Assembly (NCBI RefSeq): GCF_000024725.1
Contig: NC_013960.1
Location: 2,962,001 to 3,026,000 of the forward strand
Origin: Nitrosococcus halophilus Nc 4
Lineage (GTDB): Bacteria > Pseudomonadota > Gammaproteobacteria > Nitrosococcales > Nitrosococcaceae
Direction of reading: 5' to 3'
Length of the DNA stretch: 64,000 nucleotides
Part shown: positions 1-64,000 of the stretch, in pieces
Numbering within the stretch: position 1 is the first letter of the stretch
How the letters are laid out: each line of letters begins with the position of its first letter
Made by a program: the position numbers and the translations under genes
Notes under the pieces: model-generated
Database searches by the model: none
The model's input: the letters and a program-made list of their open reading frames with translations, nothing else
What the model was told of the DNA's origin: nothing

Positions 1-688
1 TGAGTTCTTCCCGCGCTTCGGCGAGCATGCGGCTTTGGGTAACCGGATTAGTACCATCCGCTTGGTAGGCGGGGAATTCTTCGAGTTCTTCCGGGTGGAG
101 GTGGGGATTCTTGAGGTGAAAAGTCGCCAAGCAAGCATTCCACAGATCCTGGAGGACTTCGCTTTCTGTGCAGCGGCCCTGCATGGTTTCCCGAGCCCCC
201 TCAAGTAGAGCACTGCGTGCGGCTTCCGGGATGTCGTCCTGAAAGCGTTCCAGGGCATTGAATTCTTCCACCTGCCAACGGAAATGGTTGGGGGGAATGG
301 CGTTGATATTGTAAATGAGCCCGATGCGCCAGAGATCCCGTTTGGTGATGGTGCGATGATCGCTAATATGCAACACCACTTCCCGGTCGCGGCCATCGGT
401 ATTGTTCTCTAGGGAGGCGTTGAGGTCCGTGTCGTCAATGCGGCCCTGGGCATAATAGTTACGAAAGTCCTCTTCAGGTAGGTAACCACGGATGCCGGTT
501 AATTTTTCCGAAGCTTCCAGGGCTTCAGTGAAGGGCAAGTGTTGGTAGCCGTGCAACGTATTGTGATGCACGAAATCGCGTATAGGCGGTTGGCCTGGCA
601 GCACGTGCTCCAAGTGATCCACGGCTGCCATGAGTTTTTCTCGAATATCCAAGGGCGAATCCGCCCGCTCGGCGTGGTGTGCGCTCAC
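1..688 (-). CDS. dabA: DabA/UPF0753 (DUF2309) inorganic carbon transporter subunit, 5' part
   Basis: Partial gene running off the left edge; about 229 codons are present. My translation begins with GTG at 688-686, preceded by a perfect AGGAGG at 694-699 with a 5-nt spacer, and stays open to base 1. It contains HHNTLHGYQHLPFTEAL, a signature of the large DUF2309 family. DabA is the zinc-containing, beta-carbonic-anhydrase-like subunit of energy-coupled CO2/bicarbonate accumulation complexes and pairs with an ND4/ND5-like membrane subunit. The gene lies 27 bp downstream of the NuoM-like gene on the same strand, so the two probably form one transcription unit. Family is firm; a role in carbon concentration is inferred from family and context. 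The metal-ligand part lies outside the window. Confidence 0.85.
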   Translation of the reverse strand, partial: MSAHHAERADSPLDIREKLMAAVDHLEHVLPGQPPIRDFVHHNTLHGYQHLPFTEALEASEKLTGIRGYLPEEDFRNYYAQGRIDDTDLNASLENNTDGRDREVVLHISDHRTITKRDLWRIGLIYNINAIPPNHFRWQVEEFNALERFQDDIPEAARSALLEGARETMQGRCTESEVLQDLWNACLATFHLKNPHLHPEELEEFPAYQADGTNPVTQSRMLAEAREEL

Positions 689-715
689 GAGATCCTCCTA
701 GTTATATAAGGTCTG

Positions 716-2170
716 CTAAAAACTGGCGCTGAGATTGGCCACAGAAGCTGCAACCAACTCCAGAGCAGGGGCTGGCGCCAGGCCCAGGGCAACAATGCCG
801 AAAGTCAACACCCCAGCGGATGCGAGCTCTGCGCCATGCAGGTCTTTTACATTATGCATTTCGGCTCGGACGGGTCCGGTGAACAAACGCCCGATGGTAC
901 GGATGGCGTAAGCGGCGCTCACTAAGACACCCAGACTGACTAGCAGCATCCACCAACCCCAGCGTTCAAATCCGCCGATGAGGGCATGAAGTTCCGCCGG
1001 AAATCCGGCTAGCCCCGGCAAGCCCAGAGAAGCCAGCAAGGCTAAGGTGGTAAACAGTGCAAACTTGGGCGTTACCTGTACCAGTGAACTATAATCAGCG
1101 ATCTCCCGGCTATGGGTTCGCTCATAGAGCAGCCCAATCAGCAAGAACAGCGCTCCAGCCACTAGACCATGGGCCATCATTTGTAGGGTGGCCCCCAAGA
1201 GCCCGGTTTCGTTGAGAGTAGCGATACCCAGCAGCACGATGCCCATATGGCTGATGGAGGAGTAAGCGATCATGGCTTTAAGATCACTCTGGCGCCAGGC
1301 GAGCAGTCCCCCATAGATGATGCTAAATAGCGCCAGTCCCGCTAACAGGGGTTGCAGAACAAGCGTTGCTTCGGGAAGCATGCCGGTGGCACGAATGATC
1401 CCATAAGCCCCCATTTTTAGCAGTATTCCGGACAACAGAATACTGACGGGGCTCGGGGCCTCCACATGGGCCAGGGGAAGCCAGCCATGGAGGGGGAAAA
1501 TGGGGATTTTAACTCCGAAACCGATGAGCAGCCCTAGAAAGACCAGGATTTGTTTATCCAACGGCAGTTGGGCGGCAACTTGACTCATGGATGCCATCGT
1601 CGTGGAGTGCTCATGGGATGAAGTGTAAATAATGAGTAGGCTGACCAGCATGAATACCGAGCCGCCCATGGTGTAGAGCACGAAATTCAAACTGGCGGTA
1701 TGCCGGCGTTTCCCTCCCCATTGGTCGATGAGAAAAAACAAGGGGATTAACGTCAATTCCCAAAACAGGAAAAATAATGCCCAGTCCTGGGCCATGAAAA
1801 CACCCAGCATGCCAAATTCCAGCATCAGCATGGAGACATTGTAGCCTTTGACCCGGTCTGCCATATGATAGGAAGCCAAAATGGCGATAAACGAGAGCAG
1901 CGTTGATAATAGAACTAAGGGCAAGGAGAAACCATCCACGCCTAAGCCATAAAAGCTGCCTAGCTCTGGATTCCAGTGTCTCAATTCAATGTATTGAAGT
2001 TGAGGATTACTGGCGTCAAAGCCGGGTAATAGGAAAAAGCTGAGTATAAGTGCAAGCGTTGATGTTATTACCGCAGTACGGCGGATTAAAATAACTTTAT
2101 GGTGAGGGGTAAATGCGATAAGTAGTGCGCCGATAACCGGCGTAATCATAATCAGGCTAAGGAATCCCAT
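716..2170 (-). CDS. NuoM/ND4-like proton-translocating membrane subunit (possible DabB-type partner)
   Basis: A 484-residue, strongly hydrophobic protein of the proton-conducting membrane transporter family (PF00361). Typical NuoM features are visible: FWELTLIPLFFLI around residues 136-148, with the membrane glutamate essential in NuoM, FPLHGWLPLAHVEAPSPVS and ILLKMGAYG with the conserved lysine. Length matches NuoM (about 500 residues). It is followed after 27 bp by dabA and no other complex I gene is near. It may therefore act as the cation-coupled partner of DabA rather than in respiratory complex I. The start at 2170 has only a weak upstream purine stretch. Family assignment is secure; the partner role is inference. 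Confidence 0.82.
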   Translation of the reverse strand: MGFLSLIMITPVIGALLIAFTPHHKVILIRRTAVITSTLALILSFFLLPGFDASNPQLQYIELRHWNPELGSFYGLGVDGFSLPLVLLSTLLSFIAILASYHMADRVKGYNVSMLMLEFGMLGVFMAQDWALFFLFWELTLIPLFFLIDQWGGKRRHTASLNFVLYTMGGSVFMLVSLLIIYTSSHEHSTTMASMSQVAAQLPLDKQILVFLGLLIGFGVKIPIFPLHGWLPLAHVEAPSPVSILLSGILLKMGAYGIIRATGMLPEATLVLQPLLAGLALFSIIYGGLLAWRQSDLKAMIAYSSISHMGIVLLGIATLNETGLLGATLQMMAHGLVAGALFLLIGLLYERTHSREIADYSSLVQVTPKFALFTTLALLASLGLPGLAGFPAELHALIGGFERWGWWMLLVSLGVLVSAAYAIRTIGRLFTGPVRAEMHNVKDLHGAELASAGVLTFGIVALGLAPAPALELVAASVANLSASF

Positions 2171-2631
2171 TATCTCAATTCTTATTTGTGGCTAGGGTTG
2201 GTAGATCGATATAGATCTAGTTTCATGAACTGAAATATAGATCCGGCTTTTACTTTTATAAGATAAGACTAATGCACATAGGATATGACCCGAGTTTTGT
2301 TTAAAAAACAACATTACGGAAGTATCTTTAATAATTTTGGGCAACTTCTATGCCATTTGCCGTGGAAGGGGAATAAGCTGCTGAACAGCCAAAAGAATTA
2401 GAGCGCCAAAACCAAAATGGCAATGTTTTGATCTTAGAGTACTGGTTGATTTGAACCATCGAAGTGGGGGATTTCAACTGCATTAGAAAGGTTGGCGTTG
2501 ATTTGCCCCTTTATTTTATGAGGGGCAGATATCTCCTGTTAGAATTTCTCTTATATTTCTGAAGTCTTGGCCAAAGTGTTTTCTCAGTTGTACTTATATT
2601 GATCTTTTGGGGAGAGTTAGGTCCAAAATTG
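2171..2631. other. Intergenic region between divergent genes, nothing recognised
   Basis: About 460 bp between the NuoM-like gene (minus) and the methyltransferase gene (plus). It is AT-rich and should hold both promoters. I see no tRNA, strong hairpin or repeat. A short minus-strand frame at 2511-2702 overlaps the next gene antisense and has no family signal. Confidence 0.5.
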
Positions 2632-3255
2632 ATGAAAAACTTCTCACAGGCATGTGAAAACAATAAGAGACCGATTTTGAAGATATTAAAGGCCGTGCTC
2701 AAGGATCGCGGTGAGGTATTGGAAATCGGGAGCGGTTCGGGTCAGCACGCGTTATACTTTGGGGAGCACCTCCCTCACTTGGAGTGGCAACCTACCGAAT
2801 TACCAGCGGCTATAAGCGTATTACGGCATAATTTACGCACAAATTCGCCAAAGAATGTTTTGAGACCCATAGAACTGGATGTCTGCGAACACCCCTGGCC
2901 AATTAGGTCGAGCTCTAACCTATTCAGCGCAAATACTTTGCATATAATGCCTTGGTCCAGTGTCCGGCAATTCTTCCAGGGTGCTGGGGCAGTACTGAAA
3001 CATGATGGATTGCTGTGCTTCTATGGGCCCTTTCGCTATGGGGGAAATTATACCAGCGATAGTAATGCCGATTTTGATGTGTGGCTGAAGGCACGAGATC
3101 CTGAGAGTGGTCTCCGCGATTTTGAAGACGTAAATTTTCTCGCCCAGGAACAGGGATTAGCGCTGCTGAATGATTATTCAATGCCTGCTAATAACCAGTT
3201 TCTGATTTGGAGAAAGCGGGCAGGTTCACAGATTGTAAGGGAAATTAAAGCCTAA
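2632..3255 (+). CDS. DUF938 family SAM-dependent methyltransferase
   Basis: 207 residues from the ATG at 2632. The N-terminus MKNFSQACENNKRPILKIL matches the usual DUF938 start, so I prefer this ATG over the upstream TTG at 2599, although the purine-rich ggggag at 2609-2614 is rather far from it. The SAM-binding motif I LEIGSGSGQHALYF follows, then WQPTELP and an FSANTLHIMPW segment. The family is a class I methyltransferase of unknown substrate, probably soluble. The glycosyltransferase gene starts 19 bp downstream on the same strand, suggesting co-transcription. Confidence 0.85.
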   Translation: MKNFSQACENNKRPILKILKAVLKDRGEVLEIGSGSGQHALYFGEHLPHLEWQPTELPAAISVLRHNLRTNSPKNVLRPIELDVCEHPWPIRSSSNLFSANTLHIMPWSSVRQFFQGAGAVLKHDGLLCFYGPFRYGGNYTSDSNADFDVWLKARDPESGLRDFEDVNFLAQEQGLALLNDYSMPANNQFLIWRKRAGSQIVREIKA

Positions 3256-3274
3256 TTTACCGATGACTAGCTAA

Positions 3275-4609
3275 ATGAGAATTGGTATTCAGACATGGGG
3301 CAGTGAAGGCGATATCCGCCCTTTTCTTGTGCTAGGGGGGGCCCTGTCGGAAGCGGGGCACAGTGTGACAGTGGTGGTCACAGACCTGGATGATCGGGAT
3401 TATTCCTCTTACGAGGAACGACTGGGGATTCAGGTTCGTCATGTGATGACGCCGGTCATCTCTAGTCCCACGGAGTTGGAACGTATTGGAGAGCTCATCC
3501 TTAGAGAAAACCATCCGGCCCGTCAGGGGAAGCTCATCATTGATCAGCTGTTTTTGCCGACGGTGCCTGAACTCTACGATGCGGCCCTGGAGTTGTGCTC
3601 TGGGAGCGACCTAGTCATTGGACATTTCATGCATTACCCGCTCCGTATTGCGGCTGAGGTCTATGGTATCCCGGAGTTCAGTGTGACTCTGGCCCATAAT
3701 CTTATTCCGTCCCGTTATATCGTTCCAACGGGTGTACCTGATTTGGGCCGCTGGGCGAATCCAGCCTGGTGGTGGCTCATTAAGAAACTGCTTAATCAGA
3801 TGTTCTTGGCTGAGGTCAATGGGCTCCGCCGACAGGCGGGGCTTCCACTGGCAAAGGATCTAGTCACGGCATGGCAATCTTCGAAGTTGAACTTGGTTGC
3901 CGTGAGTTCGAGTATTTTCCCCCGGCAGCCAGATTGGACTGCTGAGCATCAAGTGTGCGGATTCTTGGGCTTTTCCCAGGCGAGAGATAAAGATTCTATT
4001 CCCAGCGTGATAGAGGACTTTCTCGCTGAAGGTATTCCCCCCCTTTTTATGACTTTTGGGAGCCTGACGCCGAAAAGCGATCAAGCATGGCCGCAAACTC
4101 TGGAGCTTTTCGTGGATACGGTCCGGCGAGCTGGGTGCCGAGCAATTATACAAGGATGGCCGGATTCTGGAGTAAGTGTTCTCCTAGATAATCGGATTCT
4201 CTTGTGCCCGCCACCATTGCCCCATTATCTTATTTTTCCTCACTGCGCGGCAATCGTGCATCATGGCGGAGCAGGGACCACCCACTCAACGCTTGCGGCT
4301 GGGGTCCCCTCCATCGTAGTGCCCCATGTGGCCGACCAGTTCTTCTGGGGCAAGGAACTGAAACGGTTGGGTGTTGCCCCTCGACCTCTTCTTCGAAAGA
4401 AGCTCACGGCGGCAAGGCTAGCCCGCCGAATTCAGGCAACGATTGGCTCTCTTGCCATGGGGGATCGAGCCGCTCAATTAGGGCAATTACTCCGACAGGA
4501 GAATGGTCCCATCAATGCCGTCAGGTTAATCCAGAGGGCGATGGGAGAATTAGGGGCCAAGGGGAGTTCAACTCTATCAGATACCCCATCTGCGACTACT
4601 GTAGATTAG
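3275..4609 (+). CDS. GT1-family (UGT/MGT-like) glycosyltransferase
   Basis: 444 residues. It begins MRIGIQTWGSEGDIRPFLVLG, the N-terminal acceptor-side Rossmann motif of sterol-glucosyltransferase-like GT1 enzymes. The nucleotide-sugar-binding C-terminal domain shows MTFGSLTP and HHGGAGTTHSTLAAGVP followed by VPHVADQFFWG, the plant-secondary-product-like motif. It probably transfers a sugar from a UDP-sugar to a small lipophilic acceptor such as a sterol, hopanoid or macrolide; the substrate cannot be told from sequence. No signal peptide or transmembrane segment is obvious. It follows the DUF938 methyltransferase closely. Confidence 0.85.
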   Translation: MRIGIQTWGSEGDIRPFLVLGGALSEAGHSVTVVVTDLDDRDYSSYEERLGIQVRHVMTPVISSPTELERIGELILRENHPARQGKLIIDQLFLPTVPELYDAALELCSGSDLVIGHFMHYPLRIAAEVYGIPEFSVTLAHNLIPSRYIVPTGVPDLGRWANPAWWWLIKKLLNQMFLAEVNGLRRQAGLPLAKDLVTAWQSSKLNLVAVSSSIFPRQPDWTAEHQVCGFLGFSQARDKDSIPSVIEDFLAEGIPPLFMTFGSLTPKSDQAWPQTLELFVDTVRRAGCRAIIQGWPDSGVSVLLDNRILLCPPPLPHYLIFPHCAAIVHHGGAGTTHSTLAAGVPSIVVPHVADQFFWGKELKRLGVAPRPLLRKKLTAARLARRIQATIGSLAMGDRAAQLGQLLRQENGPINAVRLIQRAMGELGAKGSSTLSDTPSATTVD

Positions 4610-4779
4610 GGTGTATCATCAAGTTAAGCCACTTCCGTAATTATATATTTAAGGTATCGCCAGGCTGTGTTCTGGGAGGGGGGAAAGCTTCGCTTTAGTT
4701 AGGTATCCTTGCCTACGGTTTGGAATAGTCTTAAGCTGTTAAGATATCGGCATTCGGAATAGACGGGACCGAAGGCAGT

Positions 4780-7455
4780 ATGGCGAAGAACAAGGCGGAA
4801 ACCAGCGAAGATATCGAGGCCCAAGAAACCCGAGAGTGGTTGGAGTCTCTGGATTATGTATTGCAGCAGGGAGGTCCCCGGCGCACGGTGCGGCTGCTGG
4901 ATCGCTTGAGACTCCATGCCCAGCAAGCGGGGGTGAGCCTGCCTTATCCAGCCAACACGCCCTATATTAACACCATTCCTGCGGATCAGCAGTCTCCTTT
5001 TCCTGGAAGTCAGGAAATCGAGCGGCGTATCCGGAGCTTGGTCCGCTGGAATGCCATGGCCATGGTAATCCGGGCCAATCGGGAAGAAGAAGGGATCGGC
5101 GGCCATATTTCCACTTTTGCTTCGGCGGCTACCCTGTATGAAGTGGGCTTCAACCATTTTTTTCGGGCTAAAAGCAAAAACCAGGAAGGTGATCTCATCT
5201 ATTTCCAAGGCCATGCCTCGCCGGGCACCTATGCCCGTGCCTTCCTGGAGGGCCGCTTATCCGAACAACAGCTAGAGAATTTTCGCCGGGAGTTAAAACC
5301 GGAAGGGGGTTTAGCCTCCTACCCCCACCCCTGGTTAATGCCCAATTTCTGGGAGTTTCCCACAGTCTCCATGGGACTCAGTCCCATCATGGCCATTTAC
5401 CAAGCCCGGTTCAATCGCTATCTGGAGGATCGGGGACTTAAACAGCCTTCCAAGCAAAAAGTTTGGGCCTTTATTGGGGATGGGGAAACGGACGAGCCGG
5501 AAACCTTGGGGGCCATTAGTCTTGCTGCCCGCGAGAAGCTGGACAACCTTATTTTTGTCGTCAATTGCAATCTCCAGCGGCTCGATGGGCCAGTACGGGG
5601 CAATGGAAAAATCATCCAGGAGCTGGAAGCTATTTTCCGGGGTGCGGGCTGGAATGTGATTAAGGTGATTTGGGGTCGTGATTGGGATCCCTTGCTGGCC
5701 AAAGACTACGAAGGAGTGCTGGCTCGGCGGATGGAACAAGCCGTGGATGGGGATTACCAAAAATATGCGGTTGAATCGGGAAGCTATATTCGAGAGCATT
5801 TTTTCGGTACCGATCCTCGCCTCCAGGAAATGGTCAAACATCTTTCGGATGAGCAGTTGCGCCGTTTGCGCACCGGGGGACACGACCCGGAGAAGGTTTA
5901 TGGGGCCTATAAGGCCGCGGTGGAACATCAGGGCTCGCCTACGGTCATTTTGGCACGAACTATTAAAGGCTATGGATTGGGCGAGGCTGGCGAGGGAAAA
6001 AATATTACCCACCAGCAGAAAAAACTTAATGAGCAGGAACTGCGTGATTTTCGGACCCGTTTTGGCATTCCTATCTCCGATGACCGGGTGGCTCATGCCC
6101 CTTTTTATAAACCGCCGGAAGACAGTCCGGAGATGGAATATTTGCATGAACGCCGCCAAGCCCTAGGAGGTTATCTGCCGGCGCGGCGAGTGCATTGCGA
6201 GCCCCTGCAAGCTCCTTCTGAAGAGTTTTTTGCCGAGTTTTACCAGGGCACGGGTGAGCGGACCATGGCGTCCACCATGGCCTATGTCAGGATGCTCGCC
6301 AAACTGCTTCGCGACCCGGAAATCGGCAAACTGATTGTGCCCATTATTCCGGATGAAGCCCGTACCTTTGGGATGGAATCCCTCTTCCGTCATGTGGGGA
6401 TCTATTCCCATGTGGGTCAACTCTACGAGCCGGTGGATATCTCGACCTTGCTCTATTACAAAGAGGCCACCGACGGACAAATCTTAGAAGAGGGGATTAC
6501 GGAAGCGGGTTCCATATCTTCCTTTATTGCTGCCGGTACCGCCTATGCCACCCATGGTATCAATACCATTCCCTTCTTCACTTTCTATTCCATGTTTGGT
6601 TTTCAACGCATTGGAGATTTTATCTGGGCAGCGGGGGATATGCGTTGCCATGGCTTCCTGGTGGGGGCGACTTCGGGCCGTACCACCCTCGCCGGCGAGG
6701 GACTTCAGCATCAAGATGGCCACAGCCATGCGCTGGCCTATTCGGTGCCCAATCTGAAGGCCTATGACCCGGCTTATGCTTATGAAATTGCGGTGATTAT
6801 CCAGGATGGAATCTATCGCATGTACGAGCAACAGGAAGATGTTTTTTATTATTTGACAGTTACCAATGAATTCTATCCCATGCCGGAGATGCCTGAAGGG
6901 GCCCGGGAAGGGATCTTGAGGGGAATGTATCGATTGAAACCCTCATCCAATCCTGATAAGGAGCTGAGGGCCCAGCTTTTTGGCAGTGGCGCCATCTTGA
7001 ATGAAGTCTTAGAGGCCCAGAAGTTGTTGGAAGATTATCAGGTGGCGGCAGACGTTTGGAGCATTACCAGCTATAAGGAACTCTACCTAGAGGGACACGC
7101 CGTAGAGCGTTGGAATATGTTGCATCCAATGGAAAAGCCTCGGGTGCCTTATGTCAGACAGTGCTTAGAAGAGGCCCCCGGTGTTTTCGTGGCGGCTTCC
7201 GATTACCTCAAAGTCCTGCCGGATTCAATTTATCGTTGGTTTCCCCGACCGGTAGTTTCCCTGGGGACGGATGGCTTTGGTCGCAGTGACGGTCGGCGCG
7301 CCCTGCGCGATTTCTTTGAAGTGGATGCCCGTTTTATCACCTTAGCCACCCTAGGAGCGCTAGCCCGTGAAGGAAAGGTGGAGCCAACGTTGGTTCAACA
7401 GGCGATTAAAGATCTGGATATCGATCCAGAAAAAGCTAATCCCGTGACTTCTTGA
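4780..7455 (+). CDS. aceE: Pyruvate dehydrogenase E1 component, homodimeric
   Basis: 891 residues, the usual length of homodimeric (alpha2) AceE. It decarboxylates pyruvate with thiamine diphosphate and acetylates the lipoyl group of E2, feeding acetyl-CoA to the TCA cycle. The ThDP motif runs from GDGETDEPE (about residue 232) to VVNCNLQRLDGPVRGN. HISTFASAATLYEVGFNHFF near the N-terminus and SGRTTLAGEGLQHQDGHS in the second half are also typical. It is first gene of aceE-aceF-lpdA, all on plus; its TGA at 7453-7455 lies just before the E2 start. GAAGG upstream of ATG 4780 is a plausible ribosome site. Confidence 0.97.
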   Translation: MAKNKAETSEDIEAQETREWLESLDYVLQQGGPRRTVRLLDRLRLHAQQAGVSLPYPANTPYINTIPADQQSPFPGSQEIERRIRSLVRWNAMAMVIRANREEEGIGGHISTFASAATLYEVGFNHFFRAKSKNQEGDLIYFQGHASPGTYARAFLEGRLSEQQLENFRRELKPEGGLASYPHPWLMPNFWEFPTVSMGLSPIMAIYQARFNRYLEDRGLKQPSKQKVWAFIGDGETDEPETLGAISLAAREKLDNLIFVVNCNLQRLDGPVRGNGKIIQELEAIFRGAGWNVIKVIWGRDWDPLLAKDYEGVLARRMEQAVDGDYQKYAVESGSYIREHFFGTDPRLQEMVKHLSDEQLRRLRTGGHDPEKVYGAYKAAVEHQGSPTVILARTIKGYGLGEAGEGKNITHQQKKLNEQELRDFRTRFGIPISDDRVAHAPFYKPPEDSPEMEYLHERRQALGGYLPARRVHCEPLQAPSEEFFAEFYQGTGERTMASTMAYVRMLAKLLRDPEIGKLIVPIIPDEARTFGMESLFRHVGIYSHVGQLYEPVDISTLLYYKEATDGQILEEGITEAGSISSFIAAGTAYATHGINTIPFFTFYSMFGFQRIGDFIWAAGDMRCHGFLVGATSGRTTLAGEGLQHQDGHSHALAYSVPNLKAYDPAYAYEIAVIIQDGIYRMYEQQEDVFYYLTVTNEFYPMPEMPEGAREGILRGMYRLKPSSNPDKELRAQLFGSGAILNEVLEAQKLLEDYQVAADVWSITSYKELYLEGHAVERWNMLHPMEKPRVPYVRQCLEEAPGVFVAASDYLKVLPDSIYRWFPRPVVSLGTDGFGRSDGRRALRDFFEVDARFITLATLGALAREGKVEPTLVQQAIKDLDIDPEKANPVTS

Positions 7456-7469
7456 GAAGGGTATTTCCT

Positions 7470-8795
7470 GTGGCGCATGAATTCAAGCTTCCTGAATTGG
7501 GCGAGAACATTGAAACCGGCGATGTGGCCAAAGTGCTGGTATCGCCTGGAGATGTCCTAAAAAAAGATCAGCCGGTATTGGAGCTTGAGACCGACAAAGC
7601 GGTGGTGGAGATTCCGTCCACGGTCAGCGGTAAAGTCAAAGAGTTGCGGGTCCAAAAAGGGGACCAAGTGACCATTGGCCAAGTCATTCTTACCCTAGAA
7701 GAGGAAGGAGAAGAAGCACCGACGCCTAAGGCGGAGCCAAAGGCCGAGGAGAAGAGCAAAGCGCTGGAAGAAGAAGCAGCAGTAGAGGAGAGCAAGCAGC
7801 CAGTGCCAGAAGTCTCTTCAATGGAGGCCAGTACGCAGGCGAGGCCAGAAAGGGAAGTGGCTCCCGCCCCTGAGGCTGTGGCGCCTGTTCCGGCAACCCC
7901 TTCGGTGCGGCGGTTGGCTCGCGAGTTGGGAGTTGATATTCATCAGGTGCCAGGTTCCGGTCCGGGTGGGCGGATCTCGGTGGACGATGTGAAGCACTAT
8001 GTCCGCGATTTGGTATCACAACGGGGGACCCCTCTGGCTCCCGAGGCTATTTCTCCAGCCGGCCCCTCTCTACCTCTTCCGCCATTTGAAAAATGGGGCG
8101 CGGTGGAGCGGGAGCCCATGAGCAAGGTGCGCCGTAAAACCACAGAACAGATGCTTCAAGCATGGACTATTCCCCATGTGACCCAGCACGACCAAGCCGA
8201 TATCACCCGGCTTGAGCAAGACCGGAAGCGCTTTGCCAAGCGGGTGGAGCAAGCAGGAGGCAAGCTCACTTTGACCGCCATTGCCTTGAAGGTTGTCGCG
8301 GCCGCATTGAGGACTTTCCCCCGTTTCAATACGTCTGTTGATTTAAGTACCCAAGAGCTTGTTTATAAACAGTATTACCATATCGGGGTGGCGGTAGATA
8401 CGGCCCATGGGCTGCTGGTTCCCGTCATTCGGGAGGTCGATCAAAAAAATATCACCCAGTTGGCGGCGGAGCTGACGGCGCTAGGGGAAAAGGCGAGAAG
8501 TCGAAAACTCAGCCCAGAAGAGATGGCAGGAGGGACCTTTACTATCACCAATTTAGGGGGCTTGGGAGGGACCCACTTCACCCCCATTATCAATTGGCCG
8601 GAGGTGGCTATTTTGGGTATTTCCCGGGCCAAAATGACTCCTCTCTATATGGAGGGGGAATTTCAGCCCCGCTTGCTCCTTCCCCTTTCCCTGTCCTATG
8701 ACCATCGGGTCATTGATGGGGCTGATGCAGTGCGCTTTCTCCGCTGGGTTGTTGAGGCCCTGGAAGATCCTCTGTTGTTGTCATTGGAGGGGTAG
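7470..8795 (+). CDS. aceF: Pyruvate dehydrogenase E2, dihydrolipoamide acetyltransferase
   Basis: Transfers the acetyl group from lipoyl-lysine to CoA and forms the core of the complex. From the GTG at 7470 (GAGAAGG at 7454-7460, 9-nt spacer) the protein has 441 residues and starts VAHEFKLPELGENIETGDV; a TTG at 7452 would overlap aceE and add six residues. Domains: one lipoyl domain with ETDKAVVEIPS, an acidic Glu/Ala/Pro linker, a peripheral-subunit-binding domain (SVRRLARELGVDIHQV), then the catalytic domain ending SLSYDHRVIDGADAVRFL with the active-site His. Only one lipoyl domain is present, against three in E. coli. Second gene of the operon. Confidence 0.96.
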   Translation: MAHEFKLPELGENIETGDVAKVLVSPGDVLKKDQPVLELETDKAVVEIPSTVSGKVKELRVQKGDQVTIGQVILTLEEEGEEAPTPKAEPKAEEKSKALEEEAAVEESKQPVPEVSSMEASTQARPEREVAPAPEAVAPVPATPSVRRLARELGVDIHQVPGSGPGGRISVDDVKHYVRDLVSQRGTPLAPEAISPAGPSLPLPPFEKWGAVEREPMSKVRRKTTEQMLQAWTIPHVTQHDQADITRLEQDRKRFAKRVEQAGGKLTLTAIALKVVAAALRTFPRFNTSVDLSTQELVYKQYYHIGVAVDTAHGLLVPVIREVDQKNITQLAAELTALGEKARSRKLSPEEMAGGTFTITNLGGLGGTHFTPIINWPEVAILGISRAKMTPLYMEGEFQPRLLLPLSLSYDHRVIDGADAVRFLRWVVEALEDPLLLSLEG

Positions 8796-8868
8796 AGTGG
8801 CTTGAATGTCGGGGCCAAGAAAAATCTTTATAGTCATGGAATCCAATAATCAATAAGAGGAAGCAGGT

Positions 8869-10287
8869 ATGGCTAATGAAGTGGGATCAACGCAATTAGC
8901 CATTATTGGGGGAGGACCCGGTGGCTACGCGGCGGCCTTTCTCGCTGCCGATTTAGGCTTGGAAGTCACCCTGATTGATGCGGAACCTAATCCTGGGGGG
9001 GTTTGCCTCTACCGGGGGTGTATTCCGTCCAAGGCTTTATTACATGTGGCTGAGGTGATTAGTGAGTCTAGGGAAGCGAGTGCTTGGGGAGTAAAATTTT
9101 CTGATCCGGAGATTGACCTGGATAAGCTTAGGGCCTGGAAGGAACAGGTGGTGAGCAAGCTTACGGGAGGGCTGGGACAACTGTCCCGACAACGGAAAAT
9201 CAACTACATTCAAGGGCAAGCCGGATTTATGGATGCCCGAACCTTGCGGATTAAGAAACAGGAGGGTGAAGCTCGATTGCGGTTTCAAAACGCTATCTTA
9301 GCGACCGGTTCCTATCCTGCTTCCCTACCTCATCTTTCCCTGGATAGTTCCCGTTTACTGGATTCCACTTCAGCTTTGGAAATTCAGGATATTCCCAAAA
9401 GTTTACTGGTGATTGGCGCTGGTTACATCGGCTTGGAAATGGCGACCGTCTATGGGAGCCTAGGGTCCCAGGTCACCGTGGTTGAAATGACCGAAGGTTT
9501 GCTGCCTGGGGCGGATAGGGACTTGGCCTCGGTACTGGCCAAGCGCATGGAAGGGGTTCTCCATGGTCTCCTGCTCAAGACCAAAGTTGCCCATATGGAA
9601 GAAGCGGCTGAGGGCATCCGGGTCCGTTTCGAGGGGGTCGAAGAGGGGGAGCAGACCTTCGAAAAAGTGCTGGTGGCGGTGGGACGCAAGCCTAACTCGG
9701 CTATCCCTGGACTGGAGCATACCCAGGTGGAGCTCAACGAGAAGGGCTTTATCCAAGTGGATTCCCAGCGTCGAACCGGTGATCCTGCCATTTTTGCCAT
9801 TGGGGATGTGGTGGGAGAACCCATGTTGGCCCACAAGGCTAGCCATGAGGGGCGAGTGGCCGCTGAAGTTATTGCCGGGCGCCGGGTGTTATTCGAACCC
9901 CAAGCCATTCCCGCAGTCGTGTTTACCGATCCGGAAGTAGCCTGGTGTGGACTGACGGAAACTGAAGCTAAGCGGGAAGGCCGTTCCATCCAGGTTGCTC
10001 GCTTTCCCTGGGCAGCCTCCGGCCGGGCGGTCACCTTACACCGCACTGATGGCCTCACCAAGCTTATTATCGACCCGGAAACGGAACGGGTTCTGGGGGC
10101 AGGGATTGTGGGGCCCGGCGCGGGAGAACTTATCGCTGAATTGGTTCTTGCCGTAGAGATGGCAGCCGTGGCCTCGGATATCAAGCTCAGCATTCATCCC
10201 CATCCGACTCTTTCAGAGACGGTGATGGAAGCAGCGGAAGTCTTCTTTGGCCAAAGCACTCACCTTTATCGTCCTGCTAAGAAATGA
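8869..10287 (+). CDS. lpdA: Dihydrolipoamide dehydrogenase (E3)
   Basis: 472 residues; reoxidises dihydrolipoamide with FAD and NAD+. FAD-binding AIIGGGPGGYAAA lies at residues 11-23 and the redox disulfide is Cys46/Cys51 in GGVCLYRGCIPSKALL. The NAD-binding GAGYIGLEMA follows, and the C-terminal HPHPTLSETVMEAAEVFFG carries the catalytic His of the neighbouring subunit. RBS AGAGGAAG precedes ATG 8869. It is 73 bp after aceF and is the third gene of the pyruvate dehydrogenase operon. It is one of four disulfide-reductase-fold flavoproteins in the window, and the only one in a dehydrogenase-complex context. Confidence 0.96.
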   Translation: MANEVGSTQLAIIGGGPGGYAAAFLAADLGLEVTLIDAEPNPGGVCLYRGCIPSKALLHVAEVISESREASAWGVKFSDPEIDLDKLRAWKEQVVSKLTGGLGQLSRQRKINYIQGQAGFMDARTLRIKKQEGEARLRFQNAILATGSYPASLPHLSLDSSRLLDSTSALEIQDIPKSLLVIGAGYIGLEMATVYGSLGSQVTVVEMTEGLLPGADRDLASVLAKRMEGVLHGLLLKTKVAHMEEAAEGIRVRFEGVEEGEQTFEKVLVAVGRKPNSAIPGLEHTQVELNEKGFIQVDSQRRTGDPAIFAIGDVVGEPMLAHKASHEGRVAAEVIAGRRVLFEPQAIPAVVFTDPEVAWCGLTETEAKREGRSIQVARFPWAASGRAVTLHRTDGLTKLIIDPETERVLGAGIVGPGAGELIAELVLAVEMAAVASDIKLSIHPHPTLSETVMEAAEVFFGQSTHLYRPAKK

Positions 10288-10482
10288 GCGCTTGCGCTTG
10301 TGCGCCTTATTCTAAGGCAATCAGGCAAAAGGGAATTTCCTAGGCAAAAGGGGGGTCTAAAGGGTGTGTGCTAAGGCTTTCATTGGCATTCAAGAAGAGT
10401 GTCGCGACTAAAACATAGGCCATGATGGACTTCAGTTCGCCATATATTAAAATGTTCTGAGTAATCGACAGGGGGGTAATGA

Positions 10483-11052
10483 ATGATCCCGCTTATCCTG
10501 CGTCTTGATATCACTGGCACGCCGACCGCGTGGATTCCTTGGCAAGAAGCTGTCGTTCTTTATGTCAAGGAGATGGTGACATGGACTGCGGGCAATACTG
10601 TTTTCCGAGTCCGGGGGGGGATTAGCCGCCTGACGGGGAAGCAGTCCCATTTAGAACTGAGTTCAATTATCGCCTGTAAGGGCAAAATTGCCCATCATAA
10701 ATATGAGGTGGTTCCCCCCTTAAATAACCGTGAACTGTTCCATCGGGATCACTATAGATGCCTTTACTGTATGGGGGCTTTTCGGGATAGTCAACTCACT
10801 CGTGATCATATTATTCCCCGCTGTCAAGGGGGTGGTGATACCTGGACCAATGTGGTGACGGCTTGCCGGAGTTGCAACCAAAAAAAGGATGGGCGAACCC
10901 CGGAACAAGCTGGCATAACCCTCCTTGCGGTGCCCTATGTCCCGAATTATGCAGAATGGTTAGTCCTCAAAAACCGTCGCATTCTGGAGGACCAAATGGA
11001 ATTCCTGGAGAGCCGCTTTCACCGTCGTGAAGAACGATTGATCTTTTCTTAA
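10483..11052 (+). CDS. HNH endonuclease family protein
   Basis: 189 residues, GGGGGG ribosome site at 10471-10476. The central part has a zinc-coordinated HNH domain: CLYCMGAF, then DHIIPRCQGGGDTWTNVV, then CRSCNQKKDG. This is the stand-alone McrA-like HNH type common in proteobacterial chromosomes. The first 75 residues contain no recognisable domain. Role is unknown; nothing beside it suggests restriction. It is separate from the iscB HNH domain 2.5 kb downstream. Confidence 0.85.
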   Translation: MIPLILRLDITGTPTAWIPWQEAVVLYVKEMVTWTAGNTVFRVRGGISRLTGKQSHLELSSIIACKGKIAHHKYEVVPPLNNRELFHRDHYRCLYCMGAFRDSQLTRDHIIPRCQGGGDTWTNVVTACRSCNQKKDGRTPEQAGITLLAVPYVPNYAEWLVLKNRRILEDQMEFLESRFHRREERLIFS

Positions 11053-11147
11053 CCTCTATTGATTACCCCCTCCTGGGGGTAATTGCCCTCTTTATTTGCC
11101 TCTTGGTTGTCGCTAATCTTTCGTAATAGGGTATTAGGGTAAACGCT

Positions 11148-12110
11148 ATGGCTAAGCGTCAAAGGGTACTCGTTGTTCTCAGCCAGAATGAGTTGGATTC
11201 CCAACCAGAGCCAGCACTGGATCGGGGGGTGTTTATTGCCCGAGAAACCAACGCGATGCTAGAGCTGTTTGTCAGTGAGTACCATCCCTCCTTCTATACA
11301 CCTCTCATTGGTAAGACTTTGCATAATGAGTGGAAACCCGAGACCTATATCCGCTTCGCCTTGTCGCGATTGCAGGAAATCTCTGAAACACTCGCCAATC
11401 GAGAACAGTTGAGGGTTTCCTCCGATGCGGCATGGAACCGTCATCAATACGACGGGATTATGCAAAAAGTATCCAGCATTAAACCAGATCTGATGATTAA
11501 AACTATTCGTCATGACAGCAGGTTGAATCGGACGCTTTTCAACTACACTGACTGGCATCTTATTCGAACTTGCCCTTGCCCGCTAATGTTGGCAAAGAGT
11601 GAGGATACGTGGGCAACGCGGGCAATAGTGGCTTGCGTTGATCCTTCTCATATCCATGGTCGCGAGGAGGGACTGGATAATTCGATAATCGAAATTGCGC
11701 AATGGCTTGCTTATCGCTTGCGAGGGGAACTGCATATTTTTCATGCGATTGAGTTTATGCCAGAGCCTATCTTTAGGCTCTGGCAACCCGGGGCTAGTTA
11801 TGATAATTATAAGCAGGATTCCCGTGAAGAACATGAGACGCTTTTAAATGAATTACTTAGGCCCTATGGAATAGGGAGCCGCCGGATCCATATTGCCGAG
11901 GGTAGGCCAGCGGAGTCTTTGTTATCCTTTGCAAAAGAAGTGAATGCTAGCCTTGTGGTGATGGGAGCGGTTTCCAAAGGTACGTTGGAGAATTTATTTA
12001 TTGGCAACACTGCAGAAAAAGTATTGGATGCTTTGAGTTGTGATATCTTGATTGTTAAGCCTAACCCCATTGAAGTCAGGGAAACAGTTGTCGAACCTGT
12101 TTTTGGTTGA
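11148..12110 (+). CDS. Universal stress protein with two Usp domains (UspE-like)
   Basis: 320 residues made of two tandem Usp (Rossmann-like) domains, like E. coli UspE. It starts MAKRQRVLVVLSQNELDSQP. The second domain has IVACVDPSH and ends VVMGAVSKGTLENLFIGNTAEKVL, the G-x2-G-x9-G(S/T)-type nucleotide site, then CDILIVKP. The first domain shows the matching RTCPCPLMLAK end. Cytoplasmic; stress tolerance and cell adhesion are the known family roles. Monocistronic: its TGA is immediately followed by the HEARO/omega RNA of the iscB locus, so that element inserted directly behind this gene. Confidence 0.88.
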   Translation: MAKRQRVLVVLSQNELDSQPEPALDRGVFIARETNAMLELFVSEYHPSFYTPLIGKTLHNEWKPETYIRFALSRLQEISETLANREQLRVSSDAAWNRHQYDGIMQKVSSIKPDLMIKTIRHDSRLNRTLFNYTDWHLIRTCPCPLMLAKSEDTWATRAIVACVDPSHIHGREEGLDNSIIEIAQWLAYRLRGELHIFHAIEFMPEPIFRLWQPGASYDNYKQDSREEHETLLNELLRPYGIGSRRIHIAEGRPAESLLSFAKEVNASLVVMGAVSKGTLENLFIGNTAEKVLDALSCDILIVKPNPIEVRETVVEPVFG

Positions 12111-12387
12111 CATGGTTGGATGCCGAAAAGGGTTGAGTCGTCGCCTAACTCATTCTCCAAGTTCGTCCTGAACTTTCCGAATGAGTTGGTTGGCTCAACC
12201 AGCCTCAGCCCTTCGGGGCTACGTTTGAAGTTGAAGCGAAAGCGACTCACCCTGGGGTGCATTTCTCAGCCCCAGGCACTGAGGTCAAAGGCAATGAACT
12301 ACGGAGCGACACAGGAGCGAATGCCGAGACTGAACGACCCTTCAAACATTGGCGAGAGAACCCTAACTTTTAGAGTAGCGAAAGCTA
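12111..12387 (+). ncRNA. HEARO / omega RNA upstream of iscB
   Basis: Non-coding stretch between the usp stop and the iscB ATG, where IscB guide RNAs (HEARO RNAs) lie. It has three nested stems: GGTTGAG 12131-12137 with CTCAACC 12194-12200; AACTCATTC 12147-12155 with GAATGAGTT 12179-12187; AAGTTC 12159-12164 with GAACTT 12170-12175. A fourth hairpin is AGCCC-TTCG-GGGCT at 12207-12220. Ends are approximate. In OMEGA systems this RNA carries the guide at its 5' end, so the guide here would come from the 3' end of the usp gene (inference). An open frame across it has no protein-family signal. Confidence 0.8.
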
Positions 12388-13764
12388 ATGAATAGAGTTT
12401 TTGTATTAGACACTGATAGAAAACCGTTGATGCCATGCAGCCCAGCAAGGGCTAGGCGGCTGTTGCGAGACGGGAAGGCCGCGGTTTATCGGATGCAGCC
12501 ATTTACGATCATCCTGAAATATAGGGTTGATCCCAACCCGCAGCCGGTTGAATTTAAGGTTGATCCGGGCAGCAAAATAACCGGGCTGGCTTTAGTTGGG
12601 AATTTTCCTCAACAGGGGCGCGTGGTGTTATGGGCCGCCAATCTTACCCATCGCGGGTACGCCATCCGTGAGCGGCTGGCTAGTCGTCGTAGTTTGCGCC
12701 GAGGTCGTAGAGGCAGAAAGACCCGCTATCGTGCGCCACGATTTCTAATACCAATTTCACGTAACTTTGCATTGTATAGGCTTAGTATAAACAACCAGTT
12801 ATAACCTTAATAAATTGCAGCCTTTTGCTAAATTGGTATAAACAGAACAAAACCGAAGGGTTGGCTGCCGCCATCGTTAAACTCGCGGGTTGAAAACGTT
12901 TCGAGCTGGTTTAATCGTCTGCTAGATAGAGTTCCCATTTCAGAATGTCATATCGAAACTGTGCGCTTTGATACTCAAAAAATTCAGAACCCTGAAATTA
13001 ACGGCGTTGAGTATCAGCAGGGCGAGTTGATGGGGTATGAGGTGCGCGAATATCTGCTAGAGAAGTGGGACAGGAAGTGCGCTTATTGCAATAAGAAAGA
13101 TATCCCGCTAGAGGTTGAACATATTATACCGAGATCGAGGGGGGGTAGTAATCGGGTATCTAATTTAACCCTGGCCCGCGCGCCCTGCAACAAAAAAAAG
13201 AACAGCAAAACGGCGGCCGAGTTTGGGTATACCCAGATCCAGTCCAAATCCAAGCTGCCTCTAAAAGATGCAGCGGCGGTCAATGCTACCCGCTACGCCA
13301 TCGGGTGCACTATTCAGTCAGTGGGATTGCCGACTTCTTTTTGGTCTGGTGGGCGCACCAAGAAAAACAGGATCAGCCAAGGCTATACCAAAGACCATTG
13401 GATAGACGCGGCATGTGTTGGCGAAAGCGCTGAGCAAGTGACAATAACTGAAGGTTATCGGGCGCTACATATCAAAGCCACGGGGCGCGGAACAAGGCAA
13501 GTCGTCAGAACCGACAAATATGGCTTTCCTCGCGGCAAGGCGGGGCGGTGTAAGCGAGTAAAGGGATTTCAAACGGGTGATCTCGTCAGGCTCTCGCACC
13601 CCCAAGGCAAGTACGCTGGCGATCATGTTGGGATACTGGCCAGCATTCGGGCTAGCGGCACCTTTGATGTTAAAGCCAAGGCCGGGAAGATCTCGGCCAA
13701 CTGGAAAAATTTCAAACTAATACAGAGGGGAGATGGTTATGACTACAGTCTTTCGGCTGTCTGA
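12388..13764 (+). pseudogene. iscB: iscB (RRXRR/RuvC/HNH RNA-guided nuclease), interrupted by a MITE
   Basis: The first part (MNRVFVLDTDRKPLMPC) is the RRXRR/PLMP domain, followed by RuvC-I VDPGSKITGLALV (Asp59) and the Arg-rich bridge helix. The second part has RuvC-II (ECHIETVRFD), an HNH domain (CAYC, EVEHIIPRSRGGSNRVSN, CNKKK), RuvC-III (KDHWIDAACVG) and the C-terminal target-interaction region. Both are in one frame but separated by 93 nt (a 91-bp MITE plus one TA copy) with stops at 12802-12804 and beyond. Removing the insert gives FLNRTKPEGW and about 428 residues, normal for IscB. The first Cys of the second zinc pair in the HNH domain is Arg. Probably inactive. Confidence 0.88.
12748..12838. 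mobile_element. 91-bp MITE in iscB with TA target duplication
   Basis: The insert begins ATACCAATTT and ends AAATTGGTA, a terminal inverted repeat of about 9 bp. TA lies on both sides (12746-12747 and 12839-12840), so TA was the target. It is AT-rich and codes for nothing. Deleting it with one TA restores the iscB frame exactly. TA duplication is typical of Tc1/mariner-IS630 elements, so such a transposase could have moved it. I saw no second copy in the window. Its ends do not match those of the IS630 element at 44009-45055. Confidence 0.8.
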
Positions 13765-13996
13765 ACCAAATACGGCGACGACAGCAAGTAATGCGGCCCT
13801 CGCGCTCGATGCTCCGCTGCGCTGCGCACTCTCGCTAGGGGGTCGTCGCACTTCCTTGTACTCCTTCCGGGAAATATCCATTGAGGGTAGAAAGAGAAGG
13901 GTTTATCCTTAGTCAGAAAGATGTATCTGCTGTCTAGGATTGATAAAGTTGATCTTTGCCCTAGTAAGGCATATTCAACACGTAAGGAGGTGCAAC

Positions 13997-14461
13997 ATGT
14001 TGTTGTCCAGTATGGCTGAAATTATCCGCGGGATAGGTTTAATGATGGGATTGGCGGTGTCTTTTTTCATAGTTCCCGCTACTGCTGCTTTGCTAGACAC
14101 AATTAGCCCTCCAGAGGGTGTTGGAAGCTCTATCTATGTATATAAGGATGTTAAACGTAAGATGGTGCTGATCGTTGGTTCTAGTGGTACCTGCGCCTCA
14201 TCGCCTGAGTATCAAGAGTTGGGCGATTTATCCGACCAAGGCGCCGTTCCTTTACTGACCCAAATTGCCGCCGAGCAGTTTGGGGCTGGAGGTGAGAAGC
14301 TTTTTAAGTCTCATTGCCAGATGAATTACGACGTTCAGGTGATCACCTTCGAGGATACCCAAAGCTCTTCTTTTCCACCCGATCCCATCGATCGCTCTTT
14401 CAATGCTCCAGGGGGGCCTTCCCCGGAAGGCCATCGAAATGAACGTCTAAGGAACCTGTAA
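13997..14461 (+). CDS. Small exported protein of unknown function
   Basis: 154 residues from ATG 13997, chosen because AAGGAGGTG (13983-13991) stands 5 nt upstream; the frame is open further 5' but without a ribosome site. Residues 1-33 form a signal peptide (MAEIIRGIGLMMGLAVSFF core, cleavage near PATA-A). The mature part has GSSIYVYKDVKRKMVLIVG and two cysteines but no family I recognise. It is probably periplasmic. The DUF748 gene starts 22 bp downstream, so the two may share a transcript and an envelope role. Confidence 0.65.
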   Translation: MLLSSMAEIIRGIGLMMGLAVSFFIVPATAALLDTISPPEGVGSSIYVYKDVKRKMVLIVGSSGTCASSPEYQELGDLSDQGAVPLLTQIAAEQFGAGGEKLFKSHCQMNYDVQVITFEDTQSSSFPPDPIDRSFNAPGGPSPEGHRNERLRNL

Positions 14462-14483
14462 GTGTTGCGTCAAGCTCACTCTA

Positions 14484-17465
14484 ATGCCAGAACCTCCCCA
14501 TCATACAAGAGCAGGCAACCTCCCTGCTTGGATCAGGAGACCATGGGTACGCAATAGTGCCATTGGGGTATTTCTTGTTTTTCTCCTCTACACTTTGGCT
14601 GGTTTTTTCCTTGCTCCCTACCTAGTAGAGAAGCAGCTAGTCCATTACTTAAAGGCAGAGCTAGGTGCAGAAGCGAGTGTGGAGCAAGTCATTATTAACC
14701 CTTATGCGCTGACTCTGACAGTCAATAATTTTTCCCTCCGCCAGCCAGGTGAGCCTAAGCTATTCAGTTTTAAGCAATTTCATGCCAATTTTGAGCTTTT
14801 AAGTGTCTTTCACAAGGCTTGGACCTTCCAAGAGATTCGACTCACTAACCCCTATTTGAAGCTGCAAATTAGCAAAAGTGGGCAGCTTAACCTGGTGGAA
14901 TTACTGCCGCCAGCTGAAACACCAGCTCCAAAAGAGCGTAAAGGATGGGTGCCACTGATAAGCAATCAAATCATCATTTCGGAGGGAGAAGCCTATTTTG
15001 TGGATCGGAGCCAGCCTACTCCCTTTGAAAAATATCTAGAATCCATTGATGTGGATTTAAGGAAATTTAATACCTTGCCAGAACATAGGGAGTCTTACTC
15101 CTTTGAGGCTGTGACTAAGATGGGGGAAACTCTTCGTTGGAAGGGCGAGATCACTTTAAATCCTTTACATTCAAAGGGATACTTTGAGCTTATGGGAGGC
15201 AAGGCCCGTACCCCATGGCGGTATCTGCAAGACCAGGTCGCCTTTGAGATCACCAGCGGACGGATTGATGCGAGCATGGATTACATGCTGGATAGCCGTG
15301 AGGCTCCATTGCAAGTGACCCTGAATAATGCAACCGCTACCTTGTCCCAATTAGGGTTGAAAGCTGATAAAGGCGATAGAGAAATTTTTACGGTGCCGAA
15401 ATTAAAAATTTCGGGGGGGCAGTTACGATGGCCAGAAAAAATCATAGGAATTGAGCAAATCTACATGGCTGGAACGAATTTACGGGCTTGGCTTAATGAA
15501 CAAGGAGTGTTGAATTGGCAGCAATTACTAAATAAGAAAACGACTGAAGAAAAAGCCTCTACGGTTAATTCTCCAGCCGGGAATTGGCAGGGGGCGATAA
15601 AAAATATCATTATTGAAAACGTTAGCGCCAACTTCCAAGACCGAACGATTGAACCGCCAGTGACGGTAGATATCAGCGATCTAGCCCTGCAACTGACCGA
15701 CATTAGTTCAGTGCCAGGTTTAGCATCTGATTTTAATTTGAAGTTTACCATTAATGAGCAAGGCCTGTTCTCAGCCTATGGTAATCTTACGGCGTTGTCC
15801 CCAACCATTGATGCTAATATTCATTTGACATCTTTATCGTTGTTACCTTTTCAACCCTACGTAAGCCGTTTTCTCAAAATGGAGATGAATTCAGGTCATT
15901 TGGAAGCTAAGGGAAATATTGAATACGCTCAGAATAACGGTACTCCCGATTTTAAATTTAATGGTCATCTTGCTCTGCAGCAATTTTCTGCAGAGGATAG
16001 CCTTATAGATGAACGTTTTGTGGCATGGGATGCTTTGAAAGCTAATCAAATGTTGATCGAGCTGTTTCCCCCTCGAATCCAAATCGCTGATATAGAAATA
16101 GATGCTCCTTACGGAAAAGTGGTCATTAATGAGAATCAAAAGATCAATGTCAAGGAGATGTTAAAACCCCTAAAAGAAAAAAATGACACCCAACCCCCAT
16201 CTAACTCTGCGTCCCTCCCGATAGTAATTGACTCAATTCGTATTAAAGAAGCTTCAGTTAATTTTGCTGATCGAAGCCTGCCATCGGAGTTTTCAACAAG
16301 TATTCATTCGCTCCAAGGCGACATTCAGAATCTGTCCTCGGCGACCCAAGAAGGAGCCAATGTTTCGTTAGAAGGGAACATGGAGCCCTATGGGATGGCA
16401 CGCATGATAGGAAAGGTCAATTTCTTTGCTTTAAGCCGAGCCACAGAGTTCAATGCCTTCTTCCGAAATATTGCACTTACCGCACTGACGCCTTATGCGG
16501 TGAAATTTATGGGTTACACCATAGAAGGAGGGAAATTATCGCTTAACTTTGACTACCAGATAAAAGAAGGCCAGCTCAAGGGTGAGAATGAGATTCTACT
16601 AGAAAATTTAGATTTAGGCAGGAAAGTTGAAAGTCCAGAAGCCATTGAGGCGCCTATTAAGCTTGCTATTGCATTACTTGAGAATCCCCAAGGAATCATT
16701 GATGTTCATTTGCCTATCGACGGGAATCTAAATAACCCTCAATTTAGCTACGGGCATCTTGTGAGCAAGGTTTTGGTAGGCTTTATTGGAGAGGTCATTT
16801 CTTCGCCATTTCGATTTTTGGCTGGCTTGGTTGGTGCTGAGGAGTTGGATCTGGAATTTGTAGAATTTAAACCTGGGAGTAGCAAATTGTTGCCCCCGGC
16901 CCAAGAGAAGCTTTTACAATTGGCAGAAGCCCTAAAGAAGCGTCCAGAATTGCGGTTACAAATTCAAGGTCGGTACGACCCGATAACAGATGCTAATTTT
17001 TTGAAAAAAGAAAAATTTGAAGAAATCCTGTCTACCCAGCTTAAACAGGAAAAGAGCACTTTTGGTGAAAAAGAGGTTACTCTTATTCGGCAAAAGGTAT
17101 TAGAGCAACTTTATTTAGAACAGTTTTCCATTGAAGCCCTTAACAAAAAGCGAGCCCGATATGGGCTTCAGCCAATAGAGGCAGGAACTCCAAGGACTAG
17201 GGCTGGACCGAGTGCAGAAGCTATTTCCCCTTATCTAGCAGTGGAGGCACCTCCCTATCGCAAAGCACTTCAGGAACAGCTTATTGAGGCGCAGACAGTC
17301 AGTGAAAAACAATTTCAGCAGCTAGGGCAGGCCCGTGCAGTTGCCATTAAAAAAAATCTAGTCAAGCAGGGGGGGATTAAGGAGGGGCGCACAGAAACTC
17401 TCCAGGTCGAAGCAGTCCAGACACCAGGACAAGAGTTCATCCACTGTCAACTTGACCTCAGCTAA
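14484..17465 (+). CDS. DUF748 (AsmA-like) envelope protein
   Basis: 993 residues. One N-terminal membrane helix (about residues 26-50, SAIGVFLVFLLYTLAGFFLAPYLV) is followed by a long periplasmic beta-rich region with repeated motifs such as FHANFELLSVF, SVNFADRSLPSEF and LTPYAVKFMGY-IEGGKLSL. These are typical of DUF748, which belongs to the AsmA/YhdP-like group thought to bridge inner and outer membranes or assist lipid transport. The C-terminus has an OmpA-like turn (FVEFKPGSSKLLPPAQEKL) and a coiled coil. The start GTG/ATG is not certain because no clear ribosome site is seen. Exact role unknown. Confidence 0.85.
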   Translation: MPEPPHHTRAGNLPAWIRRPWVRNSAIGVFLVFLLYTLAGFFLAPYLVEKQLVHYLKAELGAEASVEQVIINPYALTLTVNNFSLRQPGEPKLFSFKQFHANFELLSVFHKAWTFQEIRLTNPYLKLQISKSGQLNLVELLPPAETPAPKERKGWVPLISNQIIISEGEAYFVDRSQPTPFEKYLESIDVDLRKFNTLPEHRESYSFEAVTKMGETLRWKGEITLNPLHSKGYFELMGGKARTPWRYLQDQVAFEITSGRIDASMDYMLDSREAPLQVTLNNATATLSQLGLKADKGDREIFTVPKLKISGGQLRWPEKIIGIEQIYMAGTNLRAWLNEQGVLNWQQLLNKKTTEEKASTVNSPAGNWQGAIKNIIIENVSANFQDRTIEPPVTVDISDLALQLTDISSVPGLASDFNLKFTINEQGLFSAYGNLTALSPTIDANIHLTSLSLLPFQPYVSRFLKMEMNSGHLEAKGNIEYAQNNGTPDFKFNGHLALQQFSAEDSLIDERFVAWDALKANQMLIELFPPRIQIADIEIDAPYGKVVINENQKINVKEMLKPLKEKNDTQPPSNSASLPIVIDSIRIKEASVNFADRSLPSEFSTSIHSLQGDIQNLSSATQEGANVSLEGNMEPYGMARMIGKVNFFALSRATEFNAFFRNIALTALTPYAVKFMGYTIEGGKLSLNFDYQIKEGQLKGENEILLENLDLGRKVESPEAIEAPIKLAIALLENPQGIIDVHLPIDGNLNNPQFSYGHLVSKVLVGFIGEVISSPFRFLAGLVGAEELDLEFVEFKPGSSKLLPPAQEKLLQLAEALKKRPELRLQIQGRYDPITDANFLKKEKFEEILSTQLKQEKSTFGEKEVTLIRQKVLEQLYLEQFSIEALNKKRARYGLQPIEAGTPRTRAGPSAEAISPYLAVEAPPYRKALQEQLIEAQTVSEKQFQQLGQARAVAIKKNLVKQGGIKEGRTETLQVEAVQTPGQEFIHCQLDLS

Positions 17466-17489
17466 GTCCTGCCAAGAGTGAGGTGAAAA

Positions 17490-18503
17490 TCAGATTTTCC
17501 GTGTCCGATTCCGGTTGGCAATGGCTGCGGCGAGGCGTGGCCAGAGCATCTGGCTTTCTATATACTGCCAGGCAAGAAGGCCGGGAAATGCAGTTATCAG
17601 TTCGCGAATCCTCGTTGCCAGGGAAATTGATAAGGCCACGTGGGGGGGTAGATTAAGCATTGTTCCAATCGCTATGAAGCCGCCCTCTTGAATGCCTAGT
17701 CCTCCTGGGATGACAAAGCCAGCGCTGCGGATGGCCATTCCTAGGCTGGTCAAAATTAATGCCTCCTCTATTTTAATCGGGTAACCTATTAACAAGGCGG
17801 CCAGCCAGACTTCTCCCGCCATGAGAATGCGTAAAAGGAGGCGCACCCCGCTGGCTAGAAGAATAGCGCTAGGTTGACGGTAAATGGCTAGAATCGCAGT
17901 ATCTAGAATGACCGCATTGCTGGCAAGCGATTGCCATTTAGGGCTACGGGCTATACTAGCAGGGAGGCGCGCTAGGAAACCAAAGGTACCGGCGCACTGT
18001 GCCAATACAAAGCCGATGATGCCGATTGCCAGAAGGGCGCAACCTAAAAGCGCTGCTGATAGTATTTGGGGATCGGGCGCAATCAGAAATAGAAATACCA
18101 TGCCCAGTATGGCCCCTAGCAGTACGGAAAGTGCCTGCACCGTTTTGTCGACCACCACAGAGGCAGCGGCATAGGTACCAGGCGTTGCCCATTTTGTTAG
18201 TAGGCGGGCTTTAACCCATTCACCTCCAACAGAGGCTACCGGCAACACCGTATTTACTGAGGTTCCAATCCACATAGCGGCAACCGTGTTGCGATAAGTG
18301 GGTTGATGGCCGTTAGGCGTAAATAGAAATCGCCACGAGGCGGAGCTTAATAGCAAATCGGGGAGGGCAAAGACGGCAACCCATAGAATACCCCACCCTG
18401 GTGCCGTGAGCCGCTGGGCGATAACTGCCACATCTTGCCAGAGAGCGAGCAGGGTAATTAGGGCAAGGCCAAGAAAAAAACTAAGCCATGATGCACTCTT
18501 CAT
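17490..18503 (-). CDS. UPF0104 / LPG-synthase-TM flippase-like integral membrane protein
   Basis: 337 residues with about eight membrane helices and little else. The pattern WIGTSVNTVLPVASVGGEWVKARLL and FVIPGGLGIQEGGFIAIGTML is characteristic of the lysylphosphatidylglycerol-synthase TM / UPF0104 family, members of which act as lipid flippases or in hopanoid and glycolipid metabolism. No soluble acyltransferase domain follows, so it is the membrane part alone. Inner membrane. Convergent with the DUF748 gene, 24 bp apart, without a visible terminator between them. Confidence 0.82.
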   Translation of the reverse strand: MKSASWLSFFLGLALITLLALWQDVAVIAQRLTAPGWGILWVAVFALPDLLLSSASWRFLFTPNGHQPTYRNTVAAMWIGTSVNTVLPVASVGGEWVKARLLTKWATPGTYAAASVVVDKTVQALSVLLGAILGMVFLFLIAPDPQILSAALLGCALLAIGIIGFVLAQCAGTFGFLARLPASIARSPKWQSLASNAVILDTAILAIYRQPSAILLASGVRLLLRILMAGEVWLAALLIGYPIKIEEALILTSLGMAIRSAGFVIPGGLGIQEGGFIAIGTMLNLPPHVALSISLATRIRELITAFPGLLAWQYIESQMLWPRLAAAIANRNRTRKI

Positions 18504-18796
18504 GACCTTAAAGGATAGATGAACAATAATTTCTTTGCTTAGCGCGTTTTTCAGCGGTTTAGCTAATATTAACCCTAAAGGCAGAATTCAGAGTGATCTT
18601 TCTGTGCTTCTAAGCGGTTAACTGCCGTTTCTAGTATGAATTCAGTGCTTTGCTATACTTTGGGTGCAAGTGTTTCAAAATGGGGGTAATAGATGCTTTT
18701 ATCCCTAAATGAATACAAGTGACCGATATGGAAAGGCATCTGATTATCGTTGGAAATGCTCCCTAGCTGCCTTGACGGTAAAGTACTGTAGTCCCT

Positions 18797-19651
18797 ATGT
18801 TGAATCTTTTGCACATTTCGGATCTTCACTTTGGAAAGCCTTTTTTACCCGAAGTTGGTGAGGCATTACTGGGTAAAATTGAGAAGCTCTCTCCCGAGCT
18901 TTTAGTGGTTAGCGGTGATCTTACTCAGCGGGCTAAAGCACAGGAGTTTAGGGCCGCCCGTGCTTATTTGGACCTTATGCCATCAATACCTCAGGTGGTT
19001 GTTCCTGGGAACCACGATATCCCTCTTTATCGAATTTTTGAACGGTTATTTCAGCCCTACGAACTCTATCGCCGTTATATTTCTGAGCAGCGCGATACCG
19101 TATTACATCAAAATAAGGCTGTCATTGTGGGATTAGACTCCACTAACCCTTATTTTGCTATCACTAATGGTCGGATTCATCGGAAGCAATTGGCTTTCTG
19201 TGCTAAAGCGTTTACGGAAGCCCCGGCGGAAGCCGTGCGGATTGTGGTAGCCCATCATCATTTTGCGCCAGCACCGGACTATAAAGGCGGCGAAGTGATG
19301 CCTAAGGCCAAACGGGCGCTGGATCTTTTCACCCAGCTAAAGGTTGATCTTATCCTGGCGGGTCATTTACACCGTGCTTATGTCGGCAACTCATTGGATG
19401 TTTATCCGGGGGAAGATCGGGAGCATGGTATCATTATTGCCCAATGCGGCACGAGTACTTCGCGGCGTGGCGTAGCACGTGAACAGGAAAAAAACTCTTT
19501 TAACTGGATAGAGATTTTGGCGGATTCCATTCGCATTTTCCATTATATGTACTTTAAGGATTACCGGAATTTCTATCCGGTTGCTAAGTATGAGTTTGCG
19601 CGTCCAAGTCAGCGTAGTTACTTAGCAGAAAGATTTTTAAATGAATCGTAA
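18797..19651 (+). CDS. Calcineurin-like metallophosphoesterase (CpdA-like)
   Basis: 284 residues with the five metallophosphatase motifs in order: ISDLHFG (Asp9, His11), GDLTQ (Asp41), GNHD (71-74), VVAHHHF and LAGHLHRAYVG. These bind a dinuclear metal centre. Order and length suit 3',5'-cAMP phosphodiesterase CpdA and related class III phosphodiesterases; the substrate is not settled. Soluble, cytoplasmic. It ends before a strong bidirectional hairpin at 19684-19726 that separates it from the convergent MBL-rhodanese gene. Confidence 0.87.
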   Translation: MLNLLHISDLHFGKPFLPEVGEALLGKIEKLSPELLVVSGDLTQRAKAQEFRAARAYLDLMPSIPQVVVPGNHDIPLYRIFERLFQPYELYRRYISEQRDTVLHQNKAVIVGLDSTNPYFAITNGRIHRKQLAFCAKAFTEAPAEAVRIVVAHHHFAPAPDYKGGEVMPKAKRALDLFTQLKVDLILAGHLHRAYVGNSLDVYPGEDREHGIIIAQCGTSTSRRGVAREQEKNSFNWIEILADSIRIFHYMYFKDYRNFYPVAKYEFARPSQRSYLAERFLNES

Positions 19652-19683
19652 ATGTTTGTTTTTATAGTAATGGTTTGAGTTTT

Positions 19684-19726
19684 CTCAGATCTCAGGAAAA
19701 TCTTAAATCGCTTCCTGAGATCTGAG
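19684..19726. terminator. Bidirectional terminator hairpin between convergent genes
   Basis: Perfect 15-bp inverted repeat, CTCAGATCTCAGGAA at 19684-19698 and its complement at 19712-19726, with a 13-nt AT-rich loop. T-rich sequence on the left (tttgagttttct) would serve the minus-strand transcript. Confidence 0.7.
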
Positions 19727-19753
19727 CCTCTCACAATGAACTTTTCTGCCTGG

Positions 19754-21151
19754 TTAGGTGGTGATTTTATCAGGACAACATTTTTTCCAGGCCCCAAATC
19801 CTCCGACAAGATCCAACAAATTAGCTATTCCATGCTTTTGCATTAGGCTCGCTGCAATTGATGAGCGGTAACCTGATCCACAATGGACTACAATTTCTTT
19901 ATCCTGGGGAATTTTATCAATCTGTTCTTCAAGTTTATTCAAAGGAATGTTAAGACTCTCCCCAATCCGACTCTCCTTCCATTCTTTCTCCGTGCGGACA
20001 TCGAGAACAAGAGGAGGGGTCGCTGCGGAAAGTTTCTCAGATAATGTGGGGGCCGTGATACGCTCTGTCCGGCGCACAAGGTCAGGATGTTTATCCAATG
20101 CTTGCATCCCACCTTTAAGATAGCCTGCAACACTATCAAAACCAATTCGCCCAAGCCGCATTGCCGCCTCTCTTTCCCGGCCAGGTTCTGCAATGATAAT
20201 GATGGGCTGGGTTCGATCCAGTAAGGTCCCCGCCCAGGTAGCAAAGGACCCGCCTAAGCCGATGTTGAGGCTATCGGCTAGGTGTGAGCCTGCAAAGTCT
20301 GCGGCATCGCGCACATCCAACAGTTGTGCTCCAGTATCTTTCTGTTTGAGGACTTCTTCCAAGGAAAGGGGTTGTATTTCCGTTTCTAATGCCTCTTCTA
20401 AAGTGGGTCGCTCTTTACGGTTGAGGATGGCGTCATAAGAAAAATATTGTGGTGCTTCCGGTTGGTTAGAAGTGACGAGCTTGATGAAATCCTCTTGACT
20501 CATGGGCTGCAGGGCATAGTTATACTGGCGTTGAACGCCCAGAGTGGAAACAGTATCCGTGCTTAGATTCCTTCCGCACATTGAACCTGCTCCATGGGCA
20601 GGATAGACCAGGGTTTTGTCGGGTAATTGCAGCAATTTGTTGTGAAGGGAGTCGTAGAGATCCGCTGCCAGTTCCTCTGCCGTGACACCAAACGATGCCA
20701 GCAGATCAGGACGGCCGACATCACCGATGAAAAGAGTATCTCCAGTAAGTACCCCATAGGGAATGGCCGGGTCTTTCTCTAAGTCATAGACAACAAGAGA
20801 AATTCCCTCTGGTGTGTGACCGGGCGTTTCAAAAATTTTGATGCGGACTTTGCCAAAATCCAAGATCTCGCCATCTTTGACTGGGGTAAATTCATAATCG
20901 GCATCAGCGCGTGCACCCAAATAAATTTTTGCGCCTGTCTGGTCTCGAAGTTCAATATGGCCGGCAATAAAATCTGCATGAAAATGGGTTAGAAAAACAT
21001 GGCGAATAGTAAAGCCTTGTTCTTGAGATTCCTGGAGATATTGGTCAATATCCCGTTGCGGGTCCACAATGATCGCCGTTTTGGTCTGTTCATCTCCAAT
21101 CAGATAGGATGCATGGGCAAGGCATCCTAAATAAAATTGTTTGAAATACAT
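19754..21151 (-). CDS. Persulfide-dioxygenase-like MBL hydrolase fused to two rhodanese domains
   Basis: 465 residues. The N-terminal metallo-beta-lactamase fold has THFHADF (His56, His58, Asp60) and later LTGDTLFIGDVGRPDL and YPAHGAGSMC, as in ETHE1-type persulfide (sulfur) dioxygenases with a mononuclear iron site. Two rhodanese domains follow. The first (around 270-350) has IIIIAEPGRE where the catalytic Cys should be, so it is probably inactive. The second keeps VVHCGSGYRS. The protein likely oxidises glutathione persulfide or handles sulfane sulfur, fitting a sulfur-tolerant chemolithotroph. Monocistronic, minus strand. Confidence 0.9.
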   Translation of the reverse strand: MYFKQFYLGCLAHASYLIGDEQTKTAIIVDPQRDIDQYLQESQEQGFTIRHVFLTHFHADFIAGHIELRDQTGAKIYLGARADADYEFTPVKDGEILDFGKVRIKIFETPGHTPEGISLVVYDLEKDPAIPYGVLTGDTLFIGDVGRPDLLASFGVTAEELAADLYDSLHNKLLQLPDKTLVYPAHGAGSMCGRNLSTDTVSTLGVQRQYNYALQPMSQEDFIKLVTSNQPEAPQYFSYDAILNRKERPTLEEALETEIQPLSLEEVLKQKDTGAQLLDVRDAADFAGSHLADSLNIGLGGSFATWAGTLLDRTQPIIIIAEPGREREAAMRLGRIGFDSVAGYLKGGMQALDKHPDLVRRTERITAPTLSEKLSAATPPLVLDVRTEKEWKESRIGESLNIPLNKLEEQIDKIPQDKEIVVHCGSGYRSSIAASLMQKHGIANLLDLVGGFGAWKKCCPDKITT

Positions 21152-21367
21152 AAAGGTTTCCTCGGGGGCCTTGGGTTTATCCTATATAATCCATAAAAAT
21201 AGGCAATTTAATTCTGTTTCGCAACCTCTTGAGGCTTAATAATTTCAGTGAGTTAGTACTAAAATATACCAATCCGGGGGTTCGGGCAAATTTACCTATT
21301 CTGTCTGTTCTGCCGGTTCAGCCATGGAAACTGGTTTAGTTATAATACAGTAAAAGGGGAACAGGAC

Positions 21368-22327
21368 ATGAGCGAGGATATTAATTCTAAAAAATTTGGC
21401 CAACGGAGTGATGAGGTGTTTATCCGTGAACCCGGCAGCAGAACTTACCAAACTAAGCAAGGCCTTGAGTTCAAGGCCTTAGCCGAGACCCTCTGGGAAT
21501 CCGCTGTTCTCAGCGAGAATATTTATTCGGGTGATTGGGTAAAAGATGGTAACGGATGGAGATCTCCATTGAGGAACGGAGTGGCAGTGCCGGGCCAGGG
21601 TCCAAGTGATTATAAGGTCGCCTGCGCACCTGGTGAAAGGGGGCGGCTGTCTTTGCCTGGTTGGATGTTCTGGGGCGACTTTCCAAGTCGAGATTTAGCC
21701 GAGGAAGCTGAAAAGACGGGATTATACATGGAGGTATGGGAAAAGATGTTGTCTGGCAAGAGAACAATCACGGTGATTTTTAAGGGGACTCAATTCGAAA
21801 GTTGGCGTGATTGGCGCTCCAATTTACGATGGTTTTGGAGAGGGGTTCAGCATTTCGTTCCTTTTTACGAGGACCAATATACGATAGTGGCAAAAAAATT
21901 CGGGGATGAATTTGTGGGGGAATTCATTCGGCGGGGATACCACTCGAGAGACGTTTCTATTGTCTCATGCGGTCATTCGCTGGGTGGTGGTTTGGCACAG
22001 CAATTTGCTTATTCTTTACCTTTGCACCCTGAAGTTCCAAGGGTCTCCCAGGTCTTTGCCTTTAATCCATCACCAGTGACTGGTTGGTACAGCGTGGACG
22101 AAGAGATCCGCACCCCTAATGCCTTTGGACTAGCCATTGACCGAGTGTTTGAGCACGGTGAGGTGTTAGCTTACCTCCGCTTGCTATTGAGCTATCTCTA
22201 TCCGCCTTCTGCTTCAAACCCCAGCATACGAGAAATTCGCGTTAATTTCGTTAGCTCCCGGAATTTTTTAACCAATCATGGAATGCGTCCTCTTGTATGT
22301 GGTTTATTAAGCCATTTAGAGGGATAA
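21368..22327 (+). CDS. Lipase-like (class 3) alpha/beta hydrolase
   Basis: 319 residues. VSCGHSLGGGLAQQFAY in the middle is the GxSxG nucleophile elbow of class 3 lipases, preceded by TVIFKGTQFESWRDWRSNLRWFW, which matches their oxyanion-side strand and helix. The catalytic Asp and His are less clear; the C-terminal NHG is a candidate His. No signal peptide, so cytoplasmic unless exported otherwise. RBS AAGGGGA upstream of ATG 21368. The substrate cannot be predicted. Confidence 0.75.
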   Translation: MSEDINSKKFGQRSDEVFIREPGSRTYQTKQGLEFKALAETLWESAVLSENIYSGDWVKDGNGWRSPLRNGVAVPGQGPSDYKVACAPGERGRLSLPGWMFWGDFPSRDLAEEAEKTGLYMEVWEKMLSGKRTITVIFKGTQFESWRDWRSNLRWFWRGVQHFVPFYEDQYTIVAKKFGDEFVGEFIRRGYHSRDVSIVSCGHSLGGGLAQQFAYSLPLHPEVPRVSQVFAFNPSPVTGWYSVDEEIRTPNAFGLAIDRVFEHGEVLAYLRLLLSYLYPPSASNPSIREIRVNFVSSRNFLTNHGMRPLVCGLLSHLEG

Positions 22328-22385
22328 TCGCCTTAAAATCAAATTCTGGTGGCGCCTAATGCTATTTGCCAGGGATGGCGAGTAC

Positions 22386-23294
22386 TTATTTGATTTTTAA
22401 TGCTTGTGCTCTGCCCCTGTTAAACGACAGCGATTTTTCTTGAGATTCTAAAAAAATTTCTTCATCAAAAGCTTTATCGCCCTCTGGAAAGGGGGTCCCT
22501 TGTTTCCGAAGTCCTTTAAAGTCATAAAGAGTAGAATCGGCCAAATGGGAAGGTTTGACATTCTGTAGAGCCCGGAACATGGTCTCAAGGCGCCCGGGAA
22601 ATTGTCTGTCCCAGGTTTTCATCATTTCCTTGATAGCTTGGCGTTGGAGGTTTGCCTGAGAGCCACAGAGGTTACAAGGGATAATAGGGAAGGCTTTAAT
22701 TTTAGCGTAGACCTCCAGATCTTTTTCCCGGCAGTAAGCTAAAGGGCGGATCACGATATGTTTCCCATCATCGCTGAGCAATTTCGGTGGCATGCCTTTG
22801 AGAGTCCCGCCATGGAACATATTGAGAAAAAGGGTTTCGAGGATGTCATCTCGGTGATGGCCTAGAGCGATTTTGGTTGCCCCCAGTTCTTCGGCGGTTC
22901 CGTATAGGATGCCCCGTCGCAGGCGCGAGCATAGGGAACAGGTGGTTTTTCCCTCGGGAATGACCCGTTTGACTACGCTGTAGGTATCCCGCTCCACAAT
23001 TTGGTAAGGTACGCCTAAGGACTCTAAGTATTGAGGGAGGATATGCTCTGGGAAACCCGGTTGCTTTTGGTCAAGATTAACGGCAATTAACTCGAAATCC
23101 ACCGGCGCATGTTTCTGTAGATTGAGGAGTATGTCGAGTAGGGCGTAGCTATCCTTGCCTCCCGATAGACAGACCATCACCCGATCTTTAGCCTCAATCA
23201 TATTGAAATCCTCGATAGCTTGGCCTACGAGGCGGCGCAATCTCTTCTGGAGTTTGTTCGCGTTATATTGTGCTTTGGGGGATTGCTCGTTCAC
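22386..23294 (-). CDS. ttcA: tRNA 2-thiocytidine(32) synthetase TtcA
   Basis: 302 residues from a GTG start at 23294 (AAGGT upstream). The PP-loop SGGKDS is at residues 44-49 and the cysteines that bind the Fe-S cluster are Cys119 and Cys122 ([12 protein letters not shown]) plus the CNLCGSQ motif near 207. TtcA adenylates C32 of some tRNAs and replaces its oxygen with sulfur. Length and motifs match the enterobacterial enzyme. Soluble, cytoplasmic, monocistronic. Confidence 0.95.
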
Positions 23295-23378
23295 CTGGAT
23301 GACCTTACCTTTTCTGAGAATAGAAGTATTGATGTAAGTTGAGTGAACTTAGGCATTTTAACCCTATACTTTAAAGAA

Positions 23379-25706
23379 TCACAAATTCTGGTAGCGATTT
23401 AAATCTAGAATACCTGCTTCAAGGGGTAGAGTTTCTTCCAGATAGAAGGTGAAATCACTCACCAGAGACCAAAAATCTTCATGGGTGCGGCGAATACCCC
23501 AGCGCTCAATAATTTGGGTAAAACTTTCTTCATCTTTGCTACTATTTAAGGCTGAAACAAAATCGCCTAGTTCTTTCTCCGCTATATTGAAAGCAAAATT
23601 GGGATAGCTACCCAGTATGCCTGGAGAGATGGTGAGGGTATCCCGTTCAGGTAAATAGCGCAATTTTTCACCGGCAATGAATGCCACGTTGGTATGCATC
23701 CGGTTACGGACAAGAGAATAAATTTCGCGTTCACCCTGTTCGCTATAAATACACAGTAGACTCATCTCGGGTAAGAAATTAATCACGGGTAGATCTTTTG
23801 CGGTAGGCCCTACCAGTATGGTGAGAGCTTTGTCAACCCGTTGCGCGAATAGGGAGGAGCCGGTGCGGCGACATTCTTTTTTGCTGCAACGGTTGATGAC
23901 ATCTTTCGGACCAGCGATAGCTCCAAGATAAGGGAGTAGTTGTTTTAGAAATTCTTTTTTAGGATACTGACTATGGAAGGCAACCGCCGTTGGCGATGTT
24001 TTGTCTATACTTGCATAAGACAGGAATAATTTTAATTGACCTGTGTCTTGATACCAGTCATTGAGGTATTGCTCCCGTGATTGGGGAGGTAACCAGCGTA
24101 GAAAATTTTGTTCAGCCCCGTTTCGGATAAGATCGAAATAAAGCCGGGTTTGAAGTTGGTGAGAGACATTCCCAAAAACATCGAAATTAACCACTAATTC
24201 ATAGTAACTACGCTCAAATAGCGGATAGTCCATGATCCATACAGTTTTAGGAAAAGCACCAAGCAACCCGCGTTTTACTGAAGAATTATCAAAGTGTCGG
24301 AAGACGGTCAGAGCGGCATTGCTGTTATGGCCATCACCGTTCCAAATATCTTTTAGGGAAGGCCCTTGTGGTTTTGTTTTCAGATAAGCTTGTTGTCGAA
24401 ATCCTAGGTAATTGTTACGTTTGTCTTGATAGGATAGCCATTGTGGCCCCATCGACAGTAAGTCTCCATTCTGGCCGGGAGTTGTCAATAAAGGGGTTAT
24501 TTTGGCTTGGTAGTCATCGTCGGTAAGGTAGAGATCATGATCTGGATCCTGAAAGAAAGTCCAGAAATGATCGCGAATGACATCGGTGGCAAACTGGCCG
24601 CGACAAACGGGACCACGAATAAAGGTGCGGACAAAATATTCTGCATTATCTAGCATGAATTGATAGCGGGCGCGAGGAGGAATGGCGGCAAAGGTAGCAA
24701 ATGGATTGGCGGCACCTTCGTCACTATAATCGGGTAATTGTTCCACTCGCCAGCTATCGCTAAAGAAAAGCTTGTTAACCCGATTGAGTTTTTTTTCACT
24801 GAGTGGATAAGTGATATGGGATTTATGCACAATGGTCCCGATCAATGGACGTAGACGATACCAAAATGGATTTTTGGGGGCATCGTTGGGACGGCGGGTC
24901 GCTACTATTTTAATGGGCTCCCCTGGTGGGGTATAGGAGCGTACCAGTTCAAAAAAATGTTGCTTATCGGCATGGTCCTCAAAATATAGATGGGCCAGAA
25001 ATAGATGCTCATAGAGCCAACGGGCCACTAAGCGGCTGCGATTGTCTTTCTTATTCAGTAGCGCTTCCCACTGATTAATGGCGCTTTGTTCCGCCTCTGA
25101 CAAATTAATTTTTGGAGGCTCCTGGGGTGCGCCTGCCTGGAGCCAGCGCCGAATAGTTGTCAGTTCCTCATCAGTCAGGCCGGTGGTTGCCAACGGCATG
25201 CCCTCATAGGGGTGGTGTTTGGCGTAATCGTTGAACTCTTCTGATGTGGGACAGACATTTTCCCGCTTAAGTCCTAGCTTGATATCCTCTGGCAGCTTGC
25301 TGTTGGGCTCAAAAGATTGGCTTCGGCCCAGCAACAACATTCGATAAAGCAATGATGTTTCTGGCCCCTCGGTGCCATCAATAACTGAGAAGAAGCCTTT
25401 ATCACGCCAGCCTGCGGTGCTATTGGCATCAATGGTTAAGCGGGTCGGTTCGACAGCTTCAGTGCGAATGCCGTTATAGACGGGTTGCTTACTGGCGCCA
25501 CGATCCAAGCCTTTACTGGTTTTCAGTTTGAGCTGACAAGGAGCATCATAACAACTGTGGCAAGCAACACATTTTTGTTCAAAGATGGGGAAAATATGCT
25601 TTTGATAGGAGGGTGTTTCCCTGTTAGTTTCAGCATAAGCAGATAGCGTAAGCAGCAGCAAGCAAAGCAAAGCTTTCGGTAAAACCCACAACGGCTGTGA
25701 TGGCAT
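23379..25706 (-). CDS. cti: Fatty acid cis/trans isomerase (cytochrome c type)
   Basis: 775 residues, the normal Cti length. A signal peptide (residues 1-25, ending AYAE) directs it to the periplasm, followed by CVACH at 46-50, the heme c site that defines the enzyme, and nearby paired Cys. Later FWYRLRPLIGTIVHKSHITYPL and AEYFVRTFIRGPVCRG are family-typical. Cti turns cis unsaturated membrane fatty acids into trans without shifting the double bond, a fast response to solvents, heat and salt. Monocistronic; its 5' end is next to rlmM on the same strand, 32 bp after it. Confidence 0.93.
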   Translation of the reverse strand: MPSQPLWVLPKALLCLLLLTLSAYAETNRETPSYQKHIFPIFEQKCVACHSCYDAPCQLKLKTSKGLDRGASKQPVYNGIRTEAVEPTRLTIDANSTAGWRDKGFFSVIDGTEGPETSLLYRMLLLGRSQSFEPNSKLPEDIKLGLKRENVCPTSEEFNDYAKHHPYEGMPLATTGLTDEELTTIRRWLQAGAPQEPPKINLSEAEQSAINQWEALLNKKDNRSRLVARWLYEHLFLAHLYFEDHADKQHFFELVRSYTPPGEPIKIVATRRPNDAPKNPFWYRLRPLIGTIVHKSHITYPLSEKKLNRVNKLFFSDSWRVEQLPDYSDEGAANPFATFAAIPPRARYQFMLDNAEYFVRTFIRGPVCRGQFATDVIRDHFWTFFQDPDHDLYLTDDDYQAKITPLLTTPGQNGDLLSMGPQWLSYQDKRNNYLGFRQQAYLKTKPQGPSLKDIWNGDGHNSNAALTVFRHFDNSSVKRGLLGAFPKTVWIMDYPLFERSYYELVVNFDVFGNVSHQLQTRLYFDLIRNGAEQNFLRWLPPQSREQYLNDWYQDTGQLKLFLSYASIDKTSPTAVAFHSQYPKKEFLKQLLPYLGAIAGPKDVINRCSKKECRRTGSSLFAQRVDKALTILVGPTAKDLPVINFLPEMSLLCIYSEQGEREIYSLVRNRMHTNVAFIAGEKLRYLPERDTLTISPGILGSYPNFAFNIAEKELGDFVSALNSSKDEESFTQIIERWGIRRTHEDFWSLVSDFTFYLEETLPLEAGILDLNRYQNL

Positions 25707-25737
25707 TTATAGACCCCTTTCCGAACGGCTGAGAGGC

Positions 25738-26853
25738 TTATTGTACCGTGGTTTTCTTTTTAGGAGAGAGGGCTTTAGATTGATAGCGCTTGTCTTTACG
25801 GCGGAGATAGCCGGTCACTTCCTCCCGGTCATGATAGAGCTGCTTGAAGGAAAGTTCATAGGGAATCCCCGCCCTGCTTAAGGTCTCGGCCATCAAGGCC
25901 GTACAGATCTGCACCTCATGGTAACGTTTTTTCATTGGAAGTTTCAGATTGAATATGCATTGTCGGCACCATCCTTGGGCTAGCCATTGAGCTGCAAGCT
26001 GGGCTACACGGCGTGGCTGCTCCACCATATCGCAGACCATCCAGTCCGCAAAATGCCGGGGTGCGTAACGAAATGCATCCGCCTGCCGGTGCTCTACCAG
26101 GCCAGATTCCATTAATGAAGGTGCTAATGCGCCATTGTCCACCGCCGTTACCCGGATTCCTCGACGCACAAACTGCCAGGTCCAGCCCCCTGGCGCGGCC
26201 CCCAAATCTACCGCCTGCATTCCTGGTTGGAGGCGCTCCTGCCGCTGCTTTGGAGTCAAAAATACCTGCCAGGCCTCCTCTAGTTTCAGGGTAGCGCGGC
26301 TAGGGGCGTTGGCTGGGCACCTCAAGCGGGGAATACCCATGAACCAGGGTGATGAATGGGAGGGAGAGGAAATGCCGGGATAGGCGGCGACCGAGCTGAG
26401 GAAAAAAACATGTGCTCGGGGTGCGGTCGCATTTCCGGGGTCCACTTTGCCCCGTTGCTCTAGCATGCTACGCAAGGGCTTGGAAAATTTGCGGCAAAAG
26501 GTCAATAATGCCTTGGACTCGTTGGTATCGGCGGTCTCTACCCAAATCTCGGAGAATTGTTCACACTGGCTTTCCAGGGCGGCCGCAATGGGTGTTACGC
26601 GATCAGTGATTGGTAAATCCTTCAATAGGCCGCTGGAGACGAAAAGCTGGCGGGCGAAAACCAGGTCGAGAAGACTTATCCGATCGGTGAATTGTTGCGC
26701 TGCGCCCTTTTCATATAGGGTGAAGACTACATATCCGGTGCCGGGTTTGGCGCGAGCATAACCGGCTAAGCCTTGCTCCGTAGTCTGGGCCTGGAGTTCT
26801 GCTGCACACTCGCCCTCGAAACCCGCCCGGCAATAGGCGATAAGGCACTCCAT
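25738..26853 (-). CDS. rlmM: 23S rRNA 2'-O-ribose methyltransferase RlmM (C2498)
   Basis: 371 residues from the ATG at 26853, giving MECLIAYCRAGFEGECAAELQ, the normal RlmM N-terminus; a longer frame from 26910 would overlap msrA. THUMP-like N-terminal part, then a Rossmann methyltransferase domain with AVDLGAAPGGWTWQF (SAM site), VDNGAL, DWMVCDMVEQP and FNLKLPMKKRYHEV (catalytic Lys). It modifies C2498 in the peptidyl transferase loop. Lies 17 bp downstream of msrA, so an msrA-rlmM transcript is likely. Confidence 0.94.
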   Translation of the reverse strand: MECLIAYCRAGFEGECAAELQAQTTEQGLAGYARAKPGTGYVVFTLYEKGAAQQFTDRISLLDLVFARQLFVSSGLLKDLPITDRVTPIAAALESQCEQFSEIWVETADTNESKALLTFCRKFSKPLRSMLEQRGKVDPGNATAPRAHVFFLSSVAAYPGISSPSHSSPWFMGIPRLRCPANAPSRATLKLEEAWQVFLTPKQRQERLQPGMQAVDLGAAPGGWTWQFVRRGIRVTAVDNGALAPSLMESGLVEHRQADAFRYAPRHFADWMVCDMVEQPRRVAQLAAQWLAQGWCRQCIFNLKLPMKKRYHEVQICTALMAETLSRAGIPYELSFKQLYHDREEVTGYLRRKDKRYQSKALSPKKKTTVQ

Positions 26854-26870
26854 TTCCTGAATAATAGTGT

Positions 26871-27506
26871 TTAAAGGGGGCAGCTGACTCCAGTGCCGCC
26901 AATCCCACAATATCCGTGTGGGTTTTTGGCCAAATATTGCTGATGAGAAGGCTCGGCGTAATAAAATTCCGGTGCTGGGCGAATTTCGGTGGAGATTGGG
27001 CCATAGCCGGCTTCTTGCAGTTTGTCTTCGTAGATCTTCTTCGAGGATTCTACCGCCATTTTCTGCTTGTCGTTATAAATATAGACGGCGGAGCGATACT
27101 GGGTGCCGAGATCATTTCCCTGACGCATACCTTGGGTAGGGTCGTGGGATTCCCAAAAAATCCTAAGCAGTGAGGCGTAGCTGACCACCTGGGGATCGTA
27201 GACCACTAACACCACCTCGGTGTGTCCGGTCATCCCCGTGCATACTTGCTCATAGGTGGGATTGGGCGTATGCCCGCCTGCATACCCTACCGCAGTGGTA
27301 TAAACTCCTTCTGTTTGCCAAAATTTGCGCTCCGCGCCCCAAAAACAGCCCATCCCAAATAGGGCTTGTTCCATACCCTTGGGAAAGGGAGGTAGGAGCG
27401 GGTGACCACTGACATAATGCCGTTCTGGCACTGGCATTTTTTCTGTTCGGCCCGGCAGTGCTTCTTCAGCCGTGGGCATTTCGATTTTTTGGTGACGTTT
27501 AAACAC
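26871..27506 (-). CDS. msrA: Peptide methionine-(S)-S-oxide reductase
   Basis: 211 residues. [13 protein letters not shown] carries the catalytic Cys54; [26 protein letters not shown] and [13 protein letters not shown] are the other MsrA signatures. [14 protein letters not shown] at the C-terminus supplies the resolving cysteines. Repairs methionine-S-sulfoxide in proteins with thioredoxin. No signal peptide, so cytoplasmic. Upstream of rlmM on the same strand. Confidence 0.96.
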
Positions 27507-27678
27507 GAGAAGTCTCTCTCCTGTTAGGCTCTATGCTATCGGACCGTATCACCCGGTTACCGGTTCAATGGGGGAGGGAAATAGGCAAGGCGGGCTCTGG
27601 CGTTTGTGAGAGGTCCAGTATCGACGCGATTGGGATAAACGCTAGATAGCTGATATTGCCCGGATTATTCCTGATGTC

Positions 27679-28053
27679 TTAACCGGTTCGCAGCAGGGCC
27701 ACAGCGAGCAATATCCAAGCAATAATAAAGGCGGTGCCACCGAAGGGGGTAACCGCGCCTAACCAGCCCAATTTGGTGAACGCCAATAGATAAAGACTGC
27801 CAGAGAAAAGCAAAATGCCGATGAACATTAAGATTCCTGACCATTTGATTAAGCTGCCGCCGCCTATCCAGTGAGAAATTATGCCAATTAAAATAAGACC
27901 CAAGGCATGATACATGTGGTATTCGACGCCCGTTTGCCAAACTTCCAGCATCCGAGGCTCGAGTTTGGCCCGCAGCCCATGGGCGCCGAAAGCACCTAAA
28001 ATGACGCCCAAGGCGGCAAGAATTGCGCCAACACTGATGAAGAATTTGGCCAC
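27679..28053 (-). CDS. DUF423 small membrane protein (YgdD-like)
   Basis: 124 residues with four predicted membrane helices. ILGAFGAHGLRAKLEPRMLEVWQTGVEYHMYHALGL, split over residues 20-55, is the DUF423 signature, and the end ATPFGGTAFIIAWILLA also matches. Inner membrane, function unknown. The start ATG has AAGAGG upstream (minus strand). Confidence 0.88.
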   Translation of the reverse strand: MAKFFISVGAILAALGVILGAFGAHGLRAKLEPRMLEVWQTGVEYHMYHALGLILIGIISHWIGGGSLIKWSGILMFIGILLFSGSLYLLAFTKLGWLGAVTPFGGTAFIIAWILLAVALLRTG

Positions 28054-28389
28054 CGTTGTTACCTCTTAAGGAAAGTAGAAGAAAAACCTTTTTAAGGCGC
28101 TCATGTCCTGAATGCTGCCCCTAACGGAGGAGGAGTGTAACAAAAAGTTTGCATCTTTGTCTTTGCTTGCGGGGGTTCCCCCTTCCCCTTCTAAATCAGC
28201 TCCTTCTGGATAATAGGGGCGATTGCCTCTACTGTTCTATTCAGGTGAATAATTAAGAAGGAGCGTGGTGCTTAGGTTGCCGACATTCGAGGACGTTCTC
28301 GAAATTATGATATTGAATAGCCGCTGTTTGGGTCCCGTTGCTCAAGGGACGGGAACATCAAACCCTCTGTCGAAAAAAGGAGTAAACCC
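28054..28389. other. Intergenic region with a small hairpin upstream of the DUF4242 gene
   Basis: About 335 bp between divergent genes. At 28333-28354 TCCCGT pairs with ACGGGA around a 10-nt loop; a rival pairing GTCCC (28332-28336) with GGGAC (28346-28350) is possible. This lies in the 5' leader of the DUF4242 gene and might regulate it, but matches no riboswitch class I know. Nothing else is recognised. Confidence 0.35.
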
Positions 28390-28674
28390 ATGAACACTTA
28401 TATGATCCGTCGTCGAAGCGCCTGGAAGACGCCCCAAGAACTGGAAGAAGCGGCTAACCGCTCAAAGCGAGTTGGGAATGAGGAAATGCCCGACCAGGTG
28501 CGCTGGATCCGGTCCTATGTGGTGGAGGAAGAGGATGGTCAGCTTGGTACGGTCTGTATTTACCAGGCCACCGACCCCGAAGCGATCCGGGAGCATGCCA
28601 AGCGTGCTGGCCTGCAAGCGGATGAAATCATTCCCGTTGCTGAGACCGTAGTGGTCCGGGAAGATCCAGCGTAG
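28390..28674 (+). CDS. DUF4242 (SCO4226-like) small protein
   Basis: 94 residues, AAGGAG ribosome site 8 nt before ATG 28390. The sequence RWIRSYVVEEEDGQLGTVCIYQATDPEAIREHAKRAGL is the DUF4242 core (quoted here as a span, residues 37-74). The fold is a small ferredoxin-like dimer; a Streptomyces member binds nickel. No catalytic motif. Followed directly by a perfect palindrome that probably ends the transcript, so it is monocistronic. Confidence 0.82.
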   Translation: MNTYMIRRRSAWKTPQELEEAANRSKRVGNEEMPDQVRWIRSYVVEEEDGQLGTVCIYQATDPEAIREHAKRAGLQADEIIPVAETVVVREDPA

Positions 28675-28702
28675 GGGATCAGGCCCCATGGGGCCTGATC
28701 CC
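28675..28702 (+). terminator. Perfect 28-bp palindrome behind the DUF4242 gene
   Basis: GGGATCAGGCCCC followed by AT and then its continuing complement, with no mismatch over 28 bp. The downstream side has only a weak T-run (cctattactt). Probable stem-loop terminator 1 nt after the TAG stop; in principle also a dyad protein site. Confidence 0.6.
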
Positions 28703-28754
28703 TATTACTTGAGCTACCCAGGGGCGCTTTGCGCCTCTGAGGTAGGTTTCACAC

Positions 28755-29108
28755 TTAGGGTTTTTTTGTTTTTTTCGTCTTTTCTTTTCGCAGCATCCTT
28801 GGCAGAAAGCTTAGAAACAGGAGATAGACAAATAGAAACCACACAATGGTATGAAGTGGTATCCAGGGGATCTGCCACGTTTCAAGCATTGCTTTTGCAG
28901 CGCCTAGTTCATCTTTTTTTATAAATTCATTAAGCGCTATGAGCGCTCTCATCATGGCCGTATTCCAGATGCTCAGACTGATGTAAGTGATGAAAATGAA
29001 AATATAGAGGGGATTAAACAGCTGTTCATATTTCTCAGGACGCTTGTAGGCAAGATAGGTAAGACCTACGATCGCGATCGCTATCAATATATAAATGAAT
29101 ATGTCCAT
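28755..29108 (-). CDS. Small membrane protein of unknown function
   Basis: 117 residues from the ATG at 29108 (MDIFIYILIAIAIVGL), preferred because the first residues are then a membrane helix. Three helices are likely: 3-21, about 39-58 and 90-110. The C-terminus is very basic (KEKTKKTKKP). No family recognised. Coding is supported by consistent hydrophobic segmentation but not by motif. Confidence 0.55.
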   Translation of the reverse strand: MDIFIYILIAIAIVGLTYLAYKRPEKYEQLFNPLYIFIFITYISLSIWNTAMMRALIALNEFIKKDELGAAKAMLETWQIPWIPLHTIVWFLFVYLLFLSFLPRMLRKEKTKKTKKP

Positions 29109-29534
29109 TTTTATAAAACCTATGATGTGGTTATCGTTTTTTGTCAAGGAAGGCAATGACTTAACGTTTAATCATCCCATTTTTCAACTTGTTTATCTGC
29201 TCTTAAACGGGGGGTTGCAATTTTAAAGTAGCACTACCCTGAGCGTCGAGAGATCCCAACAATGTTTTATCATAACTTAATTATTTCAGTTCTATCCCTT
29301 TCATAACCTAGGGTGGGTATCCCAAGCAGAGCATTAGGGGGCTTCGTTACGGCGTTTAGTAGGGTGGGTTAAGACGCGTTAGCGCCGTACTCACCAAGTT
29401 TAAGCGCTGGCTTGGCTTTTGGCTTATGAGGGTACGAGGAAAAGGTATCAAATGGACGACTCTATAAGGGCGGAGGCGAGAAATTGAGGCATTTAACAGC
29501 TAGAAGTCTAATGAATAACTTATAGGTTGAAAAA
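29109..29534. other. Intergenic region with a degenerate palindromic repeat
   Basis: About 425 bp without a gene. It holds the REP-like palindrome described at 29363-29395. The remainder is AT-rich and should contain the promoter of the downstream MBL hydrolase. No RNA gene was recognised. Confidence 0.5.
29363..29395. repeat. REP-like imperfect palindrome (GGTGGGT...ACTCACC)
   Basis: GGTGGGTTAAG at the left and CCGTACTCACC at the right fold around GCGTTAGCGC as an imperfect hairpin. This resembles the family of dispersed 'GTAGGGTGGGTTA...CCCACC' repeats found between genes of many proteobacteria and cyanobacteria. A short related GGGTGGGT lies at about 29311. Only one fair copy is seen here. 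Confidence 0.45.
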
Positions 29535-30359
29535 GTGATTACTATTCATCATCTTAATTGCGGGACAATGTGTCCCTTTGGCGGCCGTTTCATTGATGGC
29601 TTTAGCCGGGGATTGACTGCGAAATTAGTTTGCCACTGCTTACTCATTGAGACCAAAGCGGGTCTGGTTCTCATCGATACCGGTTTTGGCCTTCAAGACA
29701 TCAGGAATGCTCATCACCGATTGGGCCGAATCTTTTTAAAACTCATTGGGATCCAACTCCAAGAGGAGCAGACGGCCTTACGCCAGATTGAAAAACTCGG
29801 CTTTAAGCGCCAGGACGTACGTCATATTATCCTGACCCACTTGGATTTTGACCATGCTGGAGGCATCACAGATTTCCCTGAAGCCCAAGTTCATGTGCTA
29901 GGTTCAGAGCTTGAAGCTGCTCGCCACCCCCATAATTTCCTGGCTAGGCAGCGGTACCGTTCTCAACAGTGGAGTTCAGAAAAGAACTGGGTCACTTATG
30001 CTCTCGATGGAGAAAAATGGTTTGGCTTTGAGAGTGTGAGGGATCTTAAATCTCTCCCCCCTGAGATTCTTCTTGTTCCTCTTGCAGGGCACACTAGGGG
30101 ACATACGGGAGTTGCTGTCAGAGCCGAGGATGGGTGGTTGTTACATGCTGGAGATGCTTACTTTTTTAGGGGTGAGATGGACCCTGAAAAATACCACTGT
30201 ACGCTTGGGCTTCGCCTTTTTCAGAGAATAATGGAGGTCGATAGAAAAGTCCGTTTGGAAAACCAAGAACGTCTTCGTCAGTTGAACCGGGACCACCATC
30301 AAGAAGTCCAAATTTTTTCAGCCCATGATGCTATTGAGTTGGAAAAATTTAGGCCGTGA
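29535..30359 (+). CDS. MBL-fold metallohydrolase (lactonase-like)
   Basis: 274 residues from GTG 29535. Metal motif THLDFDHAGG at 101-110 is HxDxDH, so the second His of the usual HxHxDH is Asp. GHTRGHTGVAV, LLHAGDAYF and a C-terminal FSAHD complete the fold. The N-terminus (FGGRFIDG, CHCLLIETKAGLVLIDTGFG) resembles AttM/AiiA-type N-acyl-homoserine lactonases and related hydrolases. Substrate unknown; lactonase activity is a guess. Soluble, monocistronic. Confidence 0.8.
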   Translation: MITIHHLNCGTMCPFGGRFIDGFSRGLTAKLVCHCLLIETKAGLVLIDTGFGLQDIRNAHHRLGRIFLKLIGIQLQEEQTALRQIEKLGFKRQDVRHIILTHLDFDHAGGITDFPEAQVHVLGSELEAARHPHNFLARQRYRSQQWSSEKNWVTYALDGEKWFGFESVRDLKSLPPEILLVPLAGHTRGHTGVAVRAEDGWLLHAGDAYFFRGEMDPEKYHCTLGLRLFQRIMEVDRKVRLENQERLRQLNRDHHQEVQIFSAHDAIELEKFRP

Positions 30360-30488
30360 TGAGAAATGTTTTTTCTTAGTACAATGACTCATCATTAGGA
30401 TTTCTAAAATATCTTTTGCAATTTCTTTTATTCACCTTTAAAGCGTGCCGACGAAAGCAGCCTTTTCCCCTAGAAAACGGTTTGGGGA

Positions 30489-31661
30489 CTACAGATAACT
30501 CAACAGCCAATGGCGCCGGTTGATCTTCAACTGGCGATACCCAATGCAAACCGGATAGAGGGCAAAGATAAGTCCTATCCAGAGAAGATAGATCAGGGGA
30601 AGGCCAAACCCGTAATCTTTGGGAAATAGCCAAAAAGGGGTTAAAAAGGCCTGGATATTATAGCCGCTCAAGTAACCAACCCCTAGTGCCAGTAGGTGGA
30701 TCAGATACAGATGCAGGAGGTAAAAGAAGAGGGGCACTTGCCCAAAGACGATAAAAAACCGGGTCCACGCCCCAGAGACTTTTTCCAACAAGGCCAGGGC
30801 AGCGATGGCAGGCCCTAGGGTCATCAACAGATAAAGCAGCGACGGGGGATATTTGGTGGTGTCCAAAAATGAGAGGAGCGTAAAGAGGCGGCTTTGCTGT
30901 ATTGACCAAGGATGGGAGTCTCCGTACCCATTTACCGCGCGGAGGACGATAAATAGCCCGGTCAGCAGGGCGCCAAGAACCAGCATCTGCCGTTGTCGTT
31001 GTGGCCGCTCTTGCAGCAAGAGAGGACCAAAGGCATACCCCACTGCCATCACTCCTATCCACGGAATCAGGGGATAAAAGGGATCCAGGGAAAGGTTCGC
31101 TGTTATGGGGATGGCTTCACGGGAGTGGAGTATTGCCCAGATTCCTTTCCATATTCCCTCTGCTTCCAGGCCATCGAAAAGGTTATGACCGGCAACCAAC
31201 ACTAGGCCAAAGGCCGCGATAGCCCATCGGGGCAAATAGACCAGCCCTGCCAGTACCACCATAGCGCCTCCCAAAGCCCAGATAACGGCTAACCCAATCT
31301 CCCCGTGAGAAAAATTAAAAGTCCAGGCAAAACCCACCAGGGTTATTTCAAGCAGCATCAACCATAAACCCCGGGTAAAAAGGTAAAAAGCCAACTCGGT
31401 GCGGGTCCGGCCTCGAGTGGTGGACAGGAAAGCACTCACCCCGGCAAGGAAGAAAAATACCGGGGCACAGAAGTGGGTGATCCAGCGGGTGAAAAATAAG
31501 GCGGCGTTGGTCTGAGAGAGATCGGTGGGATCGAAGTGGGCATTAGTGAAATGATCACGGACATGGTCTAGCGCCATGATCACCATGACCCAACCTCGCA
31601 GCAAATCAATGGAGATTAATCGGCCTGAATGGGGCTTGAGCTTTTCTGAAAGGGTATTCAT
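30489..31661 (-). CDS. DUF1624 / heparan-alpha-glucosaminide acetyltransferase-like membrane protein
   Basis: 390 residues from the ATG at 31661 (MNTLSEKLKPHSGRLISID), 7 bp after the WYL gene's end; a frame from 31709 would overlap it. Ten or so membrane helices. SIDLLRGWVMVIMALDHVRDHF near the N-terminus, with the conserved Asp and His, and FFLAGVSAFL are the signature of the OpgC/HGSNAT-like acyltransferase group (DUF1624). These transfer acyl groups to sugars across the membrane. It follows the WYL regulator on the same strand and may be co-transcribed, but no link to CRISPR is known. Confidence 0.83.
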   Translation of the reverse strand: MNTLSEKLKPHSGRLISIDLLRGWVMVIMALDHVRDHFTNAHFDPTDLSQTNAALFFTRWITHFCAPVFFFLAGVSAFLSTTRGRTRTELAFYLFTRGLWLMLLEITLVGFAWTFNFSHGEIGLAVIWALGGAMVVLAGLVYLPRWAIAAFGLVLVAGHNLFDGLEAEGIWKGIWAILHSREAIPITANLSLDPFYPLIPWIGVMAVGYAFGPLLLQERPQRQRQMLVLGALLTGLFIVLRAVNGYGDSHPWSIQQSRLFTLLSFLDTTKYPPSLLYLLMTLGPAIAALALLEKVSGAWTRFFIVFGQVPLFFYLLHLYLIHLLALGVGYLSGYNIQAFLTPFWLFPKDYGFGLPLIYLLWIGLIFALYPVCIGYRQLKINRRHWLLSYL

Positions 31662-31668
31662 GGTTAAT

Positions 31669-32454
31669 CTAGAAAATAACCCACCGTGATATCCCATAAC
31701 GGGCATCAACCGCTAACAGTTCCCGCTTGACGTAAAATCCTAGAGCTCGCCGGCAACGTACTAAAAAAATACCTTCCTCATTAACGGGAAAATCGTGCAG
31801 TAAAGATTCTTGGGTTTCGGTGGGTAATTGTTCATTAGGCTTAAAACGCAATTCATCGTAGGTATTCCAGGCTGAATCATTGTAGGAAGAGACCCATTCA
31901 ATACCCGATGGCTCTGCATGGGTAATTCGAGACAGCACAAAATCCAGGAAAGCCTTCGAATAATGGCAGTAACCGCGGACATGGTAACGGTTATTGGCAA
32001 AGATTAACTGATTAGGTGATAGATCCCTCTCCTGAGCCCCGCTTTTGGCATGATAATAAATGGTAACGACCTGTTGCGTTCGTAAAGCGGATAATACTTT
32101 CTGCACTGAATTTTGCCGCAGTTGAGGCCGGAGCAACCGATCAACATCATGAAAGGGCAATCCTCCCCAGTCTGCATTGCTTAAGTAATAACTTATTATC
32201 GCCTGTCCACGTAGATAGTCCAAAAAAGCTTCAGCATTTTTTCGAATGTAGTGGGGTGAAAAATCGGCGCCGGCAACCTGTTTTCTGCCCACACGCCGAA
32301 TATTTTCCGGATGGCATTGGCGGTACTGGGTGATTACTTTCTGGGCATTCTGTCTCGCTATGCCGAATGTGTCAGCGAGTTGCCGGGCAGTCAATCCGCC
32401 TCCCCATAGCAAGCATGTTTCGATAAAAGCAAAGCGTGTAATGTCATCTTTCAT
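31669..32454 (-). CDS. WYL-domain transcriptional regulator (CapW/BrxR-like), divergent from the cas operon
   Basis: 261 residues. N-terminal winged helix (RFAFIETCLLWGGGLTARQLADTFGIARQNAQKVI), then a WYL domain with NNRYHVRGYCHYSKAFLDFVLSRI, then a small C-terminal dimerisation part. This order is that of CapW/BrxR repressors, which guard defence loci such as CBASS and BREX and are thought to sense a ligand through the WYL pocket. Its 5' end is 74 bp from the cas6 start and the genes diverge, so it probably represses or tunes the type I-D cas operon and itself. WYL proteins are known regulators beside CRISPR loci; this particular role is inferred. Confidence 0.8.
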   Translation of the reverse strand: MKDDITRFAFIETCLLWGGGLTARQLADTFGIARQNAQKVITQYRQCHPENIRRVGRKQVAGADFSPHYIRKNAEAFLDYLRGQAIISYYLSNADWGGLPFHDVDRLLRPQLRQNSVQKVLSALRTQQVVTIYYHAKSGAQERDLSPNQLIFANNRYHVRGYCHYSKAFLDFVLSRITHAEPSGIEWVSSYNDSAWNTYDELRFKPNEQLPTETQESLLHDFPVNEEGIFLVRCRRALGFYVKRELLAVDARYGISRWVIF

Positions 32455-32467
32455 GACATATTAATAT

Positions 32468-32510
32468 TTGCTTAAGGTTAAATTATGAGCGTATGCTTCA
32501 ATCATAGCAT
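32468..32510 (+). promoter_or_regulatory. Candidate cas promoter with an overlapping inverted repeat
   Basis: In the 74-bp divergent gap TTGCTT (32468-32473) and TATGCT (32492-32497) form a possible -35/-10 pair with an 18-bp spacer. The -10 overlaps an inverted repeat ATGCT-N8-AGCAT at 32493-32510, a natural operator for the dimeric WYL protein encoded next door. Inference from sequence alone. Confidence 0.35.
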
Positions 32511-32528
32511 TCGCCGAGGAACTCTACC

Positions 32529-33257
32529 ATGCATCGGATACGCATTAGCTTGCCTAAACGACAGTATGCTCGCTACCGCCATCTCGACCTTCTGCACGAT
32601 GCGCTCATCAACGCCTGGACTGCTGCGGGTGCTGATGCAGCGCAGGTATTGGGCAAGAATGCCGCGCCTTGGACGTTTGCCACTTTGGGTGGGCGCCGTG
32701 GCAATGAAGGTTGGGTGCATACTTTGGTGGTCTCCACATCAGATTCGGTTTTGGCCGGCTTTTTGGCCAGGTTCGATCCAGTTGATATTCGACAAGCCCG
32801 CGCCGTTACTGCGGAAATGGTGGATTTCAGCGCCGCCGAAATTATTCCGGAACCCAATCCAGTGCCTCCATTGGAAGGAGTCATGGGGGTGCTGTTGCTC
32901 TCGCCCCTGGTGATTAGCCAGCGTCAAGGTGGGCAGCGAGTTTGGTATCAGCAGCTTGGTACTTTCGATCTGTCTGCGGCGGTTAATGCACGTCTATCCC
33001 GCATCGCCGGGCGCAGGGTGGGGTTGCATGTCGAACCTGATTCGCTTTATTTGCGGGCTAATCCGAAACATTCAGTATTGGTCAGCCTAAAGCGCATGGA
33101 GAATGGCCGCCATGCTTTTGTCATCGGCATGAGCGCGCCGCTGGTGCTGGCAGGGACTGAAGAAGACTTGCAGTTGGCTTGGTATGCCGGGATCGGCGAG
33201 AAGACTCGCAATGGTTTTGGTTGCCTGGGATTACTGGAACGGGGGGTGGGGCGATGA
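32529..33257 (+). CDS. cas6: CRISPR pre-crRNA endoribonuclease Cas6 (type I-D)
   Basis: 242 residues, GAGGA at 32516-32520, 8 nt before the ATG. Two RAMP/ferredoxin-like halves; the C-terminal glycine-rich loop is GIGEKTRNGFGCLGLL, diagnostic of Cas6. It should cut the 28-nt repeat transcript at the base of its hairpin and keep the 8-nt 5' handle. First gene of the cas operon; its TGA overlaps the ATG of cas10d (ATGA), so translation is coupled. In I-D loci cas6 usually lies after csc1; here it leads the operon. Confidence 0.9.
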   Translation: MHRIRISLPKRQYARYRHLDLLHDALINAWTAAGADAAQVLGKNAAPWTFATLGGRRGNEGWVHTLVVSTSDSVLAGFLARFDPVDIRQARAVTAEMVDFSAAEIIPEPNPVPPLEGVMGVLLLSPLVISQRQGGQRVWYQQLGTFDLSAAVNARLSRIAGRRVGLHVEPDSLYLRANPKHSVLVSLKRMENGRHAFVIGMSAPLVLAGTEEDLQLAWYAGIGEKTRNGFGCLGLLERGVGR

Positions 33258-36109
33258 CCGCTTGGATGGAAACGGCCACTCGGGTAGCAGGCGACATTTA
33301 TCGAGAATTTCTTGAGCAGGTTATTGATAAAGGTGTTCTCAACGAGCGCATTGGTGTGCTCAGCGATGAAAACCGCCGCAAGATTCAAAGAGGCACCCAT
33401 ATTGATGCCCGAGTCCTGCGCCTGATGGCGGTTTCCGGGAAAGGGGGCTGGCATTCGGATCTCTCCCGGCGGGAGCAATTTGCCCGAAGCATCAATGTCA
33501 CGCTGCTGGATCATTTGCTTTCGGTGATACGAGGCGCGATGTTGTTGGCGGCACTCGATTGGCTGGGCCGTAACCCTGAAATGGACTTAACGTTACTTCA
33601 GCGGCGGTTGCGGGTGATTGCGGTCATTGCTTTTCTGCATGATTTGGATAAGTTGCTCCAACTGCAACGGAATATTGCGCTACCGCTGGAAGAAGTTAGC
33701 GATGCCATGGGGCGTTATCGGTTGAATGAATTTTTGGGCGATGACATCAGGCTGACCCCGGAACAGATTCGCTACCTGATCGAACAGGTGGAAGACACCC
33801 AAAACCTTCGCAGCCCTGTGCGTGAATTGCCGCCGCGCGAATTTGAGTCTTTGACCGGCTATGTGGCCCTTGCTGATAAACTGGACGGGATCTGGCTATC
33901 CGGCGATTCGGAAAAAGGTGGACTCACTGGGGTGCTCAAGCGACTCCAAACCGATCAGACACTGGCGACCCATATTCTGCGTGAGTGGAAACCATTGGAG
34001 ATTGTGGACCCACACCATCCCTTTTTACTGGATGAATTGCAATGTTGGCTGTCATGGAGCAGCGTCCAGCGGGTTGGGGTGCCGCCACTGATTGAAGTTC
34101 ATCAGGACGGCCGGCTTTTCTTGCTACTGCCTTTGCAGCACTTTGATCTCATCGTTGATCAAGCACTCAAGCGGTTGTGTGCCGATCTTCCTTTCCGGCT
34201 GGAGCTGAGCATTTCCAACCGGGGTGTGCCCGCACTTTACAACGGTCAACCGGATCATCAGGAGTTGCAAGCATTTATCGCTGATCTAGAGGATCACACT
34301 CTGGGTTCCTTATTTCGCATCAAAACCGATCTCAAGGATACCCTGACTCCACCACTGGATGCTTTGCTGAAGGAGTTGGATTTGCAGCCTCGTTGGCCGG
34401 GTAATGGGGGGGCGACCATTACTCCTTACCCAAAGCCCAGTGATCTACCGATAGCGGCCCAGGAGCACTTGCAACGGGCCGCTCATTTGGTGTTACTGCT
34501 CAACTTAAAGCTCGACGGCGCCAAGAAGCTGGGCTTGTCCGATTATTCAGCGCGGGAAGTAGCATTACTGGCTCTGGTGCCGGCTGAGCGCCCCGAATGG
34601 CTATCCAAGATCAATGATGACGCTACGCGACGGGTTGTTACCGTCCTTTGGGTCACTGCACTGGCCCAGAATGATAGGGATCTGGAGGCTACTATCTGGG
34701 GTGATGAAGGCTTGCTTCAGCGTTGGCTGGAAGGGGAAGAAAATCAACCGGGCTTTCGGGACGGCATTACGGGCCGAGGCCAGCAAGTTGTTAAGGCAGT
34801 GGAACGCCATTTCCGCCAACTTCTCGGGGGTCTGCGTATCACGCCGGAGAATGAGAACGCTACCGGTCGTTGCCTGTTCACTGATGAACCTGTCCCTTTC
34901 GATGAAAGAATTGATGAAGCGCTGGGTCTGTATGAAGTAAAGGTTTCAGCCTTCTCGGGGCGTGATGGGCGCGTTGAGTCGATTACTTCTGAACGTGCTC
35001 ACACCAATGTGAGTCCGGTAGCGGTAGCGGAGCACAAGCTGCGGGCGCAAGCTCATGGGCGCCAGGGAGGTAAGCCCGGAGGCGTCCCGACCTTGATTTC
35101 TTCCCCGACTACCAGCGGGTTATTCGGTGGACTGCGCTTGCCGGGCGATCAGTCCATGGCTGCCCTATCCCTTTACGATCTCAGCCGCCAAGAGGTTAAA
35201 AAAGGCACGGTTTATCAAGGTACGGAGATCTTTCAAGGGCGTTATCGGATGGCGCGGTTCGAGCGAATGGCCGAGAAAGTCGAAGACCAAGTCAATCAGC
35301 TGAGAATGTTGCTCCAGGCCACCCGCAGAATAGGCCGCCCTATTCATATTTTCCGCGGCCTGCCCACATTCCAACGGGCATTCTTTTACTACGATGCCAT
35401 GCCGCGAATGTTGGTGGATCTGATCGGGAGCAACAGCTTGCGTCTGGAACAGATTCCCGAGGCACTCGATCAACTGGTTCTTGCCCAGACACTGCTTGAC
35501 ACCCACGGCCTTGGCTACGACGTACTGCGCCGTTATGCCACACCGAACACACGCTTTGGCGCGGTCTGCCTAGTCTGGTGCCATCTCCGTGACCGGGACG
35601 AAAGCAGTACCCGTTGGGTGATGTCACGGCTGCAACATGAGTTTCTGCAACAACTGGAGAATCGGACTATGAGCACAGAGGAGGGCGCACTGGTGCGCTT
35701 AGGGAAACTGGCGGCGGGCATTCAATCGAGCCGGGTTAGCTCGACGAATGATGAGTTGCTGGTGTTCAAATTCTGCATGGAGACCGCGACCGCGGCGCGC
35801 GCTGCGGGCCAAGACGATGAACAATCATTGATCTATGCCGTCGCTGGAGAATTGGAAACCAACCTCACTCGGAAAGGCAAGGCGGCCGCCAGTAAATACC
35901 GGGAAGGTCAATCGCTCAAGGATGGCTGCCTGGAATTGGCCACATTTTTCGTCCGTGAAATCTGGAATGGCGTACTCAAGCGCCGCCCGCCGAGTCAAAC
36001 CAACCGCCGGGTTTTCGGCAGTATCTACCGCATGGCGTTTTTGCAGGCGGTACGCAACCGCCCCGATGACGAAAAGCCCGCCGAATCCGCAATCGCTGAA
36101 GGAGCCTGA
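33254..36109 (+). CDS. cas10d: Cas10d/Csc3, large subunit of type I-D with HD nuclease domain
   Basis: 951 residues from ATG 33254, which overlaps the cas6 stop and follows GGGGGGTGGGG. The N-terminal HD domain has DHLL (His87) and FLHDLDKLLQ (His129-Asp130), the nuclease that in type I-D replaces the HD domain of Cas3. A Cas10-like body follows; I find no GGDD palm motif, so no cyclic oligoadenylate synthesis is expected, as usual for Cas10d. CLFTDEPVPF and SITSERAHTNVSPVAVAEHKL are further family-like segments. It is the effector's large subunit. Defines the subtype together with csc1 and csc2. Confidence 0.9.
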   Translation: MTAWMETATRVAGDIYREFLEQVIDKGVLNERIGVLSDENRRKIQRGTHIDARVLRLMAVSGKGGWHSDLSRREQFARSINVTLLDHLLSVIRGAMLLAALDWLGRNPEMDLTLLQRRLRVIAVIAFLHDLDKLLQLQRNIALPLEEVSDAMGRYRLNEFLGDDIRLTPEQIRYLIEQVEDTQNLRSPVRELPPREFESLTGYVALADKLDGIWLSGDSEKGGLTGVLKRLQTDQTLATHILREWKPLEIVDPHHPFLLDELQCWLSWSSVQRVGVPPLIEVHQDGRLFLLLPLQHFDLIVDQALKRLCADLPFRLELSISNRGVPALYNGQPDHQELQAFIADLEDHTLGSLFRIKTDLKDTLTPPLDALLKELDLQPRWPGNGGATITPYPKPSDLPIAAQEHLQRAAHLVLLLNLKLDGAKKLGLSDYSAREVALLALVPAERPEWLSKINDDATRRVVTVLWVTALAQNDRDLEATIWGDEGLLQRWLEGEENQPGFRDGITGRGQQVVKAVERHFRQLLGGLRITPENENATGRCLFTDEPVPFDERIDEALGLYEVKVSAFSGRDGRVESITSERAHTNVSPVAVAEHKLRAQAHGRQGGKPGGVPTLISSPTTSGLFGGLRLPGDQSMAALSLYDLSRQEVKKGTVYQGTEIFQGRYRMARFERMAEKVEDQVNQLRMLLQATRRIGRPIHIFRGLPTFQRAFFYYDAMPRMLVDLIGSNSLRLEQIPEALDQLVLAQTLLDTHGLGYDVLRRYATPNTRFGAVCLVWCHLRDRDESSTRWVMSRLQHEFLQQLENRTMSTEEGALVRLGKLAAGIQSSRVSSTNDELLVFKFCMETATAARAAGQDDEQSLIYAVAGELETNLTRKGKAAASKYREGQSLKDGCLELATFFVREIWNGVLKRRPPSQTNRRVFGSIYRMAFLQAVRNRPDDEKPAESAIAEGA

Positions 36110-36111
36110 TC

Positions 36112-37110
36112 ATGGAACAATTTGCCACTCATCTAGGGTCAATCGAGCACTTGATGGATACTACTCGAATTGATTCCAAGAATACCTACATCCACCCTTC
36201 GCTCAAAAATCTGGGCGCCGTCAGCGTCGTGTTGTTGCGCGAGGCGGTCGCCCCCGTGGTATTTCGCAACGCCGAAGCAGAGATTACCGATATCGAAATC
36301 GGCCAGGATGTGTATGTCCGGGCCGTGCCCAACAAATTCAAATATCCGGAAAGGGGAAGGGGCTTGCAGGTTTTGCGGGCGCTCGGTGTTGGTGGCCGTT
36401 TGCCCCAGAATAAGACGGTGCTTTATAAGGGCCAGAAACCCTCCGAAGCCTTCGATCTCAACGCCTTGGTATTCGGGGATTCCTGCAACCACGATAACCG
36501 AGTCCTGCCGGTGAAAGCGGCGGTCAGCTATTCCGATGGACTGAGCCTTTTGCCCAAGCATCTTTGCGTCGACGAAACCTTTCACAATCGCGCCGCCGAA
36601 GATGGCACCCTGTTCGATGCCGAGAGCAAAAAAAACAGCGATAATCTATTCAGCCGTTTCTTTATCAAGCCCGGTACGCTCATGGTCCAGGTCCTTTCGA
36701 CTCGAGGTAAGGTTTTGCCCGAAATCGGCCTCAGGCACCTGATGCTTTGCGTAGGACTCGCCGGCGCTTATGGCGGGCAGACCTCCCTGACTGGAACCAA
36801 TATTCGTACCCATGTGGTTGGCATTTATGGTGGACGATTCGAGCAAGCCATCAGTTCGCCCTATGAATTAGTCAAAGTCCTGGCCTCTCAACCTGAGGAC
36901 GTATTACGCAACCCTACGGCCAGCAGCGAGACCTTGCATGGGCTACTAGCACCGGCTCATGAGACGGTTATGAACGGCGCAGAAGCCCAAACCTGGGTGA
37001 ATGATCTCGTCGCGAGTTTCGATACGGATGGCCCCTTGGCCGACGAATACCGGGCGGCAGCGCCCAAGGTGGCTGAATTGTTCGATAACTGGTTTGGTAA
37101 GGGAAAATGA
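36112..37110 (+). CDS. csc2: Csc2 (Cas7-type backbone protein, type I-D)
   Basis: 332 residues. The segments TYIHPSLKNLGAVSVVLLREA, FNLNALVFGDS-like FDLNALVFGDS, SRFFIKPGTLMVQVLSTRGKVLPE and AYGGQTSLTGTNIRTHVVGIYGG are characteristic of Csc2. Several copies polymerise along the crRNA spacer as the Cascade backbone. Starts 2 nt after the cas10d stop and overlaps csc1 by 4 nt. Confidence 0.93.
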   Translation: MEQFATHLGSIEHLMDTTRIDSKNTYIHPSLKNLGAVSVVLLREAVAPVVFRNAEAEITDIEIGQDVYVRAVPNKFKYPERGRGLQVLRALGVGGRLPQNKTVLYKGQKPSEAFDLNALVFGDSCNHDNRVLPVKAAVSYSDGLSLLPKHLCVDETFHNRAAEDGTLFDAESKKNSDNLFSRFFIKPGTLMVQVLSTRGKVLPEIGLRHLMLCVGLAGAYGGQTSLTGTNIRTHVVGIYGGRFEQAISSPYELVKVLASQPEDVLRNPTASSETLHGLLAPAHETVMNGAEAQTWVNDLVASFDTDGPLADEYRAAAPKVAELFDNWFGKGK

Positions 37111-37790
37111 GCGATCAGCCGCAGGCAGTGTCTTTTGGCAGCTTTGGCGACTCTTCGGCTCCTGTCCCCGCCATCGGAGTGGTGGCGGAGACTCTCACCT
37201 CCTTTGCCTACCATTCGCTGATGGTGCAAAGCGGTACGGCGACCTTGCCCGAGCTGATCGGTGATCGGGCGATCGCCTTTGGCCTGGCCGCCACACTTGG
37301 GATGATGTCGGCACGGGTGGCTTTGCCGGCGCGGGATTACCGGCGCCATCTAGCGGCCATGCCTTACCGGACTTCGGTATTTGTCACTCCCGAGCCTAAG
37401 CTTCTGTCGCCGCTGATCAAGCGTTTGAATCTGGATGCCGAGGCTGGTTTACAGGAGAAGGTCGCAAATGTGGCCCGCAAGGGTAATCTGAAGGATTTCT
37501 TCATGATTCAGGAAGTCCCGCCCGGGCAGGTTTATCGGGGTGCGATTTTTGGCCTCGATCCTTTTGAGGCTTTCGGACAGGGCGAATTGGTGATCCGCAT
37601 CGGCCTTCACCGCTCGGGCATGGTCCGTCTTAGGCCGGATACCCAGAGCGAGACGGTCTGCTTGAATGCGGCGACGGCGGCCCTATTTGGCCAGGATCTG
37701 CCCGTGGCGCGATACTGTTTGTATGGCTTGCAGCTCACGCCGCCATTGGGGCTGGAGGACGCGGCCGAGGAGGTCCGGCAATGGCACTGA
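37107..37790 (+). CDS. csc1: Csc1 (Cas5-type subunit, type I-D)
   Basis: 227 residues. Start ATG overlaps the csc2 TGA (ATGA) and the end overlaps cas3 by 10 nt. RAMP-type protein with ETLTSFAYHSLMVQSGT at the N-terminus and YCLYGLQLTPPLGLEDAAEE at the C-terminus, as in Csc1. It should cap the 5' handle of the crRNA and join Csc2 to Cas10d. Position between csc2 and cas3 supports the call, since Cas5-type sequences are poorly conserved. Confidence 0.87.
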   Translation: MSDQPQAVSFGSFGDSSAPVPAIGVVAETLTSFAYHSLMVQSGTATLPELIGDRAIAFGLAATLGMMSARVALPARDYRRHLAAMPYRTSVFVTPEPKLLSPLIKRLNLDAEAGLQEKVANVARKGNLKDFFMIQEVPPGQVYRGAIFGLDPFEAFGQGELVIRIGLHRSGMVRLRPDTQSETVCLNAATAALFGQDLPVARYCLYGLQLTPPLGLEDAAEEVRQWH

Positions 37791-39769
37791 CGATTGCCCG
37801 ACATTGTGTTGCCCAGGGGGCCGATGGGTTATCTCCGTTGCAAGCGGCGTTGCTGCACGCGCCGGAGCGGGTGCGGATTGCCGATGCGCCTACCGGAGCA
37901 GGCAAGACCTTCGCTTTTCAGCGGGCGGTCATGCAGGGGCAGCGGGTGCTGTTTATCGTGCCGACCCGTCGATTGGCCCAGAATATCGCGGCAGGCTTGA
38001 TCCGCGATCTCACCACCTCAGCCCATTGGCCGCGGGAGAAGGCCGAGAGCAAGGTGGAAATATGGAGTTCGGACCGTACCGTTCAACTCCTGTCAGAAGA
38101 CATCAAGAACATCGCTGGGCATCGTATTCGGCAGATACGGGATCTTGACCCGACCCGTGAGGGTGGCGAGATGATCATCGCCGTACCGGAGGTGATCAGT
38201 CATTTGTTGCTACGGCCTCGGTTGGATGCCGGGCAGGCGGCTACCGGGGTATTTGATTTGCTGCGGCAGTTCGATCACATCGTGTTCGATGAGTTCCACA
38301 CCATCGAGGCGCGGGGGTTTGGCCTGGCCGCACTCTGCGCCCGGCTAGCTAGCGCTGAGAACCCGGATGGCTCCCGTTTTGGTCGAGCGAAGGTGTCGTT
38401 TCTGTCAGCGACTCCCCTTGATATTCAACCGGTACTGGAAAGACTTGGCGTGCCGGCTCCGGAGATAGCCCCGCTACGAGAATCGCTGACTGGGCAAGGG
38501 CGGCCGGTACATGGCGATGTGTCCCTATCATTCACGGATCGGGAAACTTTAGCCCAGGTGGTGGAGGATCAGATTGTCGCAATTGCAGCCGAGGTCGAAG
38601 CGCGTCGGCAGGTGGTGTTGATCTATAACCGTCTCGGCGATCTGATCCGTGAAATGCCGGACTTGATCCAGGCATTCGCTCAAGCAGGCATTCCGGCTGA
38701 ACAAGTGCTGGTGATTAATAGCATCGCCGATAGTGGCAAAGAGGGTATTCGCGCCCTGGGATACCGGACCGGCCGGTCACGCAATCCGGATGATTTTTCG
38801 GTGTTGGTGGCAACGGCCAGCGTCGAGGTAGGCGTCACCTTCCGGGAGGCGAATCTGATGCTGATGGAGCCGGGGTTCGCACCGATGAATTTTCTCCAGC
38901 GCTATGGCCGCGCCGCCCGGCGGGGTGCGGATGGGCGCGTTATTGTGCGCCATGACCCCTATATCATGGGACGCAACCCTTGGATTCGCGATTTGCTCAA
39001 GTGGGCGCTCGAGCAGGATGGCGAACGGGTTGATATCCAACAGTTGACCGAGCGACTGAGTGCCGCGACGCAAAAGGCTTTTGAGGATAGGGGGGAGGAC
39101 AATCCGCGTTTTTTCGGCGCCCTACCAAACCGGGCCGTCTACACGGCAGGGTTGTATTGGAATGCGCTCATGGGCCATAAAAGCAACCGTGGTCCCCGCT
39201 ATGAGCACCTTAGGAATCATCAACCGCCCAGCGCGGGCGCCATCCGCAACTGGCTACATCAAGTGCGTGCCATGGAGCAGGATCGGCTGTTCGGGGCCAA
39301 TGCCCGGCGTTGGTGCGAGCGTTTCGAGCGGCAGGCCTATGTGCTGCGGGATATTGCCCAGCGGGTGCGGGTGGTACAGGGGGATGGAAATGTCATTGAG
39401 GTCGATCCCGCATTTCTGGAGCGGGAAACGACCATTCTGGATTTGCCGATGCTGGAAGGACCCCAGGGTCAGCCGGAGGTGCGGTTGCAAGACGAATTGG
39501 AGGATCACCTGCGCGATCAACGTCAGCTCGCCCAGCGCCTGGTGACGGTGTACTTTCCCCATACGGGGGATTCCGCCCAGTTGAGTGCAGGGGAGGGATT
39601 AGTTGATGCTTGGTGTCGTGCACTTCGTGGTCGAAGGGGGCCGTCCGCAATGGCTTGGGACGATTATCCCGAAGCCATGGCCGCCGCTGAAAAATTGGTC
39701 CGCCTGACGGGCCTGGTGCCGAGTGATGACGACACCCTTTCATTGGCCGCAAGCCACTGCGTTCTTTGA
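37781..39769 (+). CDS. cas3: Type I-D Cas3 helicase (Cas3', without HD domain)
   Basis: 662 residues, superfamily 2 helicase: motif I DAPTGAGKT (35-43), motif II DEFH (170-173), motif III SAT (209-211) and motif VI QRYGRAARRG (373-382). There is no HD nuclease before the helicase, as expected because Cas10d carries HD. It is recruited to the R-loop and unwinds target DNA. DEFH replaces the common DEAH/DEVH. Starts within the last codons of csc1. Confidence 0.92.
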   Translation: MALTIARHCVAQGADGLSPLQAALLHAPERVRIADAPTGAGKTFAFQRAVMQGQRVLFIVPTRRLAQNIAAGLIRDLTTSAHWPREKAESKVEIWSSDRTVQLLSEDIKNIAGHRIRQIRDLDPTREGGEMIIAVPEVISHLLLRPRLDAGQAATGVFDLLRQFDHIVFDEFHTIEARGFGLAALCARLASAENPDGSRFGRAKVSFLSATPLDIQPVLERLGVPAPEIAPLRESLTGQGRPVHGDVSLSFTDRETLAQVVEDQIVAIAAEVEARRQVVLIYNRLGDLIREMPDLIQAFAQAGIPAEQVLVINSIADSGKEGIRALGYRTGRSRNPDDFSVLVATASVEVGVTFREANLMLMEPGFAPMNFLQRYGRAARRGADGRVIVRHDPYIMGRNPWIRDLLKWALEQDGERVDIQQLTERLSAATQKAFEDRGEDNPRFFGALPNRAVYTAGLYWNALMGHKSNRGPRYEHLRNHQPPSAGAIRNWLHQVRAMEQDRLFGANARRWCERFERQAYVLRDIAQRVRVVQGDGNVIEVDPAFLERETTILDLPMLEGPQGQPEVRLQDELEDHLRDQRQLAQRLVTVYFPHTGDSAQLSAGEGLVDAWCRALRGRRGPSAMAWDDYPEAMAAAEKLVRLTGLVPSDDDTLSLAASHCVL

Positions 39770-40274
39770 GCGGGTTGAGCGCCTGAATCTGCACGGGCTC
39801 CACTTCCAACATGTACGGTTGTGCGAGCGCCGGGCCTGGATGCATTTGCATGGCATCAGTTTCGCCCAGTGGAACCGGCATGTGCAGATTGGCATGGCTC
39901 AGCACGACACCAGCTACGCCCGTGATCGTTCGACACAAGGACTATTTGGCCTCGCGCCCGACCGTATCGATTGGAAACACAACATCGTCTACGAGAGCAA
40001 GGGTACCGGTGGCGCCGTTGAGGCGGTAAGCGACCAGACCGCTTTCTATGCCTTGTTGCTGTCGATCGCGACCGGCAAGACCTGGCGGGCCGTCACCCAT
40101 GTGTTGTCTACACGTAAGCGGCGCGAAGTTGTTCTCGACGAAGCCCGGATGCAACAGCTCTGGGAATCTTCCGAACGCCTTGAGCGGCTGGCGCAGCAAA
40201 CCCAGGTGCCATCCGCCAAGCGCATCCCCTTGTGCGCCAGTTGTTCCCTCGCTGCTTTTTGCGGTTATGACTGA
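39726..40274 (+). CDS. cas4: Cas4 exonuclease for spacer integration
   Basis: 182 residues from ATG 39726, overlapping cas3 by 44 nt. Fe-S cysteines are visible at RLCERRAWM (one Cys) and CASCSLAAFC (three). The RecB-like nuclease core has DRIDW and VYESKGTGGAVEAVSDQTAFYAL (Asp, then E-x-K). Cas4 trims prespacers and helps choose PAM and orientation with Cas1-Cas2. Normal size for the CRISPR-linked family. Starts the adaptation module. Confidence 0.92.
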   Translation: MTTPFHWPQATAFFERVERLNLHGLHFQHVRLCERRAWMHLHGISFAQWNRHVQIGMAQHDTSYARDRSTQGLFGLAPDRIDWKHNIVYESKGTGGAVEAVSDQTAFYALLLSIATGKTWRAVTHVLSTRKRREVVLDEARMQQLWESSERLERLAQQTQVPSAKRIPLCASCSLAAFCGYD

Positions 40275-40283
40275 AGGTTTACT

Positions 40284-41252
40284 ATGGAAACTTTGTTTGT
40301 TTCCCGCGAGGCACGGCTTCGGCGGCGGGAAAATACCTTATCAATCACGATAGAAGGCAAGACCCGGGCCTTTCCTATTGAAACCATTGGCCATCTCGTC
40401 CTGCTCGCTGAAAGCACCCTCAATTCCAAGCTGCTGACTTTATGTGGAAAGCATGGGGTTAGATTATCGGTATTCGATTATTACGGCTATTTCAAGGGCT
40501 CCTTCGAGCCCTTCAACCGTAACCCTTCGGGACAGGTCAAACTGGCCCAAGCTGAAATACTGTTAAATGAAACTCAACGGATGGCGCTTGCACGGGAACT
40601 CGTCCGTGGAGCTGCCCATAATATGCAGGCTAACCTACTGTACTATCGCTATCGAGGTAAAACGGGGTTGGAAGCTATGCTCAAGGAAATGAAACGCTTA
40701 GTGAATCTTATCCCTAAGGCCCAAGATTCCTCCACCCTGATGGGAATTGAGGGCAATCTGCATCAATGGTATTACAAAGCATGGAAGCTGATTGATCCTG
40801 TTCTTGACTTTACACCCCGAGTACGACGGCCTCCCAACAATCCCATTAATTGCTTATTATCTTTTCTTAACCAGTTGACCTATACGATCGTTCGCCACGA
40901 GCTATTCAAAACTCATCTGGAGGAAACCTTTAGCTTGCTTCACAGTCCAGGTAACGGTCGTTCATCTTTAAGTTTGGATCTTGCAGAACCTTTTAAACCC
41001 ATACTTGCAGATAGCCTTATTTTCCGTATGTTGGGCCGCAAGATGCTCGATGCAAGTTGGTTTGAGCAGTATGAAGGGGTGTGCCTGCTGAGCGAAACAG
41101 GCCGCCGCAATATTGCAGAGCAATTTTCCATCCGTCTGGAAGAACGGTATCAGGATCGCAGCTTTCGGGAATGGATCTACAGAGAGGCATTGGCTATTGA
41201 GCGCCACTTTTTAGGGGTGGCTGAGTATGAATCGTTCAAGCGAAAAGTATAA
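40284..41252 (+). CDS. cas1: CRISPR integrase Cas1
   Basis: 322 residues. Metal ligands Glu156 (GIEGN), His220 (LLHSPGNGR) and the Asp232/Glu235 pair (SLDLAEPFKP) are present, so the enzyme should be active. N-terminal beta domain METLFVSREARLRRRENTL. It integrates new spacers with Cas2. Begins 9 bp after cas4. Base composition from here on is clearly less GC-rich than in cas6-cas4. Confidence 0.95.
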   Translation: METLFVSREARLRRRENTLSITIEGKTRAFPIETIGHLVLLAESTLNSKLLTLCGKHGVRLSVFDYYGYFKGSFEPFNRNPSGQVKLAQAEILLNETQRMALARELVRGAAHNMQANLLYYRYRGKTGLEAMLKEMKRLVNLIPKAQDSSTLMGIEGNLHQWYYKAWKLIDPVLDFTPRVRRPPNNPINCLLSFLNQLTYTIVRHELFKTHLEETFSLLHSPGNGRSSLSLDLAEPFKPILADSLIFRMLGRKMLDASWFEQYEGVCLLSETGRRNIAEQFSIRLEERYQDRSFREWIYREALAIERHFLGVAEYESFKRKV

Positions 41253-41258
41253 ATAATT

Positions 41259-41561
41259 ATGTATATGTTGATAACCTACGATGTGGATGCTAAGCGCACT
41301 GAGAAGTTTAAAAAACTGTTACGGCGTTATCTGAATCACGATCAATACTCAGTATTTTCTGGAGACATCACCGAAGCCGAGGCAATCAGGCTGCATCGTG
41401 AGCTGAGTCGATTAATGGTTCCAGGCGATCGGGTCACTGAAGTTACGGCAGCTAACCGCCGCAATATTAATGTGACTCACCTATCTAAGAGTGATTCTGG
41501 GAAGGGTGAGATGAAAAGGGTACCTGTAGAGGATCACCGACGAGATTTTTCTGTTTTATGA
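41259..41561 (+). CDS. cas2: CRISPR integration subunit Cas2
   Basis: 100 residues starting MYMLITYDVDAKRT, the ferredoxin-like strand with the conserved Asp; GDRVTEVTAANRR follows. It forms the Cas1-Cas2 integration complex. It is 6 bp after cas1 and ends the operon. The leader and the array follow immediately. Confidence 0.93.
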   Translation: MYMLITYDVDAKRTEKFKKLLRRYLNHDQYSVFSGDITEAEAIRLHRELSRLMVPGDRVTEVTAANRRNINVTHLSKSDSGKGEMKRVPVEDHRRDFSVL

Positions 41562-41700
41562 CATAATGGTAATTTGCTGGGAACTTCGACCTCCAATGAA
41601 GTTGAATACTATTAGGATCGACGCATCTTTATCTGGAATAGCCGGTTATTTTTCCTTTATTATAATGTTGGAAGGTTATTCCAAGCCCTAATATAGAGGG
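41562..41700 (+). promoter_or_regulatory. CRISPR leader
   Basis: 139 bp between the cas2 stop and the first repeat. AT-rich, with the run ttatttttcctttattataatg close to the array. Position beside cas2 and the fact that the degenerate repeat lies at the opposite end make this the leader side. The array promoter should lie here; TATAAT at about 41670 is a good -10 candidate. Confidence 0.65.
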
Positions 41701-43980
41701 GTTACGAATCCCTATAAGGGGTTATGAGGCTTCTATCTTTTGCTTGCGAATCGTCTCTGCCCAGGTTACGAATCCCTATAAGGGGTTATGAGAACAGTAG
41801 CGCCACGCTTGATTTCACGACGCTTGAGAGTTACGAATCCCTATAAGGGGTTATGAGGGCTTTGATCCAGCAAAAGAAGCCTCTGAACCAGAGGTTACGA
41901 ATCCCTATAAGGGGTTATGAGTTTGCCGGGCCACTTTTACAGGAGTAAAAAATCATGGTTACGAATCCCTATAAGGGGTTATGAGTCTACCTCCAAAAGA
42001 TATGGTTAGCTATCCGTAGCGGGTTACGAATCCCTATAAGGGGTTATGAGCAAGGATTAGCGGGTCAGATATCAAGTTTTCTAAATGGTTACGAATCCCT
42101 ATAAGGGGTTATGAGCTTTGGTGATCTTGCCCATCACCTGACCAATGGCGGGTTACGAATCCCTATAAGGGGTTATGAGCCGTCCATGGTGACATCCTCT
42201 ATAAACGCTTCCATAGGTTACGAATCCCTATAAGGGGTTATGAGCTTCTCTTTCGCGTATTGCTTCAATTGCCCGTAAAAGTTACGAATCCCTATAAGGG
42301 GTTATGAGGCTCACCGCTAAACTTCAGCATCAGCTCTAACGGAGGTTACGAATCCCTATAAGGGGTTATGAGTTGATGTTCGTGAACGTGTAGGAATCAC
42401 CGCTAGATGTTACGAATCCCTATAAGGGGTTATGAGTGGATAGACCTATTACCACTTTGTGGCGCGTCCAATGTTACGAATCCCTATAAGGGGTTATGAG
42501 CTGCCTAAGCGATAGAAATGTGGCCCCGCTAGTCCAGTTACGAATCCCTATAAGGGGTTATGAGATTTCTGTTGGCGTGCCACCTAAAGAAATTTTCAGG
42601 TTACGAATCCCTATAAGGGGTTATGAGGGCGATGGTGGGAGCAGACCAAAGGGGCAGACGCCCGTTACGAATCCCTATAAGGGGTTATGAGCTGCCTAAG
42701 CGATAGAAATGTGGCCCCGCTAGTCCAGTTACGAATCCCTATAAGGGGTTATGAGCCTCCCCTCAGCCAATTTCTCAATATATTTTTTAGCGTTACGAAT
42801 CCCTATAAGGGGTTATGAGAATTCAAATATTTGGTCATCCGTCCATTCTGGAGACGTTACGAATCCCTATAAGGGGTTATGAGCCCTTCCTGTAGTCCAC
42901 GCACCCGGCACGAAAATACCGGTTACGAATCCCTATAAGGGGTTATGAGGTCGTCAACGCCCCAGAAATTGGCGCGTCCAAATAGTGTTACGAATCCCTA
43001 TAAGGGGTTATGAGGAGGGAAGATAGCTCGATGCCACAACACCGAATACAGTTACGAATCCCTATAAGGGGTTATGAGCGGTAGTATAGTTTTGATAACT
43101 GCTGCAAGTGCACGAGTTACGAATCCCTATAAGGGGTTATGAGATTTGCGCTATACGCATCATCGGCTCAATTAGGAAGGTTACGAATCCCTATAAGGGG
43201 TTATGAGAGCGTTAATCTCAACAATATGGATAACGCTATCTCGTTACGAATCCCTATAAGGGGTTATGAGGCGGGTTGAGCATTTGCACCTTGGTCCCGT
43301 CGAGTTGGTTACGAATCCCTATAAGGGGTTATGAGATCGACGTGACCTCAGACGCGGACGCGTTCCTGGCGGTTACGAATCCCTATAAGGGGTTATGAGA
43401 ACAAAAACTTGGCCGTATCGCTGACTTATAGCAAAGGTTACGAATCCCTATAAGGGGTTATGAGAAGGACGGTTCCGGGAATGCTTATCTCTGGGATTTG
43501 GTTACGAATCCCTATAAGGGGTTATGAGTTGCTTGATAGGTTGAGCAGCACTCGGTCAGCAAATGTTACGAATCCCTATAAGGGGTTATGAGATGTCAGG
43601 GTTTCTAGGATCGGGAGATTTATATTTCGTGTTACGAATCCCTATAAGGGGTTATGAGTTGACCGAGACATCCGGCTCGGTAACTTTTAGCGTGGTTACG
43701 AATCCCTATAAGGGGTTATGAGGTCAAAAACTTGGTACTCGTAACGGAATGTGTAGGTGTTACGAATCCCTATAAGGGGTTATGAGGCTGCGAATATTGC
43801 TGAAGTTATGGATTATATCGACAGTTACGAATCCCTATAAGGGGTTATGAGTCGTTCATCAGCGGGGATTGCCCTTTTGACAGTTCTAGTTACGAATCCC
43901 TATAAGGGGTTATGAGCCATTGGCGTCCGAGCTTTCGGTCAGGGCGGTGCCGGTTACGAATCCCTATAAGGGGTTATGAG
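41701..43980 (+). CRISPR. Type I-D CRISPR array, leader-proximal segment (36 repeats)
   Basis: 36 repeats of 28 bp beginning GTTACGAATCC and ending GGGGTTATGAG, all identical as read, with spacers of 35 to 38 nt. First repeat 41701-41728, last 43953-43980. AATCCCT and AGGGGTT pair around ATA to form a 7-bp hairpin for Cas6, leaving a handle near GTTATGAG. The spacer at 42501-42536 is repeated at 42692-42727. The array is cut after repeat 36 by an IS630 element inside the next spacer. Confidence 0.98.
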
Positions 43981-44008
43981 GATTGTTGCAAATGGCCTTG
44001 CTCCTGTA

Positions 44009-45055
44009 TAGCTGTTCTCATTTAAGTTAGGGACAGAGTCCACAATGCTTAAAGTAGGCTTGACAGTTTTGGGGTGAAATCAGCGTGAGCGCTTCGCTGA
44101 GGGCCTCATAAAGCTGCTCTTTTGTCCGGGCCGCTTTTTTCTTCAGGACATGTTTTAGCTTAGACCAGGCGTACTCAATGGGATTGAGTTCAGGGTGATA
44201 GGGCGGTAAAAAGACCACTTTGGCGCCGGTCTGCTCGATCTTCTCGATCGCCTCTTCATATCGGTGCGCAGCGGCATTGTCTAAAATGACTACTTTCCCT
44301 TCCTGGAGGTGAGACCAGAGGAAATGTTCGACATAATAGAGGAAAACCGGGCCATTGAGCGTGCCCTCAAAGCACATCGCGGGAAGCGCACCCGTCAGGG
44401 ATAGGGCGCCGATGGTGCTGATGCGTTCGCCTTGGGTGGTCGGTTTTTCCCCGTAGGCTCTTTGCCCTTGAGGCGCCCGTCCATAGGTGGGGGTCAGATT
44501 CAATACCGCCCCGGTTTCATCGAGCACAATGAAGTCTTCGGGGGAACACAGGCTTACTTTGATCCAATACTCAAGCCAGCGTTGTTGGACCCGGGGGGTG
44601 TGTTTTTGGGGATCGTAGAACGTTTTTTTTTTCGCGTGATCCGGTGCTTTTTCAGCCCTCGGTCCATGGCCGAGGTGCTTATCGTTTCGCCAAAGCGCAC
44701 TTCAAATCGCTGACACAATTCCTGGAGCGTTAAATCGGGTTCGCACTGCAACACCTCGGTCAAATACTGGGCCCTCGGCTCATCAATCTTTGCCGGATGT
44801 CCCACTCCTTCCCCGCGCTTGGGATGGACCGTCCCCGTCTCCCGAAGGCGCTTCAGAAAACCACTGACCGTGTTCTTCGACAGTTTAAATCGTGTCGCCA
44901 ACTGACGAATCGAACCCTCTTTGTTCGCATAGGCTTCAATGACTTTTTGGCGTAGGTCCAATGAGTAAGGCGCAGGCATAACATTTAAACCCATCTAATT
45001 TGGTTGAAAAAATAGATAACTCTAATATTGTGCCTAATAAAAACGGGAATTGCTA
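44009..45055 (-). mobile_element. IS630-family insertion inside a CRISPR spacer
   Basis: 1047 bp. The left end reads TAGCTGTTCTCATTT; the right end read inwards is TAGCAATTCCCGTTT, an imperfect terminal inverted repeat. TA stands on both sides (44007-44008 and 45056-45057), the family's target duplication. Removing element and one TA leaves a 35-nt spacer between perfect repeats. It carries one transposase gene in two frames. Insertion separates five repeats from the leader. Confidence 0.9.
44027..44979 (-). CDS. IS630-family transposase, two frames joined by -1 frameshift
   Basis: Upstream frame from ATG 44979 (MPAPYSLDLRQKVIEAYANK) is the helix-turn-helix part and ends in ITRKKKRSTIP-. The downstream frame has the DDE catalytic core: VLDETGAVLNL, VVILDNAAAHR and HPELNPIEYAWSKLK. 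The junction is a run of ten A (minus strand, around 44623-44632) containing the slippery A-AAA-AAA; reading it with a -1 shift gives KKTFYDPQKHTPRVQQRW, normal family sequence. So the element is probably intact and uses ribosomal frameshifting or transcript slippage. Alternatively it is a simple indel mutation. Confidence 0.85.
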
Positions 45056-45064
45056 TATAGCCGC

Positions 45065-45353
45065 GTTACGAATCCCTATAAGGGGTTATGAGTCGCGCGC
45101 GCGCGTATTATATTTATTATTATCTTCTATGTTACGAATTCCTATAAGGGGTTATGAGCCAAAGAAACAGGAGCGCTTGCTGTATCCATCATTTAAGTTA
45201 CGAATCCCTATAAGGGGTTATGAGGGCTCCAGAATCAGGCTTACATGAACAAGCTTAAGCGTTACGAATCCCTATAAGGGGTTATGAGCATCAGGGAATC
45301 CCATCCATTTGTCTATCGAGTGCTGGTTACGAATCCCTATAAGGGGTTATGAG
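45065..45353 (+). CRISPR. Type I-D CRISPR array, leader-distal segment (5 repeats)
   Basis: Five repeats start at 45065, 45131, 45197, 45261 and 45326. The second has one C-to-T change (GAATTCC for GAATCCC). Its preceding spacer, 45093-45130, is 38 nt of CG alternation followed by an AT-rich run. This is the old end of the array, cut off from the leader by the IS630 insertion. With the 36 upstream repeats the total is 41 repeats and 40 spacers. Confidence 0.97.
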
Positions 45354-45739
45354 ACTATAGGAAGTAAAAAGGTCAGGCCTTGCAAAGTGCATTATAGTAC
45401 TGAAGAGGCCAACACTTTGGTTATTCATTGGGGCTGATCGAGGCGGGATCAGGTTTCCAAGAGAGCAAGTTACCCTTGGGCTTTTCACACTGCCAAGATA
45501 ATGCGTGCTGAAGGGGTTACCCATGAGCTTGTTCCTAGGGGCTTAACTAGATGGCGGCTGTTGCAAAAGGGTTGGATACCGAACAAGGTTTGGCGTCCTG
45601 GTAAAGGGGGGGATGTTAGCCAGTCAAGTAGGCAGGATTTGATTGTTTGTGTTATCAGTAAGTGATAATCTTTTTGAATGAAGGAGCAGGCGCGTGACTC
45701 CAATTTGGACACACTTCTTAACCTGGATGGCAGGTGTTG
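45354..45739. other. Array trailer and unassigned sequence
   Basis: About 385 bp. A plus-strand open frame at 45438-45662 (with ATG at 45501, MRAEGVTHELVPRGLTRW) is free of stops for 75 codons but has no family I recognise; it may be a gene remnant. No further repeat, tRNA or terminator was seen. Confidence 0.4.
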
Positions 45740-46038
45740 ATGGTCGATCCCTCGGGAAGGCACCGGGTTAAGTTCGTGGTCAAACAGGTAGAGCTATCGC
45801 CCGAAAAGCCGCACGGATGGAGCTATTCACTGACCAGAACAGTGAGCGGCTGATTGGTTTCGACAACGCCCACCCGGTACGGCATTCCAAGGGGCCAGGT
45901 GGACGCACTCTAAAGCAGTATGACCATAGACACCGCTTCCGAACGATCCGACCCTATGAGTACCGGGATGCGGCGACGCTGCTGGCAGATTTCTGGGCTG
46001 AGGTGGACGCGGTGCTTAAAGTAAAGAGGGGTGATCCC
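45740..46038 (+). pseudogene. TumE/DUF6516-like toxin gene, frameshifted
   Basis: The ATG at 45740 opens MVDPSGRHRVKFVVKQVEL and runs to HGWSYSLT, then the homology moves to another frame at about 45829 (DQNSERLIGFDNAH, YDHRHRFRTIRPYEY, LADFWAEVDAVLK). Together these give the roughly 100-residue DUF6516 pattern, toxin of a two-gene system. One base seems lost near 45829. The second frame has no stop at the usual end and continues straight into the antitoxin. The toxin is therefore likely inactive. Family call rests on the GFDNAH and YDHRHR motifs. Confidence 0.65.
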
Positions 46039-46431
46039 ATGAAAATACTCAAGGTGGGCATTGCAAACTATGAAGGCATGAAAGCCCGTACCCTGGCAAT
46101 TGCCCAGGGCGAGTACACGCCGAGAAAAGGTGAACCGAAGATCTGGTTCGCCTCGATAGCGAGTTTTGCAAAAGTACTCTCGGACCAGAACAGAGCACTG
46201 CTTTCATTGATTGTGGAGGTACAACCCCATTCCCTGACCGAGCTGGCTAGCCTTTCGGGCCGAGCCAAGTCCAATCCCTCCCGGACTTTGAAGACCATGG
46301 AGCATTATGGCCTAGTGCGCTTGGAGAAAGGGAAGGGAGGTAAAGTCATGCCTCGGGTTCTTTATTCCGATATCGTTTTGGATGTGCCTATTGACACCAG
46401 AAACCCAAAAAAACAGACTGAGGTTGCATAG
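46039..46431 (+). CDS. HTH antitoxin, partner of the TumE-like toxin
   Basis: 130 residues from ATG 46039, with GAGGGG 6-11 nt upstream. The C-terminal half is a MarR-like winged helix (SLTELASLSGRAKSNPSRTLKTMEHYGLVRLEKG). In DUF6516 systems such a DNA-binding protein follows the toxin and represses the pair. Here it is in the same frame as the toxin's second half, so a fusion product is possible if translation starts upstream. Intact and probably expressed as relic of the module. Confidence 0.68.
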   Translation: MKILKVGIANYEGMKARTLAIAQGEYTPRKGEPKIWFASIASFAKVLSDQNRALLSLIVEVQPHSLTELASLSGRAKSNPSRTLKTMEHYGLVRLEKGKGGKVMPRVLYSDIVLDVPIDTRNPKKQTEVA

Positions 46432-46692
46432 ACCACATAGGGGTAATCGCTTGTCTCGTGCTTTTGGCGTTGACATTGCAGCCCGGGAAGGTATTGCGGC
46501 AGGCTGAAGGGTATTGCAAACTTTTGTTTGAAAATATGACCTTCTAGATTGTGAAAAGTGAAGCTGCTTGGAACCGGAATTATCAGTTTCTGTGTAAGCT
46601 AGCTTACGAATATGCTGGAACGATCGCTTTGCTCCCACCCGGTGATCCGTAGATGTTAAGCATCGCTAGACATGTCGTTAAAAAAATAATCC

Positions 46693-46997
46693 ATGTTTGA
46701 CATAGTTGGATAAAAGAAAGAATCAAAAACAATGAATATTACCTCTCTAAGCATGGAGATCAAGAAAGACAAAATGACAATCTTTCTATCGCTGAGGTGG
46801 AAGAGGCGCTTCTTACAGGAAGAGTACTGGAGCAATACACGGATACAGGAAGAGGTAAAAGTTGTTTAGTAGCAGGTTTTTCTAATAATGGTAAACCTAT
46901 TCACGTAGTATGTGGGCATCGTGGTACCTGGTTAGTGATTGTGACCGTATATATTCCAATGCCTCCGAAGTTCAAATCTCCTTATGAGAGAGCATAG
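46693..46997 (+). pseudogene. DUF4258 toxin-like gene with N-terminal frameshift
   Basis: ATG 46693 reads MFDIVG then stops. From 46707 another frame reads WIKERIKNNEYYLSKHGDQERQ and continues through SIAEVEEALLTGRVLEQY to VYIPMPPKFKSPYERA, the complete DUF4258 domain. No normal start exists in this second frame before the GTG at 46797. A 1-nt loss near 46705 explains this. DUF4258 proteins are BrnT/RelE-like toxins paired with zinc-finger antitoxins. It could still start at GTG 46797, giving 66 residues. Confidence 0.65.
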
Positions 46998-46999
46998 AG

Positions 47000-47260
47000 A
47001 TGGATAAGGTTTGTAATTTTTGTGGTAATAAAAATTTTAGAATGAAGAAGGTTCAGTATATTTATAAACATAATGGAAAATACCTTATTGTTGATAATGT
47101 ACCTTGTGAGGAATGTGAATACTGCGGTGAACAGTATTTTGAAGCTCAATCATTAAAGAAAATTGAAGCAGATTTCAATAAGATCTATTTTTCTGGAAAA
47201 GAGCCAAAAAAGAAGATTCAAATTCCTGTAGAGGAGTTCATGGACATTGAAAGTGTCTAA
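47000..47260 (+). CDS. YgiT-type zinc-finger antitoxin-like protein
   Basis: 86 residues, 2 nt after the DUF4258 stop. CNFCGNKNF and CEECEYCGEQYFEAQSLKKIE form the MqsA-like N-terminal zinc finger (YgiT type). It lacks the C-terminal HTH of MqsA. Pairing with DUF4258 is a common toxin-antitoxin-like arrangement. AT-rich compared with its neighbours, which suggests recent arrival. Intact although its partner is frameshifted. Confidence 0.8.
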   Translation: MDKVCNFCGNKNFRMKKVQYIYKHNGKYLIVDNVPCEECEYCGEQYFEAQSLKKIEADFNKIYFSGKEPKKKIQIPVEEFMDIESV

Positions 47261-47418
47261 CACTCCATGCGCTCCTACGTGATAAAGAGCCTTATCTCCA
47301 GTCAGTAAATCAAAGAAAAACGTCACCAATAACCAGTATAGTATTTTTGCATAGGGGTGATAACAATTTTTTATCGATTTTAATTTTAGCTAAGTATTTA
47401 GCAAAAATCCGCGTAAAC

Positions 47419-47438
47419 CTCCGCCCACTCGGGCGGAG
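47419..47438. other. Hairpin at the left end of the IS200/IS605 element
   Basis: CTCCGCCC-ACTC-GGGCGGAG, a perfect 8-bp stem with a 4-nt loop, 27 bp beyond the tnpA stop. Such subterminal imperfect or perfect hairpins are bound by the Y1 transposase at IS200/IS605 ends. Confidence 0.65.
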
Positions 47439-47464
47439 ATACAAGCGGGAACTGCGAAGCAGTT

Positions 47465-47878
47465 CTAGTGCGGTGTTTTCTGTCCATTCACGTATGCCTT
47501 GAGAGTTTTAATGGTAGCTCCGCCGGCGCTGCACGCGAAATACGATCTTGACCACAGCGCGGCGCTTTTGCTTAAACGTGGGATGTGGGTGTTCAAGAAT
47601 CGTATGCGACGCGAAGAGGTGGACTTCAAGTTGTTGACCAATACGCTGATTGACAGCTTCGGAGGGTATTCCACCAGCAGGTGGACATGATCTTCCTCGC
47701 CATCGAACTCTAGGATGCGGCAGTCGAGCTTCTCGCAGGCCGAATCGAACGCTTCACGAAGCTGGCCGATCATGACACCGTCAAATACCTTTCTACGGTA
47801 TTTTGTCGTGAATACCAGATGCGCCAGCAGTCGCGTGACGCTGTGCCGTCCGCGCCTATAATCGTCATTCACACTCAC
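47465..47878 (-). CDS. tnpA: Y1 transposase TnpA (IS200/IS605)
   Basis: 137 residues. HUH motif HVH at 64-66 (EEDHVHLLVEYPP) and catalytic Tyr129 (LKAYVNGQ) are present. It starts MSVNDDYRRGRHSVTRLLAHLVFTTKYRRKVF, the typical N-terminus (first 32 residues). Cuts and joins single-stranded ends during replication. Divergent from tnpB, 56 bp apart. Confidence 0.93.
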   Translation of the reverse strand: MSVNDDYRRGRHSVTRLLAHLVFTTKYRRKVFDGVMIGQLREAFDSACEKLDCRILEFDGEEDHVHLLVEYPPKLSISVLVNNLKSTSSRRIRFLNTHIPRLSKSAALWSRSYFACSAGGATIKTLKAYVNGQKTPH

Positions 47879-47934
47879 TTGATTTTACTCACGCCATGGC
47901 TTAAATTATAGTCATTGTAGCAGCGAGCACTGAC

Positions 47935-49110
47935 ATGCTGAAAGCCACCAAGATACGCCTCTATCCAAGGGCCGAGCAGGCGGCGTTCCTGAATCGCCAG
48001 TTCGGCGCGGTTCGTTTTGCGTATAACACGGGTCTTCGCATCATATCTCACCGCTACAAGCGCCATGGGCAATCCCTGAGTGCCAAGGGCGACATCAAGA
48101 AGCTGTTGCCGGTCGCCAAGAAGTCACGCCAGTATGGCTGGCTGAAAGAGGCTGATTCTGTCGCCTTGGCTCAAGCATGCCTCCACCTCGACCAGGCGTT
48201 TCAGCGGTTCTTTGATCCCAAGCAGAAGGCTGGCTACCCGCGCTTCAAAAGCAAGCGCGGCAAGCAGTCGAGCTACCATTGCATGAGTGTGAAGGTGGGC
48301 GAGGACTGGATCAAGGTGGCTAAACTCGGACCGATCAAGGCCAAAGTCCACCGGCCTATCGACGGCAAGCTGAAAAGCATCACGCTATCTCGCACCGTTA
48401 CCGGCAAGCACTACGCCTCGCTCCTGTATGAGACGGAGCAAGTAGCCCCGCCGCCGCTGATGGATGTAGATGTGGCCAAGGTCGTCGGCCTCGATATGGG
48501 CCTCTCGCACCTGGCGATTGACTCCGCCGGGCGCAAGATCGCCAACCCGCGCTTTCTCAAGAAGGCGCAGAAGAATCTCAAGCGCAAACAACAGGGGCTG
48601 TCTCGCAAGAGCAAAGGCAGTGCCAAAGGGGCCAAGGCACGCCTACGGCTCGCCAAGGCTCACGAGCGGGTTGCCCATGCCCGCAATGACTTCCAGCACA
48701 AGCTCTCTCGGCAGATCGTTGACGATAACCAAGCGGTGGTCGTCGAGACGCTGAAAGTCAAAAACATGATGAAAAATGCCAAGCTCGCCAAGCACATCGG
48801 CGACGCATCCTGGCATGCCTTGACCGAAAAGCTGGAGTATAAGGCCAAGGAGCAGGGCAAACCTTTGGTCAAGATCGAGCCGTGGTTCCCCAGCTCCAAG
48901 ACGTGCCCTCTCTGCCAGCACAAGATGGACAGCATGGCGCTGAATGAGCGCGACTGGACGTGCCCGAGCTGCGACACGCACCACGACCGCGACATCAATG
49001 CGGCGCTGAACATCAAGCATCAAGGCATTTTGAAGTTGAAGGCGGAAGGGCTGTCCGTCTCTGCCCATCGAGGCTCGCGTAAATCCGGCATGTCACCGGT
49101 TGCTGCCTAA
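47935..49110 (+). CDS. tnpB: TnpB RNA-guided nuclease (IS605 OrfB)
   Basis: 391 residues. Starts MLKATKIRLYPRAEQAAFLNR with the WED/N-terminal helix-turn-helix part. RuvC-I is VVGLDMGLSHLAI (Asp187), RuvC-II VVVETLKVKNMM (Glu271), zinc ribbon CPLC (324-327) and CPSC (343-346), and RuvC-III HDRDINAALNIK. All catalytic residues are in place. TnpB cuts DNA guided by an omega RNA from the element's right end and helps the transposon persist. Intact, in contrast to iscB 34 kb upstream. Confidence 0.93.
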   Translation: MLKATKIRLYPRAEQAAFLNRQFGAVRFAYNTGLRIISHRYKRHGQSLSAKGDIKKLLPVAKKSRQYGWLKEADSVALAQACLHLDQAFQRFFDPKQKAGYPRFKSKRGKQSSYHCMSVKVGEDWIKVAKLGPIKAKVHRPIDGKLKSITLSRTVTGKHYASLLYETEQVAPPPLMDVDVAKVVGLDMGLSHLAIDSAGRKIANPRFLKKAQKNLKRKQQGLSRKSKGSAKGAKARLRLAKAHERVAHARNDFQHKLSRQIVDDNQAVVVETLKVKNMMKNAKLAKHIGDASWHALTEKLEYKAKEQGKPLVKIEPWFPSSKTCPLCQHKMDSMALNERDWTCPSCDTHHDRDINAALNIKHQGILKLKAEGLSVSAHRGSRKSGMSPVAA

Positions 49111-49152
49111 GAAGTGGGAAGCTCCGTCCGATAGGGCGCAGAGCAGTCACAT
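49080..49152 (+). ncRNA. Probable TnpB omega/right-end RNA scaffold
   Basis: The right end following and overlapping the tnpB stop should contain the reRNA scaffold. GCTCC-GTCC-GATA-GGGC-GCAGAGC folds as a stem, then AGTCAC ends the element; the guide would be the flanking sequence after about 49152. Inferred from the family layout; 5' limit is uncertain. Confidence 0.45.
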
Positions 49153-49466
49153 GGCTCCTCTCGGGTACCATTTATTTTCGTTTTTCCCCCAACCTGGCCA
49201 TACCTAATACGACTCAAACTATGTCCTATCGACCTGAGGTGTCCTGGCAATAGTAGACGCTCTTGTTTCAAGCAACCAACCCCCTGTTGTTTGTAGAAGT
49301 TTTGAGCAAATACAGCTGGGGCCAGGTAGCCAAGGCGCGAGTGGCGTCGTTAGCGATTATAAAAAATTTCATGGAGGGGGGTGTACGCTACTTATCAACC
49401 GGATTTTTCCAAGAAGGGAGCCGTATTTTTCGGCGGTTTCAAAATAAACGATCAAGGAGACGGTGA
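49153..49466. other. Intergenic region upstream of the BCCT gene
   Basis: About 310 bp between the IS right end and the transporter. An open frame at 49263-49466 has biased composition and no family; I do not call it. The transporter's promoter should lie here, but I see no strong consensus. Confidence 0.4.
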
Positions 49467-51173
49467 ATGCTCGAACCTGCCTCTGCCGGCCTGTTGAAGG
49501 GAATGAACCCGCGGGTGACGTTGATTTCAACCATTATCATGCTGCTGGCGCTGATGGCCGGTGCCACCTTCTCGACGGAAGCTGGGGTGGTTTTTAAGGT
49601 GGTGCGCGCTACGCTCAATCCCTTCCTGGAATGGTATTACGTGCTTCTCGTGGCTTTTCTGTTGCTGTTCATGGTTTGGATGGGCACGGGGCGATACAAG
49701 AATGTGCGGCTTGGCGGCGATGGTGAGCTGCCGGAGTTCACGTTCTTCTCTTGGATAACCATGTTGTTTGCTGCGGGCACCGGGGTCGGGATCCTTTTCT
49801 GGGCGGTCGCTCAACCCCTCCTTATGTTTCAATCCAATCCCTTTCTCGACCAGACATTGACGCCTGAAGCGGCGACAGTGGCCATGCAGATTTCCTTCTT
49901 TCATTGGGGGTTGCATGCCTGGGCGATTTTCTCCTTCATGGCCATGGTGCTGGCCTATTTTGCTTATCGCCGCAAACTGCCTCTGACGATCCGCTCGGCT
50001 TTATACCCCTTTCTCGGCCAGCGCATCGAAGGGCCTGTGGGTGATCTGGTGGATACTTTGGCGGTGTTCGGCACTGTCTTTGGAATTGCCACCACGCTCG
50101 GCCTGGGTGTGCAGCAGATGAGTACGGGTTTAGGCCGTGTCTTCGGCTTTCCGGCAACGCGGGAAGGAGAGCTTGTCATTGTCGGTGCGCTGATGTGCAT
50201 TGCCATCGCCACGCTGGTCTCGGGAGTTAGCCGGGGTATCCGTCGGCTTTCGGAAATGAACTTTTGGCTCAGCCTGGGGGTGCTCCTGTTTGTGTTGGGC
50301 TTTGGTCCGACTCAGTATCTGATCGGGGCGACAATCCAAGCGACCGGAGGATATCTTCAGAATCTGCTGCCCATGGCCTTTTATACCCATGCTAACCATA
50401 ATAGCGATTGGCAGTCGGAATGGACGGTGTTTTTTTGGGGCTGGGCGATAGCCTGGTCTCCCTTCGTCGGGATGTTCATTGCCCGGATCTCACGGGGGCG
50501 GACCCTGCGGGAGTTCGTCATGGGGGTATTGCTCGTGCCGACGACGATGACCCTAATTTGGATTGGCGTGGTCGGCGGGACGGCTCTATACCAGGAGCTC
50601 TTTGGGGCCGGGGGCGGGGTCGAAGCCGTCAACCAAGATGTTACCGTGGCCTTGTTTCATATGATCGAAGGGATGGGCCTCGGCCCCCTAAGCATTGTCC
50701 TCAGTGGGGTCATGACGCTCCTGATTGGAATCTATCTCATTACCTCGGCCAATGCCGGGACATTGGTGGTCAGCACAATTCTCGCTGGTGGCGATCCGGA
50801 GCCGCCCACCGCCCATCGCATCCTCTGGGGGGGAGTGATAACGCTATTAACCGGGATACTGCTGGTTGCCGGCGGACTGGAAACCTTGCGGTCGGCGGTT
50901 ATTGCAGCCGCCCTGCCGTTTTCGGGGGTCATCCTCGTCATGCTTGTGGGAACACTGCGCGCCCTGCGTACCGAAGTGTTTGCTCCCTTACCCGGCGTAC
51001 GCACCCAGCCTCCCGTTGAGCCTTGGGCGGAACTCAAGAATGCGGGCGAGGAAGCGCGGGGGGTGGCTCTCGACAGCGCGCTTCCGGAATATGAAAGGCG
51101 TTCCCGTCAAGATGGCATAGAGCCCGTCTCTGAAGAGACCGCCCGGAAGTCGAAGCAGGAGATGGAGCAATAA
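49467..51173 (+). CDS. BCCT-family betaine/choline/carnitine transporter
   Basis: 568 residues, about twelve membrane helices. AAGGAGA at 49453-49459 supports the ATG. GTGVGILFWAVAQPL (around 110-125) is the glycine-rich helix that binds Na+ and substrate, and WAIAWSPFVGMFIARISRGRTLREF is the BCCT signature. The last 70 residues form a hydrophilic cytoplasmic tail, as in osmosensing members. It likely imports glycine betaine or a similar solute with sodium and helps salt adaptation. Monocistronic. Confidence 0.93.
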   Translation: MLEPASAGLLKGMNPRVTLISTIIMLLALMAGATFSTEAGVVFKVVRATLNPFLEWYYVLLVAFLLLFMVWMGTGRYKNVRLGGDGELPEFTFFSWITMLFAAGTGVGILFWAVAQPLLMFQSNPFLDQTLTPEAATVAMQISFFHWGLHAWAIFSFMAMVLAYFAYRRKLPLTIRSALYPFLGQRIEGPVGDLVDTLAVFGTVFGIATTLGLGVQQMSTGLGRVFGFPATREGELVIVGALMCIAIATLVSGVSRGIRRLSEMNFWLSLGVLLFVLGFGPTQYLIGATIQATGGYLQNLLPMAFYTHANHNSDWQSEWTVFFWGWAIAWSPFVGMFIARISRGRTLREFVMGVLLVPTTMTLIWIGVVGGTALYQELFGAGGGVEAVNQDVTVALFHMIEGMGLGPLSIVLSGVMTLLIGIYLITSANAGTLVVSTILAGGDPEPPTAHRILWGGVITLLTGILLVAGGLETLRSAVIAAALPFSGVILVMLVGTLRALRTEVFAPLPGVRTQPPVEPWAELKNAGEEARGVALDSALPEYERRSRQDGIEPVSEETARKSKQEMEQ

Positions 51174-51258
51174 GCCGCTAATTCCTGGGTGCGGCTGAAT
51201 GTACATCCGCATCCGGCTTGGAATGCGACGGTGTTCTCGAATCGGAACAGGGCATTGG

Positions 51259-51942
51259 TTAACGCTGGTGGAATAGCTTCACATCGGAGCGTTTGAATAA
51301 AGGCAACAGAACCATACCAGCCACAAACCCACCGGCATGGGCGGCAAAAGCTATCCCGGCTTGATCACTGGGAGTCACTACGGATTGCAGTAGCTGGAAC
51401 AGAAACCAGATGCCTAGCATTAGCCAGGCCGGCACCCAAACGAAGAAGAGGATGAAATAGGGTACCAGCATTTTGATCTGAGCAAAGGGATGCAAAAGCA
51501 AATAGGCGCCAAGGATGCCTGAGATGGCGCCGCTGGCTCCCACCATGGGGATAGTGGAAGAAGGGGCGATAAAGATCTGTGACAGCGCCGCGGCTGCGCC
51601 GCAAAGTAGGTAAAAGACGATAAAGCGGCCGCGCCCCATGGAGTCTTCTACGTTGTTACCAAATACATGGAGGTAGAGCATATTGCCTAGCAGGTGCATG
51701 AAGCTGCCGTGCAAAAACATAGAGGTAAACAGACTGAGTACGGGAGGAATCAGCAATTGAGGGTGGCCTAGGGGGGCGTCAACCAAAGCCCGAGGGATGA
51801 CCCCAAATAGGAAAACTGAGGCTTGAAAGCCCTCCCGGGGTAGGCTTAACTGCCAGAAGAACACTAGTACGCAGGTTGCAATCAGAATCCAGTTAATAAT
51901 AGGGGGGCGTTGGACGGGATAGTTATCACTGACTGGAATCAT
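51259..51942 (-). CDS. Rhomboid-family intramembrane serine protease
   Basis: 227 residues with six to seven membrane helices. HGSFMHLLGNMLYL (78-91), catalytic Ser137 in VGASGAISGILGAY and His202 in HAGGFVAGM form the rhomboid site. Cleaves membrane proteins within the bilayer; substrate unknown. No extra domains. Convergent with the BCCT gene. Confidence 0.92.
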   Translation of the reverse strand: MIPVSDNYPVQRPPIINWILIATCVLVFFWQLSLPREGFQASVFLFGVIPRALVDAPLGHPQLLIPPVLSLFTSMFLHGSFMHLLGNMLYLHVFGNNVEDSMGRGRFIVFYLLCGAAAALSQIFIAPSSTIPMVGASGAISGILGAYLLLHPFAQIKMLVPYFILFFVWVPAWLMLGIWFLFQLLQSVVTPSDQAGIAFAAHAGGFVAGMVLLPLFKRSDVKLFHQR

Positions 51943-52136
51943 GTTTGTTTCCTTTTCTCGAACGACTATTTAGACTCTATTGTACCGGGATTGGTTGCAT
52001 ATCTTCTGTCTTTGCTTGGGGTTAGCCGTTCTTCTTAATGGCTGACCAGATCTACCCATTAGACAAATGCTTCAAGCAGTGACATTCTGAGTGGTAATCG
52101 CTACAGGTTCATAGTGGATAGAGTGAGGGGATAAAA

Positions 52137-52904
52137 ATGCCTGCTGTGAAAGTCGAACGAGTGAATTTTTCCGGTCACCAGGGGGATGAATTGGCGGCTC
52201 GATTAGATCGACCCCAGGATATTCCCCTAGGCTATGCGTTGTTTGCCCATTGTTTTACCTGTTCTAAGGACTTCTTTGCAGTAACCCGGATTAGCAATAC
52301 TTTGGCGGAGCGGGGGATAGCGGTCTTGAGATTTGATTTTACGGGATTGGGCAGTAGCGGGGGGGATTTTGCCAATACTAACTTTTCTTCCAATATTGCG
52401 GATCTGGTGCAAGCGGCTTCTTTCATGGAAGAGCACTACCAAGCCCCTCGGTTACTGATTGGGCACAGCTTAGGGGGAGCGGCGGTATTGGCTGCCGCAG
52501 AAGAAATTCCTGAAATCCTGGCCGTGGCTACGATCAGCGCCCCTAGCGATCCCGCCCATGTTAGCCACTTATTTGCCAAATCGATATCTGAGCTTGAAGA
52601 GCAGGGTGAAATTGAAGTCCAATTGGCGGGGCGTTCTTTCCGAATTCAAAAGCAATTTTTGGATGATATTGCCGAGCATAATCTGCTTCAGAAAGTCAAG
52701 TCGCTTCGGAAGGCATTGATGATTTTCCATGGACCTAAAGATACGATAGTTGGCATTGAGCATGCCCGGCATATTTTCGAGGCTGCGAAACATCCCAAGA
52801 GCTTTGTGTCGTTGGATGATGCGGATCATTTACTGTCCCGAAAAAAAGATGCCATTTTTGTCGCTAATGTATTGGCGGCCTGGGCAGAGCGGTATTTGAC
52901 TTAA
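52137..52904 (+). CDS. Alpha/beta hydrolase
   Basis: 255 residues. Nucleophile motif LLIGHSLGGAAVL, oxyanion region FAHCFTCSKDFFAV, Asp in IFHGPKDTIVGI and His in LDDADHLLSR form a complete triad. This type often stands alone or fused before an OsmC domain; no OsmC follows here. Cytoplasmic, substrate unknown. GAGGGG lies before the ATG. Its last 41 bases overlap the convergent DUF3047 gene. Confidence 0.87.
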   Translation: MPAVKVERVNFSGHQGDELAARLDRPQDIPLGYALFAHCFTCSKDFFAVTRISNTLAERGIAVLRFDFTGLGSSGGDFANTNFSSNIADLVQAASFMEEHYQAPRLLIGHSLGGAAVLAAAEEIPEILAVATISAPSDPAHVSHLFAKSISELEEQGEIEVQLAGRSFRIQKQFLDDIAEHNLLQKVKSLRKALMIFHGPKDTIVGIEHARHIFEAAKHPKSFVSLDDADHLLSRKKDAIFVANVLAAWAERYLT

Positions 52905-53625
52905 CCACGATATTGCGGAAACAGGCCCTGACTGTTTCACCCGTATCATCACTGTCGGTCATTATGGCCACGGAATGGACCGGTGGGGGATCGGCTTCAA
53001 AGGCTTGATAGTGCCACTGCAGAATATTCACTTCCTGCTGAATCCATTCTCCAGCCCGGTCATTTCCCCTTTGAAGCGCTACCATTCGGGCATGTTCAGT
53101 GTAAGGGCTGGGCACGATTTTTCCTATCTCAAGTTGATTCGCCCAAATAAAATTTAATGTTTGTCCTGGGATATCCTGGCCATAGAAGGTTTCAAATACC
53201 GCCGCCTTGGTCCGTTCCCACCAGCTTAGCCGGGCATCCCGTTCAAAATTAATGTATATCCGGGCGGCGTAATCGTCTCCTTCCTTCTTCCGTGCGTCTC
53301 CTTTTGCAAGCACACGGTCGATTTTCCATTCCCAGCTTAACAGTGGATATTCTTCCAGTGTGCCAGGGAACTCAATAGCCATTCCCGACGCTGAGTCTTC
53401 AGCCAGTGTGCAAACAGTTTGGGTTTTCTCCTCGAAGATATACTGGGTTTCTGCTGTTCGGGGGAAAGTGATTTTCTCCCATTGGGTCCATGCGGCTGCA
53501 TTCTGAAATCCAAGTTGGACATCTTCAGCCTGAACAGGAGCCATCCCTGCGGTTAGGACCCATAAACCGGCGAAAGCCGTCCTTAACAAATTCTCTTTAT
53601 TCCCAAACAATAATTCAGTAAACAT
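52864..53625 (-). CDS. DUF3047 exported protein
   Basis: 253 residues from the ATG at 53625 (MFTELLFGNKENLLRTAF), with AAAGG upstream; a longer frame to 53730 lacks a ribosome site. Signal peptide about residues 1-33 (cleavage after PVQA). The body shows LLSWEWKIDRVLAKGDARKKEGDDYAARIYINF and LNFIWANQ, DUF3047 signatures. Periplasmic, function unknown. The DNA just upstream is related to that in front of the split flavoprotein gene at 59230. Confidence 0.85.
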   Translation of the reverse strand: MFTELLFGNKENLLRTAFAGLWVLTAGMAPVQAEDVQLGFQNAAAWTQWEKITFPRTAETQYIFEEKTQTVCTLAEDSASGMAIEFPGTLEEYPLLSWEWKIDRVLAKGDARKKEGDDYAARIYINFERDARLSWWERTKAAVFETFYGQDIPGQTLNFIWANQLEIGKIVPSPYTEHARMVALQRGNDRAGEWIQQEVNILQWHYQAFEADPPPVHSVAIMTDSDDTGETVRACFRNIVVKSNTALPRPPIH

Positions 53626-53640
53626 GGTGGGTGACCTTTC

Positions 53641-53747
53641 TTGCCTTTTGTTTTTTTGTCGTTTGGGAAGGTGGATTATTACAACGTATCTGGTTTTATA
53701 GGGCAATTTTTTCGGAAAAAAGTTTTTCAATTGGTTTCATCTTTAGG
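53641..53747 (-). repeat. Upstream block shared with 59245-59340
   Basis: Starting ttgccttttg and ending ttcatctttagg, this region resembles 59245-59340 in order and orientation: matching blocks include ggattattaca, tcggaaaaaa and ttcatcttt. Each copy lies directly upstream of a minus-strand gene start. It is either a duplicated promoter or remnant of a larger duplication. Confidence 0.6.
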
Positions 53748-53899
53748 TAGGCACGGATGTAATAATGGCCGTACCGGGGCGTCAATATCACCATACTCCT
53801 TTATTAAGGCGCTATAGGATTGTTTAGAATGAACCTATATCCTACAAAATGAGATGAAATGGCTATAAATGTATTACTCAGCACAGCAGGAACAAGTGG

Positions 53900-56059
53900 A
53901 TGGGAATATTTTCAATGAAGCGCCTAGGGCTTATCGTTCTAATTTTGATTCTGGTCGGCGCCTTTTTTTACTTTGAAGGCCCTCAATACCTTGATCTCGA
54001 TGTTTTGAAAGCGCAGCAAGAGCGGCTCCAGCAGACCATTGCAGGGGCACCGGTAGTTTCAGTGACGGTATTCTTCATCGCTTATGTTTTGGTCACCGCC
54101 CTCTCCTTGCCGGGGGCCGCGGTGATGACCATTGCGGGGGGCGCCTTATTCGGCCTGCTAGCCGGTACTCTCATCGTTTCCTTCGCATCTACATTGGGAG
54201 CGACACTGGCTTTTTGGTCTTCCCGCTTTTTATTTCGAGAATCGCTTCGCCAACGGTATGACAAGACCGTCCAACGGGTAGATGAGCGGATGGTGGTCGA
54301 CGGCCCCTTTTATCTGGCTAGCCTACGGTTGGTGCCGGTCTTTCCCTTTTTTGTGATCAATATCGTCATGGGGCTGACCGGAATTCGCACTTGGACTTTT
54401 TATTGGGTGAGTCAGTTGGCCATGCTCCCCGGTACGCTCGTCTATGTGAATGCGGGGACCCAGTTGGCAGCGATCAAGAAGGTAGGTGATATTTTGTCGC
54501 TCCCGTTGCTTTTTTCCTTCTTATTGCTGGCGTTGTTTCCTCTGATTGCCAAATTCTTGCTGGCGCTTCTCCAGCGTGCCCGCCTGTATAAGCAGTTCAC
54601 TAAGCCTAAGCGCTTTGACTACAATTTGTTGGTGATCGGCGCCGGTTCGGCGGGTTTGGTCTCGGCTTATATCGGCGCCACGGTAAAAGCCAAAGTCGCC
54701 TTGATTGAGCGGGATAAGATGGGCGGCGACTGCCTCAATACCGGCTGCGTCCCCTCCAAAGCATTGATTCAATCGTCGCGGATCGCTGAGGCCATGCGTC
54801 AGGCTGACCGTTACGGCTTGCCCGTGGTGAGTCCACAGATCCCTTTTGCGCCGGTGATGGAGCGCATTCAAAAGGTGATCAAGCAAGTCGAGCCCCATGA
54901 TTCGGTGGAGCGCTATACCCGTCTGGGTGTGGATTGCATCCAAGGGGAGGCGACTCTCATTTCGCCCTGGGAAGTAGAAGTGAAAGGAGCCGAGGGTTCC
55001 ACCCGCCGGGTCACCGCCAAGGCCACTATCATCGCCACCGGCGGCCGCCCCTTTGTGCCGCCTATCGAAGGCATCGACCAAGTTGAGCCGCTGACTTCCG
55101 ATACCATTTGGCAACTGAGAAAACTTCCCCAACGGCTGCTGGTGCTAGGGGGCGGTCCTATCGGCTGCGAGTTAGCCCAGGCTTTTGCTCGGTTAGGCGC
55201 GCGGGTCACCCTAGTGGAAATGGGCGAGCAATTGCTATCCAAGGAGGATCCAGATGCCAGTGCCGAGGTTCTGAGGCATTTTGGCAAGGAAGGCATTGAA
55301 GTGAAGCTCCAGTACAAGGTCGCTCGGTTTGGAATTGAGGAGGGCGAGAAAGTGGCCTACTGCGAGCACGCCGACGGGGAGTTGGGGATTCCCTTCGATC
55401 AGGTTTTGGTGGCCGTGGGCCGCACGGCCAATACCGAGAATTTGGGCTTAGAGAACCTGGGTCTCAAAACCGGCAAAGGCGGTACTTTGCCGGTGGAGGA
55501 GGACATGAGCGTCTGTTATCCGAATCTGTTCGCCTGCGGCGATGCCGCCGGCCCTTATCAGTTTACCCATGTGGCGGCTCACCAGGCCTGGTTTGCGGCA
55601 GCCAACGCCCTGTTCGGCAACTTCAAGCGCTTTAGGGTGGATTATTCGGTGATTCCCTGGGTCACCTTTACTTCCCCTGAAGTGGGCCGGGTCGGCCTCA
55701 ATGAAACGGAGGCCAAGGAGCAAGGGGTGGAATATGAGGTGACCCGCTATGGTCTTGAGGATCTGGATAGGGCCATTGCCGAAAGCGAAGCCTACGGCTA
55801 TATCAAAGTGCTGACGCCGCCGGGCAAGGATCGCATTCTGGGCGCGACCATTGTCGGTCCCCATGGGGCTGAATTGTTGACGGAATTCATTCTTGCTATG
55901 AAGCACAAGATTGGCCTCAATAAGATTCTGGGAACTATCCATCCCTATCCCACCTGGAATGAAGCAGTCAAGTTCACAGCGGGGGAGTGGAAGAAAGCCC
56001 ATGCCCCTGAGAAGGTATTGCGCTGGCTAGAGCGCTTTCATCGCTGGCGCATTGGCTAG
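53900..56059 (+). CDS. VTT/TVP38 membrane domain fused to a flavoprotein disulfide reductase
   Basis: 719 residues. Residues 1-225 are a TVP38/TMEM64 (SNARE-associated, DedA-like) membrane domain with LPGAAVMTIAGGALFGLLAGT and SLRLVPVFPFFVINIVMGLTGI. Residues 240-719 are a mercuric-reductase-like enzyme with NLLVIGAGSAGLVSAYIGA, redox Cys278/Cys283 (GGDCLNTGCVPSKAL), the NAD site LVLGGGPIGCELAQAF and the C-terminal HPYPTWNEAVKF. Mercuric reductase's C-terminal Cys pair is absent. This fusion is known in proteobacteria; substrate unknown. Membrane-anchored with the reductase in the cytoplasm. Confidence 0.92.
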   Translation: MGIFSMKRLGLIVLILILVGAFFYFEGPQYLDLDVLKAQQERLQQTIAGAPVVSVTVFFIAYVLVTALSLPGAAVMTIAGGALFGLLAGTLIVSFASTLGATLAFWSSRFLFRESLRQRYDKTVQRVDERMVVDGPFYLASLRLVPVFPFFVINIVMGLTGIRTWTFYWVSQLAMLPGTLVYVNAGTQLAAIKKVGDILSLPLLFSFLLLALFPLIAKFLLALLQRARLYKQFTKPKRFDYNLLVIGAGSAGLVSAYIGATVKAKVALIERDKMGGDCLNTGCVPSKALIQSSRIAEAMRQADRYGLPVVSPQIPFAPVMERIQKVIKQVEPHDSVERYTRLGVDCIQGEATLISPWEVEVKGAEGSTRRVTAKATIIATGGRPFVPPIEGIDQVEPLTSDTIWQLRKLPQRLLVLGGGPIGCELAQAFARLGARVTLVEMGEQLLSKEDPDASAEVLRHFGKEGIEVKLQYKVARFGIEEGEKVAYCEHADGELGIPFDQVLVAVGRTANTENLGLENLGLKTGKGGTLPVEEDMSVCYPNLFACGDAAGPYQFTHVAAHQAWFAAANALFGNFKRFRVDYSVIPWVTFTSPEVGRVGLNETEAKEQGVEYEVTRYGLEDLDRAIAESEAYGYIKVLTPPGKDRILGATIVGPHGAELLTEFILAMKHKIGLNKILGTIHPYPTWNEAVKFTAGEWKKAHAPEKVLRWLERFHRWRIG

Positions 56060-56253
56060 GGATGAGTCGCTATGAGGTTGTTCCGATCTTTTTCGGTCAC
56101 TTTCCAGAAATCACGGTATTTTCCCATCAGCGTCCGCAGAAAAGTATACTCAAGCTGCTTGGCTCGCCACTGATTGTTAAAAGCGATTGGATCTGGAGCC
56201 ACTTCTTTGCATGCTTCTGCGACAGCGCCAACATCAACCATTGTCCCGTACAT
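56056..56253 (-). pseudogene. N-terminal fragment of a haloacid dehalogenase (type II HAD)
   Basis: MYGTMVDVGAVAEACKEV then QWRAKQLEYTFLRTLMGKYRDFWKVTE match the first 55 or so residues of type II L-2-haloacid dehalogenases. The nucleophile Asp upstream of MYGT is missing and the rest of the enzyme is absent. The fragment ends against the convergent reductase gene and starts against a flavodoxin-like fragment. A deletion remnant. Confidence 0.68.
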
Positions 56254-56515
56254 GCTCCGTGAGTTGGCGCAGATTGGTGCCGATAATCAGTATGTCGGCG
56301 GCCTTGACCTTATTGAGAATTTGGGGCCACTGGTCGCCTTCACCCTCGTCCGAGGATACCCCGAAGCAGATCGAGTAGTCCACCGGCCGAAGGATTTCCG
56401 CCTCCACTCCGAGGGGCTCCATCAACTCCGTTACCTTGCGAATCAGGGCTTCCGTGTGGGATATCTCCGGACTCTTCTTGAGAGTGCAGTTTAGAACAAG
56501 CGCATGATAGAACAC
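56234..56515 (-). pseudogene. Truncated flavodoxin-like NADPH-dependent FMN reductase
   Basis: 93 residues: ALVLNCTLKKSPEISHTEALI is the FMN phosphate-binding start and KVKAADILIIGT the next strand of NAD(P)H:FMN reductases. Homology then stops (NLRQLTEHVRDNG and a stop), about 100 residues short. It follows the split flavoprotein gene by 11 bp on the same strand, so it was probably its operon partner. Joined to the HAD fragment by a deletion. Confidence 0.7.
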
Positions 56516-56526
56516 TATTTTCTCCT

Positions 56527-57130
56527 TTATTGGCCAGCCTCATCGAAAACCTGCCGGATGAGCTCCGGCAAAGTCGGGTGAATGTGGATCGTTCTGCGAA
56601 TGAGATGGGCGGTGCCCTCTCTAGTGCTCATAGCTACGACTACCTCGTGGACGAGATCGGCCGCTTGGGGGCCGATCATATGAAAGCCAAGGATACGGTC
56701 GGTGCCTTCCTCGACCAGGAGTTTGGCAAAACCTGGTGGTGAGCCGATGATTTGCCCCTTGGCGATGCCTGCGTAGTCTTTCTTGATAGCCTTGTAGCGT
56801 AAGCCTTTCGCCTTGCAAGCGCGCTCTGTCAAGCCCACCGAGCCGACCTGAGGATCGCTGAAGATCGCATGGGGGTTAGCTCCGTAGGAGATCTCGAGGT
56901 TTGCTCCTTGGGAATTCTTGTAGGCGAGTTCGCCCTCATAGCTTGAGGTGTGTTTGAACATGGCCTGCCCCGTCACGTCGCCGTAGGCATAGATGTCAGG
57001 GTGGGTGGTTCGCAGGTGCGCGTCGACCTGGACCCATCCTTTTTCATCGGTTTCGACACCGGTCCTGCTGAGTGCGAGGTCCTCGGTGTTGGGGCGGCGT
57101 CCGGTCGCCACCAGTAGCGCATCGGCTAGC
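56527..57130 (-). pseudogene. Flavoprotein disulfide reductase, 3' part (split by IS256)
   Basis: About 200 residues from DALLVATGRRPNTEDLAL through IYAYGDVTGQAMFKHTSSYEG to IHIHPTLPELIRQVF, the NAD and dimerisation half of a pyridine-nucleotide disulfide oxidoreductase with its catalytic HP motif. It is in register with the 5' part at 58447-59230: removing the IS and one 8-bp repeat reads RTLLADALLVATG. Non-functional alone. Confidence 0.88.
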
Positions 57131-58446
57131 GAGGGTGTCAAGTTTTTTGTGTAACTAATTTTCACTTGGGCATCCGCTCAGCGAAGAGGATGACGAATTG
57201 ATTGAGGGCGGCCTTCCAGTCCCGAATGGGTTGAGTCCATTTTTTGGTGATATTGTTCAGGGCCAGATAGAGCACCTTGAAAATGGCTTCATCCGTGGGA
57301 AAAGCGCCCCGGTTTTTCAAGACTTTTCGTAGTGAATAGTTCAATGATTCGATGGCGTTGGTGGTATAAATGGCTCGCCGGATCTGGGGTGGGTAATCAA
57401 AGAAGACCGTCAGCCGTGACCAATCGGCCCGCCAGCTGGGGCTGATGGCCGGATATGTCTCATCCCAACGCGCTGAGAAGCGCTCTAGGGCCTGTTCGGC
57501 CTCGGCCAGGGTCGCGGCGCCATAGATGGCCCGCAGGTCGGCCGCCACGGCCCGGCGCTGTTTCCAGGGGACATACTTCAGCGAGCCGCGCACCTTGTGC
57601 ACGATGCACAGCTGAACCTGGGCCTGTGGAAACACCGCCTCGATGGCCTCAGGCAGGCCCTTGAGCCCGTCCACGCAGGCAATAAAGCAATCCTCGACCC
57701 CCCGGTTTTTCAGCTCATTGAATACCGACAGCCAGAATTTAGCCCCTTCGTTTTCACTCATCCACATCCCTAACAGCTCTTTCTCTCCCTCTAGATTGAC
57801 CCCCAGGGCTAAGTACACTGCTTTCGTTTTCACCATGCCCTCCTGGCGTGATTTCACAAACAAGGCATCAAAATATAGGATGGGATAGACGGCCGATAGG
57901 GGCCGGCTTTGCCAGGCCCGCACCTCCTCCAACACCGCATCGGTCACCTGGGAAATCAGCGCCGGGGAGACCTCCACCCCATAGAGCTCTTCCAGCTGCG
58001 CCTCAATCTCTCGGGTCGAGAGCCCCCGGGCATACAGCGCTAGCACCTTCTCATCAAAGCCCTCCAGCCGACGCTGACGTTTCTTGACCAATTGCGGCTC
58101 AAAATTCCCATTGCGGTCCCGTGGCACCTCGATTTCCAATTGCCCCGCCTCGCTCTGAACCCGCTTCTTGCTCTTGCCGTTGCGGCTGTTGCCACTGCCC
58201 CGACCTTCCTGAGCATGGGGCGCGTACCCTAGGTGCTCAGTCAGCTCAGCCTCCAAAACCCGCTCCACCAAGCGCTTGCTCAGCTGCTTCAATAACCCAT
58301 GCTCGCCCAGAACCTCTTTCGGGCTATTGCACTCCTTCAGAAGTTCATCCAGCAACTCATCGGTCTTTTTTTCAATACTGGTCATCAGTGCTTTCTCCTT
58401 GTTGTTAATTACAGATCACCAGTTACACAGTTATTTGTACACCCCC
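57131..58446 (-). mobile_element. IS256-family element with 8-bp target duplication
   Basis: 1316 bp. CGGCTAGC occurs on both sides (57123-57130 and 58447-58454). Ends read inwards are GAGGGTGTCAAG and GGGGGTGTACAA with a second shared block GTGTAACT, the IS256-type terminal inverted repeats. It has one intact transposase gene and disrupts a flavoprotein reductase gene. Clean duplications and intact transposase suggest a recent event. Confidence 0.93.
57162..58385 (-). CDS. IS256-family transposase
   Basis: 407 residues, full length. DDE residues: LYFDALFVK, CVDGLKGLPEAI and TNAIESLNYSLRK. Other signatures are LTEHLGY, GNSRNGKSKKRV, EVPRDRNGNFEPQLV and LYARGLSTREIEAQL. Apparently intact. Start ATG 58385 has AGAAAGCAC-type purines upstream. 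Confidence 0.95.
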   Translation of the reverse strand: MTSIEKKTDELLDELLKECNSPKEVLGEHGLLKQLSKRLVERVLEAELTEHLGYAPHAQEGRGSGNSRNGKSKKRVQSEAGQLEIEVPRDRNGNFEPQLVKKRQRRLEGFDEKVLALYARGLSTREIEAQLEELYGVEVSPALISQVTDAVLEEVRAWQSRPLSAVYPILYFDALFVKSRQEGMVKTKAVYLALGVNLEGEKELLGMWMSENEGAKFWLSVFNELKNRGVEDCFIACVDGLKGLPEAIEAVFPQAQVQLCIVHKVRGSLKYVPWKQRRAVAADLRAIYGAATLAEAEQALERFSARWDETYPAISPSWRADWSRLTVFFDYPPQIRRAIYTTNAIESLNYSLRKVLKNRGAFPTDEAIFKVLYLALNNITKKWTQPIRDWKAALNQFVILFAERMPK

Positions 58447-59230
58447 CGGCTAGCAAGGTCCGCGTAGCGCCGTCCTTTTGTTTAACTATGAATCCGCGTT
58501 GGCCCTCCGTTCGTACCGCCTCCGTTGCTTCGGTCTCCAAGAGCAGCTCAACCTTGTTACCGAATTCTTGCGTAAAAAGTGCCCGGACGTCGTCGTCCTC
58601 CCGTAGCAAACACTCGGAGTGATCGATCACGGTGACCCGAGTGCCCAGCGTGGCAAAGAAATGTCCGAACTCGCAGCCGATGTAGCCGCCGCCTAGAATA
58701 ATGAGACTGTCGGGCTGCTCGTCCTGCTCAAGCACCGTTTCGTTGGTCCAATAGCCGCTTTTTTCTAGACCTGGGATCGGAGGAATCGCCGGACGAGCTC
58801 CGCTGGCGATAAAAATTTTATCTCCCGTGAGGCGAGTGCCGTCTTCCATCTCAAGGACCTTGTCGGACATGAAGTGTGCCCGCCCGTAGAAGGGTGTGAA
58901 CGTTCCGTCTACCCAGGACTTGATGCTGTCGGCGCTGTCGGTACGCCGTTTGCGGATCGTGTCCATGATGGCCTTGAAATCTACCTGAACCGACGACTGG
59001 TTGAGGTGGATTCCGAACTTTTCCGCTTCGCGGATCGTTTTCATCACTTCCGCCGACTGGATAAGCCCCTTAGTAGGAATGCAGCCGCGATTGACGCAGG
59101 TACCTCCTAGGGCGTCCGACCGCTGTTCCACCAATGCCACGGACTTCCCGTCTTTCCCGGCATAGTAAGCTGCGGTCAGGCCCGAGCCTCCTCCGATGAT
59201 GAGGATGTCAAACTTCTGAATATTAGGCAT
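58447..59230 (-). pseudogene. Flavoprotein disulfide reductase, 5' part (split by IS256)
   Basis: From ATG 59230 (MPNIQKFDILIIGGGSGLTAA; AAGGGTGAT ribosome site) to the IS. FAD site GGGSGL, redox cysteines in GGTCVNRGCIPTKGLIQSAE and the NAD site ILGGGYIGCEFGHFF are all present, so the gene was sound before insertion. It resembles mercuric-reductase-like or dihydrolipoamide-dehydrogenase-like enzymes without a known substrate. The frame runs on into the IS to 58409. Confidence 0.88.
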
Positions 59231-59592
59231 AGCTATCACCCTTATTGCCTTTTGTCGCCTGGGACAGGGGATTATTACAGAGCGCTTTTCGTTACAAGCG
59301 TTTTCTCGGAAAAAAACTTTGCCAATGGCTTCATCTTTGGTCGATGTAGATGACAACGGCTTATCTGAAATAGAAGGAAAAACCGTAACATTCTGGAGAT
59401 CTCCGCAACTAACCAATAACAATTATAGAGGTTGTTATTTCCCCTGAAAGAGCTTGAATTTGCTAGACCCTGCGAAAATGCCAGCCAGAATCTAGGAGAC
59501 TTTGCAATAGAACAAAGTGGTTTTATGCTATGAAGGCCTGCCTATTGGCTGCATCGAAAGCGTTTCTCGATACTACGAAGAGGAGAACTGGG
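59231..59592. other. Divergent intergenic region with the second copy of the shared upstream block
   Basis: Between the split reductase (minus) and DoxX gene (plus). 59245-59340 resembles 53641-53747 (see that entry). The remainder is AT-rich and should hold both promoters. No RNA gene seen. Confidence 0.55.
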
Positions 59593-59988
59593 ATGAACGA
59601 AAAAAACCGCATTGAATGGTCGCTGTTTTTACTACGACTGGGGGTTTTCGTGGTGATGGCGATGTGGACAATCGATAAAATTATTTCACCAGATCATGCG
59701 GCCAAGGTCTTCGAGAATTTTTATTTTATTAGTGGGCTTAGGTCGGAGATCATGATGGGGGTTGGCCTTGTGGAAATGTTAATCATCCTTGCCTTTCTGG
59801 CCGGATTATGGAAGCGGTTTACCTATGGTTTTGTGCTAGTCGTGCATGGTATTTCGACCTTATCATCTTGGAAACAGTATCTGGAGCCGAACCTTTTATT
59901 CTTTGCCGCCTGGCCCATGTTAGCGGCCTGCGCTGCGCTTTATCTACTGCGCGATTGGGATAGAAAATTCGCAATTCATAAAAATTAA
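59593..59988 (+). CDS. DoxX-like small membrane protein
   Basis: 131 residues from ATG 59593, with AGAGGAG at 59579-59585; the frame is open further upstream but without a ribosome site. Four membrane helices; LFLLRLGVFVVMAMWTIDKI and the acidic/Trp-rich loop suit the DoxX group, which is linked to thiol redox and sulfur metabolism. A duplicate of its last 30 codons is found at 61979-62072. Inner membrane; role unknown. Confidence 0.72.
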   Translation: MNEKNRIEWSLFLLRLGVFVVMAMWTIDKIISPDHAAKVFENFYFISGLRSEIMMGVGLVEMLIILAFLAGLWKRFTYGFVLVVHGISTLSSWKQYLEPNLLFFAAWPMLAACAALYLLRDWDRKFAIHKN

Positions 59989-60046
59989 AAAAGTGATGTT
60001 TTATTCCAAGGCTAGCGAGCACCAGAATTAGTTTATTGAACCTCGA

Positions 60047-60061
60047 GATCCCTTCGGGGTC
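60047..60061 (+). terminator. Hairpin downstream of the DoxX gene
   Basis: GATCCC-TTCG-GGGTC stem with a UUCG-type loop, followed by a T-containing stretch (ggactttaataactt). Weak intrinsic terminator candidate. Confidence 0.4.
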
Positions 60062-60145
60062 GGACTTTAATAACTTCTTATATTTAATTTAACTGCTTCA
60101 AGATCTTTTCTTGGGCTTGACCCTAAGATGAGGAGATCGGCGGCG

Positions 60146-60385
60146 ATGAATGTTTTAGCAAGACGAGTTATTTTGATTTGTGCACTGATACTAGTTCTAG
60201 TGGCTGCAAACCTTTCTGGGTGCGCTTATTATGGAGGTGGTTACTCTCGAGGATACCATCATGGTCATTATTACCGTCCCCATCATGGCCATCACTACCG
60301 TCCCCGTCATAGTTATGGTTTCCGTTTTCATCATCGGCACGGGCATCACTTTGGTGGCCATTACCGTTTTAGACACCATTATTAA
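60146..60385 (+). CDS. Small His/Tyr/Gly-rich lipoprotein
   Basis: 79 residues from ATG 60146; AGGAG at 60131-60135 with a 10-nt spacer favours it over ATG 60128. A lipoprotein signal peptide ends in the lipobox LSGC, followed by a mature part built of repeats such as YHHGHYYRPHHGHHYRPRHS. Over a third of the mature residues are His. It may bind metal ions in the periplasm, which would fit the reductase and DUF3179 neighbours. Composition makes family assignment unsafe. Confidence 0.6.
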   Translation: MNVLARRVILICALILVLVAANLSGCAYYGGGYSRGYHHGHYYRPHHGHHYRPRHSYGFRFHHRHGHHFGGHYRFRHHY

Positions 60386-60431
60386 TTTCCCTCATAGGAG
60401 GCGGCAATAATCCGAGGGGATTAAAGAGAGA

Positions 60432-60543
60432 AACGGCGCCAAGCTGCTAGGCCCGGTGTATTGAAAAGGAAGGCATTGAGTACATTTTCGGTATTCCAGG
60501 CGAAGAGGATACCTGCATCTACATTATGGAGGCTTTCCTTTAA
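60432..60543 (+). pseudogene. Relic of an acetolactate-synthase-like (ThDP) gene start
   Basis: NGAKLL (60432-60449) and, after a one-base shift, CIEKEGIEYIFGIPGEEDTC match the N-terminus of acetolactate synthase-type enzymes (NGAELLV-CLE-EGVEYIFGIPGEEN). It stops at TAA 60541-60543, about 37 residues in. The remaining 500 residues are absent. A leftover from deletion or rearrangement. Confidence 0.68.
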
Positions 60544-60557
60544 AAGTTGGATTAGGC

Positions 60558-61967
60558 CTAGGCACCAGGGCATTCAATCCCGGTTTCCGAGCAGAGCTTA
60601 CGGGCTAGAGAGCGGAGGAGTTCCGCATAGGTGGGATGATACCAGGTCATGTGCACTATATCTTGCAGGGTCCCTCGGTAATAGAGAATGGGGGCCAGAA
60701 GATGGATCAGCTCCGGTGCGGAAGAAGGGCCAAAAATTTGGGATCCCAGGATACGGCCCTCTGCCTGATCAGCCACCAGTTTCCAAAGGCCCCAAGGAAG
60801 ATCCTCAAGAATACCCACGCCTAGGGAGGATAAATCCTGGGTAGCTGAGATGACATCGTATCCTTGTGCTTTGGCCTCTTTCTCCGTTAAGCCGATCAAG
60901 GCCGAAGGGTATTCGTCGAAGGTAACCGCTAGGGCATTTTTCTGATAATCCATGGCCATTGTGGGTTCGCTGCGGGCCGCATTGATACCGGCCACTCGGC
61001 CCATTTCCGCCGCATAATGCAGTATCTGGTGATGGTTGACCACATCGCCCGCGACATAGATCTGGGGATTGCTGGTTTGGAGGTGCTCATCATGCCATAT
61101 AGTGGAGTTTTCTACCCGCACATGGGCGTTTTCCAGGGCCAGGGTCTCAATATTCGGTTTCCGGCCGATAGCAATTAATAGCCTGTCAACGCAGCGCTCG
61201 AGTAGGGTGCCTTTATGGGCAATGCGGCATAACACTCCGTTCGCTGTATCGGTCACCGATTGGAGTTCCCCAGGCACCAGGGCGTCCATGTGGGGTGTGG
61301 CCCGCAGGGCACGAAGCCGGGCTTGGCCAAACTCTGGATCAAAGGGTTCCAAGAGGCCACTGATATCAACTACAAGCACTTCTGTTTCCACCCGTGCAAA
61401 AAAAGTGGCCAGCTCCAAGCCAATGGGTCCGCCGCCAAGCACCAGCAGACGTTTAGGTGCCTCGCCTAGGAGAGTCTCTATGCCCACAATATCGTCGCTG
61501 ATGAGCACCTGTCCTGAAGGTAAGCGCTCAAGCCCCTCTATGGGCGGAACCCAGGCGTGCGCTCCGGTGGCAATCACATAGTTTCTAGCGCACAGATGCC
61601 GCACTTTTCCCTCGTGGGTGACCTCCACTCCTTCAGGACCCGGCAAAAACCGCGCGCTCCCCTCAATGAGGGCATAGGGCGCCCGTTGCATTTTTCCTTT
61701 GAGGGCGCGAGCGAGGCGGGTAAGATGGACGTCTTTGCGGTATATTGCTTCTGAAAATGGATGCCCCTGGGTAGATGAAGCCAGCACGCTTTTGGAAGGC
61801 ATGCAGCCCTCTTGTACACAGGTGTTGAACATCTCGGGGGTATAGATCATCCCCACCCGGGAGGCGCCCGCCTCGCAAGCTGCCTGGGCCGCGTTGCTGC
61901 CGGCGGTACCCCCGCCGAGCACGAGCACATCAAAGCGATCTTTGGTTGGGACAGAGGCGGATGTCAT
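60558..61967 (-). CDS. Flavoprotein disulfide reductase (MerA/Lpd-like), intact
   Basis: 469 residues. FAD site LVLGGGTAGSNAAQAA, redox Cys50/Cys55 in NTCVQEGCMPSKSVL, NAD site LVLGGGPIGLELATFF, IYVAGDV and the C-terminal WYHPTYAELLRSLARKL. Here the usual GGTC has become FNTC, and the spacing is normal. The enzyme should be active; its substrate is unknown. Its ATG has AAATAACCC upstream (weak). It lies between the ALS relic and a DoxX remnant. Confidence 0.88.
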   Translation of the reverse strand: MTSASVPTKDRFDVLVLGGGTAGSNAAQAACEAGASRVGMIYTPEMFNTCVQEGCMPSKSVLASSTQGHPFSEAIYRKDVHLTRLARALKGKMQRAPYALIEGSARFLPGPEGVEVTHEGKVRHLCARNYVIATGAHAWVPPIEGLERLPSGQVLISDDIVGIETLLGEAPKRLLVLGGGPIGLELATFFARVETEVLVVDISGLLEPFDPEFGQARLRALRATPHMDALVPGELQSVTDTANGVLCRIAHKGTLLERCVDRLLIAIGRKPNIETLALENAHVRVENSTIWHDEHLQTSNPQIYVAGDVVNHHQILHYAAEMGRVAGINAARSEPTMAMDYQKNALAVTFDEYPSALIGLTEKEAKAQGYDVISATQDLSSLGVGILEDLPWGLWKLVADQAEGRILGSQIFGPSSAPELIHLLAPILYYRGTLQDIVHMTWYHPTYAELLRSLARKLCSETGIECPGA

Positions 61968-61978
61968 GGGTTATTTCC

Positions 61979-62072
61979 TCTTTTTTTGGCTGCTTGGCCC
62001 ATGCTAGCAGCCTGTACTGTACTTAATCTATTACGGGATCTGGATAGGGAATTTGTAGTCCATAAAAAATAA
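61979..62072 (+). pseudogene. Duplicate 3' end of a DoxX gene
   Basis: LAAWPMLAACTVLNLLRDL followed by DREFVVHKK and a stop parallels the end of the DoxX gene at 59593 (AAWPMLAACAALYLLRDW, DRKFAIHKN). Only about 30 codons remain, with no start. Remnant of a second doxX copy or of a local duplication that included the flavoprotein gene. Confidence 0.75.
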
Positions 62073-62174
62073 TTTCTGCTGGGACTCAATTTTCAAATTA
62101 AACTGTAACAACCCCTTCCTGATATGAGTCTAGAACAGTAGGCAATGTTTCATATTTTTAACGGTGAGGGGACA

Positions 62175-63263
62175 ATGCAATCGGTTAAATGGCTCCATCC
62201 AAGGCAATTGCTGAAAATATTCGCTGCCAGCAGTATCGCATTGTTTCTTCTAGGTTTCTCTAATTCCTTTTCCATAGCGGAGTATCGTGACAGGGAAGTA
62301 GAAACCCACCTTCCTGTAACGCCGCAATTTGTTCCGCTTTTTTATTCACTTGAGAAATATGCACAAAATACGGTCTCTGGAGGACCTGGAAAAGATGGTA
62401 TTCCGGCCATTGATACGCCTCGGTTTGTTTCTGCGGGCAGGGCTGAATCGTTCCTTGGACCAGAAGATATTGTTTTTGGAGTAGTATTGAACGATGAAGT
62501 CAAAGCCTATCCCCAGAAAATTTTAGTTTGGCATGAGATTGTCAATGATCGCCTTGGCCATGAAAATGTCAGTGTGACCTATTGCCCTTTGACTGGTACT
62601 GCCATTGGCTTTAAGCGGGGAGAGACCACCTTTGGGGTTTCAGGCCGATTGGTAAATAATAACCTCATCATGTATGACCGGGCAACAGATAGTCGCTGGC
62701 CTCAGATTTTGGGTACCGCCGTCAGTGGTTCTTTTAAAGGAAAATCCTTAGAAGAATTTAGAGTGATCTGGACCGCCTGGGGGCGCTGGAAGCAAAGATA
62801 TCCTGAGACGGAGGTGCTTTCGGAAAACACAGGCTATATCAGAAATTATCAGCGCGATCCCTATGGTTCGTACCATCCTCTTGGTGGCTATTATGCCGAG
62901 GGTTCGCCACCTCTTTTCCCGGTATTGCATCGAGACCGGCGTTTTGATCCCAAGGCAGTCGTGCTTGGTGCAAGAACGAGGGATGGGGTGGTTGCCTTTA
63001 AAAAGAATTCCTTACGGGCAAAAAAAATCATGGAGGGGACATTAAGCGGAAAGCAGTACATTGCCTTTTATGACCCGGTCCTTGATACCGGATATATCTA
63101 TAAAAACCCGGAGAGGAAGCTGTTTGTTTATGAGAATGGCCAATATACCAACGCCGATGGAAAGTGGGAAGCTGGGGATTTGCCATTAGAGAAGGTGAAT
63201 GCTTTCGACGCCATGTGGTTTGCCTGGGCCGCGTTCTATCCAGAAACCGATGCCTATGAGTAG
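62175..63263 (+). CDS. DUF3179 domain protein (exported)
   Basis: 362 residues from ATG 62175, with GAGGGG 4-9 nt before it; another ATG at 62145 lacks this. N-terminal signal or anchor (LLKIFAASSIALFLLGFSNSF). DUF3179 signatures are visible: NDEVKAYPQKILVWHEIVND, VTYCPLTGTAIGF (a single Cys likely to bind metal), VSGRLVNNNLIMYDR, WPQILGTAVSG. Periplasmic, function unknown; often near redox or metal genes. Overlaps the next gene by 8 nt. Confidence 0.88.
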   Translation: MQSVKWLHPRQLLKIFAASSIALFLLGFSNSFSIAEYRDREVETHLPVTPQFVPLFYSLEKYAQNTVSGGPGKDGIPAIDTPRFVSAGRAESFLGPEDIVFGVVLNDEVKAYPQKILVWHEIVNDRLGHENVSVTYCPLTGTAIGFKRGETTFGVSGRLVNNNLIMYDRATDSRWPQILGTAVSGSFKGKSLEEFRVIWTAWGRWKQRYPETEVLSENTGYIRNYQRDPYGSYHPLGGYYAEGSPPLFPVLHRDRRFDPKAVVLGARTRDGVVAFKKNSLRAKKIMEGTLSGKQYIAFYDPVLDTGYIYKNPERKLFVYENGQYTNADGKWEAGDLPLEKVNAFDAMWFAWAAFYPETDAYE

Positions 63264-63837
63264 CATGTTGGCGAACACTTTAACCGCTACCCGATTAATC
63301 ATCAAAAAGAGGCGAACAAGGCGGATTTTTTTACTTTCCGGCATACTTTATTTTTTACTTTATCTTTTTGCCATTGGTGATCTCAGTTTTGATACTGCAC
63401 CTTATAATTTTGCGATTCGCTGGAGTGAACAGCCTTTTTCTTTGATTTTTAAACCTATCTCGCCTTTTTATTTTGAGGCCATTGCCTTGATAAAACTGTT
63501 CTTTTTGGTCTATTTATTTTCTCCCATCAATCTTTTCTTGGCATTGGTGCTTTCTTGTTTGGTTGGCTTCAATATTACTCTTAGTTATCTTGCCTTCACC
63601 CAGCCTAAAGTCTGTTATGGAAAACCAACGGCAGGAATTTTGGCTTCTCTACCTGCGCTGCTTGTGGGCTCAGCTTGCTGTGGCCCTCTAATATTGATTG
63701 TGCTTGGGATTCAGGCCTCTGCGGCCTTAATAGCCTTCTTTGGATGGCTTATTCCCATTGCTATCCTGCTTTTAGTGGGAGCCTTAATCTTTAATGGTCA
63801 TAGAATGAATATCTCTTATTTGGAAGATATCCAATAA
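63256..63837 (+). CDS. Membrane protein with a Cys-Cys-Gly-Pro motif
   Basis: 193 residues if started at ATG 63256 (ATGAGTAG overlap with the DUF3179 stop); ATGs at 63250 and 63265 are alternatives. Five or six membrane helices. The motif VGSACCGPLILIVLG resembles the cysteine pair in helix 1 of MerT-like transporters but the whole protein is longer and not a clear MerT. Translationally coupled to DUF3179, so the two may work together, possibly in metal handling (inference). Confidence 0.6.
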   Translation: MSSMLANTLTATRLIIKKRRTRRIFLLSGILYFLLYLFAIGDLSFDTAPYNFAIRWSEQPFSLIFKPISPFYFEAIALIKLFFLVYLFSPINLFLALVLSCLVGFNITLSYLAFTQPKVCYGKPTAGILASLPALLVGSACCGPLILIVLGIQASAALIAFFGWLIPIAILLLVGALIFNGHRMNISYLEDIQ

Positions 63838-63846
63838 AAATGTGAA

Positions 63847-64000
63847 TTAACAATTATCGCGATCTTCTGGACGTGAAAAATGGGTCTTGAGATTGTCGAT
63901 CTGCTTATTGATGGCTTCCTCGGAAATTTCAGGCTTGGGCATTTCTCTAAAGGCTATAGTCACTGCACGGAGCTGGCGTAGATAACGGCGGCAATGATGG
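63847..64000 (-). CDS. Anti-sigma-factor-like zinc-binding protein, 3' part
   Basis: The last 51 codons of a minus-strand gene entering from the right edge, stop TAA at 63849-63847. HHCRRYLRQLRAVTIAF resembles the zf-HC2 (H-x3-C-x2-C) end of small ZAS-type anti-sigma proteins, followed by an acidic and basic tail ending SRPEDRDNC. An ECF sigma gene would be expected beyond the window. Partial, so moderate confidence. Confidence 0.6.
   Translation of the reverse strand, partial: HHCRRYLRQLRAVTIAFREMPKPEISEEAINKQIDNLKTHFSRPEDRDNC

Follow-up and report, generated by a model that had tools for sequence, protein, structure and literature searches.

The type I-D locus and its targets

The window, that is the whole stretch of 64,000 nucleotides of the Nitrosococcus halophilus Nc 4 genome that was analysed, holds a CRISPR-Cas locus in the order WYL regulator, cas6d, cas10d, cas7d, cas5d, cas3d, cas4d, cas1 and cas2, followed by the array (Table 1). 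The locus was assigned to type I-D by the presence of Cas10d together with a separate Cas3 helicase (1441 bits for Cas10_Id and 892 bits for Cas3d) and of Cas7d/Csc2, Cas5d/Csc1 and Cas6d, the matches being strong for Cas5d and Cas6d and weak for Cas7d (E 2e-11), with a Csc2 match for the latter. The same components (Cas10d, Cas7d, Cas5d, Cas6d, Cas3, Cas4, Cas1, Cas2 and a WYL regulator) are described for the type I-D systems of Synechocystis and Microcystis (PMC10212523, excerpt), but in contrast to these, Cas1 and Cas2 of the window best match I-B-type models.

Table 1. Features of the type I-D locus and its array, with positions counted from the first letter of the window.
Feature	Position	Strand	Remarks
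WYL-domain regulator	31669..32454	-	
cas6d	32529..33257	+	
cas10d	33179..36109	+	ORF as listed; true start may be downstream
cas7d (Csc2)	36112..37110	+	
cas5d	37107..37790	+	
cas3d helicase	37781..39769	+	
cas4d	39723..40274	+	
cas1	40284..41252	+	
cas2	41259..41561	+	
Probable leader side, cas2 to first repeat	41562..41700	+	side inferred
CRISPR array	41701..45353	+	41 repeats of 28 nt, 39 intact spacers of 35-38 nt, insertion element inside
Repeat-spacer 13-repeat	42473..42564	+	92 nt, identical to 42664-42755
Spacer 13, first copy	42501..42536	+	36 nt
Spacer 14	42565..42599	+	35 nt, single copy
Spacer 15	42628..42663	+	36 nt, single copy
Repeat-spacer 16-repeat	42664..42755	+	92 nt, identical to 42473-42564
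Spacer 16, second copy	42692..42727	+	identical to spacer 13
Spacer 30	43593..43630	+	matches resident prophage-like region, 5 mismatches
Spacer 35	43917..43952	+	matches same prophage-like region, 2 mismatches
IS630-type insertion element	44009..45055	-	flanked by TA, in the spacer after repeat 36

Forty of the repeats are identical and one (at 45131) carries a single mismatch. The array goes on beyond the inserted IS630-type element, a part that was missing from the preliminary description. The transposase of this element is encoded in two ORFs (Pfam HTH_Tnp_IS630 and DDE_3); close to where the two meet, the + strand shows a T run, which is an A run in the coding sense. The ends of the element were read by eye, as was the length of 35 nt that the broken spacer would have if restored. 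Directly after the element stands a simple-sequence spacer (45093-45130; alternating CG, then A/T-rich), which precedes the only mutated repeat of the array.

The leader probably lies on the left, adjoining cas2, since degenerate repeats are found at the right end of several related arrays, and since in the diverged spacer pairs described below the left boundary is fixed and the right end variable, as would be expected with the PAM side on the left. The left flanks of the three protospacers found with mismatches (AAC, AAA and ACC; n = 3 only) are neither GTN, the PAM reported for type I-D (PMC10212523, excerpt), nor clearly alike.

Spacers 30 and 35 correspond to positions 992383-992420 and 999701-999736 of contig C2 of the same genome, about 7 kb apart and with 5 and 2 mismatches, respectively, in a region labelled as prophage from a reading of its ORFs. 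This is a tolerated self-target, and phages of this host thus seem to be recorded in the array. Searches against phages with 37 of the 38 distinct spacers gave no match; the simple-sequence spacer was excluded from this assay and also from those against the own genome and five relatives. When the first 35 spacers were compared with plasmids together with their repeats, only another CRISPR array was found, and a related array (G471) gave no match to phages either.

A spacer present twice and the arrays comparable to it

The preliminary description had claimed that the spacers at 42501-42536 and 42692-42727 are identical, which was confirmed at the coordinates given there: in the read-out of the array, both lie on one strand and agree at 36 of 36 nt. 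The starts of both copies are 191 bp apart, which corresponds to three units, and the identity extends to 92 nt when the repeats at both sides are included. Spacers 14 and 15, as well as the outer neighbours of the pair, are each present once in the array, so that the intervening spacers are indeed unlike all others, as had also been described. No other exact pair exists among the 39 intact spacers, the next longest common word being of 12 nt (spacers 12 and 20). Thus, spacers 13 and 16 agree in both length and sequence, and each is flanked by repeats of this array, as in a duplication; units 14 and 15 have no second copy, as they would in a tandem block, and the differences in sequence or length expected from separate acquisitions are absent. 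Chance identity of 36 nt was ruled out, as around 2e-16 such pairs are expected over the whole survey of 763 spacers presented below.

To account for the pair, it had been proposed either that the same protospacer was taken twice or that recombination was followed by partial loss, on the correct ground that a clean single block duplication would take the neighbours along. The protospacer search in phages and plasmids suggested at that point gave no match for the duplicated spacer by blastn. The exact 36-mer was not present in viral_contigs, nor were its 20-nt and 19-nt parts; in the own genome it was found in the array itself only, with 14 mismatches at the best site of the 80-kb prophage-like region, and a search of five relatives, run without a positive control, was negative too. 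The suggested search for variants of the array revealed no second isolate carrying it: of 59 genomes searched, the own one had the 92-nt unit and the other 58 lacked it, and the exact repeat was found in two other organisms of the genome collection, both with different spacers. In place of a direct history of the duplicate, arrays comparable to it were used to weigh how it came about.

For this, the repeat family of the window array was surveyed in 10 genomes, with 17 array pieces and 763 spacers, counting array pieces with at least four repeats; single repeats (L023 and G462) and the array of the public plasmid pTfr153 were left uncounted. The repeat pattern was matched in 8 of 63, 1 of 398 (the own genome) and 1 of 311 genomes (G863) of the sets searched. 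Cas10_Id was detected in 4 of 369 genomes, two of which were left out of the duplicate count, one with no array in the stretch taken (G386) and the other with a different repeat (G174).

Non-adjacent exact duplicates formed eight clusters in this family. Six were isolated pairs like that of the window (13/16), namely L022 23/27, G361 21/23 and 27/29, and G484 32/34 and 77/80, with distances of 2, 2, 2, 3, 3 and 4 units over the six. The other two were a full 5-unit tandem block (L021) and a complex cluster in units 65-74 of G478 (2-4 units), which reads a d' c a d e f g d g, where d' is d with one mismatch, and which from its order fits well a block duplication with partial loss. Adjacent exact duplicates were present in G471, in G472 (twice, once with four copies) and in G478. 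Exact duplicates more than five units apart were not found among the 763 spacers, despite arrays of up to 113 spacers, and no exact spacer was common to two arrays of the survey. These numbers leave few pairs behind the tests below, G361 and G863 are draft genomes, and spacer 28 of G361, inside one of the pairs, contains an N.

Two further observations were made in these arrays. The repeat variants CCCCTTGC and CCCCTTAC are interspersed with consensus repeats in the trailer third of the G361 array (L040, 1595-3723), which holds both of its duplicates, as if units had been shuffled. In G478 (C1, 541872-550384), two cas1 genes are separated by about 8 kb, and each precedes an array; the two arrays share their repeat and hold 73 and 76 spacers.

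As arrays of identical repeats are easily misassembled, the duplicate could be an artefact of assembly, which we consider very improbable: the own genome is assembled in 2 contigs and the duplicate pattern recurs in independent assemblies. Moreover, the G472 array is the same 103-spacer array as that of pTfr153 (Thiothrix fructosivorans), duplicates included, although both could derive from shared reads.

Further CRISPR arrays in the hosts of the survey, with 382 spacers in 16 array pieces, contained two isolated pairs, one partial block, two adjacent pairs and one diverged adjacent pair. In the own genome, a type I-F array adjoined by Cas3f, Cas8f and Cas6f has the spacer order a b c d a b e f a b, so that a run of two spacers is present three times in the same order; it starts at 14985 of L135 (C2, 1178000-1197900), and the a-b run recurs every four units, the spacers in the gaps being different each time. 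It is not believable that two spacers were acquired independently three times over in an identical order. Also in the own genome, an isolated pair of equal length lies 2 units apart in an array that adjoins cas1 and a Csx1-like CARF gene and is probably of type III; three other ORFs near this array matched no PADLOC family at E 1e-15. Short-range duplicates are thus independent of the type I-D proteins and of this repeat, and are met again alongside other Cas1 proteins.

Outside the arrays, the I-D repeat of the G474 and G478 arrays was detected as one lone, exact copy in intergenic position in each of two related IMG/VR phage contigs, L067 (7525-7550, - strand) and L068 (1459-1484, - strand), which share 8156 of the 14537 30-mers of L068. 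It follows an I-F-like repeat (21 of 28 nt as in the host I-F repeats) at a distance of a few bases, after a promoter-like stretch, and adjoins phage genes that include a portal-like and a ParA-like ORF, named from their translations. By analogy, this pair of repeats looks like an RNA anti-CRISPR (Racr; PMC10651486, excerpt) directed against I-F and I-D. Against this reading, the fold predicted for 88 nt retains the hairpin of the I-F-like unit, whereas the I-D copy is paired with the sequence that follows it. In the main text of the Racr paper, as excerpted, 'I-D' occurs in the reference list only (PMC10651486).

Probable copying within the array and possible repeated acquisition

If the same protospacer had been taken twice, Cas1-Cas2-Cas4 would have chosen a favoured phage site again after two other acquisitions. 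Several pairs in the repeat family suggest that such events do happen. Spacers 4/7 of G478 (2 mismatches, 36 and 37 nt, distance 3), 37/40 of G484 (4 mismatches, 37 and 36 nt, distance 3), 9/32 of G361 (5 mismatches, distance 23) and 62/88 of G484 (1 mismatch, distance 26) share exactly their left boundary, and two of the four pairs are unequal in length at the right end; in G478 4/7 and G484 37/40 the neighbours are isolated too. Judged by sequence, each pair seems to stem from one protospacer captured on two occasions, from related sources, although G484 62/88 could be instead an old mutated copy, in which case copying would not always be short-range. In further pairs (G471 5/18, G471 38/44, M22 4/24 and G472 2/68) the protospacers overlap partially, on the same or on opposite strands. 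Therefore, protospacer sites are revisited, and re-acquisition, as read from these sequences, is a process of this repeat family even at short range.

In contrast to the diverged pairs, the pair of the window is exact in both sequence and length. On the side of re-acquisition, type I-D spacers are reported to spread over 5-6 nt in length, as is common with Cas4 (PMC10212523, excerpt). None of the six isolated exact pairs differs in length, two being of the rarer 37 nt; P for such an outcome is 0.0035 under independent acquisition with the length frequencies of each array. For the window pair alone, this probability is 0.541, so its equal length says little by itself. Pairs with the same sequence and different length were absent from the survey. 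Regarding distance, the product over the six isolated pairs of the probability of lying as close or closer under random placement is 1.5e-6, and exact pairs were never more than five units apart; nevertheless, two of the diverged pairs lie also at distance 3, which weakens this argument, as short distance alone is not decisive. Together with the triple run of the I-F array, these data make a second acquisition a possible but less likely origin of spacers 13 and 16.

Thus, of the two processes that had been put forward, both are visible in related arrays, and the weight falls on copying inside the array, based on the equal lengths, the short distances and the like duplicates in two other arrays of the own genome. 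Most likely, spacers 13 and 16 result from one repeat-spacer unit copied a few units away within the type I-D array. The repeats are perfect 28-bp direct repeats, to the wrong one of which a replicating or repairing strand could anneal; the misannealed strand would then copy one unit (64 bp) and go back to its original place, or convert the unit there. We infer such a strand switch, or a non-reciprocal conversion, as the step that would leave an A-X-Y-A order with unrelated neighbours. A counterpoint to the copying of single units is the I-F array, where two units are copied at once. As both copies would yield the same crRNA, the functional effect of the duplicate is probably small.

One step or two

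Copying within the array could also have proceeded in two steps, a tandem duplication of three units followed by deletion of the neighbours of one copy, which is the 'recombination and partial loss' of the preliminary description. G478 units 65-74 are as such a duplication and partial loss would leave them, block deletions with a mean of 2.7 units are typical (PMC11472070, excerpt), and a full 5-unit tandem block is present in L021. The expected outcome was assayed by simulations that combined gain at the leader end, random block deletion (mean of 2.7 units, after the excerpt of PMC11472070) and tandem block duplication, under seven parameter sets with rates chosen by hand and not fitted to the data. 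Isolated pairs made up from 3 to 24% of the simulated non-adjacent duplicate clusters, compared to 6 of 8 in the repeat family (P 0.0034 at 24%) and 8 of 11 when the other arrays of the same hosts were added (P 0.00089 at 24%). The two-step route is therefore disfavoured as a general source, leaving isolated pairs too rare; it accounts for the G478 cluster and could underlie any given pair, and for the window pair we regard it as rather doubtful. Ectopic acquisition between two tandem copies was given low weight, as several rare events would be needed.

A short-range copy of a single unit in one step fits better, and is favoured but unproven. It is conceivable, as a tentative proposal, that this constitutes a distinct rearrangement in which one unit, or at times two, would be copied over a distance of 2-4 units with no tandem block, across CRISPR types and independently of the adaptation proteins.

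Duplications of this kind have been described. SpacerPlacer identified 805 duplication candidates among 24,090 spacers, classified as 695 duplications, 43 rearrangements, 8 reacquisitions, 7 independent insertions and 52 others (PMC11472070, excerpt). Among Streptococcus agalactiae isolates taken in series, those of one woman came to carry a distant spacer twice and those of another showed a spacer switch (PMC5641575, excerpt), and the parsimony cost assigned by the CRISPR Comparison Toolkit is 1 for a duplication and 50 for an independent acquisition (PMC10457644, excerpt). Spacers 13 and 16 are therefore another case of a known and fairly common rearrangement. The duplications by repeat misalignment of the SpacerPlacer data (PMC11472070, excerpt) and of S. 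agalactiae CRISPR1 (PMC5641575, excerpt) are likewise exact copies of units inside an array, with a host and a CRISPR type that differ from those of the I-D array of this work; what is added here to these excerpted reports is the measurement that isolated pairs at 2-4 units outnumber full blocks. In the open-licence literature no report was found that singles out isolated short-range copies from block copies, which does not prove their absence. The reacquisition and independent acquisition classes of SpacerPlacer (PMC11472070, excerpt) would also give the same spacer twice, whereas the reacquisition-like pairs of this family differ in sequence and, in two of four cases, in length.

The order of spacers serves as a time record of infections and in strain typing. 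Should single units often be copied to a nearby place, this order would be locally unreliable, and a spacer seen twice would not mean two infections. In the diverged spacers with one exactly shared boundary, the survey reveals the opposite process as well, the repeated capture of one site. Copying and re-capture can be separated by differences in length and sequence, which provides a simple test for other arrays.
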